This document shows positions 1 to 44,226 of a DNA stretch of 44,226 nucleotides, piece by piece (position 1 is the stretch's first letter; the number at the start of each line of letters is the position of its first letter). The stretch is from a virus, in IMG/VR virus record IMGVR_UViG_3300030329_005860, positions 6,463 through 50,688 of that record, one strand, 5' to 3'. The position numbers were made by a program, and so were the translations under genes. The notes beneath the pieces were generated by a model. That model saw nothing but the letters and a program-made list of their open reading frames with translations, was not told the origin of the DNA and made no database searches.

Positions 1-18
1 CATAGACAAGAAAGAAAA

Positions 19-222
19 TCATTTTTTCTTCTTAGGTCTTCCTCGCTTCTTGAGCGCGGGTTGCATGACAAGCAAGCGTTCGACGTCGCAAAACGTCTTA
101 TGCTGCGGCTTTTTCGACGTCGGCCACCATAGGACGTGCGCCGTTGAGCCATATAATTTTGTGATGATGCCAAGGGGGTCGGCTCGACCCCTCAAGGCAA
201 CCAAGTCTCTAAGATTATACAT
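19..222 (-). CDS. GDLV-family small protein with AT-hook-like tail (67 aa)
   Basis: This is a divergent member of the small (V/I)GDLV family that is abundant in this region: it starts MYNLRDLVALRG, has the usual GIITKLYG strand, and then VLWW. Its C-terminus is unusual, ending KKRGRPKKKK, which contains a GRP core flanked by basic residues as in AT-hook minor-groove binders. I chose the ATG at 222 because it gives the family N-terminus; an upstream TTG would add 13 non-family residues. The start lies one base after the stop of a microprotein gene. The basic tail suggests nucleic-acid binding (inference). Confidence 0.7.
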   Translation of the reverse strand: MYNLRDLVALRGRADPLGIITKLYGSTAHVLWWPTSKKPQHKTFCDVERLLVMQPALKKRGRPKKKK

Positions 223-223
223 A

Positions 224-292
224 TTAACCAACAAAAACGATTGAAAGCGTGCCAACTGCAAGCAGTGCAGCCATGAAAACAGGCAAAATCAC
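224..292 (-). CDS. Single-TM microprotein (22 aa)
   Basis: A GTG-initiated reading frame lies 6 nt downstream of a strong Shine-Dalgarno GGAGGT. It encodes 22 mostly hydrophobic residues (begins MILPVFMAALL), enough for one membrane helix and little else. The stop TAA is one base from the ATG of the next gene, which fits translational coupling. Three similar microproteins occur in this region. The function is unknown; a small inner-membrane modulator of host proteins would be typical but is inference. Confidence 0.55.
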   Translation of the reverse strand: MILPVFMAALLAVGTLSIVFVG

Positions 293-337
293 GTTTAGAC
301 CTCCGTGAATTAGAGTTAGGGGGAAAAATTTCTCGCG

Positions 338-353
338 ATAGGCTTTTGCCTAT
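338..353 (-). terminator. Weak hairpin after the 62-aa gene
   Basis: A 6-bp perfect stem (ATAGGC/GCCTAT) with a four-base loop sits directly on the stop codon at 353-355. It is followed on the minus strand by CGCGAGAAATTTTT, a short and displaced T run. It may be a weak terminator or an mRNA end-protecting hairpin. Confidence 0.3.
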
Positions 354-541
354 TAGAACTTAACCTCAACCGAGCCCACCGTCGCGTAGCTATCACACGC
401 TCCGACGAAGCGGCTAATGTCAAAGCGAGGATTCACACCCTTTAGCTTGACCGCGAAGTTCATCGCGACCGTGTGGCGGGTGTCCTTGTCGTCAATCATC
501 TTAACGACGTCTGCAATCATCTGAAAATCTTTTCGGGTCAT
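353..541 (-). CDS. Conserved phage protein (62 aa)
   Basis: A 62-aa protein starting MTRKDFQMIADVVK and containing NPRFDISRFVGAC. This matches a widespread small phage protein type (xxDFxxIAxxxK...NPRFDxxRFxxAC) of unknown function. The start has a GGAG ribosome site 9 nt upstream. Its promoter (572-599) and 5' leader are near-copies of those of the next gene upstream (608-1081), so it belongs to a set of separately promoted short genes. Confidence 0.75.
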   Translation of the reverse strand: MTRKDFQMIADVVKMIDDKDTRHTVAMNFAVKLKGVNPRFDISRFVGACDSYATVGSVEVKF

Positions 542-571
542 CTTTTTCTCCGTTGTTCCCGTTACATCTAA

Positions 572-599
572 ACAATAAGCACGCTTTTTGAGTAGACAA
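572..599 (-). promoter_or_regulatory. Sigma70-like phage promoter
   Basis: On the minus strand: TTGTCT, 16-bp spacer ending CGTGCT, then TATTGT. The initial transcript contains GATGTAACGGGAACAACGGAG, nearly identical to the leader after the promoter at 1115-1142. It drives the 62-aa gene. Confidence 0.7.
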
Positions 600-607
600 G
601 GATTTTT

Positions 608-1081
608 TTACCCTACCAACTGAAAATCTCGTTCAGGGTAGCTAATACGATATCGGTCCTCTTTACCTGATACCCATTTCAAATACATGTATCTGCCTGC
701 CTCAGTTACGATAGCAAGGCGGTTAGCATAGCCATGACGCCTTGCTCTTTTGTTTTCCTTGCCCTGTACCAAAGAGCCAATAGGAAACTTAGGTTTAGGC
801 GGTTTAACCGCGTTGATTAGTTGCGTCACGTTCTCACGATACGAACCAGCAAAGTAATCGGTCATTGAATCCGAATGGTCATCCTCTCGCCGGATGTGCC
901 AGTTAGAGGCTTCAAGAGGTCCATCTTTGAGGAGCTTTGTGCCCTCTGACCTCCATTTTCGCTGAACCAGCCAAGACAGCACATGGCCATTGTAAGTGCA
1001 GCCATAGCGGCAATTACCAATAAGTTCAACCTTGACGCCTAACGCCTTCTCTACCTTCTTTACAGCTTTCTCGTGAAGCAT
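608..1081 (-). CDS. Phage protein with C-terminal GDLV/KOW-like module (157 aa)
   Basis: The N-terminal two thirds contain a basic helix (EKAVKKVEKALGVKVELIG), an aromatic segment (YNGHVLSWLVQRKW) and DDHSDSMTDYFAGSY, a type of motif I associate with large polyvalent protein associated domains (LPD29-like; tentative). The C-terminal about 55 residues (FPIGSLVQGKENKR, then LAIVTEAGRYMYLKWV) resemble the small GDLV proteins around it, so this is probably a fusion with that module. I chose the ATG at 1081 because it has CAGGAG 8 nt upstream; the ATG at 1114 has no ribosome site. Function unknown. Confidence 0.7.
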   Translation of the reverse strand: MLHEKAVKKVEKALGVKVELIGNCRYGCTYNGHVLSWLVQRKWRSEGTKLLKDGPLEASNWHIRREDDHSDSMTDYFAGSYRENVTQLINAVKPPKPKFPIGSLVQGKENKRARRHGYANRLAIVTEAGRYMYLKWVSGKEDRYRISYPERDFQLVG

Positions 1082-1114
1082 GTTATCAACTCCTGTTGTT
1101 CCCGTTGCATCCAT

Positions 1115-1142
1115 AACATAGAAACGGATTCTTGATAGACAA
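1115..1142 (-). promoter_or_regulatory. Sigma70-like phage promoter
   Basis: TTGTCT, 16-bp spacer ending CGTTTC, TATGTT on the minus strand. The leader GGATGCAACGGGAACAACAG is shared with the promoter at 572-599. It serves the 157-aa gene. Confidence 0.7.
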
Positions 1143-1150
1143 GGGAAAAA

Positions 1151-1295
1151 ATTAAAGATTCTCGGCGCTCGGCTTAGCCATTCCGAGACGATGGTCTAGC
1201 TTTCATCGACTTCCTTACTCTCGTGATCACTTGAGAGGCTAAGAACTTAAAAGGTTGCCTGTTTTGGCTATAAGGCACCACCGAGAACCTTTAAT
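1151..1295 (-). ncRNA. Candidate structured RNA (about 145 nt), 3' of the 82-aa gene
   Basis: The ends pair over 15 bp (1281-1295 with 1151-1165). All pairs form in the minus-strand RNA with one G.U, which would be an A.C mismatch in plus-strand RNA. Inside are a 7-bp bulged hairpin (1253-1260 with 1273-1279), a closing helix of 6-7 bp (1237-1243 with 1173-1179) and within it two hairpins (1233-1237 with 1218-1222; 1204-1208 with 1189-1193). A T run (AATTTTTTCCC) follows the outer helix. The element starts one base after the stop codon at 1297-1299. It could be an independent small RNA, a 3'-UTR element or an elaborate terminator. I do not recognise a known family. Confidence 0.5.
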
Positions 1296-1296
1296 A

Positions 1297-1545
1297 TTAA
1301 CAACCTCCAGGCATTTTATCCCATGCGCGGAAGTCCCCAATCGTACTTGGGTCAAAATTGTTTGGTTTTGGTAATTCTTCAATAACTTCGTTATCCACTT
1401 CAAAGCTATCGCAAACGTATTCAGGATTAGGAATCAAGTCTAAATCAACCCCCATCGCCTCATGGGCCGCTTCTTCTGCATTTTCTGCTTCAACGATTAT
1501 ACAAGCGCTAACCTGCCAATTTACTGGGACGGCGAACTTTTTCAT
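1297..1545 (-). CDS. DpnD/PcfM-like small phage protein (82 aa)
   Basis: The protein starts MKKFAVPVNWQVSACIIVEA and continues ENAEEAAHEA, then YVCDSFEVDNEVI. This pattern (beta strand, VEAENxEEAxxxA helix, DSFEVD strand) is typical of short phage and plasmid proteins related to DpnD/PcfM; their role is not established. The ATG at 1545 is preceded by CAGGAG at good spacing; the 19 residues upstream in frame are read-through of the promoter. It is followed directly by the structured RNA candidate. Confidence 0.65.
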   Translation of the reverse strand: MKKFAVPVNWQVSACIIVEAENAEEAAHEAMGVDLDLIPNPEYVCDSFEVDNEVIEELPKPNNFDPSTIGDFRAWDKMPGGC

Positions 1546-1574
1546 TTTGAACTCCTGATCTCTGTTACGTCCTA

Positions 1575-1602
1575 AACGTAGGAACGGGTTTCTATCCGAC
1601 AA
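1575..1602 (-). promoter_or_regulatory. Sigma70-like phage promoter
   Basis: TTGTCG, 16-bp spacer ending CGTTCC, TACGTT, followed by TAGGACGTAACAGAG. It lies right after the GIY-YIG gene and drives the 82-aa gene and the RNA. Confidence 0.65.
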
Positions 1603-1605
1603 GGA

Positions 1606-2070
1606 TTATTTTACAAGCTCCAAACAAAAATTAGCATGGCGTGCAATGTGTCCGTTTTGACACCGAACAGTATAAACCTGATGGTAGCGTGCTTTAGGCT
1701 CAGGAATAGGCAGCTTCTCGATGATTAGGCCCATCGTGCCATCTGGAGCAAAACGGGAGCCGTATCTAGTTATCTTCACTAGGTCACCGACTTTCATCTC
1801 TCGGTTGACATCGTGTATCACATCGAGCTTTTGCCTTTTCGACAAACGTTTGAATTTATGTTCGGCTCTCTGCGCCTGGGAGCGAGAAAGGTAAGAACAA
1901 GAGTAAACTAGCTCGACGGGTCGCCGTGTCCTAGTGTATTTCGCGCCCCTTGGGCTAGCATTATGTTCTTTAAGGCGTCGCTCCAAATCAGTTGTAACAC
2001 CCGCGTAAAGGGTGTCATCGCTGCACTTAACGACGTATAAATACCAACGCTGGGGTATATTTTGGCTCAT
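1606..2070 (-). CDS. GIY-YIG nuclease-like protein fused to a GDLV module (154 aa)
   Basis: Residues about 9-90 form a YhbQ/UPF0213-type GIY-YIG domain: WYLYVVKCSDD, LYAGVTTDLERRLKEHN, GAKYTRTRRPVELVY, and AEHKFKRLSKRQK carrying the expected glutamate. Family members are metal-dependent nucleases or DNA-binding relatives. From residue 92 the sequence is a complete GDLV protein (MKVGDLVKITRYG, then GLIIEK). The internal ATG at 1797 has a purine-rich GAGAG upstream and would give a 63-aa protein of exactly the size of its free-standing relatives, so two products are possible. The start ATG overlaps the stop of the preceding 54-aa gene. Confidence 0.8.
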   Translation of the reverse strand: MSQNIPQRWYLYVVKCSDDTLYAGVTTDLERRLKEHNASPRGAKYTRTRRPVELVYSCSYLSRSQAQRAEHKFKRLSKRQKLDVIHDVNREMKVGDLVKITRYGSRFAPDGTMGLIIEKLPIPEPKARYHQVYTVRCQNGHIARHANFCLELVK

Positions 2071-2234
2071 CAACTCAAAACCTTTACATGTGAAGCCCGG
2101 ATGTCACGAGCATAGCCACCAGTCGTCAAATTCAATAAAAGAAGCCTCAATCCGCCCCACTGATTTCTATGGATTTTCATAATCTGGTAATAGCCTGCAT
2201 AGACATCACGCTTCACTAAATCACCGACTTTCAT
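2070..2234 (-). CDS. GDLV-family small protein (54 aa)
   Basis: It starts MKVGDLVKRDVYAGYYQIMK. It is probably an SH3/KOW-type barrel, judging from the family pattern of VGDLV, then strands, then a C-terminal VKVL strand. Its start lies inside the last codons of the 2221-2427 gene (14-nt overlap), and its TGA overlaps the ATG of the GIY-YIG gene by one base, so translation is coupled on both sides. Unlike most relatives it lacks the GIIV strand. Function unknown. Confidence 0.7.
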   Translation of the reverse strand: MKVGDLVKRDVYAGYYQIMKIHRNQWGGLRLLLLNLTTGGYARDIRASHVKVLS

Positions 2235-2427
2235 TTATAACCTCTAAGTCATCAGGGGAAAAACGTCTGAACGGAGTGCTGCTAGCTGTACCTTCTGGCA
2301 ATTGAACCTCGTACAGAATTAAATTAGGGACGTCCCGGTTTTGGATTCCCCCAACTATTATTCCAATGGTTCCTTTTTCCACATAAACAGACTCTTTCTT
2401 AATCCTAACTAAATCACCGACTTTCAT
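2221..2427 (-). CDS. GDLV-family small protein (68 aa)
   Basis: It has MKVGDLVRIKKESV, GTIGIIVGG, LYEVQLPEG and the C-terminal strand DLEVINESR: the complete family layout of a five-stranded small barrel. The last codons (AATGAAAGTCGGTGA) also contain the start of the next family member, and its own start is nested in the same way in the gene upstream. This tight array suggests serial duplication and co-translation. The molecular role is unknown. Confidence 0.8.
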   Translation of the reverse strand: MKVGDLVRIKKESVYVEKGTIGIIVGGIQNRDVPNLILYEVQLPEGTASSTPFRRFSPDDLEVINESR

Positions 2428-2578
2428 TTTTCACCAGAGAATGATAATCACAATAAGACAAGCCTTTATCATCTGGAAACTCGACCAGTACCGTGCTTTG
2501 ATTCGCATAGAATCTCACAATCTTGCCGATACCGTATTCAGGCTTGTTAATGTGTTCTACTTTGTCACCGACTTTCAT
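2414..2578 (-). CDS. GDLV-family small protein (54 aa)
   Basis: It starts MKVGDKVEHINKPEYGIGKI, continues STVLVEFPDD and ends HSLVKNESR. The GIGKIV and VLVEF strands resemble a KOW/UvrD-C-type Tudor-like barrel (VxHxxxGxGxV...VxF), which suggests protein or nucleic-acid binding. The C-terminal NESR residues come from the shared 14-nt overlap with the start of the 2221-2427 gene. It is too short to stand out by length alone but is clear from the family match. Confidence 0.75.
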   Translation of the reverse strand: MKVGDKVEHINKPEYGIGKIVRFYANQSTVLVEFPDDKGLSYCDYHSLVKNESR

Positions 2579-2589
2579 TTATAGCCTCT

Positions 2590-2991
2590 CTAAAAAGAAA
2601 TCCCTCGTTCTACGCCAATGTTCCAAAAACCACAACCTGCGATTTCAACGTCATCGTAGTTCTCGCCAATCCTAATGAAACGAAAGCACTCGGCCCAATC
2701 CAAATTCTTGCCCTTCTCATCAACTGGATGGTCAGGGATACCATATTCGGACAGGTCTTCCATCTCAAGGGCATTAATAAACTCTCTGATAATAGAGATC
2801 TCTGTGAAACTCTCGTACCACTTGACGTGTGACCAGTGCATGAACCAGTCACCTTCATTCTCATAACCAGATTCAAAAGTGTCAGCATCGTTACAGAGTT
2901 GCAAAACCTCTGGATGCTTTGCCGTCAGAGCCATAAAGGCGGGAGCGACATTTGAATCAACTGCTAAAACGACTTCGGAGCGATAGCCCAT
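2590..2991 (-). CDS. Conserved phage protein, MGYRSEV type (133 aa)
   Basis: A 133-aa acidic, aromatic-rich protein beginning MGYRSEVVLAVD, with WFMHWSHVKWYES and a C-terminal NYDDVEIAGCGFWNIGV. Proteins opening with MGYRS(D/E)V are common in phages and have no assigned function. The start has GAGAGG upstream. It probably reads from the promoter at 3035-3062, which is buried in the upstream microprotein gene, and it heads the GDLV cluster at 2.0-2.6 kb. Confidence 0.75.
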   Translation of the reverse strand: MGYRSEVVLAVDSNVAPAFMALTAKHPEVLQLCNDADTFESGYENEGDWFMHWSHVKWYESFTEISIIREFINALEMEDLSEYGIPDHPVDEKGKNLDWAECFRFIRIGENYDDVEIAGCGFWNIGVERGISF

Positions 2992-3008
2992 GTTTTCCTC
3001 TCTTGGAG

Positions 3009-3119
3009 TTATTTACTTTTCTGGTCTTGCTTATATAATAGGAACATAATTCCTGCGGTCAAGGCGATATTTGCGATAAGTATTCCGACTGCACCCAGCC
3101 AGGTTTCCCAACCAATCAC
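3009..3119 (-). CDS. Single-TM microprotein (36 aa)
   Basis: A GTG start overlaps the TGA stop of the preceding gene (GTGA). The product begins MIGWETWLGAVGILIANIA, has one hydrophobic helix of about 20 residues and ends in a charged tail KQDQKSK, a typical single-pass membrane microprotein. A promoter (3035-3062) lies inside its coding sequence. Function unknown; it parallels the microproteins at 224, 7156 and 9391. Confidence 0.5.
   Translation of the reverse strand: MIGWETWLGAVGILIANIALTAGIMFLLYKQDQKSK
3035..3062 (-). promoter_or_regulatory. Sigma70-like phage promoter inside a microprotein gene
   Basis: TTGACC, 16-bp spacer ending TGTTCC, TATTAT. It is located within the 36-aa reading frame and reads towards the 133-aa gene and the GDLV cluster. 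Confidence 0.65.
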
Positions 3120-3355
3120 CGACGGCCTTCAATCCAATCAGACTTTGAATTAGAAAAGCTGTTGAACTCTTCGTCTTCTTTCAAGAGCCTGTCAGCCTCT
3201 TCCTGGATAATAGGCAGTGCTTTATTCTTTATACGTTGCAGTCCCGTCACAAGTTGCTTTGCGCGGGGGTCATGCTTTTGTAGTTCTTTAGCAGCATTCA
3301 GGGCTGCGACCACACCTGCTGCAAGAGTCAACACTGCGTCAAGTTTTTCTGACAT
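3116..3355 (-). CDS. Small helical protein (79 aa)
   Basis: A 79-aa protein beginning MSEKLDAVLTLAAGVVAAL, predicted almost entirely helical, with an alanine-rich amphipathic first half and a charged middle (EEADRLLKEDEE). No family recognised. The ATG is preceded by GGAGGTGTTAA and by its own promoter at 3379-3406. The stop codon overlaps the GTG of the downstream TM microprotein, so the two are likely co-expressed. Confidence 0.65.
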   Translation of the reverse strand: MSEKLDAVLTLAAGVVAALNAAKELQKHDPRAKQLVTGLQRIKNKALPIIQEEADRLLKEDEEFNSFSNSKSDWIEGRR

Positions 3356-3378
3356 TTAACACCTCCATCGTGTATTGA

Positions 3379-3406
3379 ACTATAGGAACGGATTTTGATT
3401 TGGCAA
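3379..3406 (-). promoter_or_regulatory. Sigma70-like phage promoter overlapping a gene end
   Basis: TTGCCA, 16-bp spacer ending CGTTCC, TATAGT. The promoter also codes for the last residues (NQNPFL and stop) of the exported protein at 3380-3751, so one sequence serves two roles. Confidence 0.7.
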
Positions 3407-3751
3407 GGATTTACAGCCAATAATTTCATAAGCGACAATCGAGATTGCCTTGCAAGTACGAAGGCGACACTGAGACTCCTCGGTCAACCTCCAACTTCCT
3501 CGTCGCGAATACCAAACACGAGTACGGTATCTCCTGTCTTTCGACCATGATTTGTCGAAGAAGACCCACCCTCTCATGCGCTTAGACAATGGCTTTTTGC
3601 AAATTAAAGTATATACCTTTTCTCTTTTCTCTCCCGTGACTTTAACAACCTCACACGTTTTCGGCGTTTTCAGATGCCTGGGTAGTCTCTCGGCAAAGGC
3701 CGAAGAAATTAAAAAGGTGGAACATAAAACAAATACGATTACTCTTTTCAT
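3380..3751 (-). CDS. Exported cysteine-containing protein (123 aa)
   Basis: The N-terminus MKRVIVFVLCSTFLISSAFA is a classical signal peptide with a likely cleavage after AFA. The mature part of about 103 residues is basic and has paired cysteines (CEVV, LICKK, QCRLRTCK, GCKS), suggesting two disulfides in the periplasm. No family recognised; a periplasmic or envelope-directed phage factor is the inference. The ATG at 3751 overlaps the stop of the 59-aa gene (TAATG); the in-frame residues further upstream belong to that gene's sequence. Confidence 0.65.
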   Translation of the reverse strand: MKRVIVFVLCSTFLISSAFAERLPRHLKTPKTCEVVKVTGEKREKVYTLICKKPLSKRMRGWVFFDKSWSKDRRYRTRVWYSRRGSWRLTEESQCRLRTCKAISIVAYEIIGCKSLPNQNPFL

Positions 3752-3930
3752 TAGTACCAATCAGGAGAAATTTCTGTAGAAATCTGCTCAAGCGAACCTG
3801 AGCCCCATCCGTTCTTGCCATCTATTGAATCAAGTTCTGACACATCCATGTCTTGATAATCGAAGGTCAATTCCTCTTCCTCGTCGTATTCTTTTTTCAA
3901 GTCTTTTCCATAAATTGCATACCAATCCAT
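3751..3930 (-). CDS. Small acidic protein (59 aa)
   Basis: It starts MDWYAIYGKDLKKEYDEEEE and is strongly acidic, ending EISPDWY. It has a good ribosome site (GAGGTGAAAA before the ATG), sits 9 nt after the stop of the metallopeptidase/VWA gene and overlaps the exported-protein gene by one base. No family recognised; acidic charge and operon position are the only clues. Confidence 0.6.
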   Translation of the reverse strand: MDWYAIYGKDLKKEYDEEEELTFDYQDMDVSELDSIDGKNGWGSGSLEQISTEISPDWY

Positions 3931-3938
3931 TTTTCACC

Positions 3939-5150
3939 TCACTTTGTTATAGCAATTACACGCTCGTTTGTCTTGAAGTACGGGCGGCGAGCGTTTTCCG
4001 CGTCCGTCATCCACATTCGAGGACACCGACTAGCTTTAGGCTTAGGGGCGCACATGTCAGTCAAGACGATGTGGGCATCGAAGCCAGCATCATTGACATA
4101 CGCAGTAGGGGCATCGAAACAAGTGCCACCGTAAAGGACACGCTCACGCTTGCGAGTCTCGCCTTTGCGCCATTCGTATACTTTGTCTTTTGCAACTTGT
4201 GTATCGAAGGGCACGACGGTGAAAGTGGCAATCTCAGCCAATTTATTAAGCTCAGAGTAGAACACTGCCAACATGTTATCAGAGACTGAGCCAGATTGGT
4301 CGATAGAGATGGCAATATTCGCCTGTCTACGGACTTTGCGACCAGGATGGACGTATGGGTAGCGTTTGTTGAGTCGCTTCACTGTAGAGCGTTTTTCAGC
4401 CCTCTGAGAGCATTTGACGAAATAACGCAGAACCTTGCGCCAGTCCAAGACTGGAGTAATACGTTCCATAATCTCTTTTTTCATTGAGGAAGACACGGAG
4501 CCCCACGAATTGCACTTAGATGCATCCTCGGCAGCCTTTTTAACCGCTTCCGTCAGACGCTGTTTTGCAATCTCTTTAGTTGCAGCATCACAAGCCTTTC
4601 CACCCCACTGGCTATGGTCATCAAACGAATCCATATCGCTTACGCCGCCTTCGGTAGTGCCATCCTTCTTTTCTTGCTCGGCCTTCTGCTTTAGCCTTTC
4701 ATAGTAGTATTCAACGGTCTGAAACTCTGGAAAGTCCTCGAAATGGCCATGACCAGGAAAGCAACCGTTTTCAGGCAGGTTCTCGCGTCCGATATGACAA
4801 TTAATAGAGAGGTCTGCTGCAATATTGTATAGTTTGAACAGAGCCTGCTTTTCAGGGTCGACCTGACCCTCGAAGATACCAGAAAGCTCATCAGGTAGAC
4901 GACCGATGATATGTTCCATCACAAGATGATAGAACTCATGCACCAGCACACCCGTTCGCTGCTTATCAGTCATCAAACCCTCGAAGAAGTCGGGGTTATA
5001 GAGTAGCTCAAAAAAGCCAGTTTCGGGGTCGATTCGAACACCTGCTGTTGGAATACTTTTGTCCTCAGTCTTGTCAACATTGCGTGAAAGAGAGGCAAAA
5101 AAGGGCTCATTTTGGAGCAAGCGAAAGATGTGGTCGTTAAGGTTGAACAT
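3939..5150 (-). CDS. Metallopeptidase-like plus VWA-like protein, MoxR partner (403 aa)
   Basis: The N-terminal domain carries a zinc-peptidase motif HEFYH (71-75) in VLVHEFYHLVMEH. The C-terminal domain has a von Willebrand A MIDAS motif DQSGS (284-288) in ISIDQSGSVSDN. This is the layout of the DUF2201-type putative metallopeptidase with a VWA-like domain. A lysine/glutamate-rich linker (150-215) separates the two. Such proteins usually occur beside MoxR-type AAA ATPases, as here (5338-6402), and are thought to work with them in remodelling or maturing target complexes. The gene has its own promoter, which is enclosed in a 12-bp inverted repeat (5190-5223), so it may be regulated separately. 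Confidence 0.85.
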   Translation of the reverse strand: MFNLNDHIFRLLQNEPFFASLSRNVDKTEDKSIPTAGVRIDPETGFFELLYNPDFFEGLMTDKQRTGVLVHEFYHLVMEHIIGRLPDELSGIFEGQVDPEKQALFKLYNIAADLSINCHIGRENLPENGCFPGHGHFEDFPEFQTVEYYYERLKQKAEQEKKDGTTEGGVSDMDSFDDHSQWGGKACDAATKEIAKQRLTEAVKKAAEDASKCNSWGSVSSSMKKEIMERITPVLDWRKVLRYFVKCSQRAEKRSTVKRLNKRYPYVHPGRKVRRQANIAISIDQSGSVSDNMLAVFYSELNKLAEIATFTVVPFDTQVAKDKVYEWRKGETRKRERVLYGGTCFDAPTAYVNDAGFDAHIVLTDMCAPKPKASRCPRMWMTDAENARRPYFKTNERVIAITK

Positions 5151-5185
5151 GGTGTCCCCTTAATAAGTAGTTGTCTTACACTAGA

Positions 5186-5213
5186 AAGATAAGCACCCCT
5201 TAACAATCGTCAA
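5186..5213 (-). promoter_or_regulatory. Sigma70-like phage promoter within an inverted repeat
   Basis: TTGACG, 16-bp spacer ending GGTGCT, TATCTT, followed by TCTAGTGTAAGAC. It drives the metallopeptidase/VWA gene. The -35 and most of the spacer are covered by the repeat at 5190-5223. Confidence 0.7.
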
Positions 5214-5223
5214 GGGGTGCTTA
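5190..5223. repeat. 12-bp inverted repeat over a promoter
   Basis: Arms 5190-5201 (TAAGCACCCCTT) and 5212-5223 are perfectly complementary with a 10-nt loop. Both arms overlap the promoter at 5186-5213. Candidate operator for a dimeric repressor, or an RNA hairpin for transcripts from upstream. Confidence 0.6.
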
Positions 5224-5289
5224 GAAAAAAATGAATAGGGCTGCCACATCGGGCCAACAACCTAGCCCAGCCTGCTTTCTACATCCATT

Positions 5290-5318
5290 AAAAACCGTTC
5301 ATGACAGGCGTTGAACGG
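5290..5318 (-). terminator. Intrinsic terminator after the MoxR gene
   Basis: A 7-bp stem CCGTTCA/TGAACGG with a 10-nt loop is followed on the minus strand by TTTTTA. It lies 20 nt beyond the MoxR stop. A second GC-rich imperfect hairpin follows at about 5239-5275. Confidence 0.6.
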
Positions 5319-5337
5319 CACCATAGTTAAGTCATAG

Positions 5338-6402
5338 CTATTCATTTTTTCCGGTGAGCATGGTAACCATACGAGTTGAAATCTTAGTGCCGTCGTCGGC
5401 TTTGGACTTGTGCAAGGCGATGACATTTTCATTCACACCCTTACCAATTGACGTCCAGAGCTTCATGGCTGGCTCGGAAGGCAGTGTTACGAAGTAATTA
5501 GCCAAGTTTTGAACCTGAGTTTCGTTCAGAGCAGTAGCAAAAGCATCACTAGCTTCAATTTTTTCAATCAAGGCACAATGCTCGTTGATGCCAAAGTTGG
5601 ACGTTTTATCAATCTTGCCATCATCAAGAATCATCTCGACGGTCACTTGACGTTCGTAGTTCTGAACGAAATCGTTGAAAGTAACAGCAGCCTCGAAACC
5701 GACAAAAGCAGTTGCTAGATGGTACACCGAAGACTTGTCGGCGTCATCTGCGAGAAAGCCAGCGGTAAGCAGGCAGTCATTAAGGCGCTTCCATGAGCGT
5801 CGCGAAGGGTAAACCTTGTTAGGCTCAAAGTCAGTCTGATGCTCTAAGTGCGAGCGATTCTGATTGATGAAATCCCAAACGACACCATCGACGTTAGTTT
5901 TCGCCCAATCTAGCCAATCCTCGACTGAGGGTTCTACATCAAAGACCGTCCATCGGTCAAGTTCGGCAGGGTCCATCTCGCCAACTTGATACTGTGAACC
6001 GTGGTCGCCACCGTTGATTGCAGCAACGATGACAGTATCGGGATGGAGATGATTACCAAACAGTTTACGTGAATCTGTTAGCTCGAATAAACCCTGGCGA
6101 ACTTCAGTGACGGCGCGGTCGACTTCATCGAAAAAGAGGACAACCGCACTATCACATGCCGCCTGAAACCAATCAGGTGGACAAAAGGAAGTGACGTCTC
6201 CGTCAGTTTTAGGAAGACCAACCAAGTCACCTTCAGTCATTTGTGAAGCTCGACGCTCTACAACAGGTTTGCCAAGTGTCTCAGCAAGCTGATAGACAAC
6301 CTCGGATTTGCCAACTCCATGACGTCCTCGGAGAAGAACAGGTTTACGAACTGCCGCTACGTGCGGCGCAACTTGATTAAATGTTTTGAAATCGATAGCC
6401 AT
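5338..6402 (-). CDS. MoxR-type AAA+ ATPase (354 aa)
   Basis: AAA+ ATPase with Walker A GRHGVGKS (26-33), Walker B VVLFFDEVDRA (about 87-97) and a downstream sensor-like segment VIVAAINGGDHGSQYQ. MoxR proteins are chaperone-like ATPases that act with VWA-domain partners; the next gene downstream encodes a metallopeptidase/VWA protein, which supports this role. The ATG has GGAG 8 nt upstream. A promoter lies at 6457-6484 and an intrinsic terminator follows, so the gene is probably its own transcription unit. The exact target is unknown. Confidence 0.88.
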   Translation of the reverse strand: MAIDFKTFNQVAPHVAAVRKPVLLRGRHGVGKSEVVYQLAETLGKPVVERRASQMTEGDLVGLPKTDGDVTSFCPPDWFQAACDSAVVLFFDEVDRAVTEVRQGLFELTDSRKLFGNHLHPDTVIVAAINGGDHGSQYQVGEMDPAELDRWTVFDVEPSVEDWLDWAKTNVDGVVWDFINQNRSHLEHQTDFEPNKVYPSRRSWKRLNDCLLTAGFLADDADKSSVYHLATAFVGFEAAVTFNDFVQNYERQVTVEMILDDGKIDKTSNFGINEHCALIEKIEASDAFATALNETQVQNLANYFVTLPSEPAMKLWTSIGKGVNENVIALHKSKADDGTKISTRMVTMLTGKNE

Positions 6403-6456
6403 GTTACATCTCCTTGAGTAACTAGGTTAATGTTTGGTGTTTCCGTCTACACTACT

Positions 6457-6484
6457 AAGATAGGAACCAGATTTACATGGTCAA
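6457..6484 (-). promoter_or_regulatory. Sigma70-like phage promoter
   Basis: TTGACC, 16-bp spacer ending GGTTCC, TATCTT, followed by AGTAGTGTAGACG. It drives the MoxR gene and overlaps the last codons of the 202-aa gene. Confidence 0.7.
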
Positions 6485-7089
6485 CCAGTTTTTTTAACTT
6501 TTTTTAAGTAGCGTTCTTCCGTCCAGAACGATTCTGCTGTACCAACGGGTATAACGTGTACTGGGCGGGCGTCACGGGCAGCGGATACAACCTTAGATGC
6601 ATCATGTTCCAACACCATCACCATCTTGTTCCTGAAGCGTGCGGCGCGGCCGTTTGCATTGGCTCTCACGCAAGCCATCGAACCAGCCTCGAACAGAGAA
6701 GAATCTTTGACGATGGCGATTACGCGGGTGGCATACTTATTTTCACACATAGCGCGATAGGCTTTCTCAGATGGAACAAATGGCTCCTCTGATAATATCC
6801 GCTCGGACATTTCACGAAAATATGGAGGATTATTGATGTAATAGTGAGCCATGATGGTCATGTTCTCATGCATCTCAGGTGTGAAAGCTTCTTTCCATGC
6901 TTGGAGCGCGGCTTTCCTGTCGGGGCTGTACTTCGACTCGATGTTCTGAAGAGTGCTGTTTTGACGGTGGGACAGACTACGACCCTTATCCGTCTGTTGC
7001 AACAAAGACGTAAGAAAACTACTCTCCCAGTTAGTGAGAGCTTCTTCTTTAGAAAGTTTTTCGACTCTAGCTTTGATTTTTTCGGACAT
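6481..7089 (-). CDS. Phage protein of unknown function (202 aa)
   Basis: The first half is rich in charged and polar helices (SKEEALTNWESSFLTSLLQQ, GRSLSHRQNSTLQNIE), the second half mixed alpha/beta (YATRVIAIVKDSSLF, RNKMVMVLEHDASK, ARPVHVIPVG). I recognise no domain. GGAG lies 8 nt before the ATG and there is a dedicated promoter at 7121-7148. It sits between the zinc-knuckle gene and the MoxR/VWA pair, so a link to either is possible but not shown. Confidence 0.7.
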   Translation of the reverse strand: MSEKIKARVEKLSKEEALTNWESSFLTSLLQQTDKGRSLSHRQNSTLQNIESKYSPDRKAALQAWKEAFTPEMHENMTIMAHYYINNPPYFREMSERILSEEPFVPSEKAYRAMCENKYATRVIAIVKDSSLFEAGSMACVRANANGRAARFRNKMVMVLEHDASKVVSAARDARPVHVIPVGTAESFWTEERYLKKVKKTG

Positions 7090-7120
7090 CCTTTCGACTC
7101 CATCAATCGGTTACACCCTA

Positions 7121-7148
7121 ACTATAGGCACGGAAGCAAACCGGACAA
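7121..7148 (-). promoter_or_regulatory. Sigma70-like phage promoter
   Basis: TTGTCC, 16-bp spacer ending CGTGCC, TATAGT, followed by TAGGGTGTAACCG. It drives the 202-aa gene. Confidence 0.7.
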
Positions 7149-7155
7149 GAAAAAA

Positions 7156-7254
7156 TCACAACAAGGGGTAAGAAATGATGGCCAAAAGGGCAATGAAACC
7201 CACGCGCATTGCATGCATCAAGAAATCTTCGAGCCTTTCGAAAAAGTCTTTCAC
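7156..7254 (-). CDS. Single-TM microprotein (32 aa)
   Basis: The GTG start overlaps the stop of the zinc-knuckle gene (GTGTGA) and has the G-rich ribosome site AGGGGGG upstream. The product starts MKDFFERLEDFLMHAMRV and ends in a hydrophobic helix (GFIALLAIISYPLL) that runs to the C-terminus: an amphipathic N-terminal helix plus one membrane anchor. Function unknown. Confidence 0.5.
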   Translation of the reverse strand: MKDFFERLEDFLMHAMRVGFIALLAIISYPLL

Positions 7255-8033
7255 ACCTTCACCCCCCTTTTTGAAAGCTCATCCTGTAGGTCAGAAGGCA
7301 TACGCCATCGGTGTTTTCCCGCTTCGTCTAACATTATCGATGCTAATTTTTCACAGGAAGCCATCGAAGGATACGTTAGTGCGGGGTCTTCTAGTGGCGT
7401 GATAATCCTCATTCGTGCGTTATCGGTTAGCGACCAGTCGACCTCTTCTAATCTATAACTATCCGAGTACTGGTTTTTGATATCGATAGCACGAAGGGGT
7501 AATGAAGCGGGCCACGGTTTCATAGCACCAGCAGGATGATTAATCCATGACACATTGGCATACTTACTGTTGCTATTCCACTGTGTAAGGTTAATTCTGT
7601 GTGACAACTGGTCATGTCTAATGCTCGTGACGATACCAACATACGTCTGCGCGACATAATCACCGATTTCGCTATTCCACGTCTTGTCCTCATAGGATAC
7701 AAGGGCACCTGGTCCGAAGCCCTTCTCTTGAAAGGACTTATACAGCTTTTTCCGTCCGTCATAAATCATCTCCGCGTAAACGGAGACGTCTGACTTTCTA
7801 ATTTTGCAGGTGCGCTTTGTGTGTTTGGGCTCGCCGCAGTAAGAACAACTGCGGTTTTTGGCGCGGGCGGCTTTACTCTCTCTCTTTGAAAAGTATCTGG
7901 TGGCACGGTATCTATTTCGTTTATCCTCGCTGTCAAGCCACTTTTCCATTTGTTCGCGTTTTTCTTTGCAGCCTGCTGCATTGTGTCCAGATTGTCCACA
8001 CCAACTACATCTAACGGTACCATTCCAAGACAT
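7251..8033 (-). CDS. Double CCHC zinc-knuckle protein with KOW-like segment (260 aa)
   Basis: Two retroviral-type CCHC knuckles (C-x2-C-x4-H-x4-C) are visible: CSWCGQSGHNAAGC near residue 9 and CSYCGEPKHTKRTC near residue 59. They are separated by a basic region, so binding of single-stranded RNA or DNA is likely. The central part (PGALVSYEDKTW, YVGIVTSI, ANVSWI) has the order of strands seen in the GDLV family. The C-terminal 80 residues are unassigned. I chose the ATG at 8033 because GGAGG lies 5 nt upstream. A promoter is at 8063-8090. Confidence 0.75.
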   Translation of the reverse strand: MSWNGTVRCSWCGQSGHNAAGCKEKREQMEKWLDSEDKRNRYRATRYFSKRESKAARAKNRSCSYCGEPKHTKRTCKIRKSDVSVYAEMIYDGRKKLYKSFQEKGFGPGALVSYEDKTWNSEIGDYVAQTYVGIVTSIRHDQLSHRINLTQWNSNSKYANVSWINHPAGAMKPWPASLPLRAIDIKNQYSDSYRLEEVDWSLTDNARMRIITPLEDPALTYPSMASCEKLASIMLDEAGKHRWRMPSDLQDELSKRGVKV

Positions 8034-8062
8034 GATGTCCTCCATCCATTGATTACAACTTA

Positions 8063-8090
8063 ACTATAGGAACAACTTATTTATCGTCAA
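8063..8090 (-). promoter_or_regulatory. Sigma70-like phage promoter
   Basis: TTGACG, 16-bp spacer ending TGTTCC, TATAGT, followed by TAAGTTGTAATCAATGG. It drives the zinc-knuckle gene; the -35 lies in the last codons of the 58-aa gene. Confidence 0.7.
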
Positions 8091-8253
8091 TAGGAAAAAA
8101 TACAGGGAAAAATTCAATGTGATCATTCAAATCTTTCTTCAATGATTCCATGTTCTTAAAAACGATCGCTGCAACTTCTTTCTCTTTGCGCTCCACAAGG
8201 CGCTGGTGCGTGTCTTCCATGTAACCTATCAAAAATCTTAACAAATTATCCAT
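8077..8253 (-). CDS. Small helical protein (58 aa)
   Basis: It starts MDNLLRFLIGYMEDTHQRLV, is followed by a lysine/glutamate-rich helix and ends FFPIDDK. Its ATG overlaps the final codons of the GDLV gene at 8246-8452, fitting coupled translation as the last gene of that operon. No family recognised. Confidence 0.55.
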   Translation of the reverse strand: MDNLLRFLIGYMEDTHQRLVERKEKEVAAIVFKNMESLKKDLNDHIEFFPVFFPIDDK

Positions 8254-8452
8254 CCAATGCCTCGCTTATTACTCTCAATCTAAAATCAGGGTCTGAACTT
8301 ATCTGCCCATCGTACCATCTCGTAATGTACATTTGAGTAATATCTTTTCCGATGATAATGCCGTGTATACCCGAAGGATAATATTCATACTTACCTTCTC
8401 TATTCCGCATGCATGAGCGGTCCATAAATTCTACCAAATCACCTACTCTCAT
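8246..8452 (-). CDS. GDLV-family small protein (68 aa)
   Basis: It has MRVGDLVEFMDRS, GIHGIIIGKD, YITRWYDG and the final strand LRVISEALDG, a complete family layout. It lies one base after the previous family member. Probably an SH3/KOW barrel; role unknown. Confidence 0.75.
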   Translation of the reverse strand: MRVGDLVEFMDRSCMRNREGKYEYYPSGIHGIIIGKDITQMYITRWYDGQISSDPDFRLRVISEALDG

Positions 8453-8453
8453 T

Positions 8454-8636
8454 TCAGGCGCGACTGATTAAGTCTATGGCTCCGTCGTCAATAATTTCAG
8501 CCGTTGGAACACGAAACCTACTCCACAGAACTGTGACTACGATTTTTGATTCGCCCTTATCTACAACATTATAAGAATCTGTGATGATGCCGATATCTTC
8601 GTCGTAATGACATGACACTAGATCTCCAATCTTCAT
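8454..8636 (-). CDS. GDLV-family small protein (60 aa)
   Basis: It starts MKIGDLVSCHYDEDIGIITD, then IVVTVLWSRFR and the end strand IDLISRA. I chose the ATG at 8636 because it gives the family N-terminus; an upstream ATG at 8663 would add nine residues. It is the fifth gene of the 9.5-8.1 kb array. Confidence 0.7.
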   Translation of the reverse strand: MKIGDLVSCHYDEDIGIITDSYNVVDKGESKIVVTVLWSRFRVPTAEIIDDGAIDLISRA

Positions 8637-8659
8637 ATTCTTAACGTAGACACATCTTT

Positions 8660-8854
8660 TCAATCGTCAAGGGCACATTCGCTCACAAGTTGTAATTTAT
8701 AATCTTCAAACCACTCGAAAACGCGGTCAAACCTTACCTTATACCATTCGAATCCAGCGTCGTCTTCGTATATATCCAAGATGATACCATAACCATCAAT
8801 AATCTCTAAGGTTTCGTAAAACGGCTTTACTACTACGACATCACCTATGTTCAT
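8660..8854 (-). CDS. GDLV-family small protein (64 aa)
   Basis: It starts MNIGDVVVVKPFYETL and has YGIILDIYED, WYKVRFDRV and LQLVSECALDD. Its first codons overlap the C-terminal EHR codons and stop of the upstream member by 14 nt. It is slightly more divergent (GDVV instead of GDLV). Confidence 0.72.
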   Translation of the reverse strand: MNIGDVVVVKPFYETLEIIDGYGIILDIYEDDAGFEWYKVRFDRVFEWFEDYKLQLVSECALDD

Positions 8855-9002
8855 TGATAACTTCAAGCAAATTTATTCCACAGTGGTCGATTTCCAAAGT
8901 ATCACACCACCTCAACTTAGCTATTCTACCATCGCCCATAAAACCTATAACGACGCCTATATAACCAAAGTTTTTACGCCTCACCAAATCACCCACTTTC
9001 AT
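8841..9002 (-). CDS. GDLV-family small protein (53 aa)
   Basis: It starts MKVGDLVRRKNFGYIGVVIG, then AKLRWCDTLE, and ends LLEVINEHR. The start is nested in the INESG codons and stop of the gene at 8989-9204, and its own last codons hold the next start, each by a 14-nt overlap. Shortest intact member of the set. Confidence 0.72.
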   Translation of the reverse strand: MKVGDLVRRKNFGYIGVVIGFMGDGRIAKLRWCDTLEIDHCGINLLEVINEHR

Positions 9003-9204
9003 TTATGGCTACCAATTTTTTTGGCTGAAGGCGCATAATTTCACCAGCAAAATTTACGGTGACCCACGAGAAGACATCGTTACCCCACTGATTGGGATTA
9101 GAAAGGCTTTCACGTTCAGAAATAATTATACCAATCTTATCCTCATAAGACAAGCCTCGCCTAGTGACACAGGTAGACAATTTAACCAAATCACCAACTT
9201 TCAC
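8989..9204 (-). CDS. GDLV-family small protein (71 aa)
   Basis: A GTG start gives MKVGDLVKLSTCVTRRG, followed by KIGIIISERE, FSWVTVNFAGEIM and LVAINESG. The start is embedded in the end of the 9191-9394 gene, which supplies the upstream ribosome site GGAGGTGTT. Same 14-nt junction as elsewhere in the array. Confidence 0.75.
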   Translation of the reverse strand: MKVGDLVKLSTCVTRRGLSYEDKIGIIISERESLSNPNQWGNDVFSWVTVNFAGEIMRLQPKKLVAINESG

Positions 9205-9394
9205 TCAACACCTCCAAGTGTTTCACAGGTTCTTCTGTGAAGGGGTTCCATATCAGAGCAGTGTAAGAAGGGTCTTCATTGAACCAGCGGACCCTCATCC
9301 ATCCTGGTTTTGTTGCTTCAACGATTATCCCCAAGAGGCTTGGAGTGCCGTCGTCGAACTGCTCGCGCCATCGAACCAAGTCGCCGGCCTTCAC
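9191..9394 (-). CDS. GDLV-family small protein (67 aa)
   Basis: A GTG start gives MKAGDLVRWREQFDDG, LLGIIVEATK, WMRVRWFNED and HLEVLSESW. The GTG overlaps the TGA of the 30-aa microprotein (GTGTGA). It is the first member of the chain at 9.4-8.2 kb. Confidence 0.75.
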   Translation of the reverse strand: MKAGDLVRWREQFDDGTPSLLGIIVEATKPGWMRVRWFNEDPSYTALIWNPFTEEPVKHLEVLSESW

Positions 9395-9483
9395 ACTACA
9401 ACACTATAACTAAGCACTGCAAGGATACCGGCAGTGACCAAGATAATGAAAAGATTATCAGCTTCATTCCTTTTCTTATACAT
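9391..9483 (-). CDS. Single-TM microprotein (30 aa)
   Basis: An ATG with the strong ribosome site GCAGGAGGAAAT encodes 30 residues: charged MYKKRNEADN followed by a hydrophobic helix to the C-terminus. It is the first gene after the promoter at 9500-9527 and heads the GDLV array, so it is probably expressed strongly. Function unknown. Confidence 0.6.
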   Translation of the reverse strand: MYKKRNEADNLFIILVTAGILAVLSYSVVV

Positions 9484-9499
9484 ATTTCCTCCTGCGACA

Positions 9500-9527
9500 A
9501 ACATAGTAATGTTTTCGGTTTAGTCAA
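9500..9527 (-). promoter_or_regulatory. Sigma70-like phage promoter of the GDLV array
   Basis: TTGACT, 16-bp spacer ending CATTAC, TATGTT. It drives the 30-aa microprotein and the following GDLV genes down to about 8.1 kb. Confidence 0.65.
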
Positions 9528-9536
9528 GGACAAATC

Positions 9537-9737
9537 TTAATTAATTATTTCCGCTGCCCAATACGGTTCATCGAAAGTTGCAACGTGCCCGTCTGAATAT
9601 ATCTTATATATCCTGTGTGCATTTTCATTCGTGCTTTTATATTCAATCGACACCAGTATTCCCAAGACAGAAAAGGGCATGCCATCTATCTTTTTTTCAT
9701 CGGGGTCATAAATTCTTATTAAATCCCCTAGTTTCAT
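9537..9737 (-). CDS. GDLV-family small protein (66 aa)
   Basis: It starts MKLGDLIRIYDPDEKK, with FSVLGILVSIEY, IYKIYSDG and an end strand AAEIIN. The ATG overlaps the stop of the previous member by 4 nt (ATGA). It is the last gene of the operon that begins upstream of glutamine synthetase. Confidence 0.72.
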   Translation of the reverse strand: MKLGDLIRIYDPDEKKIDGMPFSVLGILVSIEYKSTNENAHRIYKIYSDGHVATFDEPYWAAEIIN

Positions 9738-9922
9738 TTTACAGCCTTTATTGCTCCATTGAGGAAGGCTGAATGATCAACTCGCGATGATCTGGCTTTG
9801 GCTGCCCATATCACATCAACAACACGGACTTCACCGTCATATATATCATACGGATGGCTGGCGACTAAACCAAGGGTGTCGTCGCACTCCACTAAATCAC
9901 CAATCTTAAATTCATGTTCCAT
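9734..9922 (-). CDS. GDLV-family small protein (62 aa)
   Basis: The family motif appears after a short leader: MEHEFKIGDLVECDDTLGLV, then VRVVDVIWAAK and a basic end (AIKAVK). The ATG lies inside the last codons of glutamine synthetase, so it is translated with that gene. It links the GDLV family to the metabolic operon. Confidence 0.72.
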   Translation of the reverse strand: MEHEFKIGDLVECDDTLGLVASHPYDIYDGEVRVVDVIWAAKARSSRVDHSAFLNGAIKAVK

Positions 9923-10937
9923 CGGTACACACAGTCTCGGTAATCAATCTCGAAACAACATAGGGGTCGCTGTTGGCATTAGGTCGGCGGTCTTCAATAT
10001 AACCCCTCAAATCGTGCTTTGTTTGCCACGGAATTCTAACTGAAGCACCCCTATCCGACACTCCCCATTTGAACTCTTTGTAGTGGCAAGTCTCGTGATC
10101 GCCTGTCAGGCGTTTTTCGATGCCATCCCCATAATTCTGAATATGTAGATCCGCCCTCTTTTCTAAGGCATATGCAGCCTTCACACAGGCATCATATGAT
10201 TCTCGCATTGCTCTAGTAGAAAAATTTGTATGCATACCTGCGCCGTTCCAATCTCCTGGGGCTGGTTTGGGGTCTAGACTAACTTCATAGCCATATTTCT
10301 CCGCAATTCGATGCAACAAATAGCGCGCGGTCCATAATTGGTCTGAAGCAAAAGCCGGACTTAGAGGCCCGAGCTGAAACTCCCACTGTCCTGGCATCAC
10401 CTCTGCGTTAATGCCGCCGACTTTGAGGCCGGCCACTAAGCACGCATTTAAATGCTCTTCAACGAATTCACGACCGAAAATGGTAGTAGGCCCTGCTGAA
10501 CAGTAATATGGCCCTTGAGGAGCCATTGCGGCGGCTCCTTGGCTGTGAAACCCCAACGGTTGTCCCTTCACGAACAAGGTATATTCCTGCTCAAAACCAA
10601 ACCAAATGTCATTCCGGCTAAACTTTGCCTGCATGTCTTTACACTCATGTCGCGTGTTTGTCTCATGAGGCGTCATATCCGGGTTAAGGACGTCACAGAA
10701 AACCAATTTGTCATAAACTGGATTCCTCAGTGGGTCAGGACAGATAAACACGGGATGAAGGACACAATCGGAATTTTCTCCCGTTGCTTGCATGCAACTT
10801 GAACCATCAAAATTCCAAAGCGGTAGTCTTGCTCCCAATGACAAAATCTTAGTCTTTGATCTTATTTGAGATAGCGGCTTCGTGCCGTCTAGCCAAATAT
10901 ATTCAGCCTTGTACGTTGTTACTTTATTGGTATACAT
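9912..10937 (-). CDS. Glutamine synthetase, class II (eukaryotic-type GlnII) (341 aa)
   Basis: The enzyme makes glutamine from glutamate, ammonia and ATP. The class II signature WNFDGSSC is at 41-48; further marks are GFEQEYTLF, GINAEVMPGQWEFQLG, GDWNGAGMHTNFS and EDRRPNANSDPYVVS. The length of 341 aa is normal for GSII and much shorter than bacterial GSI (about 470). One change stands out: the usual RIPR arginine loop reads RIPW here. I chose the ATG at 10937, which has GGAGG 4 nt before it, over a TTG five codons upstream. A complete GSII in a phage is unusual; it may raise glutamine for nucleotide synthesis or relieve nitrogen limitation (inference). Confidence 0.93.
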   Translation of the reverse strand: MYTNKVTTYKAEYIWLDGTKPLSQIRSKTKILSLGARLPLWNFDGSSCMQATGENSDCVLHPVFICPDPLRNPVYDKLVFCDVLNPDMTPHETNTRHECKDMQAKFSRNDIWFGFEQEYTLFVKGQPLGFHSQGAAAMAPQGPYYCSAGPTTIFGREFVEEHLNACLVAGLKVGGINAEVMPGQWEFQLGPLSPAFASDQLWTARYLLHRIAEKYGYEVSLDPKPAPGDWNGAGMHTNFSTRAMRESYDACVKAAYALEKRADLHIQNYGDGIEKRLTGDHETCHYKEFKWGVSDRGASVRIPWQTKHDLRGYIEDRRPNANSDPYVVSRLITETVCTDGT

Positions 10938-10969
10938 ATTTCCTCCACTCAATACCCTTGATCAAACGA

Positions 10970-11419
10970 TTAACTTTCTTGATACACCTTAGAGATAGCT
11001 ATTCTTAAATAAGTTTCAGCTAGCTCCAGCACCTTCTTGTCTCTAGAATCACCCAGATACCATATTGTCCCTATACCCATCTCCCTACATAGCTCTACTT
11101 CAGGAGTGTTGGTTACATTTCTAATTCCTCCATTTCCAAAGAAATCAGGTTTAATTTTTTTCAAAGTCTTGCACACGGTATCATCGTCGTCTTCCGCTGG
11201 AATGACGTCAACGACACCAGGAATTTGTCGCAACACAGCTTCTCTGTTCTCATATACAGAGAACAATTGTTTGTTCCAGCTATGTCGTTTGCACCATTCA
11301 TCTGAATTCAGAATTATAACTACATCTCCCAGTTTGGATGCGTCCAGAATCATCGCGATATGACTTCTTCGTGCTGGGTTAAAACCTCCGCTAAGGGCTA
11401 TTACCTTCTTTTCTTCCAT
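10970..11419 (-). CDS. Cytidylyltransferase-like protein (149 aa)
   Basis: The N-terminus VIALSGGFNPARRSHIAMI is the nucleotide-binding HxGH-type motif of the TagD/RfaE/NadD nucleotidyltransferase superfamily, here with SHI in place of GHI. It is followed by LNSDEWCKR and the second motif region SVYENREAVL, then DVIPAEDDDDTVCKTLKKIKPDFFGNGG. The length and order fit a glycerol-3-phosphate or heptose-phosphate type nucleotidyltransferase. The substrate cannot be told from the sequence. The gene sits just upstream of glutamine synthetase and overlaps the 55-aa gene by 29 nt. Confidence 0.8.
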   Translation of the reverse strand: MEEKKVIALSGGFNPARRSHIAMILDASKLGDVVIILNSDEWCKRHSWNKQLFSVYENREAVLRQIPGVVDVIPAEDDDDTVCKTLKKIKPDFFGNGGIRNVTNTPEVELCREMGIGTIWYLGDSRDKKVLELAETYLRIAISKVYQES

Positions 11420-11558
11420 TTTCTCTCTCGATATACGCGATTGTATGTGCTAGCGTCATTTTCAACGAAAGATGTATAAAATTTTCATCTTCAATTGAAG
11501 TTAATTTTAAACATTCTTCTATTTTTTGTTTAATTATCTCTGCATCGGCTTTGTCCAT
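11391..11558 (-). CDS. Small helical protein (55 aa)
   Basis: It starts MDKADAEIIKQKIEECLKLT and is predicted helical throughout (then FIHLSLKMTLAHTIAYIE). GAGGG precedes the ATG. The 3' end overlaps the cytidylyltransferase-like gene by 29 nt in a different frame, so translation of the two is likely coupled. No family recognised. Confidence 0.6.
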   Translation of the reverse strand: MDKADAEIIKQKIEECLKLTSIEDENFIHLSLKMTLAHTIAYIERENGRKEGNSP

Positions 11559-11585
11559 AAGATACCCTCACCAACTAACTAGAAG

Positions 11586-11834
11586 CTAGTTGAAGCTTGA
11601 GCAAATTACATTATTAACCTTTAAAGAAAAGCCAACTTTTTCTAAATCTTTGCGGGCACGGCCCAAATAAAATACGTCAACATCCTCGGGTGTATATGTC
11701 CAGACGTCAACCCTGTCCCAGTCTCCCATCGGATGCACGTTTCGCGCGGATTCTTCGTTTTCCGCCACAACTACACAAGAGTCAAATGAATTATCGCCTT
11801 GATTTTCATCCTGTGTCAATAGATATAACCTCAT
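11586..11834 (-). CDS. Conserved phage protein, LYLLTQ type (82 aa)
   Basis: It begins MRLYLLTQDENQG, continues FDSCVVVAENEESARNVHP and ends with VDVFYLGRARKDLEKVGF. This strand/AxxEExARxxHP/strand pattern is a frequent small phage protein of unknown function, resembling modules in which the DSxVVxA strand packs on one helix. I chose the ATG at 11834 with GGAGG upstream over a TTG one codon earlier. Confidence 0.72.
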   Translation of the reverse strand: MRLYLLTQDENQGDNSFDSCVVVAENEESARNVHPMGDWDRVDVWTYTPEDVDVFYLGRARKDLEKVGFSLKVNNVICSSFN

Positions 11835-11843
11835 CAAGCCCTC

Positions 11844-11978
11844 CTAAGCCATACATGCTGCATAAAAAATTAACTTTCCACTGGTTGTAAAGCCGGCGAA
11901 GGTATCGCTAGCAAAACACCCCAATCTATAGAGTTCTTCACTTTGTGAAGAGGCCACGTTGAATAAATAAAATAGCAT
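11844..11978 (-). CDS. Small protein (44 aa)
   Basis: It starts MLFYLFNVASSQSEELYRLG and ends KLIFYAACMA. A ribosome site GAGAGG lies upstream, and it is the first gene after the promoter at 12019-12046. Its stop codon lies just before the ribosome site of the next gene. No family recognised. Confidence 0.55.
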   Translation of the reverse strand: MLFYLFNVASSQSEELYRLGCFASDTFAGFTTSGKLIFYAACMA

Positions 11979-12018
11979 TTTTGCCTCTCTTTTATTAAGA
12001 TTAAAAGTTTATACTAAA

Positions 12019-12046
12019 ATAATAAGCACCTAGAGACAAAAGTCAA
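12019..12046 (-). promoter_or_regulatory. Sigma70-like phage promoter after the tRNA cluster
   Basis: TTGACT, 16-bp spacer ending GGTGCT, TATTAT, followed by TTTAGTATAAACT. It starts the operon 44-aa, LYLLTQ, 55-aa, cytidylyltransferase, glutamine synthetase, GDLV. Confidence 0.7.
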
Positions 12047-12055
12047 TCAATAAAG

Positions 12056-12140
12056 TACCGAAGGCGGGACTCGAACCCGCAAGCCCACAAGGAGCGACAG
12101 ATTTTAAGTCTGTTGTGTATACCAATTCCACCACTTCGGC
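12056..12140 (-). tRNA. tRNA-Leu (anticodon UAA)
   Basis: Acceptor GCCGAAG/CTTCGGT with discriminator A, D-arm with GGTATACAC, anticodon loop ACTTAAAA giving UAA, a long variable arm (GTCGCTCCTTGTGGGCTT) and T-arm GCGGG-TTCGAGT-CCCGC. The terminal CCA is not encoded. Confidence 0.93.
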
Positions 12141-12148
12141 AGGAAGTG

Positions 12149-12221
12149 CTGCGTGAGCAGGGCTCGAACCTGCGACCGGGTGGTTAACAGCCACCTGCTC
12201 TACCAACTGAGCTATCACGCA
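12149..12221 (-). tRNA. tRNA-Asn (anticodon GUU)
   Basis: Acceptor TGCGTGA/TCACGCA with discriminator G, D-arm GCTC-AGTTGGTA-GAGC, anticodon loop CTGTTAA, T-arm GCAGG-TTCGAGC-CCTGC. U1 and G73 match bacterial tRNA-Asn. CCA not encoded. Confidence 0.93.
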
Positions 12222-12232
12222 TCTTTCTTGCA

Positions 12233-12865
12233 CTAAGTCACAATCTCGTCGATTAATCCATATTTTAAACAGGTCTTTGCATTCCACCAAAGATCATGCT
12301 TAAGCATTTTAGCTAGTTCCTTCTGCGGGATCTTAGTGTGCTTCGCATAAATGTCCTTAATCGTCTTCATTAAGAGATCGTTATTGGCCATGTCATCTTT
12401 AAGTTCCTCATACTTACCCCAGGATCCTGCTGATAACTGATGGATCAACATAAAAGCATGTTCGTTCATCATTCTATGTTCGCCAACAACACTCATCATC
12501 GTTGCGGCTGATGCCGCGCAACCATCAATTATTGTAGTTACAGGCACTTGGGACGTCCTAATATAATCAACAGCAGAAAACCCAGCAAAAACACTACCAC
12601 CATACGAATTGATATGAAGAAAGATGTCGCCCAATGCCGTTGACTGCAAAGAACATGCTTTATTCATCATGTTAATTTCTAAGTTTTTCAATGATTTATT
12701 CAATGTCAAGATCTTTGGTCTTGTAACCTCAGAATAAAAATAAATTCTATTATTTGCTGAAGTTACTTGATCCTTGTCGGAGCTTCTCGATGCCTCATCC
12801 GCACCAGTAACAGCCTGGGGCTGTTCATCAGAATCCACTTCAGATATCCAATTTGTTGAAATCAT
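12233..12865 (-). CDS. clpP: ClpP-family serine protease, paralogue 1 (210 aa)
   Basis: The Clp protease fold is clear: HINSYGGSVFAGFSAVDYI, the nucleophile S119 in GCAASAAT, the catalytic H142 in LIHQLSAG, and D191 in KHDLWWNAKTCLKYGLID, so the triad is complete. The first about 38 residues are an acidic, low-complexity extension absent from short ClpPs. I chose the ATG at 12865 with AAAAGGAG upstream; in-frame sequence further up is tRNA-Thr. The gene is sandwiched between tRNA-Asn and tRNA-Thr. A second ClpP (22894-23607) has a changed triad, so the two may form mixed rings. Head maturation and control of host Clp are both possible roles. Confidence 0.9.
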   Translation of the reverse strand: MISTNWISEVDSDEQPQAVTGADEASRSSDKDQVTSANNRIYFYSEVTRPKILTLNKSLKNLEINMMNKACSLQSTALGDIFLHINSYGGSVFAGFSAVDYIRTSQVPVTTIIDGCAASAATMMSVVGEHRMMNEHAFMLIHQLSAGSWGKYEELKDDMANNDLLMKTIKDIYAKHTKIPQKELAKMLKHDLWWNAKTCLKYGLIDEIVT

Positions 12866-12888
12866 TTTTCTCCTTTTAAATATTTCAA

Positions 12889-12961
12889 AGCTGATGATAG
12901 GACTCGAACCTACAACCTGCTGATTACAAATCAGCTGCTCTGCCAATTGAGCTACATCAGC
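12889..12961 (-). tRNA. tRNA-Thr (anticodon UGU)
   Basis: Acceptor GCTGATG/CATCAGC with discriminator T, D-arm GCTC-AATTGGCA-GAGC, anticodon stem GCTGA/TCAGC with loop TTTGTAA, T-arm GTAGG-TTCGAGT-CCTAT. CCA not encoded. Confidence 0.92.
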
Positions 12962-12965
12962 GGGC

Positions 12966-13041
12966 TGGTGGGCTCCCTGGGATTCGAACCCAGAACCTTC
13001 CGGTTATGAGCCGGGAGCACTAACCGTTGTGCTAGAAGCCC
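12966..13041 (-). tRNA. tRNA with CAU anticodon (elongator Met or Ile2)
   Basis: Acceptor GGGCTTC/GGAGCCC, D-arm GCAC-AACGGTTA-GTGC, anticodon loop CTCATAA, T-arm CTGGG-TTCGAAT-CCCAG, and an encoded ACCA end. The G1-C72 pair argues against initiator tRNA. Whether C34 is lysidinylated (Ile) cannot be read from the sequence. Confidence 0.88.
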
Positions 13042-13050
13042 GACTTTTTT

Positions 13051-13221
13051 TTAGTTATCAATTTTCTTAATAACTTTAGTGAGATCCTGAGCCACGGCTG
13101 CTTTAAAACGACCCAGCTCCTCTTTCAAGACATATACATCATCAACCATCTTGCTGAGACGGTTCGATACCTTATTTAATTGTTCCTGCAACTGTTTAGT
13201 TGTAACTCTCGTTTCTGCCAT
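13051..13221 (-). CDS. Small coiled-coil protein between tRNA genes (56 aa)
   Basis: It starts MAETRVTTKQLQEQLNKVSN and continues as one long amphipathic helix (RLSKMVDDVYVLKEELGRFK) with heptad spacing of hydrophobic residues, so a dimeric coiled coil is likely. GGAG lies upstream of the ATG. It is flanked by tRNA-Arg and the CAU tRNA and read on the same transcript. No family recognised. Confidence 0.6.
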   Translation of the reverse strand: MAETRVTTKQLQEQLNKVSNRLSKMVDDVYVLKEELGRFKAAVAQDLTKVIKKIDN

Positions 13222-13241
13222 TATTTTCTCCTTGTAGCTTA

Positions 13242-13318
13242 TGGCACATCCGACAGGATTCGAACCTGTGACCTACGGCTTAGAAGGCCGTTGCTCTATC
13301 CAGCTGAGCTACGGATGC
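13242..13318 (-). tRNA. tRNA-Arg (anticodon UCU)
   Basis: Acceptor GCATCCG/CGGATGT with discriminator G, D-arm GCTC-AGCTGGATA-GAGC, anticodon loop CTTCTAA with stem ACGGC/GCCGT, T-arm ACAGG-TTCGAAT-CCTGT, and an encoded CCA. UCU reads AGA/AGG, codons expected to be common in an AT-rich phage. Confidence 0.93.
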
Positions 13319-13333
13319 ATTTAATTTAAAAGT

Positions 13334-13361
13334 AATATAAGAACCATTATATATCAGTCAA
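13334..13361 (-). promoter_or_regulatory. Sigma70-like phage promoter of the tRNA cluster
   Basis: TTGACT, 16-bp spacer ending GGTTCT, TATATT. The -35 overlaps the stop of the 54-aa gene; tRNA-Arg begins 16 nt downstream of the -10. Confidence 0.7.
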
Positions 13362-13522
13362 CTAATTGTGTTAATTATTTCCTGAATCATTGCACGAATA
13401 GAATCAATCTTTTTCGCGCATCCCTCATAGTTCTCATTTTTTAACCCAATTTTCAAAAGATAAAGCTCCTTCAATACTTTTCTCAAAGCTTTATTGTTTG
13501 GGTTAGGAATCACCACCTTCAT
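13358..13522 (-). CDS. Small helical protein (54 aa)
   Basis: It starts MKVVIPNPNNKALRKVLKEL and ends MIQEIINTIS, and is mostly helical and basic. AGGAAG precedes the ATG, 12 nt after the stop of the purA-like gene, so they form an operon. No family recognised. Confidence 0.6.
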   Translation of the reverse strand: MKVVIPNPNNKALRKVLKELYLLKIGLKNENYEGCAKKIDSIRAMIQEIINTIS

Positions 13523-13533
13523 TTTTTGTCTTC

Positions 13534-14535
13534 CTAGATTGAGTGCTTGTTGTCCGAAAAGTATAACAGCACTGGACGCTTTTTAAGAGGATCGGTGAGC
13601 TTTTTGGATATGTAAGATTTTATCTCCAGCTCGTTTTTAAAATGTTTCTCCTCTCCTTCTTTAATTAGTGTCCACTGTCCCAATTGTCTCATAACATCCA
13701 TTTTATTTATAACTAATCTATTGACACCATTAATCTTAATTGCCTTATGCAATTTATCAATATTTAGCCAATTGCACTGTCTGGGCCGTCCTGTTGTGGC
13801 GCCGTACTCCTCCCCGTATTTCCTCAATAAAGGAAAGGCAGGATTATCTGATTCGAACTTCTTTGCTCCAACATATGTTTCATATATCTTTGCAACACCC
13901 CACACATTTCTGATCCAATTATGAGGTATTGCGTTCAAAAGCGCACTTGCAGACGTGCAATGACTAGAAGTGACATAGGGGTAATCTCCCCAATCAATAT
14001 CTAGTTCAAAGCCCTGAGCGCCTTCACATAAAACTCGCGCAGGTCCGCTATTATGAAATTCCTCGTATAAATCAACGAGATAGGGACCTAAGTCATGGAG
14101 CTGTTCCGCAAGGACTCCTGTCCGATTATATTTATCACGATACGCTGGGCCGTTTCCGCGCTTTGTTGTACCGATACGATTATCTCTGCCGTCTTGTTCA
14201 AGATGGCTGTCAGTAATGATGTGAGCATTTCTAGCAATGAAAACTTTTCCATCTACGTCTATTCCTCCTTCTTTGAGTTCCTTCAATTCTTTGAAAAATT
14301 GTTTTATATTAACAACGCACCCAGAGCCAATTATGGACTTAATTCCGTAAAAAACTCCTGCAGGTATGTGATGTGTAACAAATTTTTTACCTTCATGGTA
14401 AATAGTATGGCCAGCGTTACAGCCTCCGTTGAAGCGCAAAACATGAGTATAGTCACCATTTTTACACAAATGGTGAGTCACTTTCCCTTTCGCTTCATCG
14501 CCGGCCTGAACCCCGACAACAATATCAGCTAGCAT
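13534..14535 (-). CDS. purA: Adenylosuccinate synthetase family (PurA, archaeal-like short form) (333 aa)
   Basis: PurA joins IMP and aspartate, using GTP, to form adenylosuccinate. Visible family motifs are QAGDEAKGK (D13 and K16 retained, G15 changed to A), NGGCNAGHT (H43), IGTTKRGNGPAYRDK, LCEGAQGFELDIDWGDYPYVTSS, YGATTGRPRQCNWLN and VINKMDV. At 333 aa it lacks the insertions of bacterial PurA (about 430) and matches the archaeal/phage length class that also includes PurZ, the dGMP-using enzyme of 2-aminoadenine phages. As I recall, PurZ replaces the catalytic aspartate; its retention here favours true PurA. With the GMP-reductase-like gene it would turn GMP into an adenine precursor. The promoter is at 14559-14586. 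Confidence 0.9.
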   Translation of the reverse strand: MLADIVVGVQAGDEAKGKVTHHLCKNGDYTHVLRFNGGCNAGHTIYHEGKKFVTHHIPAGVFYGIKSIIGSGCVVNIKQFFKELKELKEGGIDVDGKVFIARNAHIITDSHLEQDGRDNRIGTTKRGNGPAYRDKYNRTGVLAEQLHDLGPYLVDLYEEFHNSGPARVLCEGAQGFELDIDWGDYPYVTSSHCTSASALLNAIPHNWIRNVWGVAKIYETYVGAKKFESDNPAFPLLRKYGEEYGATTGRPRQCNWLNIDKLHKAIKINGVNRLVINKMDVMRQLGQWTLIKEGEEKHFKNELEIKSYISKKLTDPLKKRPVLLYFSDNKHSI

Positions 14536-14558
14536 AATGACTCCTTTTGTCTAACAAA

Positions 14559-14586
14559 ATTATAGACACATAAAACTATTTGTCTA
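14559..14586 (-). promoter_or_regulatory. Sigma70-like phage promoter of purA
   Basis: TAGACA, 16-bp spacer ending TGTGTC, TATAAT. The -35 overlaps the stop of the upstream gene. A GGAG ribosome site follows before the purA ATG. Confidence 0.6.
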
Positions 14587-14907
14587 CTTAAAAAAATTAC
14601 TTAATGCAATTGCGGCCATCATAAGCCCCTGAACAACAAGAAAGGTGGTGACGGCTTTTGTCTTAAACGTCTTTAATCTCTCAACTTCTCGGATCCACGC
14701 CTTCATTTGAGTAGGAGAGGCGATTTCATCGCAGCGCTGTTTCCAAGCCCGCAGTTCTTCAACCTTGTCTTCTCTTAAGCGCAATTCAGTAATATCACTT
14801 TTAAGATCTTGAATTTCTTGATTTAATCCCTGGATTCCTTTTGTCAAGGTTTCCAGTTCCTTTAAAACAAGTTTTGAATATTCACTCCATCCGTCGTCAT
14901 TTGGCAT
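14584..14907 (-). CDS. Coiled-coil protein with C-terminal TM anchor (107 aa)
   Basis: It starts MPNDDGWSEYSKLVLKELET, then a heptad-rich coiled coil (LTKGIQGLNQEIQDLKSDIT and following). After a basic helix it ends in one hydrophobic segment (AVTTFLVVQGLMMAAIAL) close to the C-terminus, so it is probably a tail-anchored membrane protein. GGAG lies before the ATG at 14907; the ATG six codons upstream has no site. Tail-anchored coiled-coil proteins of this size occur in many phages without known function; a spanin or holin role is not supported. Confidence 0.65.
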   Translation of the reverse strand: MPNDDGWSEYSKLVLKELETLTKGIQGLNQEIQDLKSDITELRLREDKVEELRAWKQRCDEIASPTQMKAWIREVERLKTFKTKAVTTFLVVQGLMMAAIALSNFFK

Positions 14908-14952
14908 CGTGTTATCTCCAGTCATGGCTAAAGTTAAATAGTGGGTGAACCT

Positions 14953-15198
14953 TTAACGCGACGAATTTTTTAACAAATAAAATTTGCATTCTTGCTTGTT
15001 GTCAGAATAAAGACGCGCGACGAGTTCATCGCCATTCCACATCAATACTTCACATGCGTTTTTGTCGTTATATTCAATTATCATCTTGTTAGATTCTTGG
15101 TTTTTAGGAAGATTATAAATAGATATAAACGCGACAACAATCAACATTGTAACTATCACTAATCTTACTTTAGAAATAACAAAATGTATATCACCCAT
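14953..15198 (-). CDS. Signal-anchor membrane protein (81 aa)
   Basis: Residues about 8-28 (ISKVRLVIVTMLIVVAFISI) form one N-terminal membrane helix, followed by about 50 residues of mixed strands (KMIIEYNDKNACEVLMWNGD, LVARLY, CKFYLLK) that would lie in the periplasm. There is no clear ribosome site; the start is 8 nt after the preceding stop, so coupling is likely. Function unknown. Confidence 0.55.
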   Translation of the reverse strand: MGDIHFVISKVRLVIVTMLIVVAFISIYNLPKNQESNKMIIEYNDKNACEVLMWNGDELVARLYSDNKQECKFYLLKNSSR

Positions 15199-15206
15199 AC
15201 AAGTAA

Positions 15207-15341
15207 CTATGTCATATCAATAATAATTACTCTTTCTTCTTCGCACTCATCATCCAGCTGCTGTTGTAGCCATTCTTCATATAATTTAAGTTCTTCTTCC
15301 GGATGGGGCAGCGATAAACTTAAGTATAGGGCGTCCATCAT
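15207..15341 (-). CDS. Small acidic protein (44 aa)
   Basis: It begins with two methionines (MMDALYLSLSLPHPEEELKL) and is strongly acidic (DDECEEER). Its ATG overlaps the stop of the basic 56-aa gene by 4 nt (ATGA), with AGAGGACAGGG upstream. The acid/base pairing with its neighbour suggests the two products may bind each other (inference). Confidence 0.55.
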   Translation of the reverse strand: MMDALYLSLSLPHPEEELKLYEEWLQQQLDDECEEERVIIIDMT

Positions 15342-15508
15342 CGACCCTGTCCTCTGTATGGTTTCTTCTTTCTATGAAATTTATTTGGACGACTCCCACG
15401 AGACTGATTGAGTGAATAAGTTTCTCCACCAGAGCTAGTTTTCTTACTAAAAGTTCCAGTCCCTTGCCGGGTTTTCTTTTTCTTTGTTCCTTTGTAGTTA
15501 TTTGCCAT
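15338..15508 (-). CDS. Small highly basic protein (56 aa)
   Basis: It starts MANNYKGTKKKKTRQGTGTF and ends KFHRKKKPYRGQGR. It is rich in Lys, Arg, Gly and Ser and probably disordered, so nucleic-acid or ribosome binding is plausible. The ATG is inside the 3' end of the deformylase gene. It is followed by an overlapping gene for an acidic protein. No family recognised. Confidence 0.55.
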   Translation of the reverse strand: MANNYKGTKKKKTRQGTGTFSKKTSSGGETYSLNQSRGSRPNKFHRKKKPYRGQGR

Positions 15509-15995
15509 TTTTAATACCTTCTATTAGTAAATCAGAAGCCCTTGAAAACACAAGGGCCGGAGTACGGTCATACATAGTAATGCCGTTCAAGTGATCAATT
15601 TCATGTTGGACGCAAGCACATTCTAACATGTCCTCTGGTGTGTCAGAAGAAAATGATAATAAGTCTTTGTGATTGTCAGCCTTTACCATGATATTTTTAT
15701 ATCTCTCAGTTGTAACATAATCACCTGGAAACGAAAGACAACCCTCTTTGTATAAAAATTTATCGTATTTGCCAACTATTTTAGGGTTTATCAAGGCAAT
15801 TGGCTTCTTAACATTTATCACACAAACACTTTTTTGGATCCCTACTTGGTTAGCTGCGAGGCCGACTCCATTAGAACTTTTTTGTAATGTTGCTAATAAT
15901 ATATTCACCACCTGCTCGCCTTCTTCTATTGTTCTACAAGGGGCGCATGGGGTCCTTAGCATCTTTTCATCATTGATTATTTTGTAGTTCTTCAT
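15498..15995 (-). CDS. def: Peptide deformylase (165 aa)
   Basis: This metalloenzyme removes the formyl group from new proteins. All three motifs are present: GVGLAANQ (43-50), EGCLS (84-88, metal-binding Cys86) and HEIDH (131-135, two metal-binding His and catalytic Glu). I chose the ATG at 15995 (MKNYKIINDEKMLRTPC), which fits the usual N-terminus; it overlaps the PAP2 gene by 26 nt. Marine phages often carry def, thought to aid translation of rapidly turned-over proteins. Confidence 0.93.
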   Translation of the reverse strand: MKNYKIINDEKMLRTPCAPCRTIEEGEQVVNILLATLQKSSNGVGLAANQVGIQKSVCVINVKKPIALINPKIVGKYDKFLYKEGCLSFPGDYVTTERYKNIMVKADNHKDLLSFSSDTPEDMLECACVQHEIDHLNGITMYDRTPALVFSRASDLLIEGIKNGK

Positions 15996-16629
15996 GTTTA
16001 TAACTAGTATCATCTGGCGGGTATAAGTCGAATCTTCGAATGGCCCAGCCAACTAGATAAAAACAAAAACTAGCAATCGCCAGTCCGCCAATGACGTCGA
16101 CAACATAGTGCATCTTTATTGCCAGTGTTGACAACGAAACGCCAATGGCCCATAAAAGATACAAGCTCGACAGTCCAGTAGTTTTCTTAGCTAGTTGGCT
16201 CCGACGAGCACCAAGATACATAATCCAAGAAAACGCGACATGACCAGAGGGAAAAGTATTAGAAGAGTTATCTATATCATAAGACAGTTGCACTACCATC
16301 TCAGATAAAGTTTTTGCATCTAGATCCGGGCGAGGATAAAACGAAGGAAAAAGTATCCAGATGAGATGGATTATAAGCGTTGCCACAAGGCATGCCCAAA
16401 AAGTATTGAAAAAAAGTCGTTTGGATTTAACCAAAAGCACCATCGTCAAAGCTATGACAGGAAGCAAACTTTGGTAAATCCAAACGAATTCTGGCATGAA
16501 TGGAAAAGCGGCGTCAAACGGTGTTAAAAAGCTATATTCATTTGAGACATAGCCCTGTATAAGAAAATATACAAGAAGATTGCATGCACCAAAGACAAGC
16601 ATATAGTTAGCTTTTCGCAAGACAGGCAT
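15970..16629 (-). CDS. PAP2-superfamily membrane phosphatase (219 aa)
   Basis: A polytopic membrane protein with about six hydrophobic helices and PAP2 active-site motifs FPSGHVAFSW and KMHYVVDVIGG (Ser-Gly-His and the His-xxx-Asp pair). The first KxxxxxxRP motif is only approximate (FYPRPDLD), as in the PAP2_3/inositolphosphotransferase-like branch. It would hydrolyse or transfer lipid phosphates at the inner membrane. GGAGGGG lies just before the ATG at 16629. A lipid-active enzyme in this operon may modify the host envelope; the substrate is unknown. Confidence 0.82.
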   Translation of the reverse strand: MPVLRKANYMLVFGACNLLVYFLIQGYVSNEYSFLTPFDAAFPFMPEFVWIYQSLLPVIALTMVLLVKSKRLFFNTFWACLVATLIIHLIWILFPSFYPRPDLDAKTLSEMVVQLSYDIDNSSNTFPSGHVAFSWIMYLGARRSQLAKKTTGLSSLYLLWAIGVSLSTLAIKMHYVVDVIGGLAIASFCFYLVGWAIRRFDLYPPDDTSYKHEELQNNQ

Positions 16630-16659
16630 GGGCGCCCCTCCATTCAATGAACAAATGGT

Positions 16660-16677
16660 GTGTAAACTTTTTTACAC
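16660..16677. repeat. 7-bp inverted repeat between hsp20 and PAP2 genes
   Basis: GTGTAAA/TTTACAC with a four-base loop lies in the AT-rich 130-bp spacer after the Hsp20 gene. No T run follows on the minus strand, so it is a poor terminator; an operator or weak mRNA hairpin is possible. Confidence 0.3.
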
Positions 16678-16759
16678 CCACATAAATAAATATAAATTTA
16701 TTTTTATAAAGTACCAGTTTTTATTAAAATTTTCAATAATTTAGTAGAAATTTAACATT

Positions 16760-17191
16760 TTATTGAATTTCAATTTTTTTAACTTCAGCTTCCGGCCTTT
16801 TTGGGATTTCTAATCGCAAAAGCCCATCATTATAATTTGCTGTCACATTAGTCAAATCTAGATTATTATCATAATTCACATAAGTTTTGTGAAAGGCCCG
16901 ACGAGCAATGCGACGGCTTTTGAAGCCTGGTGTTTCTTCTTCGCCATGAGAGTCAGAACTCACATGAATTTCATTTTTTTCTGGTAAAACCTCAACATGA
17001 AGGTTGTCTTTTTGGAAACCAGCGAGGGCGAACTCCATAATGGTTTTGCCATTATCATCACGATAAATGTCAGCCACCGGATAGCCCTCAGTTGTCCTCT
17101 TCACCCATGTTGCAGGCATAGAATTAAAAATATCATCAAAAACGTTCCAACCTAATAGGCTTGTACGATAATTATTAATTGCATTATTCAT
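16760..17191 (-). CDS. Small heat-shock protein, Hsp20/alpha-crystallin (143 aa)
   Basis: The alpha-crystallin domain spans about residues 38-135, with the family hallmark AxxxxGLLxxxxPK as ANYNDGLLRLEIPK, preceded by MEFALAGFQKDNLHVEV. The C-terminus (EVKKIEIQ) carries an I-x-I type tail used in oligomer assembly. It works as an ATP-independent holdase that keeps unfolding proteins soluble. Similar genes are common in marine T4-like phages. GGAG precedes the ATG and a promoter lies at 17259-17286. Confidence 0.92.
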   Translation of the reverse strand: MNNAINNYRTSLLGWNVFDDIFNSMPATWVKRTTEGYPVADIYRDDNGKTIMEFALAGFQKDNLHVEVLPEKNEIHVSSDSHGEEETPGFKSRRIARRAFHKTYVNYDNNLDLTNVTANYNDGLLRLEIPKRPEAEVKKIEIQ

Positions 17192-17258
17192 TTGTTTTTC
17201 TCCTTTTTAATAAGCAAGTTGTTGATAAGATTCCATAATAGCAAACCTCATCATGGTA

Positions 17259-17286
17259 AACTTAAACACCAAAAAAGACAAGTCAA
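17259..17286 (-). promoter_or_regulatory. Sigma70-like phage promoter of hsp20
   Basis: TTGACT, 16-bp spacer ending GGTGTT, TAAGTT. There is a 68-nt leader before the Hsp20 ATG. Confidence 0.6.
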
Positions 17287-17299
17287 GAAAAAAATGAAA

Positions 17300-17644
17300 T
17301 TAATGTACTGAAACGGATAAATTCCCTCTCATATTTAATTCCCGCGTACAGTAGTGCTTTGCAATAATTATGGTTTCAACGATTGTTACATCTTCTCTTG
17401 TAAGCAAGACGGTATCACTTTCCTCATCTGTACCATATTCTAGCATCATTGATAACTCACTCAACATTTTGTAGTTGGCAGAATACAAATCACACAATGT
17501 TGATACTAACCACCTATTTTCACCTCGGGGCTTTAAATACTTTCTAAGTAATTCTCTACAAAATATGAGTTCTTTGCGAGAAGTAGAGACGTATTCTAAA
17601 ATCTTTTTTTTAGGCATTGAAAAATATTTTTCATTACTTTCCAT
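17300..17644 (-). CDS. Helical protein of unknown function (114 aa)
   Basis: It starts MESNEKYFSMPKKKILEYVS and is mainly helical (RELLRKYLKPRGENRWLVST, then YKMLSELSMMLEYG). It begins directly at the stop of the glutaredoxin-like gene (TAGATG), indicating coupling. No family recognised. Confidence 0.65.
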   Translation of the reverse strand: MESNEKYFSMPKKKILEYVSTSRKELIFCRELLRKYLKPRGENRWLVSTLCDLYSANYKMLSELSMMLEYGTDEESDTVLLTREDVTIVETIIIAKHYCTRELNMRGNLSVSVH

Positions 17645-17881
17645 CTAGCCGATTACCTCTTTTAATTCTGTATAGCCTCCAACTAACTTCAAGTCTTTGC
17701 CGTCTCTGGATAAGATAATCGGAAATGTAGTCCAGTTAAGGGCCATTTTAATTTGGGCGCGGGTGGAAAGCGTATCAGTTAGATCCACTACCTTATAACT
17801 TTTTGATTCTTTTTCTAACAAAAGAACAGCTTGAGAACAAAAAGTGCACTCATCTATAATAAAAAGAACATATTTATCCAT
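17645..17881 (-). CDS. Glutaredoxin-like protein (78 aa)
   Basis: A thioredoxin-fold mini-protein with the active site CTFC near residue 12, TTFPIIL (the cis-proline region) and GGYTELKEVI, all in glutaredoxin order. It would reduce disulfides, for instance of ribonucleotide reductase, with the Cys pair in CxxC form. The ATG at 17881 overlaps the preceding stop (TGATG); a GTG two codons upstream is the alternative start. Confidence 0.8.
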   Translation of the reverse strand: MDKYVLFIIDECTFCSQAVLLLEKESKSYKVVDLTDTLSTRAQIKMALNWTTFPIILSRDGKDLKLVGGYTELKEVIG

Positions 17882-18150
17882 CAGCACCCCGTCAACTTTT
17901 TACGTATTAAAAGCATATCACCAACAACAGTGATCGAATGACTATTCGACGAACTTAGGTGTATCCTGGTGAACTTTTGTCTTTTGTCTAGCTCGGTAGG
18001 GAGCCTACCTTCCCTAAATTCATTTTCAATTTTATTGTCCTCTCTCATGAGAGAAACATTTTGTGGATTTACAAGAATTTCCCTTAAAGAATATTCTTTT
18101 TCTCCCAGCGAGGCTGGGGCTCTTTTAAAGACCTCTGTCAACATTATCAT
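17881..18150 (-). CDS. Conserved phage protein (89 aa)
   Basis: It starts MIMLTEVFKRAPASLGEKEY, then REILVNPQNVSLMREDN, LDKRQKFTRIHLSS and SITVVGDM. The strand pattern, with an NPxxVxxMRE segment followed by TRIHL and TVVG strands, resembles small phage proteins and distantly the FlbD fold; function is unknown. I chose the ATG at 18150 because GAGGGGG lies upstream. It overlaps the preceding GDLV-like gene by 26 nt. Confidence 0.65.
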   Translation of the reverse strand: MIMLTEVFKRAPASLGEKEYSLREILVNPQNVSLMREDNKIENEFREGRLPTELDKRQKFTRIHLSSSNSHSITVVGDMLLIRKKLTGC

Positions 18151-18385
18151 CGTTGGCCCCCTCTTGTACAAATATATCAACTTGTTTCACATACCATGTC
18201 GCGCCGTCGTAATGAACGCCAATTTCCTTCTCACTATATCCCGGATCAACAACCAAAAATAATTTAGGAGACTCTAACTTACAATAATCCTTTATTTGTA
18301 TGCCTCTAGAAGTATTAAAATATCTATAAAGAGTTACTTCCGAAGGTACATAAACTAAATCACCTTTACTCGCTGCTTTCAACAT
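18125..18385 (-). CDS. GDLV-like small protein (86 aa)
   Basis: It starts MLKAASKGDLVYVPSEVTLY, and later has KLFLVVDPG, IGVHYDGATWYVKQVDI. The KGDLVYV opening and central strands resemble the GDLV family of the left end, though it is longer and more distant, and it lies in the groEL operon. GGAGGAG lies upstream of the ATG. Confidence 0.65.
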   Translation of the reverse strand: MLKAASKGDLVYVPSEVTLYRYFNTSRGIQIKDYCKLESPKLFLVVDPGYSEKEIGVHYDGATWYVKQVDIFVQEGANDDNVDRGL

Positions 18386-18692
18386 TTTCTCCTCCTACTT
18401 TTTGCTGTGTTGCTCCTAGACTCTCGATTTCTAACGCTAATGACGCGCGCTTCCAATCATCCAATATTGTCACAACATCTTCCAATTTGGAGTCGACAAT
18501 AAAAAGCTTTCTCCTGGTTTTGTCAATAGTCTCTTTAAATTTCAAATATTTATCACCGTGTAAATCTGTTCCTTCAAATTCAGGAACCATTTCAGATGAT
18601 AACAAGAGATTTTGCTTAACGTCGTACAGCAACTGCTTCGCCTTGTCTGGCACTTCATCAAGATCAACAGAATAGCTTATCTTAACCTTCAT
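18366..18692 (-). CDS. Conserved phage protein, MKVKISYSVDLDEVP type (108 aa)
   Basis: It opens MKVKISYSVDLDEVPDKAKQ, a beginning that recurs in small proteins of many marine phages, followed by a helical body (KFKETIDKTRRKLF, LEDVVTILDDWKRASLALE). Function unknown. The ATG at 18692 lies inside the last codons of groEL, with GGAG from the groEL C-terminal codons as its ribosome site, so it is coupled to groEL. Confidence 0.72.
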   Translation of the reverse strand: MKVKISYSVDLDEVPDKAKQLLYDVKQNLLLSSEMVPEFEGTDLHGDKYLKFKETIDKTRRKLFIVDSKLEDVVTILDDWKRASLALEIESLGATQQKVGGENVESSE

Positions 18693-20262
18693 TCGATGTC
18701 TCCACGATTGCATGGTTGGTTGTAATCAAGGTTGAAGAAACAGAGGTGGCATTTTGCAGGGCCGTTCTCGTTACTTTGGCAGGATCAATAATACCATTTT
18801 CATACATATCAACTACCTCGTTGGTCGCAAAGTTCCAACCATGTGTTTCTGGACTATCCAGTAGTCTATTTAAAATCAGGTCATATGATTCTCCAGCATT
18901 CTTTGACATTTGTTTTAAGGGACCATAAGCTGACTGCCTAATAACCTCAACACCAAGACGCTGATCATCGTTATCTGTTTCAACTTCTAGGTCTTGTACC
19001 GCTCGAATAAGGCTGGTACCTCCACCAGGGAGCGTGCCTTCCAGTTGGGCCGATCGGACGGCCTCCAAAGCATCTTCAATACGATGCTTCTTTTCAACCA
19101 TCTCAATTTCAGTTGGGGCCCCGACACGAATTACAGCAACGCCCGAAGAGAGTCTTGTAATCCGCTCTTGAAGTTTTTCGCACTCTGCTATACCATCTGT
19201 TTGTTTGATTTCAGACTTGAGGCTCTCAATTCTTTCATCAACCTTTGACCAGTCTGCTTTTCCATCTACGATTGTTGTCTGGTTCTTAAGCACTTCAATC
19301 TTCTTGGCGCTGCCCAGGTGCTTAAGTTTTACATCTGCTAACTTAAGCCCGGAATCTCTGCTAACGAAAGTTGCGCCTGTGGAAATACATAAATCTTCTA
19401 GAATACTTCTGCGTTCTTGACCATATCTTGGTGCTTTGATTGCTGCGACCTTCATTGTACCTCTGACTGTATTCATGATAAGCGCGGCGAGGGCTTGTCC
19501 TTCCAGTTCTTCAGACACAATCATAAACGGTCGACCTTCGCGGGCAACGACTTCAAGTATGGGCAAGATTTCCTCAAGCATTTCGATCTTATAATTTGTG
19601 ACCAATAAAAGGACGTCATCATAGTTGATAGATTGTTTTCGCTTGTTTGTTACAAAAGCCTGCGCACAATATCCAGCATCAAACCTAAATCCCTCAACAA
19701 TATCCAATGACGTCTTCATTGAGCGCCCTTCTTCAATTGATATAGCTCCGTCTTTTCCAATCTTATCAACAGCCATGGCAATCATCTCACCAATACTAGT
19801 ATCGCCATTGGCCGAAATTGTCGCAATGTGTCGAATATCTTCCTCTGATTTAATTGGTCTAGCTAGATTCTCTAACTTCGTTGTGATCGCCTCTGTGGCT
19901 TTGTCCATGCCCCTTTTAATGTCAATTGGACTAGCCCCTGCAGCGATGTACTTCTGTGCCTTAGAGAGCATTTCTCGGGCTAGTACGGTCGATGTCGTTG
20001 TGCCATCGCCTGCAGTGCTATTCGTATTAGATGCAGCTTGTTTAATGATCTGAGCGCCTAAGTTTTCAAACGGATCTTCCAGCTTGACGAATTTTGCAAC
20101 TGTTACACCATCTTTGGTGATCATCGGGCTGGCGCCTTCTTTGTGCAAGATAACGTTTCGTCCTTTAGGACCTAATGTTGAGGCAACGTTATCAGCCAGG
20201 ACGCTGGCGCCTCGGAGAATCTTTTCGCGTAAGTCTTTTCCTTGCGAATAGCTCTTAACCAT
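18682..20262 (-). CDS. groEL: Phage-encoded chaperonin GroEL (526 aa)
   Basis: A full-length group I chaperonin: VASTLGPKGRNVIL and KDGVTVAK near the N-terminus, the ATP-site motif AGDGTTTSTVLA, and the conserved intermediate-domain segments. It folds proteins in an ATP-driven ring; phage versions may fold capsid or replication proteins, with or without a cochaperonin. The length of 526 is close to the bacterial 547, but the glycine/methionine-rich C-terminal tail of bacterial GroEL is absent. A GroES-like gene is found 16 kb away (36184-36444), not next to it. The promoter is at 20289-20316. Confidence 0.96.
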   Translation of the reverse strand: MVKSYSQGKDLREKILRGASVLADNVASTLGPKGRNVILHKEGASPMITKDGVTVAKFVKLEDPFENLGAQIIKQAASNTNSTAGDGTTTSTVLAREMLSKAQKYIAAGASPIDIKRGMDKATEAITTKLENLARPIKSEEDIRHIATISANGDTSIGEMIAMAVDKIGKDGAISIEEGRSMKTSLDIVEGFRFDAGYCAQAFVTNKRKQSINYDDVLLLVTNYKIEMLEEILPILEVVAREGRPFMIVSEELEGQALAALIMNTVRGTMKVAAIKAPRYGQERRSILEDLCISTGATFVSRDSGLKLADVKLKHLGSAKKIEVLKNQTTIVDGKADWSKVDERIESLKSEIKQTDGIAECEKLQERITRLSSGVAVIRVGAPTEIEMVEKKHRIEDALEAVRSAQLEGTLPGGGTSLIRAVQDLEVETDNDDQRLGVEVIRQSAYGPLKQMSKNAGESYDLILNRLLDSPETHGWNFATNEVVDMYENGIIDPAKVTRTALQNATSVSSTLITTNHAIVETSNEG

Positions 20263-20288
20263 GGTAACTCCTTGTAGTTATATACGTA

Positions 20289-20316
20289 ACAATAGTAACC
20301 ATTATAACTAAGTCAA
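20289..20316 (-). promoter_or_regulatory. Sigma70-like phage promoter of groEL
   Basis: TTGACT, 16-bp spacer ending GGTTAC, TATTGT, followed by TACGTATATAACTAC. GGAG follows before the groEL ATG. Confidence 0.7.
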
Positions 20317-20324
20317 CGGAAAAG

Positions 20325-21980
20325 TTAATCTTTTTCTGTCTTTTCTGCCATGCGATTTGTGTAGTCTACAAGGCGCTTGGCCGAGTCCGATGCCTTATAT
20401 GCATCTCCGACTCGATTTTGCATGTAATAGCCGTTAATAAAACTTGATAGTGACTCCAACTCTTCATAAAGGGGTGCAACCAATCCTTCTAATTGCTTGC
20501 TGTATTTCTGCAGAACACGATAAATCTTTCTCTTGTTGACGTCAATTGTTCCGTATAATGTACCATAAGACCTTGCTTTGATTGGCTGTATATGGAACTG
20601 AGGCTTTTTTAAGCGTCCCTGCAGGGTCGCTGCCCACTTTTTAATACCCTCCGGGTTACCGTCTTTAACCAGCCCATGCAGGTAGCTTACAACGTCTGAA
20701 GATGTCGCTTGGTCGCCCTCGGTATTCGCGGCGAACCATCTTTGTACATGGATTGCAGACTCCCTAAATTTTTCACCTGTTCCCAAAATAGAATCTAAAT
20801 AGGCGCTGCGGCGTGCGACGCCATACTTAGCTACATTGACGGCAGCTGCCTGTCGTACAGCAGGATCATCCGATCGGAATTCTTGTTCTAATTCAGGAGG
20901 AACTTGATATGCTTCTAAATTGCTTGGGAGCCTTAAATCCGCCTGTGTCCACTTTTCGAAAGCATCCTTACCGGCCTGACTTAAAATAATTTCGGCCACA
21001 GCTTCTGCGGATTTTCTTGAGGTAGCAGGTCTGGGGATTATTTTCTTCCACTCTGATACGCTGTTCCACTGATAATTGAATTCAACCTGTCTTGGATCCA
21101 ACCCCATCATTGGCGCCCGAAGTAAAAATGCCCTTTCCCACATCTCTTTTGATGCGCCCACGTCTTCAAGAGACTTGGCCTCCATAAGATTATCTTCCCC
21201 TTCCATTTCAATCCCATGAAAATTAAAATACTTTTCATCAATCCAATTAAAGAAGTTACTTGGTTTAATATTGAAGGAATAAACATCTAATTCATTCTTT
21301 AACGTCTTAACTGCAACAATATATTCAATGCCTTTCTGCTCGGCCACGACTGCAATGTCATCACGGCGGAAAAAGCCCAACAAGTTTTCTAAACTTCCCT
21401 CAATAAGGGTTCTAGGGTTGAGCAGTTTAAGGCTAACTGGCTGTCCGCCTTGTCCTGTTTTGGGATCCACAAAAAACATACAATCCTCAATTGGAAGTGT
21501 GCCTCCGACGCGCTCAGTTACCTGCTTTCCACGAAGAAGTCCAGATAAAAAAGCTTCAAACAAAAAGCCAGCGGTTGATTCATTAAAATCATCTAGAGTT
21601 TGCTGAAGCATCTTGACGGCGCCCAGGGCAGATAAGATATCAGAAATACGGGCGTTTTCATTGACAACACCCTCTACAATTGCATTGATTGAGTTAATCT
21701 TTTCTCCTAGCGTGGCACCTTTAATATTTCGCGAAATGTATTTCTGGAATTTAATTCTCTCAGTTGAACCTATTTTGCCAGCTTGTTCTGTGGGGGCTTG
21801 GAAAGATTTAAGGATTGTTTTGTATGCGCGGGCGGCGCTGAACTTGCGAGGCGCATCTTCATCTTCTTCTTGTACGACGATTGACATTTGCTCCGATATC
21901 AAATCTAGGAGAGAATCAAATGTTATGTTTTCTTTTGGCTCGTATAGTTCATATAATTTGTCTATTACTTTCTTGTCCAT
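20325..21980 (-). CDS. Large phage protein of unknown function (551 aa)
   Basis: The N-terminal 110 residues are acidic and helical. A central region FLFEAFLSGLLRGKQV, then PIEDCMFFVDP and PVSLKLLNPRTLIEGS, has the order E, D, (S)LK that recalls PD-(D/E)xK nuclease folds, but I would not assign one on this basis. The C-terminal half is helical (YARRSAYLDSILG-like repeats, LEGLVAPLYEELESLSSFI). It lies between the endolysin and groEL, near structural and assembly genes, so a virion or assembly role is also possible. Not recognised with confidence. Confidence 0.75.
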   Translation of the reverse strand: MDKKVIDKLYELYEPKENITFDSLLDLISEQMSIVVQEEDEDAPRKFSAARAYKTILKSFQAPTEQAGKIGSTERIKFQKYISRNIKGATLGEKINSINAIVEGVVNENARISDILSALGAVKMLQQTLDDFNESTAGFLFEAFLSGLLRGKQVTERVGGTLPIEDCMFFVDPKTGQGGQPVSLKLLNPRTLIEGSLENLLGFFRRDDIAVVAEQKGIEYIVAVKTLKNELDVYSFNIKPSNFFNWIDEKYFNFHGIEMEGEDNLMEAKSLEDVGASKEMWERAFLLRAPMMGLDPRQVEFNYQWNSVSEWKKIIPRPATSRKSAEAVAEIILSQAGKDAFEKWTQADLRLPSNLEAYQVPPELEQEFRSDDPAVRQAAAVNVAKYGVARRSAYLDSILGTGEKFRESAIHVQRWFAANTEGDQATSSDVVSYLHGLVKDGNPEGIKKWAATLQGRLKKPQFHIQPIKARSYGTLYGTIDVNKRKIYRVLQKYSKQLEGLVAPLYEELESLSSFINGYYMQNRVGDAYKASDSAKRLVDYTNRMAEKTEKD

Positions 21981-21988
21981 GGTTATAA

Positions 21989-22888
21989 TTAGTCCTTACT
22001 CATTCTTATTTCTTCAAGAATTTCATCCAGCTGAAGACCTAAAGTATCCCACTTCTTTCTGGAGAGATTGTAATGGTTGACCACTCCCTTGAACTTGGCC
22101 CTTTTTGATGGTTTGTGTACAGCCGTTAGTAAATTACCATGACTGTCCAGAGGGCATTCTAGAGGAATCCCATAGTGGTTATGCAGTGCCTCTAGGAGTG
22201 CTTTATAAGCATCAATCTGCACATTGTAGGCACCAAGGAATGGTTTAGGTCTCCAGCCATGAACGCGCCAGCCATCTATAACGGGGCGCAGTCCAAATCC
22301 TTTTTTGGCATATGCTTTATTATATTTAGTATAAACCGCATTACTGAAATCGATCCCTATTGAAGCTTTATTGACCCGCCGGATGCCGGCGTGCCAGGCG
22401 ACGTCTTGTGTGTCGACAAGCTGCACTATAGTACCATCGTTATCTATTACAAAATGAGTAGATATGCTGCGCTTCTCCAATATTCGCTTACATGAAGCTG
22501 CTGATAAGGTAGCGTCCCAATGAGTTACAACCATTGTGGGCTTCCTTGTTTTACGTCTCACTTTAGAATAGCAACCGTCTTTTATCCAACTTAGTTCGAC
22601 CTTGTCCCACCTTACTGGGACGGATATGCCATTACAAATTATACGATTTTGTTTAATAATTGTATTCATGCTGTCGTCGACTCCGGAGGCGTAAGCCAAA
22701 TTATTTGTGTAGGCTCTGCGATGCGTCATCTCACCACACAGACCGTCGACCTTTAGATCATGTAATCTCTGAAATTCTTTGATATTTTCTATTAATTCAG
22801 AATTATAGTCTGTTGCGCCGAACCACGTGGGATCCCACCCATATTTTTTTGCAGACCTCTTATTGTATCTTATTTTAAACCAGTTCAT
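21989..22888 (-). CDS. Endolysin: N-acetylmuramoyl-L-alanine amidase with PG-binding domain (299 aa)
   Basis: An N-terminal peptidoglycan-binding helix bundle (LIENIKEFQRLHDLKVDGLC, residues about 31-60) precedes an amidase_2/PGRP domain (about 115-290). Zinc-ligand and core motifs are MVVTHWDAT, STHFVIDNDGTIVQLVD, VAWHAG and GVVNHYNLSRKKWD. It cuts the amide bond between MurNAc and L-Ala. There is no signal peptide, so release through a holin pore is expected. It starts just after the ClpP-like gene. Confidence 0.9.
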   Translation of the reverse strand: MNWFKIRYNKRSAKKYGWDPTWFGATDYNSELIENIKEFQRLHDLKVDGLCGEMTHRRAYTNNLAYASGVDDSMNTIIKQNRIICNGISVPVRWDKVELSWIKDGCYSKVRRKTRKPTMVVTHWDATLSAASCKRILEKRSISTHFVIDNDGTIVQLVDTQDVAWHAGIRRVNKASIGIDFSNAVYTKYNKAYAKKGFGLRPVIDGWRVHGWRPKPFLGAYNVQIDAYKALLEALHNHYGIPLECPLDSHGNLLTAVHKPSKRAKFKGVVNHYNLSRKKWDTLGLQLDEILEEIRMSKD

Positions 22889-22893
22889 TTCTT

Positions 22894-23607
22894 TTAAATA
22901 ATTATATCAGCAATACCTAAATCTACCGCTTCTTCTGCATCAAGATAAACATTTATTTTTTTATCCATTAATTTTTTAATATATTTTTCAGTCATATTTG
23001 TTTCTTGAGCTAGCGCTTTCACATATTGCTTTTGCGTGAATTTGGCCTCCTCCATCTCATTTTCTAGATCGTGGAGGTGTCCATGCTGTCCGGACATAAC
23101 TCCATGAATCATAATCCGGCAGTTTGCTCCAATTTTTCTCTGCCCTTTTGTACCGCTGGCCAGAAGAAGGACCCCGGCGGACATTACTTTCCCTAAGCCC
23201 ACAGTATGGACTGGACATGTGTCGCGGACAAGTCTTACCGCATCGTAGACAGCAAACATATCAGTGGCCGATCCGCCGTATGTAGAAATATAAAAATCTA
23301 TTGGTGTCCATTGTTTTATTACTTTAGAATTAATATCTTCAGGGTCCTCAAGTACTTCACTTTGTCCTGTTTCACTGAGGACAATTAAAGAAAACAATGC
23401 TTCTGAACATTTTTCTTCGTTAATCGTTCCGTATATTCCCATTGCTCTGATCTTTGGACTTTCTTGTTGTGATAAGTTGCTGATATCAAACAACATTTGG
23501 GTGGATGGCTCCGGGTTGTCGGGATCAGTAGCGCCGTCGGTCTCTTCAACTTCTTCAGGTTTTTCTTCTGTTTTGTTTTGTTTTTTGCGCTTTTTATCTG
23601 CTAGCAT
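22894..23607 (-). CDS. ClpP-like protease, paralogue 2 with altered triad (237 aa)
   Basis: The ClpP/crotonase-type fold is clear: DFYISTYGGSATDMFAVYDA, nucleophile S143 in GKVMSAG, H168 in RIMIHGV. At the position of the triad aspartate the alignment gives N219 (KKINVYLDAEEAVDLG), a change also known, to my recollection, from Listeria ClpP1. The first 40 residues are a charged, low-complexity extension (KKRKKQNKTEEKPEEVEETD). The gene lies between a membrane protein and the endolysin, close to the scaffold-like gene, so it may be the prohead protease, or may pair with the intact ClpP at 12233-12865. Confidence 0.85.
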   Translation of the reverse strand: MLADKKRKKQNKTEEKPEEVEETDGATDPDNPEPSTQMLFDISNLSQQESPKIRAMGIYGTINEEKCSEALFSLIVLSETGQSEVLEDPEDINSKVIKQWTPIDFYISTYGGSATDMFAVYDAVRLVRDTCPVHTVGLGKVMSAGVLLLASGTKGQRKIGANCRIMIHGVMSGQHGHLHDLENEMEEAKFTQKQYVKALAQETNMTEKYIKKLMDKKINVYLDAEEAVDLGIADIII

Positions 23608-23608
23608 T

Positions 23609-23986
23609 TTATTTCCTATTTTTATTAATCAATTGTGCCGCCTGGTCCCATGTTTTAAATTTCAAATTTGGCCTCAGGGACGCTGGTGTCATCGTTATCA
23701 AGCTCTGTATGACTAAAAAACGCCATAACTCTATAGCTCGATCGTTCGCCTCTATCAGGTTTTGTATCTTTTCTTCTGACCATCCGGTTTGCTTCAGACT
23801 ATTGTATCTAAATTCATTTAGAAATTTAACCTCTTTATCTGCTATAAAAATAATATTTAGTGAAGCAGTGAGCGCGGCGTCGTATAATGACGCCATGTTA
23901 ACATATCTCATTATTCTAGAAACAAACATATATGACATAGCCCCGAGGCAATACCATAAGAAAATTTCCCAACTAGTCGACTCCAT
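23609..23986 (-). CDS. Membrane-anchored protein (125 aa)
   Basis: The N-terminus (WEIFLWYCLGAMSYMFVSRI) is one membrane helix. A second hydrophobic stretch follows (ALTASLNIIFIA), then a soluble region with KQTGWSEEKIQNLIEANDRA and LWRFLVIQSLI. I chose the ATG at 23986 with GAGAGG upstream. It is the first gene after the terminator/promoter at 24004-24046 and its stop lies two bases before the ClpP-like start. Function unknown. Confidence 0.65.
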   Translation of the reverse strand: MESTSWEIFLWYCLGAMSYMFVSRIMRYVNMASLYDAALTASLNIIFIADKEVKFLNEFRYNSLKQTGWSEEKIQNLIEANDRAIELWRFLVIQSLITMTPASLRPNLKFKTWDQAAQLINKNRK

Positions 23987-24003
23987 CAATACCTCTCTTA
24001 AGT

Positions 24004-24037
24004 AAAAAACCCGCTATAAATATAGCGGGTTTTTTTG
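24004..24037. terminator. Strong intrinsic terminator, likely bidirectional
   Basis: A 10-bp perfect stem ACCCGCTATA/TATAGCGGGT with a 2-nt loop is flanked by A and T runs on both sides. It ends the transcript of the scaffold-like gene. Confidence 0.85.
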
Positions 24038-24046
24038 AAAAGTCAA
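24019..24046 (-). promoter_or_regulatory. Promoter overlapping the terminator
   Basis: TTGACT, 16-bp spacer, TATATT, with the -10 inside the terminator hairpin. The spacer lacks the GTKCC element because it is occupied by the stem. It would restart transcription for the membrane protein, ClpP-like protein and endolysin. Confidence 0.5.
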
Positions 24047-24066
24047 GAGTCATTTTGTCTCGCTTG

Positions 24067-24630
24067 TTATCTTTTTTCGCTAATTAGCCGGAGAGCGACG
24101 CGGCGTGCAACCTCGTTGACAAGCTCTTCTTCCATAGAGGGCTCATCTTCCTCATCATCATCTTCCTCATCATCATCAAGATCGGGCATATCATCGCCGG
24201 GTTCATCGCCCATGGGAGCGTCGAGGTCATCATCCTCATCACCCGCATCCATATCATCGGGGCCGGGACCTTCCATATCGGGCTCTTCTTCGACGTCGAC
24301 ATCAAAGTCAATGTCTCTCTCGTCCGCGTATTCTTCTACTTTAGAAGCAATAAAATCTAAGAAGTCAGCCAATGTCTCGCCGTCGACATCTTGCTCATCT
24401 AATTCTTCTTGAATGTCTTCCTCAAGCTCTTCGTTTTCTTCAAGCTCTTCGCTTTCTTCAAGCTCTTCGTTTTCTTCAAGCTCTTCGTTTTCTTCAAGCT
24501 CTTCGTTTTCCTCAAGCTCTTGGTTCTCTTCGACGTCGGTCTCATCGATAAAGTTTTCACTTAAATTTTTAATTCCGGCCAGCTTCATAAAGCGGCGGGT
24601 GCTCTGTTCATTAAGTAAGCGTTTTTTCAT
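24067..24630 (-). CDS. Acidic repetitive protein, probable prohead scaffold/core-like (187 aa)
   Basis: The basic N-terminus KKRLLNEQSTRRFMKLAGIKNL and C-terminal helix (EEELVNEVARRVALRLISEK) flank a very acidic middle with tandem EELEEN hexapeptides (about 40-75) and Asp/Glu runs (130-170). Proteins with an RRFMKLAxIxxL start, an acidic variable centre and a VARRVAxRL end occur in many marine myoviruses and are thought to be head-core or scaffold proteins; this is by resemblance only. It lies near the ClpP-like protease that could cut it. AAGGAG lies upstream of the ATG. Confidence 0.75.
   Translation of the reverse strand: MKKRLLNEQSTRRFMKLAGIKNLSENFIDETDVEENQELEENEELEENEELEENEELEESEELEENEELEEDIQEELDEQDVDGETLADFLDFIASKVEEYADERDIDFDVDVEEEPDMEGPGPDDMDAGDEDDDLDAPMGDEPGDDMPDLDDDEEDDDEEDEPSMEEELVNEVARRVALRLISEKR
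24415..24530. repeat. 18-bp tandem repeat encoding EELEEN
   Basis: About six copies of an 18-bp unit (plus strand TTCTTCAAGCTCTTCGTT) with few changes, for instance CTTTC in one and CCTC in another. In-frame hexapeptide repeats make copy-number change easy by slippage. Confidence 0.9.
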
Positions 24631-24695
24631 TTTATGTAACTCCTTGAAACTTTTCTACATTTGGTTGTGCTAAAAACACAAATTATTTCACTACT

Positions 24696-24932
24696 CTAAA
24701 TAGTCTTAAAATTCTTGATTTTACCTAATTTTTTTATTGCTTTATCTTCTATCTGCTTTACTCTAACAAAACTGACGTTCAATCTCTTGGCTGCTTCTCG
24801 CAAAGTCATCGCGCCCTGTTGGGAGACAGCTTCATGTATACAGTTGTATTCAGCCTCGCTATTTATCCAAGCACGACAGTCATTATTCGGACACGAAACA
24901 TCCAATTCAATACACTTTTCTAAACATTTCAT
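24696..24932 (-). CDS. Sigma-region-4-like HTH protein with Cys-rich N-terminus (78 aa)
   Basis: The C-terminal half MTLREAAKRLNVSFVRVKQI followed by EDKAIKKLGKI matches sigma70 region 4.2 (LTLxEIGxxLxVSxxRVRQIExKAxxKL), which contacts the -35 box. The N-terminal half has four to five cysteines (CLEKC, CPNNDCR, YNC) that could bind zinc. No region 2 is present, so it cannot be a full sigma factor; an adaptor, anti-sigma or promoter-switching factor is plausible. It starts inside the end of the upstream gene (4-nt overlap). Confidence 0.78.
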   Translation of the reverse strand: MKCLEKCIELDVSCPNNDCRAWINSEAEYNCIHEAVSQQGAMTLREAAKRLNVSFVRVKQIEDKAIKKLGKIKNFKTI

Positions 24933-25270
24933 AGTGTCGGACCCTCCATTTCAACAAGGTCAAATATATCCTCAATATCGTTATCATCAATGTTAAATTT
25001 TTTCTTCAATTCTTTTCCTTTATCAATTAATTTTCTAACTTTTTTAATTTTATGCTTTCCTCGCATTTTATATTTTTCTTGAAAACTATTAAGATAATTT
25101 ATAATATCCTCGTCATTCTCTAGATATCCAGTAATCATAACTCTGAAAAACGTACTTTGTGTCATTCCATCATGCTGTAGTTTCACGCGGAGGTCGGCCT
25201 GACGTTTTTCTGTGTCGTAAAACATAAATTTTTTACGATTCCTTGGATCTGGTATTGTAGGATCTTTCAT
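24929..25270 (-). CDS. Possible ribbon-helix-helix protein (113 aa)
   Basis: The segment KRQADLRVKLQHDGMTQSTF followed by FRVMITGYLENDEDI has the strand-helix-helix order of Arc/MetJ-like RHH DNA-binding proteins. The remainder is a strongly basic helix (KYKMRGKHKIKKVRKLIDKG) and an acidic end. It overlaps its neighbours by 4 nt on both sides, next to the sigma-region-4-like gene, so a regulatory role is attractive but unproven. Confidence 0.65.
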   Translation of the reverse strand: MKDPTIPDPRNRKKFMFYDTEKRQADLRVKLQHDGMTQSTFFRVMITGYLENDEDIINYLNSFQEKYKMRGKHKIKKVRKLIDKGKELKKKFNIDDNDIEDIFDLVEMEGPTL

Positions 25271-25581
25271 TCTGCCGGCCCTACCTCTACGTCATAAGAA
25301 GGTATCGATGGATCATAGACGTCATCCCAGCAGCCCGAGGCGTCCTCCTTATTTATATAATAAATGCCATGTTCTCCTTTCTTGATATCATAACAGCAAT
25401 CACACGGAAGCCAAGTTCTCACTGGGGGTGGATCTGCAAAAGCGAGACCTCTTGAACACTTTTGCTTGCCCAGCTCGCCATTGGGACAAACACAAATGCG
25501 CTTGTCCCACCCGGAACATTCGTATACCCTTGGTTCCTTACAGCCAAACATGATAAAAACTAATAATAATATATACTTCAT
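25267..25581 (-). CDS. Cysteine-rich lipoprotein (104 aa)
   Basis: The N-terminus MKYILLLVFIMFGCKEP is a lipoprotein signal peptide with C14 as the probable lipidated residue. The mature part has eight or more cysteines (ECSGWDKRICVCPNGELGKQ, then LPCDCCYDI and GCWDD), likely a compact disulfide-bonded domain. Phage lipoproteins often block superinfection or neutralise receptors; here that is inference. It overlaps the GMP-reductase-like gene by 4 nt. Confidence 0.72.
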   Translation of the reverse strand: MKYILLLVFIMFGCKEPRVYECSGWDKRICVCPNGELGKQKCSRGLAFADPPPVRTWLPCDCCYDIKKGEHGIYYINKEDASGCWDDVYDPSIPSYDVEVGPAE

Positions 25582-26615
25582 CTCTTCCTCATAATATGTG
25601 TTGAACTTTCAAGCTGTCCAGCGCCGGTCTGTCGAACAAATCTAGCTTTAATTTGTAAATCTTTTAATGTACGTACACCAGAATAGCTAAATCCGCTCCT
25701 AATACCACCCAAAAGATTGTCCAGTATAGGAGCAACCTCCCCTTTGTAAGGAACGGTGGTTGCAACTCCTTCTGGTGTTGATGACTTGCCGCGCCAGTCT
25801 GATTGTGCCTCTGCGGAGGCCATTCCTCTGTATACTTTATACTTTTTTCCTGTGTTACCGTGGAATGTTTCACCTGGAGTTTCCTCCGTGCCGGCCAGCA
25901 TTGAGCCTACCATGACAAAATCGGCGCCGGCTGCAAGCGCCTTTACAATATCTCCACTTGTCTTGATACCGCCATCGGCAATAATTTTTGTCGAATGTCC
26001 AGTTTGCGCACATTCCATTATACTCTCTAGAGTTGGCATGCCGTGTCCTGTTACAAGTCGCGTCGAACATATGCTGCCTCCCCCAATTCCAACGCGGATG
26101 CTGTCTGCGCCCCATTCGGACAAAGCATTAAAGCCCTCCAATGTCGCGACGTTTCCAGCCATAATGTGAATGTCACTTCCATAGTTATCTTTTAAAGTTT
26201 TAATTGCGCGTTCCATCGCTATATGATGACCGTGAGCAGTATCAATACATAGTATCTTCGTACCTAATTTGGTTGCCATTTCAGCACGATTAAGATAATC
26301 GCCGGTGGCGCCGATGGCGACAGAAATAGGCATTGTGTTATCATGAGATCGTAATTTTCTAATTATATCTGCCTGTTCATTTATAGTATTATATCTATGT
26401 ATAATACCAAGGCCGCCGGCCTGGTGCATTGCTGCGGCCATAGCGTCTTCTGTAATCGTATCCATGGGACTTGAAATAACAGGAAGGTTGAAACTCAGCT
26501 TTCGATCTAAACAACTACTTGTGTCGACTTGTGACCTGCTTTCAATGTTGCTATGTTTGGGAACGAGTAGGACATCATCAAATGATAAAGCCTCTCTAAG
26601 GCTTTTAAAATTCAT
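25578..26615 (-). CDS. IMP dehydrogenase/GMP reductase family, GMP-reductase-like (345 aa)
   Basis: A TIM-barrel enzyme with FDDVLLVPKHSNIESRS at the start, catalytic C183 in GIGGGSICSTRLVTGHG, and the phosphate-binding DGGIKTSGDIVKALAAGADF and VMVGSML. There are no CBS domains. The loop after YRGMASAEAQ is short and lacks the Arg-Tyr dyad of IMP dehydrogenases, which favours GMP reductase (GMP to IMP with NADPH). The C-terminal RQTGAGQLESSTH is more IMPDH-like, so the assignment is not final. It is in an operon with DUF3310 and dUTPase, and would feed IMP to the PurA-like enzyme. Confidence 0.88.
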   Translation of the reverse strand: MNFKSLREALSFDDVLLVPKHSNIESRSQVDTSSCLDRKLSFNLPVISSPMDTITEDAMAAAMHQAGGLGIIHRYNTINEQADIIRKLRSHDNTMPISVAIGATGDYLNRAEMATKLGTKILCIDTAHGHHIAMERAIKTLKDNYGSDIHIMAGNVATLEGFNALSEWGADSIRVGIGGGSICSTRLVTGHGMPTLESIMECAQTGHSTKIIADGGIKTSGDIVKALAAGADFVMVGSMLAGTEETPGETFHGNTGKKYKVYRGMASAEAQSDWRGKSSTPEGVATTVPYKGEVAPILDNLLGGIRSGFSYSGVRTLKDLQIKARFVRQTGAGQLESSTHIMRKR

Positions 26616-27073
26616 TTTGGCGCCTTCTTTAAGTTTTTAAGATGTCTTTGGAGATACCAAATAGCCTTTTCAATATCTTGTACGGAATTCCCTTTGTATT
26701 GATGTCTCGCAATATATTTAATCGCATTTCCGTCGTTAAAACCAAGGTTCCAATCTTCAATGGCATCGATAACTTCGATCCTCCCAGTGTTATAGTGCGA
26801 CGGACTATTGACTTTTTCAATTTTTGGTTTTTTGCAAGCTTGCACGTCGTCGCACTTCTTACATCCTTTTTTGGTTTTACACGGCTGTTGTTTTTTCTCT
26901 CCGACATTTACATTTTCTCCCACATATATGTCATTGCCCGCTAGTAGTGCTCTTGCCTTTCTATCCACACTGTTCTTCTCGGCAGTGTCACCAAAACCAA
27001 AATCGTGGCCGGCTAGGGCTTTTTTGTAGGGCAAGTGTTCTTCTCCTGGCTCAAAGCTCTTATTAGATATCAT
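26612..27073 (-). CDS. DUF3310 protein with Cys-rich N-terminal extension (153 aa)
   Basis: Residues about 90-150 are the DUF3310 domain: NSPSHYNTGRIEVIDAIEDW, then GNAIKYIARHQYKGNSVQDI and EKAIWYLQRHL. In phage T7 the related gp1.7 is a nucleotide kinase. The first 85 residues are an extension with a CKTKKGCKKCDDVQAC cluster that may bind zinc. It lies between dUTPase and the GMP-reductase-like gene, each with an ATGA overlap, which supports a nucleotide role. Confidence 0.88.
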   Translation of the reverse strand: MISNKSFEPGEEHLPYKKALAGHDFGFGDTAEKNSVDRKARALLAGNDIYVGENVNVGEKKQQPCKTKKGCKKCDDVQACKKPKIEKVNSPSHYNTGRIEVIDAIEDWNLGFNDGNAIKYIARHQYKGNSVQDIEKAIWYLQRHLKNLKKAPK

Positions 27074-27528
27074 TTATCTGTACTCCCAAGGGCTCCTTCT
27101 CCGCGGTCAGATATTGTAATCGGATACCAGCCATAAAGATTCCCTGAAGACGTCTCTAGCGCTCGGAAGGGTACAACTGGTACTAAAACAACTTGCGCTA
27201 TTTTATCACCGGGATGGACATGACGGACTTGATTTCCAATATTGTGAAGATCAATAAAGACTTCACCATCATAGCCACTGTCTACACAATGCGCGCCCAC
27301 GACAAGACCTTTCTTAGCAGCCATACTAGATCTATTCATCACTTGCAGCATAAATCCATGCGGCACGCCGAATCGAATGCCGGTTGGAAGCACTGCATTA
27401 TCACCTGGATTTAAAGTTACGGTACTCGTTTTTTCTGGATTGTGAAACACATCCAATCCAGCGTCTGATGGATTGGCCCGCTCAGGGGCTCGGGCATTTT
27501 CTCTTACTTTAGCATATTCAAGAATCAT
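27070..27528 (-). CDS. dut: dUTPase (deoxyuridine triphosphatase) (152 aa)
   Basis: This trimeric enzyme turns dUTP into dUMP, keeping uracil out of DNA. All five motifs are present: PSDAGLDVF, RSSMAAKKGL, HCVDSGYDGE, GDKIAQVVLVPV and RGEGALGSTDK. Motif V is slightly changed (GALGST for GGFGST). GGAGG precedes the ATG, which overlaps the preceding gene by 11 nt. Confidence 0.95.
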   Translation of the reverse strand: MILEYAKVRENARAPERANPSDAGLDVFHNPEKTSTVTLNPGDNAVLPTGIRFGVPHGFMLQVMNRSSMAAKKGLVVGAHCVDSGYDGEVFIDLHNIGNQVRHVHPGDKIAQVVLVPVVPFRALETSSGNLYGWYPITISDRGEGALGSTDK

Positions 27529-27793
27529 TTTTATCCTCCAAATGTTTTTTAAATTCTTCTACAATTGTTTTTGCTCTGTCCCAACACTCGGGACAATACA
27601 AATTTACTTTTTCTTCCTGCTCTCGTACCACAACGGACCAAGACATAACTTGCTCTTTGTCTTTTTTATCAAAAGGTTTGTCACACGTCATGCATGCATC
27701 ACCCAGTTTACCAAAGAGAGCAACTTTTGTTGCTAGTTCTTTTTTAGCTTTCTTCTTTTTGTTTCGTTTAATTTTACGAGACATATTACCCAT
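27518..27793 (-). CDS. Conserved phage zinc-ribbon protein (91 aa)
   Basis: A lysine-rich N-terminus (KIKRNKKKKAKKELATK) is followed by KVALFGKLGDACMTCDKPFD and LYCPECWDRA, that is two CxxC pairs likely to hold one zinc. The pattern KxxxFGKLxDxCxxCxKPFDKKD with YCPECW is common in marine T4-like phages, function unknown. AAGGAG lies 6 nt before the ATG at 27793; a second ATG three codons on is possible if transcription starts at 27792-27819. Confidence 0.82.
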   Translation of the reverse strand: MGNMSRKIKRNKKKKAKKELATKVALFGKLGDACMTCDKPFDKKDKEQVMSWSVVVREQEEKVNLYCPECWDRAKTIVEEFKKHLEDKNDS

Positions 27794-27819
27794 TATAAAC
27801 TCCTTTTTCTATTTGTCAA
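27792..27819 (-). promoter_or_regulatory. Consensus sigma70 promoter overlapping a start codon
   Basis: TTGACA, 16-bp spacer, TATAAT: perfect hexamers between dnaE and the zinc-ribbon gene. The -10 overlaps the ATG at 27793, so a transcript from it would be leaderless or serve only later genes. Confidence 0.45.
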
Positions 27820-30800
27820 CCTAAAAGTCTAAAATTATGCTTTATAGATTTAGTAGAATATCCCCAAGCCGGATCATAATCTAATTTAGCCATGTACGGA
27901 CGGTTGATATGTAATTTATCACTATCCCGAACGCCCCAGCAGCGAATGCTCGTCACAGTCGAAGTGTTATCAATTGCCCTGACAATCCAATACGTCCTTC
28001 CGGTCTTGGTTTTCTTTGGAATAATTTCTCGGGGAATGAACCAAACAACATTGCCCAGTTCGCGGTCTGGAGAACCCAGAGGCGGGACCATATAGTGCTC
28101 TAGTCTTTCACGGACGTCGCGAGTCATGACCAGAGTAATTGGGAATATACCAGTTAAAGAAGAGAGGTTCTCGATCTTTTCCTCATCTGAATATTCTCCT
28201 TCTGGCTTGTATAGTTCTATGTTTTCGGCCAGCTTCTTCTTGTTCTTCGGCCGGTCGGCGACGCATGCAGCCCAAAAGTGTTTCATGCCCGAAAACCTTT
28301 CATCAAGCAAGTCTCGCATGGCGCCGCAACGACAAAGGACGTCCATAGCTTTCTTATTAAATTTAGAATAAATTATGTCTTCGTTGAATAATAGCTCTTC
28401 TGCATTGTTAAAAGGTCTATTATGAATAATTTGTTCAATAGCCTTATCGCCCAAACCTTTGATTGAGCTTAAGGGCTGGATCATTGTCTTCGCATCCTTG
28501 GATATATCCCAGTGCCAACTTGAAGTATTGATATTAACTGGTTCAATGTTGAATCCATATTTCTGCGCTAAGTTAATTGCAGCTTCTTTCCTTTTCTCTG
28601 GTTCTTTATCAAGGAATGCTGCCATCCACTCAGCAGGATAATAGTTCAGAAGCCAAGCGCACTGATAGGACAGAATGGAATAAGATACAGCATGGGATTT
28701 ATTAAAACCGTAACCTGAGAAGTATTCAAACTTCTTCCACATTGCCTCTGCCGTAGCTTTATCAATCTTTTTCTGTATACAGCCGTCGACAAATTTCTTG
28801 TGAATCTTGTTCTTTTCTCTCGCGCCTTTGCCAGTTCCTTTCTTCGTGAGAAGCTTACGCAACTTGTTCGCTTCATCCAAAGAAATGTTATCGCCAAGCT
28901 TATTTGCCAGAAGGGCAATCTGTTCCTGAAAGATGAGGAAACCTGCCGTCTCTTCAGTAATCTCTTTTACAATATCATGTGCGTATGGAATTCTACTTGG
29001 ATTCTCTTTGGCATCGACATAGAGATCATCTACATCAGCGCTCAGCGGCCCTGGTCGATAGATTGACGTAATGGCTGAAATATCAATAATGTTATTTGGC
29101 TTTGCTTTCATGCAAAACTTTTGGGCGCCCTCATTTGTAAACTGGAAGATGCCAACAAACTTGCCTTTGTGAAAGACATTCTTATAAACTTTCTTATCGT
29201 TGAGATTAATTGAATCTGGATGGAGATGCTTATCATACCAATCCTTAACTTGATCAAACGTAGGGTTCTCAATCTTATGATGTCGTTTAAGAATATGCTC
29301 AACTGCGCCTTGAATCATTTCTAAGGTCGATAACCCCAACAAGTCAAACTTAATAAACCCAAGTGGTTCTAGGTGGCGGACATTTTGTCCTTCGGACCAC
29401 GGTGTTTGCACAACACCACCTGAGTTGATTAGGGGCATGTGTTTATCTAAATCCTCTCCAATCACAACTCCGCCAGCATGACGACTGGTCGAACGCACCT
29501 GTCCATACAAAGCTTCAACGTGAGTCTTGATATGGGGATACTTATTAAGGAACTTCTGCAATGATTCAGAGTATTCCATGATTTCTTCAAACGTTGGGAT
29601 ATATACTCCAGCTTTTACACCATGCACCTGTTTGGCTCTTGGCGTTGCTTCTTGCATCATCTTGGAGGTCACAGGATTAACCTCAGTAAAAGGTACTTCG
29701 TAAAACTTACTGATGTCCTTGATTAGACTACGCAACTGCAGCGTGTTGAAGTTAGAGATCGGAACAACTGTCGTCTCTCCCCACTCTTCGGCAAGAATTT
29801 CTTTTAAGCCAAAGGCATCACTAACATCATAATCGATATCAGGATAGTCTGTAGCATCTGCACGCAAAAAGCGGCTAAACAAAAGCCCGTATTTGATCGG
29901 ATCAACCTGTGTAATACCTAGAACATATGCGACCAAGGACCCCGCAGCAGAGCCGCGGCCTGGACCTGACAGCATATTTTCATTTGCCTTATCTGCAATA
30001 GCCTTCATGGTCAAAAAGTATTTACTGAAACCTCTGTCGTCAATTACATGAAGCTCATGCTTAAGCCTTTGAATATACTCGTTATTTTCATGCAACCCAA
30101 GATCAGTTAGTCCGGTGATACATGCACGAGCGAGCGCCTGAGTTGCTGTTTGGTCTTCAGGCACGACAAAACCAGGCAGTCGAACGGTATCATCTGGCAT
30201 GAAATCTTCGATAAGCTCATGAGCAATCCAATGAGTCGTTGTGAGTGAATCATAAACAACCTGGTCGTCATATTCGTAACCACATTCTTTTGAATACTTC
30301 TTGTATGACTCCCACATCTGATCGCCGTTCTTTGGATAAAGCTCGTATCCAATCTCATCGACGTCAATTGGAAGCTCGGACGTCATCCACTCTGGCTTGT
30401 TTGGCCTATTAAGAAAACCTAGTCGCTTATATAGTTCGCGGTCTTTCCAAGCCGTTGGAGATGGATAATGACTGTCAGCAGTGGAGATAACATCAATATC
30501 AAACTCATCTTTCATTTGCAGCACATATTTATTAAGTTCGTGCTGCTCTGGTACATTATTCCACTGTAATTCTCCGTACCATCGTTTACCAAAGATACTC
30601 TTCATTCGTTTTGTGGTTTCACGCATGGCATGCAAAACAGCCTCTTCACCGTCATCGCGGTTATCCCAGTAGTTACCCGCATATACACCTCCAAGACACG
30701 CTGAAGCTGCAATTACTCCCTCGCTATGCTTGTCTAGGAGATCGTAGTCAACACGAGGGTACCGATAGAAATTATCTCCCTGAAATGATGTGGAAATCAT

Positions 30801-31250
30801 CTTGAATATATTATTCAAACCTGTTTGGTTTTGCGCGATTAAGATGAGGTGACGTCGGCGACGGATAATGTTGTCGACTTTACGTTTGGATGCGCCCTCG
30901 TCTTCGTTCGCTGTTTTTGTTGGATCGCTCTCTAGCTCTCTAGCGGTCTTTTTGTCTTCTTTGGCTTTCTCGTATGCTTTCTTCCAATCTTCGACTGAAG
31001 GCACGAAATATGCCTCGACTCCGAAAATGGGCTTAAAGTCTTTGCCTTCTTCCTTCATTTTCTTAGCATGCAAAATTTGATGAGACATACCATTCATGTT
31101 ACCGTGGTCGGTAAGCGCGAGGGCGTGTGCACCGTTTTGATAAGCAAAATCCATATGTTCTTGCGGATATCCAAACCCGTCGAAAGGTGAACCGGCCACA
31201 CTGTGAGCATGCAAGCCCACAAATGCAATAGATGATTTAATGCGTTCCAT
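27816..31250 (-). CDS. dnaE: DNA polymerase III alpha subunit, DnaE type (1144 aa)
   Basis: A full C-family replicative polymerase. The N-terminal PHP domain has GLHAHSVAGSPFDGF and ALTDHGNMNG. The palm carries GPGRGSAAGSLVAY and catalytic aspartates in DYPDIDYDVSD, plus the third aspartate in IKFDLLGLSTLEM. Downstream are SYSILSYQCAWLLNYYPAEW, a helix-hairpin-helix region (IKGLGDKAIEQI) and an OB fold (KTKTGRTYWIVRAID). I chose the ATG at 31250, with GAGGACC upstream, rather than the ATG 15 codons earlier. Most T4-like phages use family B polymerases, so this is a notable replacement. The promoter is at 31275-31302. Confidence 0.96.
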   Translation of the reverse strand: MERIKSSIAFVGLHAHSVAGSPFDGFGYPQEHMDFAYQNGAHALALTDHGNMNGMSHQILHAKKMKEEGKDFKPIFGVEAYFVPSVEDWKKAYEKAKEDKKTARELESDPTKTANEDEGASKRKVDNIIRRRRHLILIAQNQTGLNNIFKMISTSFQGDNFYRYPRVDYDLLDKHSEGVIAASACLGGVYAGNYWDNRDDGEEAVLHAMRETTKRMKSIFGKRWYGELQWNNVPEQHELNKYVLQMKDEFDIDVISTADSHYPSPTAWKDRELYKRLGFLNRPNKPEWMTSELPIDVDEIGYELYPKNGDQMWESYKKYSKECGYEYDDQVVYDSLTTTHWIAHELIEDFMPDDTVRLPGFVVPEDQTATQALARACITGLTDLGLHENNEYIQRLKHELHVIDDRGFSKYFLTMKAIADKANENMLSGPGRGSAAGSLVAYVLGITQVDPIKYGLLFSRFLRADATDYPDIDYDVSDAFGLKEILAEEWGETTVVPISNFNTLQLRSLIKDISKFYEVPFTEVNPVTSKMMQEATPRAKQVHGVKAGVYIPTFEEIMEYSESLQKFLNKYPHIKTHVEALYGQVRSTSRHAGGVVIGEDLDKHMPLINSGGVVQTPWSEGQNVRHLEPLGFIKFDLLGLSTLEMIQGAVEHILKRHHKIENPTFDQVKDWYDKHLHPDSINLNDKKVYKNVFHKGKFVGIFQFTNEGAQKFCMKAKPNNIIDISAITSIYRPGPLSADVDDLYVDAKENPSRIPYAHDIVKEITEETAGFLIFQEQIALLANKLGDNISLDEANKLRKLLTKKGTGKGAREKNKIHKKFVDGCIQKKIDKATAEAMWKKFEYFSGYGFNKSHAVSYSILSYQCAWLLNYYPAEWMAAFLDKEPEKRKEAAINLAQKYGFNIEPVNINTSSWHWDISKDAKTMIQPLSSIKGLGDKAIEQIIHNRPFNNAEELLFNEDIIYSKFNKKAMDVLCRCGAMRDLLDERFSGMKHFWAACVADRPKNKKKLAENIELYKPEGEYSDEEKIENLSSLTGIFPITLVMTRDVRERLEHYMVPPLGSPDRELGNVVWFIPREIIPKKTKTGRTYWIVRAIDNTSTVTSIRCWGVRDSDKLHINRPYMAKLDYDPAWGYSTKSIKHNFRLLG

Positions 31251-31274
31251 AAGGTCCTCTTTGTGTTTTGTTAT

Positions 31275-31302
31275 ATTATAGAAACAAATAAACAAAAGTC
31301 AA
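31275..31302 (-). promoter_or_regulatory. Sigma70-like phage promoter of dnaE
   Basis: TTGACT, 16-bp spacer ending TGTTTC, TATAAT, about 25 nt before the dnaE ATG. It lies directly after the cysteine synthase stop. Confidence 0.72.
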
Positions 31303-31306
31303 CAAT

Positions 31307-32164
31307 CTATACGCAACTTAAATATCTTTCACCGCGATCACATAGAAATGTCACGACAACACCTCTTGTTTCGTTCTCTTGGACCCATTTTTCGGCTGCA
31401 AGTATATTCGCACCCGAGCTGATCCCTACCAAAAGTCCGTTCTTTCTGGCCAGGAGACGGGCTCTTTCTTTTGCTTCAATTGTCTTAATCTCTATGATCT
31501 CATCGACGAGACGCATATCACATAAAAAGTCGGCGCCGTCGTTAATACCTTGAATGCCGTGCGTCTCGGCCGACTCATACGGGCGAACCAGAACAGTTTT
31601 CATGTTTCTCCATACCTTGGACAAGTGTCTAGCACACCCCATTATGGTGCCGCCGGTCCCCGATCCAGTGACAAGAGCGGCAATTTCTAAATTCAAATCT
31701 GTTATTTGATCATCAATCTCGGCGCCAGTTGTTTTGTCATGGCACTCAATGTTATAATGATTACTAAATTGCATAGGCGACCAGTATGTGCCAAAATTCT
31801 TGACTAAATCATCTCTTGTTTTAATTGCGTCTTTAAAAGCATTATCGCCTACCTCAATTATACGAGCGCCGAATGACCTCATCATTTGCTTTCGTTCCTC
31901 ACTCATATTCCTGGGCATGATAATAATACATCCATAACCCTTGTTCGCTGCTAGCATTGAAAACGCAATACCGGTATTACCAGATGATGCCTCGACGATT
32001 GTATATCCTGGACGGAGGTCTCCATTTTCTTCTGCCTTCTTCAAAATATAGGACGCCATACGGTCTTTTATCGAACCAGATGGGTTATAAGTTTCAAGTT
32101 TGGCATAAATCTTATCCGTAATCTTAACCAATGGCGTGTTGCCAATCAAGTCTTCAATATTCAT
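31307..32164 (-). CDS. cysK: Cysteine synthase family, PLP-dependent (285 aa)
   Basis: O-acetylserine sulfhydrylase-type enzyme: the PLP lysine K33 in NPSGSIKDR, EASSGNTGIAFS (substrate loop), GSGTGGTIMG (phosphate-binding loop), GISSGANILAA and CDRGERYLS, all in the normal order. The length of 285 is slightly short (typical 300-320). It makes cysteine from O-acetylserine and sulfide; CysM or cystathionine synthase specificity cannot be excluded. A viral copy may support thiol needs of the RNR and glutaredoxin (inference). Confidence 0.93.
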   Translation of the reverse strand: MNIEDLIGNTPLVKITDKIYAKLETYNPSGSIKDRMASYILKKAEENGDLRPGYTIVEASSGNTGIAFSMLAANKGYGCIIIMPRNMSEERKQMMRSFGARIIEVGDNAFKDAIKTRDDLVKNFGTYWSPMQFSNHYNIECHDKTTGAEIDDQITDLNLEIAALVTGSGTGGTIMGCARHLSKVWRNMKTVLVRPYESAETHGIQGINDGADFLCDMRLVDEIIEIKTIEAKERARLLARKNGLLVGISSGANILAAEKWVQENETRGVVVTFLCDRGERYLSCV

Positions 32165-32179
32165 ATTACCTTCTTTTGT

Positions 32180-33916
32180 TTAATTAGTAGTGAGGGGCTT
32201 CAATGGAGCGACTTCGGGAGGATCATCTAGCATCTTAGTAATAAGTTCAGATTCCCTTTCCCTCGTCATGGGTCCTTGGATCGGTTCGGACGAGGTTGGT
32301 GTTGGCTCTGGTGTTTCCTCTGGCTTCGGCATTTCAGCTTTTTTCTTTTGCAAAGCTTTCCATGTTCTCATGTGTTCTGGTCCAAAAATATAGTCGGATC
32401 CGTGTTTTGGCATGGCGTAAGCAACACTGCCAAGATGAGTCTCCACATCTTTATAAAAATTATCAAAATTAAAATTTGGATTTTTCTTTAAAAAGGATTT
32501 ATGGCTTCTTAAGAAGCGGCCTCGGGGAGACTCTGGGGTGGGTGTCTCGTCTGGACTCGGCGGCGTGCTTCGAAGCTCTAGATTTTTTTTGAGAGAACTA
32601 AACTTAATCCTCTCTTCGGCTTGGCGCCTGTAGTAATCAGTTAAAGACTGTTTTTTTCTCCACGGAAACTTATCGTCTGCAGCCCATGGGCTACCAAAAG
32701 CTTGTGGCTTTCCTGCTTGGCCGCGGGCAGAATAATATGGTATGCCTGCGGCTTCTGCGGCAGCGCGGTATCGATCATCTACAGCCTTATTTTTTAAGTC
32801 ATTCTTGTATTTTTTTGATCTACCAGAGCCACCGACCTCATCAACCAGCTCAAAGAGAGGCTTTACATAATCTTCTACGTAGGCATTAAATCCTTTTTTA
32901 CTTCCGACGCGAAAGCGGTCATTGCCGCCCAAAGTGGCGATTCGAATTGATACAGGTCCCTGCTCCCTAAGTTTTGCGATTTTTGCAGCGATGGCCATGG
33001 CCTTGTTCCTTTTAGCGCGGTCATATTTACTTGACCAGCGATTGTGTCTCCCAGTTATCATAGTGTGCATTAATGCGGCGCCGGCGCCGTTTACGTGAAA
33101 CACGTGTGCGTTAATACCATTTCTCTTAAAAGTGTTCTTCATGTGTCTAGACATACCACCAGTAGTCGAATCACCAATGTATATGACAGTTGGTGACGCT
33201 TTTGGCGGCGTGGTTGGGCTGGGCGGCGGGTCAGTAGGCTTAGGAATAGTTTTGCTATCTGGGCCGGTGGGAGAGAGTCCAAACTTCTCTAATCCAATAT
33301 TGCTTATAAGCTCTTTCGGGACCGCGACCTTGTAAGATGGATGGCGCTGTGAGCGCCGGCGCCAAGTGCGGCGGGAAGAATCATGGACATAATCAGCGTA
33401 CCTAACTCTTCCCACAAATCTATTTTTTTCTCTGCTGTATCTCTTCCAATCGATTAAACCATTTTCATCAACATAGCCGCCGGCTGCGGCTTCACGGGCA
33501 ACCTTATTAAAACCACCACCGCCAGAGTAATAGGCGACTGCGACGGCCTCCCACTTATTCTTAACTCCTTTGGCACCAGTTGCCTTGGCGGCGCGTGAGT
33601 CAACCCGACGGTATAAATTGCGCAAATATTTGGCTCCGCCTTCTATATTTTGTTTCCAATCGTATCGATCAACGCCAAGACCTTTGGCTGTTTTCGGCAT
33701 CAACTGCATCAAGCCGTAGGCGTCTTTCGAGCTGCGGGCCCTAACTTTATACCGACTTTCAATCCACATGTGGCGCATGATAATATCAAAAGGAACATTA
33801 TACTTCTTTGCCATAGCCAAGGCGTGGGTTTCTATTTCAAGCTGATTCGGCTGTCCGCGTCGTTCGAGGAGAATTTTTTCCTCTCTTTTATCTAAAATTT
33901 CACCAATCTTCATCAT
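32180..33916 (-). CDS. Lytic transglycosylase fused to SGNH hydrolase (578 aa)
   Basis: Residues about 28-180 form an SLT goose-lysozyme-like domain: catalytic E53 in MWIESRYKV, AYGLMQLMPKTAK, and VAVAYYSGGGGFNKV. A proline/threonine linker (224-242) leads to an SGNH/GDSL hydrolase: GDS at 248-250 (S250) and GGND at 330-333. No clear DxxH block is visible, so catalytic competence of the second domain is uncertain. The C-terminal 150 residues are basic then proline-rich. Such a protein could cut glycan strands and remove acyl groups during DNA injection. No signal peptide, so it is probably virion-borne. Confidence 0.88.
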   Translation of the reverse strand: MMKIGEILDKREEKILLERRGQPNQLEIETHALAMAKKYNVPFDIIMRHMWIESRYKVRARSSKDAYGLMQLMPKTAKGLGVDRYDWKQNIEGGAKYLRNLYRRVDSRAAKATGAKGVKNKWEAVAVAYYSGGGGFNKVAREAAAGGYVDENGLIDWKRYSREKNRFVGRVRYADYVHDSSRRTWRRRSQRHPSYKVAVPKELISNIGLEKFGLSPTGPDSKTIPKPTDPPPSPTTPPKASPTVIYIGDSTTGGMSRHMKNTFKRNGINAHVFHVNGAGAALMHTMITGRHNRWSSKYDRAKRNKAMAIAAKIAKLREQGPVSIRIATLGGNDRFRVGSKKGFNAYVEDYVKPLFELVDEVGGSGRSKKYKNDLKNKAVDDRYRAAAEAAGIPYYSARGQAGKPQAFGSPWAADDKFPWRKKQSLTDYYRRQAEERIKFSSLKKNLELRSTPPSPDETPTPESPRGRFLRSHKSFLKKNPNFNFDNFYKDVETHLGSVAYAMPKHGSDYIFGPEHMRTWKALQKKKAEMPKPEETPEPTPTSSEPIQGPMTRERESELITKMLDDPPEVAPLKPLTTN

Positions 33917-33918
33917 AA

Positions 33919-34743
33919 CTAATTAGTCTCGTCCACCCCAATATCATTCCATTCATGATATTTTAATATGTGCTTCGAAGGTCTTTTTGTTCTGTGTCCT
34001 TGTTCTGCCATATACGTACAATAGTTCTCCCACCTATCCAATTTCCAATAATTCATAAAGTCAACAACGTTCGCGTTTTTACGGTCCAAGACATAAAATA
34101 TATCTTCAAGAGGAAAATCCATATTAAGTCTATGTGCTGAAGTGGCATATGCTTTTCTAAAGCTGTCTAATAAATTTTTATAATCATCATTATCAAATGT
34201 AAACCCCAAATATTCTCCGTCAATAACTGTTTTGTCATTGTGTGAAATAAAAAAGTTTTTATTATTAGATATCAAATCACGATGTTGGCGTGTGAGCGTG
34301 GGTCCGTAATACCCATACGGGAATGAGACATAAAACTTATTTGGACGAAGCCAGAAACTCATTTTAGATGATATTTTATTTGCAACGTAGGCGCCGTGCA
34401 AAATACTCCACGCCAGACTATTTTTCTTCTTTCTATCTCTGATATTTAAAGGTACATAATACAGAGGAATTGGCTTCTTGTGATCACCTTTTCTGGGAGA
34501 ATAGTGACGTGTAACCCAAACAGGGTCTTGCACGTATTCCCCCAAACGATGCCTTACTAATGGTTGCACATCGTTGTCACACACGAGCCATATCGTTTCG
34601 CAGCCGGCGTTGGCGCATTCAACAACGCTTCTTTCAACTGCTAAGTAGTCAGGGCCAATTGGTAACATTGAGTCGTGCCAAGGCATTTTAAAATCAAGCT
34701 CAGGTCCGGCAAGAGGTATTAAGCCCGCTAAATGAAAATTCAT
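33919..34743 (-). CDS. Phage nucleotidyltransferase-like protein (274 aa)
   Basis: The N-terminus LAGLIPLAGPELDFKMPWHD followed by MLPIGPDYLAVERSVVECAN, CETIWLVCDND and VRHRLGEYVQDPVW matches a protein family of marine myoviruses annotated as nucleotidyltransferase-like (GT-A/NTP-transferase Rossmann start: activate, then scan with one CxTIW strand). PIPLYYVPLNIRDRKKKNSL and YVSFPYGYYGP are further family marks. Activity has not been shown to my knowledge. It overlaps the 273-aa gene by 44 nt, its usual partner type. Confidence 0.75.
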   Translation of the reverse strand: MNFHLAGLIPLAGPELDFKMPWHDSMLPIGPDYLAVERSVVECANAGCETIWLVCDNDVQPLVRHRLGEYVQDPVWVTRHYSPRKGDHKKPIPLYYVPLNIRDRKKKNSLAWSILHGAYVANKISSKMSFWLRPNKFYVSFPYGYYGPTLTRQHRDLISNNKNFFISHNDKTVIDGEYLGFTFDNDDYKNLLDSFRKAYATSAHRLNMDFPLEDIFYVLDRKNANVVDFMNYWKLDRWENYCTYMAEQGHRTKRPSKHILKYHEWNDIGVDETN

Positions 34744-35521
34744 CTACCACTTCCTTTAAAGGTCTGCCATCAACAATTATATCATTTTTTTGGAAACTTT
34801 TTATAGTTTTTCTCTTTTTGATTTCTCTTTTCCACAATTCTAACTTAATCGAAACATAATTGCCAGATCCATTCTTTTTGCCTCTTATTCCTGCCTTCTT
34901 CATCATATCAATTGATTTAAGTCTTGAAAAAGATTCTGAATATTCCAGGGCGCCCAATTGTTCTCCTGTTAGAAACGACTCCGCCACTAGGTCTTTTTTA
35001 GTTTGATTTCCATCAATTCTTTCTGATATATAAAAACGTATTTTTTTAACAAAATTATTGTGTTTATCCTCTATCGTGGATAATTCATGCAACATGCCAG
35101 ACCTAACATCATACCAATCATATACATGGTAGCCCTCTATTTGCTCATCATTTTCATCGAGACCGTATACGTTTTCTGTGTCAAAAACTCGAAGCTTGTC
35201 ATAATAAACCTCAAACAGTGTTGGTTTGCCTATATTCACTTGCAGCTTGTTTTCAGCTGGATATATTTTTATTTGCTTTACCCTTCCGGAAAAAGGATTT
35301 TTACCAAGCTCATTCATTTTGTATGCTAAAAAATACCACTCAGCCTGTGACGATGGTAGCCTTAGCCCCAAATCATCTTCAAGGCGCGGCCGGTCGTAAG
35401 CATAAGGGATATCCATAATATTAGGGATGATGTGATAACCCTTCTTGTGTGCGTAGAAAAGAGCATTCAAATTACCTCCAATGACAACTTCGTGCCACTT
35501 ATACACCGGGGTGTTCAACAA
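34700..35521 (-). CDS. Conserved phage protein paired with the nucleotidyltransferase-like gene (273 aa)
   Basis: It begins near VYKWHEVVIGGNLNALFYAH, a Rossmann-like strand-loop-helix (VVIGGNLNALF), and continues with PNIMDIPYAYDRPRLEDDLG and a beta-rich middle (VKQIKIYPAENKLQVNIGKP). No catalytic motif recognised. The start is uncertain: only TTG (35521 or 35518) or GTG (35506) codons are available, and the gene overlaps the preceding stop. It occurs with the nucleotidyltransferase-like gene, so the two probably act together. Confidence 0.68.
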   Translation of the reverse strand: MLNTPVYKWHEVVIGGNLNALFYAHKKGYHIIPNIMDIPYAYDRPRLEDDLGLRLPSSQAEWYFLAYKMNELGKNPFSGRVKQIKIYPAENKLQVNIGKPTLFEVYYDKLRVFDTENVYGLDENDEQIEGYHVYDWYDVRSGMLHELSTIEDKHNNFVKKIRFYISERIDGNQTKKDLVAESFLTGEQLGALEYSESFSRLKSIDMMKKAGIRGKKNGSGNYVSIKLELWKREIKKRKTIKSFQKNDIIVDGRPLKEVVDEFSFSGLNTSCRT

Positions 35522-36108
35522 TCACACGCAGCATATTTTTTAAGACGGCGGATTTTTTTGATGTTTTTGTGCCAGTTTCTTAATAGCTTAACTTCTTTCT
35601 TTGGAGTTTTCTTATATTTCTTGGCACTATTAAACCATGCTTTAATCCAGTTGCATGATTCGTCATCTCTCTTACATCTATTGTTTTTACCCTTATTTAG
35701 GTTGTCGACGACGCGGCGCATCCAAATATCAGCAGTGCGTTGAAAATGAAACCTGTTAAATCTTGTTAATTTTTGTCTTCCGGTGATATCAAATATAGTT
35801 TTTGCTTTTGTGGATGGGGAAGTGGATTTCCAATACCGCAAATTTGTAATATCGCCTGATAAGGAGCCATGAGTACATGCATGTGCCAAGAGCATACCGC
35901 GCAGATCTGAGGGTACTTTAAATTTTCTTTCGATCCCCACTAAATCAAAAACCACTGATGGCTTTACCTTTGTTAAATTATTTTTGTATGCCGGGCAATT
36001 AAAAATCGCCTGATCAGCTACTTCAAAGTAACTTACACTCTCCTGCTTCAAACCCACCACGGGACTAGCAAATTGAACAGCTAACAACATTGTAAATAAT
36101 GAATTCAT
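35515..36108 (-). CDS. Exported basic protein of unknown function (197 aa)
   Basis: MNSLFTMLLAVQFASPVVG looks like a short signal peptide. The mature protein has FKVPSDLRGMLLAHACTHGS, faintly like the start of a lysozyme-like fold but without the catalytic glutamate, and a lysine-rich end. Cysteines are at CPAY, HACTH, RCKRDDESC and ACDC. GGAG lies 14 nt before the ATG. Periplasmic location is inferred from the signal; activity unknown. Confidence 0.65.
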   Translation of the reverse strand: MNSLFTMLLAVQFASPVVGLKQESVSYFEVADQAIFNCPAYKNNLTKVKPSVVFDLVGIERKFKVPSDLRGMLLAHACTHGSLSGDITNLRYWKSTSPSTKAKTIFDITGRQKLTRFNRFHFQRTADIWMRRVVDNLNKGKNNRCKRDDESCNWIKAWFNSAKKYKKTPKKEVKLLRNWHKNIKKIRRLKKYAACDC

Positions 36109-36183
36109 ATTTTTTTAAACTCCAAATTTTTATTGATGCGAATTAACACAGGTAAGTAGTCATAACAATTTAAAAAAACCTTT

Positions 36184-36444
36184 TTAAATCAGGCCCATAA
36201 CATAATTTTCTAGAACTAAATGATGTGTTTTGCCGTCAAGTAAAATTTCCTCTGTCATAGCAGAATTTACGACGATCGTTTGCCCTCTTTTCAAAGCTAT
36301 AGAAACGTCATCAGCATAGTCAACGACGACCGCTTTAATAAAGGAAGCTTTTTTAATTTTAAAGTCATCTGGTACTAATATTGAAGGTCCAGACTCTTCT
36401 ACTTCGATCGGGTTTATGGTTATATATCTATTAAATGGCTTCAT
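36184..36444 (-). CDS. GroES-like cochaperonin (86 aa)
   Basis: The sequence fits the 10-kDa cochaperonin barrel as found in marine phages: MKPFNRYITINPIEVEE (first strand), a short mobile-loop region SGPSILVPDDFK, KAVVVDYADD, LKRGQTIVVNSAMTEEILLD and the closing strand HLVLENYVMGLI. It would cap GroEL; the phage GroEL at 18682-20262 is the obvious partner though it is encoded 16 kb away. The gene starts 4 nt after the ribonucleotide reductase stop. Confidence 0.82.
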   Translation of the reverse strand: MKPFNRYITINPIEVEESGPSILVPDDFKIKKASFIKAVVVDYADDVSIALKRGQTIVVNSAMTEEILLDGKTHHLVLENYVMGLI

Positions 36445-36450
36445 ATTGTT

Positions 36451-38307
36451 TTACTTTACCTCACATGCACCGCCAGAGCATGCTAATTCTCCAGCTAGAT
36501 TTGTATTATCCTCCATTTCTACCACTTTTGTTAAGTCAATCTTTTGAAGATTTTGAACCATACTCTCGTATTCCTCTTTTGTACAATCTTCAAAAGGAGC
36601 TTGTTTATAAGTATGATCTGAATGTGGCAAAACAGAAAGCCCATTGTAAGCCTTTCTATTCTCCCACATCCACTGACCGACACTCTCCCACTCGTGTTCT
36701 CTTACCGTAACTGTTGCAGAAACGTTATGTGTATTTTGCCCTCTTTTGTGTCCATTTTTTACCCACTCCTGGCTAACCTTCTTGATCCTCTCTAAAAGTT
36801 GTCTAGCTGGTGCACCTCGTGTGATTGCGCCTGGGGGAGCCATCTGAGGTACCGAAATAACCGCGGTATCATGTGGGCGGAAAAACTCATCTTCCACCAA
36901 CTCAGAATGGTATATTGAAAGGTATGTGTATATCGGTTCATTCTTGCTGACACGAAGGCGGCGGATATAATAATCATTATGCCACGCATGAATGCCACTC
37001 GAAGTACCAAGAGTTAGAGAGGTTGTGCCCGCGGGCTTTACCGTAGTTGTTCTAGCTGCAGAGTTAATTCCAATCATTGACGCCACTCTAGCATTTTCTT
37101 TTTTTACTACTTTTGCCGCAGTGCTCATATCTAGATCTAATACGCGGCCGGAAGCAATTCCTGTCATTGAAACACCAACTAAAGCATCCTTTTCTGTTGT
37201 TCTTTGCCAAATATCGCGAAGATAATGAAAATCAGTGTAGCCGGCCTGCAAAGTACCAATAAATGCTGCGGCCTGTACTCGACGCTCAAATTCTTCTTGG
37301 TTTTCCAGATCATTAGCGTTAACCTCTGTCAAATTACAAAACTGATATGGACGCAAAGCAATTTCACAACAAGGGTTTGTTCCCCAATCTTTATCGTTTG
37401 TAAAATAAAATCCTGGTTCGCCCGAACCAGATTCTTTCACTCTTTCCCAAATATTTAAGAAAAAATCCTTGGTGATTCTATGTCTCATTAAGACTACAGA
37501 GTTATTCGCTCGTCCTCTTTGTGGATTTGTTTCCCACCAGCTTCCGGCCTTTGCAGCGAGCATCTCGTCGTCGTCGGCACTAAAAAGAGAAATAAGAGCA
37601 GCGCGACGAATGCCACCGGCAAGTACAGCATCCGCAATATGACATACAATATCATGTACTTCAATGGTCGTAAGCTTGTCGCCATTCTCTTTTTCATCCA
37701 AAATTCCTTTAACTTTAACCAAGCACTCTTTTAGAGGTTGTGGTCCGGGGGCCTTACCCCCGGACGTCACCAGCATGCTTCCCTTGGGCCTGATATCTGA
37801 AAAATCAAACCTAATGTCTGACATACCCTCAAAATAGCTTCTCACTAACACCTTAATAGAATCAGACCATCCCTCGATCGAGTCTCCAATAAGATATCTT
37901 CTAGTGCGTTTTTTATTCGGCTTTCTTATTTCCGGCAACTTTTCAACATGATGCTTTTGCACGGAGTAACCCACACCGGTGCCTCCCAAAAGAAGGAACA
38001 TCACCTCGCTGAAAGATCTCCAATCATCGACTGGAAGATACGCACAATTATAAATCCTGTTAGGAGCAACTTCAATGGGTTTACCAGCAAACTGCATCGA
38101 CCGCATCGAAGGCAGGATCTTCTTATCATACACAAATTTATAATTTTCTTCAATCTCCTCTTTTAGGTGAGGATATTTCTTTATGTGCATTTTCTTATTT
38201 CTTGTAACAAGTTCCTTCCATGTTTCCCTTCTTTGTTTTTTAGGCAAGTACCTAGCGTACTTCATGTATACAGCGATTTCTGATAAAATTTTTGATGCTT
38301 CTTCCAT
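36451..38307 (-). CDS. nrdJ: Class II (adenosylcobalamin-dependent) ribonucleotide reductase (618 aa)
   Basis: It resembles the monomeric ribonucleoside-triphosphate reductases: redox cysteines C88 (IYNCAY) and C324 (YQFCNLTEVN), the thiyl-radical site with C313 and E315 in NPCCE, and the C-terminal shuttle C610/C615 (CSGGAC). At 618 aa it is shorter than the Lactobacillus enzyme (about 739). It makes dNTPs without oxygen and needs host B12. AAAGGAG precedes the ATG, which overlaps the helicase gene end. With dUTPase and DUF3310 it forms the nucleotide supply set. Confidence 0.94.
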   Translation of the reverse strand: MEEASKILSEIAVYMKYARYLPKKQRRETWKELVTRNKKMHIKKYPHLKEEIEENYKFVYDKKILPSMRSMQFAGKPIEVAPNRIYNCAYLPVDDWRSFSEVMFLLLGGTGVGYSVQKHHVEKLPEIRKPNKKRTRRYLIGDSIEGWSDSIKVLVRSYFEGMSDIRFDFSDIRPKGSMLVTSGGKAPGPQPLKECLVKVKGILDEKENGDKLTTIEVHDIVCHIADAVLAGGIRRAALISLFSADDDEMLAAKAGSWWETNPQRGRANNSVVLMRHRITKDFFLNIWERVKESGSGEPGFYFTNDKDWGTNPCCEIALRPYQFCNLTEVNANDLENQEEFERRVQAAAFIGTLQAGYTDFHYLRDIWQRTTEKDALVGVSMTGIASGRVLDLDMSTAAKVVKKENARVASMIGINSAARTTTVKPAGTTSLTLGTSSGIHAWHNDYYIRRLRVSKNEPIYTYLSIYHSELVEDEFFRPHDTAVISVPQMAPPGAITRGAPARQLLERIKKVSQEWVKNGHKRGQNTHNVSATVTVREHEWESVGQWMWENRKAYNGLSVLPHSDHTYKQAPFEDCTKEEYESMVQNLQKIDLTKVVEMEDNTNLAGELACSGGACEVK

Positions 38308-38309
38308 TA

Positions 38310-39680
38310 TTATGCTCCTTTTGCTTGTCTTCTAAAATTTTTATACTTCTCTTTTATTGCATCAGCTTGCTCTTTAGGAGTTTTCTCTCTCAATAATTCA
38401 ACTGCATCTTCCTCTTGTTCAAAAACCTTAATCTTGACTGTGGCCGGCTCCATAAATATTGGATAAACCAAACCATCAAGACCATTTCTATTTTTTGCAA
38501 TAAACATTCTGCCCGTGTTAGCATTTTTATCTTTAATTGTTCTTGAGATTGAAAGAATAAAATCAGCAACGAAACACTTGCTGAAAGCCTCTGAGATTGA
38601 TTCCATTGTCACAACTTCTGCGTTTAGCCCAGATCTATTAGTTTGTGAGGCTGTCCAAATTGGACAGTTGAACTCTTGCGCCAAAGCTCTTAGGCTTTCA
38701 TAAATAGACTCCAACTCGGTCCTTTTCTCTTTATAATTTGTAGAGGGTTTAAGCAAATCGGCGTAATCTACTAAAATCATATCGATTTTTTGATTTCTTT
38801 TTTTTAATTTTTCTAAATGTGCGCGCAAATTATTGACTGTTGCAGAACGAGTTGGATATTCTTTTATCAAAAGAGAACCTTCGATATCATTAATTTTTTC
38901 ATAGACCATATCCTTCATTGATATAAGGTCTGATAAACGTACACCGCTCACACAGCTGTCATACCTTTGGCCTGTGACAGCCTCTGACAACTCCAATGTG
39001 TAGTGCACAACGCTCTTTCCCACCTTCACGGCCTGGGCGCCAAGGTGAGCTAGCACCATAGATTTGCCGGCGCCTGTTGGAGCTATGATCACGCCCAGTT
39101 CGCCCTTTCCTAGACCATTCTTTGTAATTCCATCGATGATTTTCCATCCAGTGGAAACAGGGTTTCTAGCATGCGGCGTGTATCTTATTTCAAAATCCTT
39201 TTTAAAATCATGACCATGGTCATTATCAATACCAAGTTTTAAGGCATTGTCGATAACGTCTTTAATCTCATCGTAAGATGATGATTGTAATAGTTCAACA
39301 GATTTTAAAATAGCTCTTTTTAAATTTTGCTTCTTACAAAAATCTAAGCTTATCTCTTTAATGTATTTTTCGTCTTCGATTGTTCGAACAAGCGTGCGAG
39401 CAAAATAATCTCTAACTTGTTTTTGAACCGCCTGGTTTTCATTGTCTAACTCCGTCCTTAAGACAGAAGCCACTATTTTGTCTGTTGGATGAACACCATA
39501 TCTATTCCTGTATTCAAATATTTTACTTACAAAAATACGAAGATACTTTAACTCAAAAAAGCTAACATCAAGAACTTCTTCAATCTGATCAGCGAATGGC
39601 CGATCATTGACAATCAATTGTGCAAGCATCTCTTGAAAACTTTTACCATATTTGGCAAAATTTGCCTGTTCTTCTTTCAT
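38310..39680 (-). CDS. DnaB-family replicative helicase, T4 gp41-like (456 aa)
   Basis: The RecA-like motor has Walker A APTGAGKS (200-207), Walker B KIDMILVDYADLLKPS and the segment WTASQTNRSGLNAE. The N-terminal 160 residues are helical, as in DnaB/gp41. It unwinds DNA ahead of the replicative polymerase. I chose the ATG at 39680: the promoter -10 at 39707-39712 places transcription start below the ATG at 39719. The C-terminal codons run into the ribonucleotide reductase start. Confidence 0.92.
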   Translation of the reverse strand: MKEEQANFAKYGKSFQEMLAQLIVNDRPFADQIEEVLDVSFFELKYLRIFVSKIFEYRNRYGVHPTDKIVASVLRTELDNENQAVQKQVRDYFARTLVRTIEDEKYIKEISLDFCKKQNLKRAILKSVELLQSSSYDEIKDVIDNALKLGIDNDHGHDFKKDFEIRYTPHARNPVSTGWKIIDGITKNGLGKGELGVIIAPTGAGKSMVLAHLGAQAVKVGKSVVHYTLELSEAVTGQRYDSCVSGVRLSDLISMKDMVYEKINDIEGSLLIKEYPTRSATVNNLRAHLEKLKKRNQKIDMILVDYADLLKPSTNYKEKRTELESIYESLRALAQEFNCPIWTASQTNRSGLNAEVVTMESISEAFSKCFVADFILSISRTIKDKNANTGRMFIAKNRNGLDGLVYPIFMEPATVKIKVFEQEEDAVELLREKTPKEQADAIKEKYKNFRRQAKGA

Positions 39681-39706
39681 CTCTTCCCTTTTAATTGTAT
39701 AGAGGT

Positions 39707-39735
39707 AATATAGGATCAAAGAGTCTTATTGTCAA
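39707..39735 (-). promoter_or_regulatory. Sigma70-like phage promoter of the helicase gene
   Basis: TTGACA, 17-bp spacer ending GATCC, TATATT; the only clear member of the set with a 17-bp spacer. It overlaps the exonuclease stop. Confidence 0.6.
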
Positions 39736-40693
39736 TCACTATTTTGTTAAAGTGTACAAACAATTCGTTAAAGTTTATCTCACCAAAGCCATCCTGGGTC
39801 ATCATCTTGATTACTTCTGTCTTATTGAAACTCAGTTCTGCTTCTTTTATGGTCTCGTGAATCTTTTTCTTAGATACAATATCTAAAATCGGAGTGTAGA
39901 GCTGCATCATTTTGTAGTTCCTCTTTAAGACGACAGCGTTATTTACAACGTTCTCATATGCTTTTAGTTTCCGCTCTTTTAATTGTTCTTTAGAATACTC
40001 TAATATCTCAGTTAGTGTAACAGACTTGGAGCCCGATAAAAAAGGAAACCGTTTATATGCTGTTGCCAAGCCAATGTTTCCCACGCCTTCAAGATTATCG
40101 CTCTTGTCTCCAACCATGGCACGTGCCAGGGCGAAATTATTGGGATGTATATTGTGCTTCTCTAATAGATTATTCATATTTAAGACTTGCTTTTGTACAG
40201 GTCTATAGAGAACTGTTTTTTTGTCCAACAACTGAAAAAAGTCCTTGTCGCTTGAGACGATGACTTTTTGCCAATCCTCATAATGTTTGTGTCTTGCAAG
40301 ATAAGCGATAACATCATCAGCCTCAACCCCGCTGAACATAAACTGAACAAGTGGCATTTCATTAAAATATTCTGTTAGTCTTTGTAACTGCCATACTTTG
40401 TTTGTCTTTTCTTCAGTTTCTGTTAGGACACGTGCGCCGCGGTTGAGACGCGGCGGCTTTCGTCCTTCTTTGTAGTTCTTGTTTATAATCTTTCGCCGGG
40501 CAGAGCCGCCTTGACCATCCCAACATATGATAACCTGATCTGGTTTTGATTCTCTGATGATCTTTTGTAAAGACTTGATCACTCCTTTTAATCCACCAAT
40601 TGGTTGCCCATTTGTTGATAACGACGGGTCAACGATATATGATCTAAAAAACAAATTCAATTGATCAATTAACAATAATCTCTTAGTTTTCAA
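39716..40693 (-). CDS. 5'-3' exonuclease / T4 RNase H-like FEN (325 aa)
   Basis: A structure-specific 5' nuclease that removes RNA primers and flaps. Acidic metal-binding motifs are LLLIDQLNLFFR, VEADDVIAYLAR, VSSDKDFFQLL and VGDKSDNLEGVGNIG, followed by a helix-3-turn type DNA-binding region. The start codon is TTG, with AGAGG 6 nt upstream; no ATG is close enough. It lies upstream of the helicase gene, in a replication cluster. Confidence 0.92.
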   Translation of the reverse strand: MKTKRLLLIDQLNLFFRSYIVDPSLSTNGQPIGGLKGVIKSLQKIIRESKPDQVIICWDGQGGSARRKIINKNYKEGRKPPRLNRGARVLTETEEKTNKVWQLQRLTEYFNEMPLVQFMFSGVEADDVIAYLARHKHYEDWQKVIVSSDKDFFQLLDKKTVLYRPVQKQVLNMNNLLEKHNIHPNNFALARAMVGDKSDNLEGVGNIGLATAYKRFPFLSGSKSVTLTEILEYSKEQLKERKLKAYENVVNNAVVLKRNYKMMQLYTPILDIVSKKKIHETIKEAELSFNKTEVIKMMTQDGFGEINFNELFVHFNKIVIDNKTL

Positions 40694-40701
40694 ATTTTCC
40701 T

Positions 40702-41073
40702 CTATGTTTCAATTTTCATTAAATCTTTTTGCTGTCTTCTTCTTGCTAATTTTTGCTTTAAATTTTCAACTTTTTTAATTTCAAATGTAAAAACACTTGG
40801 TAGATTTCTTACATAAGAAACTAAATTTCTGACATATGCATCCGAAGATGCCACGTTTGGAATAAATTTAATTTTCAAATAAGATGCGTCTCTTTCATCA
40901 GAGACTCTTTTTGAGGAGCCAACCAGGTTAACAATTGTTACACCCGCAATCGCTCGTATTGAAGTCAAGACATCAGTAAGATTTTCTCTTGTTGATGTGT
41001 GAATAACGCACTCAGCTTCTTGAACTTTGTCCGATATTACTTCCACAACCAAATTCTTAATTCTTTTAGACAT
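40702..41073 (-). CDS. Conserved phage protein, ACT-like (123 aa)
   Basis: The body NLTDVLTSIRAIAGVTIVNL followed by YLKIKFIP and YVRNLVSYVRNLPSVFTFEI has a beta-alpha-beta arrangement resembling ACT/ferredoxin-like folds, and recurs in T4-like phages near replication genes. Function unknown. GGAGAGAG lies before the ATG. A terminator for the upstream recA transcript precedes it. Confidence 0.72.
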   Translation of the reverse strand: MSKRIKNLVVEVISDKVQEAECVIHTSTRENLTDVLTSIRAIAGVTIVNLVGSSKRVSDERDASYLKIKFIPNVASSDAYVRNLVSYVRNLPSVFTFEIKKVENLKQKLARRRQQKDLMKIET

Positions 41074-41107
41074 AACTCTCTCCTAGATAGTGTTTAATAA
41101 TTAGTTT

Positions 41108-41146
41108 AAAAAAGCCCCCTTTGCTTAAATTAAACATCGGGGGCTA
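41108..41146 (-). terminator. Intrinsic terminator after recA/uvsX
   Basis: Stem AGCCCCC/GGGGGCT (41139-41145 with 41113-41119) with a 19-nt AT-rich loop, followed on the minus strand by TTTTTT. It ends the recA transcript. Confidence 0.8.
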
Positions 41147-41159
41147 AACACGGAGGGAC

Positions 41160-42260
41160 TTATGTGGAAGAAGATTGTTCTGTCTTTCTTTCATATTTCA
41201 AAACAATCTCTTCGTGCATCAATTCTAGCACCCTTTCACGGAACTGTTCACTACTTTTTAATTTTTCAATCCAATTTTTTGACTGAAATTTTTGTGATGT
41301 GCCGTCTTCGAAATGCAACGTGTACCAAGCACCGGCCTGTGTCAAGTTCTCTGAACCAATCAGAGCTTCTAACCAACTCTCTTCGTTTCGGATGCCTACG
41401 TCGCCGGCGAACATAATTTTAAAATGACATTTGCGACCAGAAGTGCCAAAACGAGACTTTTCAAGCTTGACTTGTACCTGGTATCCTACGCGGTCATCGC
41501 CATCCATAATGAATGAAGATTTAGCTTTTCGGCCAGTTAACCAAATACGCAGCGAATACGCATAGTGCATAGCTTTCCCGCCCGGAGTGACATATGGTGT
41601 TGTCATAATCTCCATTCTTTGTGCAGGATTTGAGGCGATATTTGTTTTAAGCTGATTCAGTACTAGAAACGTCGATTGTGTGTTGGCAATAGGAACAGTC
41701 AATTTAGACATCCCCTTAGCAAGAATCCTAGCCTTAACGGCCATTGAAGATTGTGGATTGAAATCTCCCTCCACATCTGTTATTGCTGGAGTTAGTGCCA
41801 GCGAGTCCCATATAAACAACATCTGACTATCGTTCGAACCTAATAGTTCTTCAATTGTCTCTAAAACAAATTCTACGCTTGATGCTTGCACATAAAGGAA
41901 TCTTTCCAAGTCAATACCTAATTTAGACAACAGGCTTGGATCAATAGCGGATTCTGAATCGAAATAAACAACATCAATACCCATCTTCTGTGCATTCGCT
42001 GCTACCTCTGCTGCCATCCACGATTTACCTGCGCCTTCGAGGCCGGCAATCTCTGTAATTTTACCTACTGGGATCCCAGCCTTTTTGCCTCTGCAAATAA
42101 TATTATCTAGCCAGGTCGAGCCAGTTGATATCCATTGTTTGACTTCAGTTGGATTGTCCTCTCTCAAGTCATGAGCAACCTCAAGGCCGGCCTTTCTATT
42201 AATTAAATTACGCATGTCATCCATGCTAAGTTTTCCTAATTTTTTAGCTTTCCTTGCCAT
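41160..42260 (-). CDS. uvsX: RecA/UvsX recombinase (366 aa)
   Basis: Strand-exchange protein with Walker A GLEGAGKS (73-80), Walker B LFIWDSLALTPA and the DNA-binding loop region around STFLVLNQLKTNIAS and TTPYVTPGGKAMHYAYSLRI. The overall layout is that of the T4 UvsX branch. It forms filaments on single-stranded DNA for repair and recombination-driven replication. Downstream lies an intrinsic terminator; upstream lies the FKBP gene. Confidence 0.93.
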   Translation of the reverse strand: MARKAKKLGKLSMDDMRNLINRKAGLEVAHDLREDNPTEVKQWISTGSTWLDNIICRGKKAGIPVGKITEIAGLEGAGKSWMAAEVAANAQKMGIDVVYFDSESAIDPSLLSKLGIDLERFLYVQASSVEFVLETIEELLGSNDSQMLFIWDSLALTPAITDVEGDFNPQSSMAVKARILAKGMSKLTVPIANTQSTFLVLNQLKTNIASNPAQRMEIMTTPYVTPGGKAMHYAYSLRIWLTGRKAKSSFIMDGDDRVGYQVQVKLEKSRFGTSGRKCHFKIMFAGDVGIRNEESWLEALIGSENLTQAGAWYTLHFEDGTSQKFQSKNWIEKLKSSEQFRERVLELMHEEIVLKYERKTEQSSST

Positions 42261-42283
42261 GTTCCCTCCATGTGTTTTGTGAC

Positions 42284-42718
42284 TTATTCATTGCAGTCAA
42301 TAATTTCAATTTCAAAAGTCAATGCTTCGCCGGCCAGTGGATGATTGTGGTCTAGTACAACTGAGTCTGCAGACTCAGAAATAATTTTTGCAACCAAAGG
42401 CTGGCCAGCGGATGTCTGACCTTGGACAGTGCTGCCGATCTCAAAGTTAAATCCACTTGGAAATAGCGTTTTTGATGTCTCCTGAATCGCGTCTGGATTA
42501 ACCTCGCCGTAAGCATCAGAGGGGGACAAGGTGAAAGTCTTTACCTCGCCAAGTCCCATTCCATGTACTGCAGTATCGAAACCTTTAATGACTTGTCCAG
42601 AGCCCACTTCAAATTCCAGGGGGACTCCTCTTATGTGAGAATTATCAAATTCTGTCCCGTCATTTAATGTGCCTTTATAATGGACCTTCACATTGTGTCC
42701 CTCTTTAATTAAACTCAT
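42284..42718 (-). CDS. FKBP-type peptidyl-prolyl isomerase, SlyD-like (144 aa)
   Basis: The FKBP core begins VKVHYKGTLNDGTEFDNS and includes FEVGSGQVIKGFDTAVHGMG. An insert (IQETSKTLFPSGFNFEIGST) corresponds to the IF chaperone domain, and the end DHNHPLAGEALTFEIEI is the SlyD/FkpB signature. It speeds proline isomerisation and assists folding. The His-rich metal-binding tail of SlyD is absent. Its mRNA leader holds one of two copies of a conserved RNA element (42742-42793). Confidence 0.93.
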   Translation of the reverse strand: MSLIKEGHNVKVHYKGTLNDGTEFDNSHIRGVPLEFEVGSGQVIKGFDTAVHGMGLGEVKTFTLSPSDAYGEVNPDAIQETSKTLFPSGFNFEIGSTVQGQTSAGQPLVAKIISESADSVVLDHNHPLAGEALTFEIEIIDCNE

Positions 42719-42741
42719 GTTTTTTTCCTTATATTTGTGAG

Positions 42742-42793
42742 TTGAGGCACCTGTAAACCCGTGCCTGCCCTGCGGTGCGGCATTTAAGCTGCC
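42742..42793 (-). ncRNA. Repeated RNA element, copy A (FKBP leader)
   Basis: The core 42742-42776 is 33/35 identical to copy B at 44150-44183. The RNA has ACCGCAGGG, then a 6-bp hairpin AGGCAC/GTGCCT with a loop containing GGGTTT. Upstream a small hairpin GGCA/TGCC (42790-42793 with 42779-42782) holds the stop codon TAA of the 433-aa gene in its loop. The loop GGGU can pair with the upstream ACC as a pseudoknot. Candidate leader regulator. Confidence 0.6.
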
Positions 42794-44085
42794 TTTGCTT
42801 TAAGAGAAGTATTGATTCTATTCTTCCACTTGTTATCCCTCATTCCTTTGAAAATTAAGTTTGAGAGCAAGCTCCACTTGGTGTGTTGATTAACAAAATC
42901 AGACTTTCTCGATTTGCTCGAATTTGCAAAAGACGCTATAAAATCTCTATTAACTTCATCGAGCAGCCTTTTGCCGTATTCAGACCAGATTGCTTTTGCG
43001 GACGCGATAGAGTGTTTTTGATCATATTCTTGTCTCTTTTCATCCCATTCATAACAGTTGCTAACAACTGCGTATACGAACATCAAAATATAGTCTTTGT
43101 TAAGGGCGCCGATGGCTTCCTGGCCATTGAATAAATTTGTTCTAAAAAAACTTCTTTTGCTTGGCTGTTTAAGAAGCTGGCTGGCACCAGATTGTTTAAT
43201 TAATGGGAATTCATTAAAATCACTGCCCAAAATATTCTCCATAGTGCTCTGAATATAATCAGACAGCTCTAAAACATAATCCACATGTTTTTGTGTGGGA
43301 AGAGTATACGGCTTATATTTGTCGTTTATTAACATGTTGATCGCTGTTGTCTCTCCAGCTTTGGGAAGCTTTGCGATATCAGGAACACCAAGACCTGTTT
43401 CATAAGTTAGAGGGAAAAAGGTAGATAAAAGTCTGATGACTTGTTGCACCTCATTCGCAGCAGTTATTTTCTCGCCCTTGGCATTTTTCTGATACTGCTT
43501 CCATCCAATATTTTTAATGTCAGTATATTTGATATTGCTTTTCAGATCATCAAAAAGCCCTAGCATATTTTCTTCGCTAGACTGTTTTTGATTGGTTCTG
43601 TTATTCCAAGCTTTAGCAGCTCCACGCTGGTCGGCAATGGTTGGAAACACGCTCCTTTCCACAAGAGTCAGCTTAACAATCTCATTAACATTTGGATTTT
43701 CTTGAAGACCCGTAGTTATCGCATACCCACTATGTTGGCCATCGTAATGACCAGATCGGCCTTCTGAAAGCGGGCGGGGTGGATTATGGCCCCAGTCGCA
43801 AGTGAAAGTGATACAACTATTATCTGAATCAAATTCAAAAGAGCCGTTGTCTATAGTAATTTGCATCCCGCCGCACTTGGTTAAAAACGAACCGTCATTT
43901 TTCAATAAACTGGCCTTAATATTTTTAACTTTTTCAGAATCCGGGTTCAAGTCCCGAGGATTCATACCTTTTGGTATTTGGTTCAATCCGTGCTCCAAAG
44001 ACGGTATTGCATACACGTCATATACTCCATTCCCGTTTGTTAAGAATGACTGCCCTGGCGGCAGATTTAATTTAATTTTTTTCAT
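42784..44085 (-). CDS. AIPR/DGQHR-like protein (433 aa)
   Basis: The segment SEGRSGHYDGQHSGYAITTG followed by VNEIVKLTLVERSVFPTIAD and GAAKAWNNRTNQKQSS resembles AIPR (abortive infection) and DGQHR-type proteins, which share a DG(G/Q)H motif and an AxN(N/R) segment. The rest is helical, with FFPLTYETGLGVPDI and a basic C-terminus. The family match is by eye and moderate. AIPR-type proteins are mostly known from phage resistance; a phage copy might be a decoy, an anti-defence factor or unrelated. GAGGAG precedes the ATG; RNA element copy B lies in its leader. Confidence 0.7.
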   Translation of the reverse strand: MKKIKLNLPPGQSFLTNGNGVYDVYAIPSLEHGLNQIPKGMNPRDLNPDSEKVKNIKASLLKNDGSFLTKCGGMQITIDNGSFEFDSDNSCITFTCDWGHNPPRPLSEGRSGHYDGQHSGYAITTGLQENPNVNEIVKLTLVERSVFPTIADQRGAAKAWNNRTNQKQSSEENMLGLFDDLKSNIKYTDIKNIGWKQYQKNAKGEKITAANEVQQVIRLLSTFFPLTYETGLGVPDIAKLPKAGETTAINMLINDKYKPYTLPTQKHVDYVLELSDYIQSTMENILGSDFNEFPLIKQSGASQLLKQPSKRSFFRTNLFNGQEAIGALNKDYILMFVYAVVSNCYEWDEKRQEYDQKHSIASAKAIWSEYGKRLLDEVNRDFIASFANSSKSRKSDFVNQHTKWSLLSNLIFKGMRDNKWKNRINTSLKAKAA

Positions 44086-44149
44086 TTTATTCTCCTCATA
44101 GTTAGGGGATATTTTGGTTATTGTACAACCGTCATCCCATTAATGAAAA

Positions 44150-44202
44150 TTGAGGCACCTGTAACCCGTGCCTACCCTGCGGTTCTTGGAATTAACCAAG
44201 GA
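44150..44202 (-). ncRNA. Repeated RNA element, copy B (433-aa gene leader)
   Basis: The core 44150-44183 matches copy A. The upstream hairpin CTTGG/CCAAG (44196-44200 with 44185-44189) differs in sequence from copy A but keeps its pairing, and again holds a TAA stop codon in its loop. AACC just after it can pair with GGUU in the loop of the main hairpin AGGCAC/GTGCCT. Confidence 0.6.
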
Positions 44203-44226
44203 ATTCTGAAAAAGCCTGATCAACAG
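44192..44226 (-). CDS. C-terminal end of an upstream gene (partial)
   Basis: One frame stays open from the window edge and ends VDQAFSEFLG with TAA at 44192-44194, inside the hairpin loop of RNA element B. The parallel with copy A, whose loop holds the stop of a real gene, supports this as the end of a gene outside the window. Confidence 0.4.
   Translation of the reverse strand, partial: VDQAFSEFLG

Follow-up and report, generated by a model that had tools for sequence, protein, structure and literature searches.

A covarying H-type pseudoknot RNA family, absent from Rfam 15, between the ssb and uvsX genes of uncultivated viruses

Two copies of a small RNA element, here termed P, precede consecutive genes of an ssb-uvsX operon in an IMG/VR virus record, and they belong to an undescribed, strongly covarying RNA family of ∼35 nt that is absent from Rfam 15. 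P is a compact H-type pseudoknot, in which a hairpin loop pairs with a preceding NCC, a pairing backed by covariation. The window, the whole stretch of DNA that was analyzed, takes up the right-hand 44,226 bp of an IMG/VR virus record of 50,688 bp; elsewhere it encodes a phage GroEL chaperonin (18682-20262; PHROG 5725). The genes around the finding all run leftward, and the copies of P are therefore read on the minus strand. The duplication of the core reported in the original prediction was found again on that strand: copy 1, ACCGCAGGGCAGGCACGGGTTTACAGGTGCCTCAA (42776-42742), and copy 2, ACCGCAGGGTAGGCACGGGTTACAGGTGCCTCAA (44183-44150), differ by one substitution and one indel, and shuffles of the window gave an expectation of zero chance matches to the core pattern. 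A covariance model scored P1 at 54.6 bits (E value, 8e-12) and P2 at 56.5 bits (E value, 3e-12), and detected no third significant copy in the whole 50,688-bp record. The copies do precede consecutive genes for a 433-aa protein and an FKBP, as first described, and UvsX/RecA comes next. The features, from upstream to downstream in the operon, are as follows.

44192 to 44226, minus strand: 3' end of ssb (gp32-type ssDNA-binding protein), cut by the record end; C terminus DQAFSEFLG, then stop.
44194 to 44192, minus strand: ssb stop codon, 9 nt before the CC of P2.
44152 to 44183, minus strand: pseudoknot P2, between the ssb 3' end and the 433-aa gene (covariance model, covariation).
Stem S1 of P2: 44183-44181 with 44166-44164; contact G44180.G44167.
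Stem S2 of P2: 44173-44168 with 44158-44153, plus G44175-C44152.
42784 to 44085, minus strand: open reading frame, 433-aa gene, function not assigned.
42744 to 42776, minus strand: pseudoknot P1, between the 433-aa gene and the FKBP gene (covariance model, covariation).
Stem S1 of P1: 42776-42774 with 42759-42757; contact G42773.G42760.
Stem S2 of P1: 42766-42761 with 42750-42745, plus G42768-C42744 across a one-base bulge.
Loops of P1: L1, CAGG; L3, TTACAG.
42743 to 44151, minus strand: cassette of the 433-aa gene plus P1, 1.4 kb, precisely missing from the close relative L013.
42719 to 42743, minus strand: P1-FKBP leader, AACTCACAAATATAAGGAAAAAAAC; AU-rich, G-poor, containing the ribosome-binding site.
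42284 to 42718, minus strand: FKBP-type peptidyl-prolyl isomerase gene, downstream of P1 (PF00254; E value, 7e-23).
41160 to 42260, minus strand: UvsX/RecA-like recombinase gene, next in the operon after FKBP (PF00154; E value, 4e-37).

Reading leftward from the window end, the first 77 nt match the end of ssb in L013 at every position, and SSB homologues in related loci match gp32 (PF08804; E value, 1.8e-12) and PHROG 1192. The 433-aa protein gave no Pfam or PHROG match.

P is built from a 7-bp stem (S2) and a 3-bp stem (S1), with a G.G/A.A contact whose two positions change together and with loop letters that hardly vary. In the numbering of alignment A1, S2 comprises pairs 18-42 and 20-41 to 25-36, and S1 comprises pairs 10-29, 11-28, and 12-27; P1 and P2 both have one additional base between L1 and S2, a rare form in the family. 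The cells of A1 were paired in 99.0% of cases, versus 87.8% in shuffles and at most 58% in slid controls, and compensatory changes in the proposed helices exceeded these controls for covariation. The predicted pairing of the loop with the preceding ACC is borne out by 255 distinct elements, where pair 10-29 shows all four Watson-Crick types (A-U 110, C-G 94, U-G 16, G-C 10, U-A 8, other 17). Pair 18-42 is G-C in 213 of them and A-U in 28, and position 13/26 is G.G in 223, A.A in 31, and something else in 1. An APC-corrected covariation scan of 1081 column pairs placed 10-29 first, followed by 25-36, 20-41, 18-42, 13-26, and 24-37, so that the top six are all proposed pairs. Because both sides of the stems and of the pseudoknot show compensatory changes, selection acts on RNA pairing and not on DNA letters. 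The folding energies of the two window copies, taken as single sequences, were uninformative, with z scores of 0.19 and -1.12.

Next in the scan came 13-32 and 26-32, which suggests that the purine-purine contact 13.26 extends S1 and touches L3, G.G going with A32 and A.A with U32; since the A.A type has one additional L3 base, any contact with position 32 hinges on how the sequences are aligned. The two types coexist within single loci (29 loci, among loci fetched with G.G-type patterns). Almost no variation occurs in L1 (CAGG) or in the last letters of L3 (ANAG). An origin of this loop conservation in the search itself was considered and rejected, as it persists in scans that left L1 or the loop free. 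L3 can hold an additional hairpin; seven loci (L016, L039, L040, L027, L086, L192, and L314) carry a hairpin or a long insert there and retain the ANAG/ACAG end.

A first pattern scan of IMG/VR returned at least 120 stretches, of which all but a handful have the paired stem and nearly all lie past a stop codon and ahead of the ribosome-binding site that serves the next gene. The set grew to at least about 250 loci, with one to four copies per locus, through two scans in which one part of the motif was unconstrained and a search with the SSB protein; gene calls in these loci are mechanical, and the loci are not independent of each other. Records carry one to three copies, even at 170 to 190 kb, and P was on this count rejected as a genome-wide dispersed repeat. 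Rfam 15 covariance models at the gathering score, run on the window and eight related loci, found only tRNAs, those in the window, where five tRNA genes cluster at 12056-13318; with E values up to 10, there was no match on P1 or P2. Further copies with compensatory changes in IMG/VR, the check originally proposed, together with the lack of an Rfam match, substantiate the claim of a genuine cis-acting structured RNA of a type not previously recognized.

The family is nearly confined to uncultivated viral contigs. The core found no match by blastn among 50,697 isolate phage records, and two pattern scans of prokaryote genomes gave zero matches and one match, the latter on a phage-like contig within a Flavobacteriales MAG. 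The closest cultured SSB relatives, from Flavobacterium phage immuto and Microcystis phage Mel-JY01 (31 to 34% identity), come from genomes in which P is absent and the recombinase gene follows ssb by 2 to 8 nt. Many of the IMG/VR sample numbers resemble those of seawater samples, and the host viruses are presumably marine phages. Our literature search found no paper on a pseudoknot adjoining uvsX.

P holds a narrowly defined place between genes. Among 198 loci, the SSB gene lies within the fetched stretch in 180 and the UvsX gene in 169; in loci with either gene, all 277 elements are on the sense strand, and ssb and uvsX enclose 231 of them. Where both genes are present (161 loci), they flank nearly all copies, every one on the sense strand, and the first copy usually starts 6 to 16 nt past the ssb stop. 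Taking all copies together, the gap from stop codon to P has quartiles of 8, 10, and 12 nt, and that from P to the next start 22, 25, and 29 nt; a strong Shine-Dalgarno match was found at 241 of 282 downstream starts, which were partly picked for that feature. P is followed by ∼13 nt of AU-rich, G-poor RNA (4% G) and then by the Shine-Dalgarno sequence. T makes up 47 to 73% of the letters at positions +3 to +7 behind the stem (70 to 73% at +4 and +5), and runs of at least five T's occur in 25% of copies, versus 5% in shuffles; this U-rich patch is anchored to P, not to the start codon.

Some copies have no ssb nearby and lie near genes which, named by sequence inspection, are ClpP-like, thymidine-kinase-like, or tRNA genes. 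Two copies lie immediately upstream of tRNA genes (L187 and L314), and in L094 what comes after the element is a U run and a promoter-like sequence, without any ORF. The L314 copy lies between a nucleotidyltransferase-like gene and tRNA-Thr, in a phage region (G003:149500-155000) with three tRNA genes and a tmRNA gene. L226 has three pseudoknot copies upstream of ssb (927-1786) and a terminator-like hairpin behind it.

Relatives (e.g., L010, L001, L014, and L048) also have another conserved RNA element, distinct from P, shortly upstream of the ssb start. It consists of an ∼8-bp hairpin with a variable stem and a loop of about [GA]AnATTnG, then ACTnTA. Of 199 distinct ssb leaders, 149 contain it; the window record stops short of this region. 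Rfam gave no match to it in the loci carrying it, and this hairpin may be the real ssb operator.

The slot behind ssb can be filled in other ways. The best 80 SSB relatives were gathered without using P, and the slot was classed in 79 of them: P occupies it in 46 and a terminator-like GC hairpin with a U run in 20 (labeled by eye in three of the 20, L226, L246, and L257), as in L251 (GGGGGGCUUCGGCCCCCC-UUUUUUUU). A long hairpin was found in 3, a zero gap in 8, where the next gene abuts ssb and P comes later, and other arrangements in 2. The state, P or terminator, switched at least five times on the SSB tree. On a d'Aubenton-Carafa-type score, in our own re-implementation, P has a median of -58, with only 2 of 276 copies above 0, the threshold for a canonical intrinsic terminator, while the hairpins that replace it score +24. 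L247, L248, and L268 have, immediately behind ssb, a long hairpin with a 30- to 50-nt loop. In L212, a canonical terminator, AAGAGGACC-ATTAATTT-GGTCCTCTTTTTT (minus strand, 3145-3100), follows the pseudoknot at ∼10 nt or less, an arrangement that resembles an aptamer with its expression platform. In the window itself, the only strong canonical intrinsic terminator found, a bidirectional one, lies at 24010-24029 (CCCGCTATAAATATAGCGGG, with T runs on both sides).

Copies of P also come and go together with genes. The order in L013 is ssb-P-FKBP, compared with ssb-P2-433-aa gene-P1-FKBP in the window, so that L013 represents the empty-site allele. Over 77 nt on the left, L013 matches the flank of P2 at 100% identity, and over 376 nt on the right it matches that of P1 at 95%; the element between them is a hybrid, with a P2-like 5' part and a P1-like 3' flank, and the 1.4-kb unit was therefore gained or lost by a crossover inside P. 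The same presence or absence of a gene with its P was seen in 152 locus pairs, many of them redundant, with units of about 0.2 to 1.9 kb. Copies within a genome agree in 5.2 of nine features and copies from different genomes in 4.7, a slight difference.

Since terminators replace P, and genes come and go with a copy, P looks like a control signal of a new kind that separates genes; since two copies precede tRNA genes and the L094 copy has no ORF behind it, we view it as a 3' element, not as a leader. An even chance seems right for the proposal that P is an intercistronic punctuation RNA acting on the 3' side of the preceding gene, either as a weak or conditional terminator or as a 3'-end block; its effects on transcript ends and levels are here deduced from comparison of sequences. 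The RNA just past the terminating ribosome of the upstream cistron would fold into the H-type pseudoknot, followed by the U-rich patch. A fraction of RNA polymerases might then stop at P, as at a weak or conditional terminator or an attenuator, or P might give a processed transcript 3' end that resists 3'→5' exonucleases. The expected outcome would be abundant SSB mRNA and stepwise less mRNA for the accessory genes, FKBP, and UvsX behind it, each newly added gene bringing its own P as a cassette. In T4, ∼30% of transcripts end at a weak terminator within mobE, for which a role in tuning nrdA/nrdB has been proposed (PMC2988022). Two observations count against punctuation: P lies far below the canonical terminator score, and a canonical terminator stands behind the L212 copy, as though P by itself did not terminate. 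A third is that the nearly invariant CAGG and ANAG and the conserved tertiary contact go beyond what simple termination or exonuclease blocking needs, so a more specific reader of the fold would be required.

Such a reader, which could perhaps set the strength of P, might be a small ligand, a phage protein, or RNA polymerase. We put forward, tentatively, a gated 3'-end signal of a new class: a minimal pseudoknot whose coupled purine-purine contact one of these three would recognize, which would control transcription stop or the survival of mRNA 3' ends one gene at a time, and which would travel as the standard end piece of phage gene cassettes.

Placed beside a gp32-family SSB gene, P might alternatively serve as a gp32-like operator of translation: SSB, or a different protein encoded in the operon, would nucleate on P, spread over the AU-rich leader onto the ribosome-binding site, and, at excess SSB, repress the genes that follow. 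Autogenous repression by T4 gp32 works via an H-type pseudoknot and an unstructured A+U-rich leader (PMC3014915), and the AU-rich RNA and Shine-Dalgarno sequence behind P would fit such a scheme. However, P stands behind ssb and not before it, with L226 as the sole exception among loci with an SSB match, and the ssb leader is occupied by a different conserved hairpin. P is also found upstream of tRNA genes and in loci without a nearby ssb, and a plain terminator fills its slot in relatives; we consider an operator of this kind unlikely. The same tRNA-adjacent copies and plain terminators rule out translation coupling of the downstream gene, one of the roles initially suggested, as the general role of P.

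It is also rather doubtful that P is a small riboswitch or ligand-gated attenuator, in which a host metabolite would bind between the stems and set how often transcription stops or translation starts. Its size, H-type topology, and nearly invariant unpaired letters with variable stems recall minimal aptamers; the G.G/A.A contact lies where the stems join, L3 accommodates inserted hairpins, and a terminator stands behind P in L212. Yet riboswitches are not usually placed so close behind a stop codon or found several times in one operon, the neighboring genes suggest no sensing logic, no Rfam riboswitch matched, and a plain terminator can take the place of P.

Conservation of P mainly as a DNA junction, for the swapping of cassettes by homologous or site-specific recombination, is improbable. 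The exact presence or absence of gene plus P, with the crossover inside P between the window and L013 and the same pattern in 152 more locus pairs, in a region that is a hotspot of accessory genes, is what such a junction would leave. But the compensatory changes in stems and pseudoknot reflect selection on RNA pairing, all copies share the sense orientation and keep narrow spacings to the stop and start codons, and copies within a genome are barely more alike than those between genomes. Recombination at P is probably a by-product.

Stop codon readthrough, which had been suggested at the outset, or reinitiation is very improbable: P does start 8 to 12 nt past the stop, about where an RNA barrier meets a terminating ribosome, but readthrough is not supported, because the frame from stop to P is random (gap modulo 3, 100/81/74) and each of the three stop codons occurs (TAA 160, TAG 79, TGA 16), and the hairpin that spans the stop is not conserved. 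That hairpin, with the upstream stop codon in its loop, is indeed visible at both window copies. Across 219 relatives it is not conserved: stems of 4 bp or more enclose the stop in 40%, versus 31% after shuffling of the spacer, and those of 5 bp or more in 21%, versus 11%, which amounts to a weak tendency at best.

The natural swaps of pseudoknot and terminator at one site offer a direct comparative handle on how phages set their SSB:recombinase ratio, and the family also gives one on how a core operon takes up accessory genes while its expression stays intact. At only ∼35 nt, P is well suited to structure work.

The preQ1-I and SAM-II riboswitches are minimal H-type pseudoknots of about 35 to 50 nt with conserved loop letters. 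P shares the minimal H-type fold and the conserved loop letters with them; it differs in having no Rfam match, in the letters that are conserved, and in its intercistronic position behind stop codons. Intrinsic (Rho-independent) terminators, including the weak one in T4 mobE, resemble P in being interchangeable with it behind ssb and in combining a hairpin with a U-rich patch. In P, however, the stem is short, the conserved loop of 9 to 10 nt forms a second stem, the U patch begins about 3 nt after the stem, and the score is far under threshold. The gene 32 pseudoknot of T4, T2, and RB69 is likewise of the H type, lies by an AU-rich stretch, and is tied to a gp32-family SSB gene; the T4 operator, however, lies ∼67 nt upstream of gene 32 itself (PMC3014915), whereas P lies downstream of ssb, with copies before ssb only in L226.

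The closest known system is the PeSL cassettes of T4-like phages, which are described, in the account given in PMC4503421 (citing Arbiol 2010 and Comeau 2014), as composite promoter-terminator motifs that mediate modular shuffling. As portrayed there, a PeSL is like P an intergenic RNA stem-loop that punctuates genes, at boundaries where related phages shuffle them, and P does lie at such boundaries, both between the window and L013 and in the 152 locus pairs. The adjacent early promoter of a PeSL has no counterpart in the base frequencies of the gap between P and the next start, typically 22 to 29 nt, where no -10-like peak was seen. Set against PeSLs so described, P lacks a conserved promoter and scores below canonical terminators; it is a covarying pseudoknot with conserved loops, concentrated in the ssb-uvsX operon.
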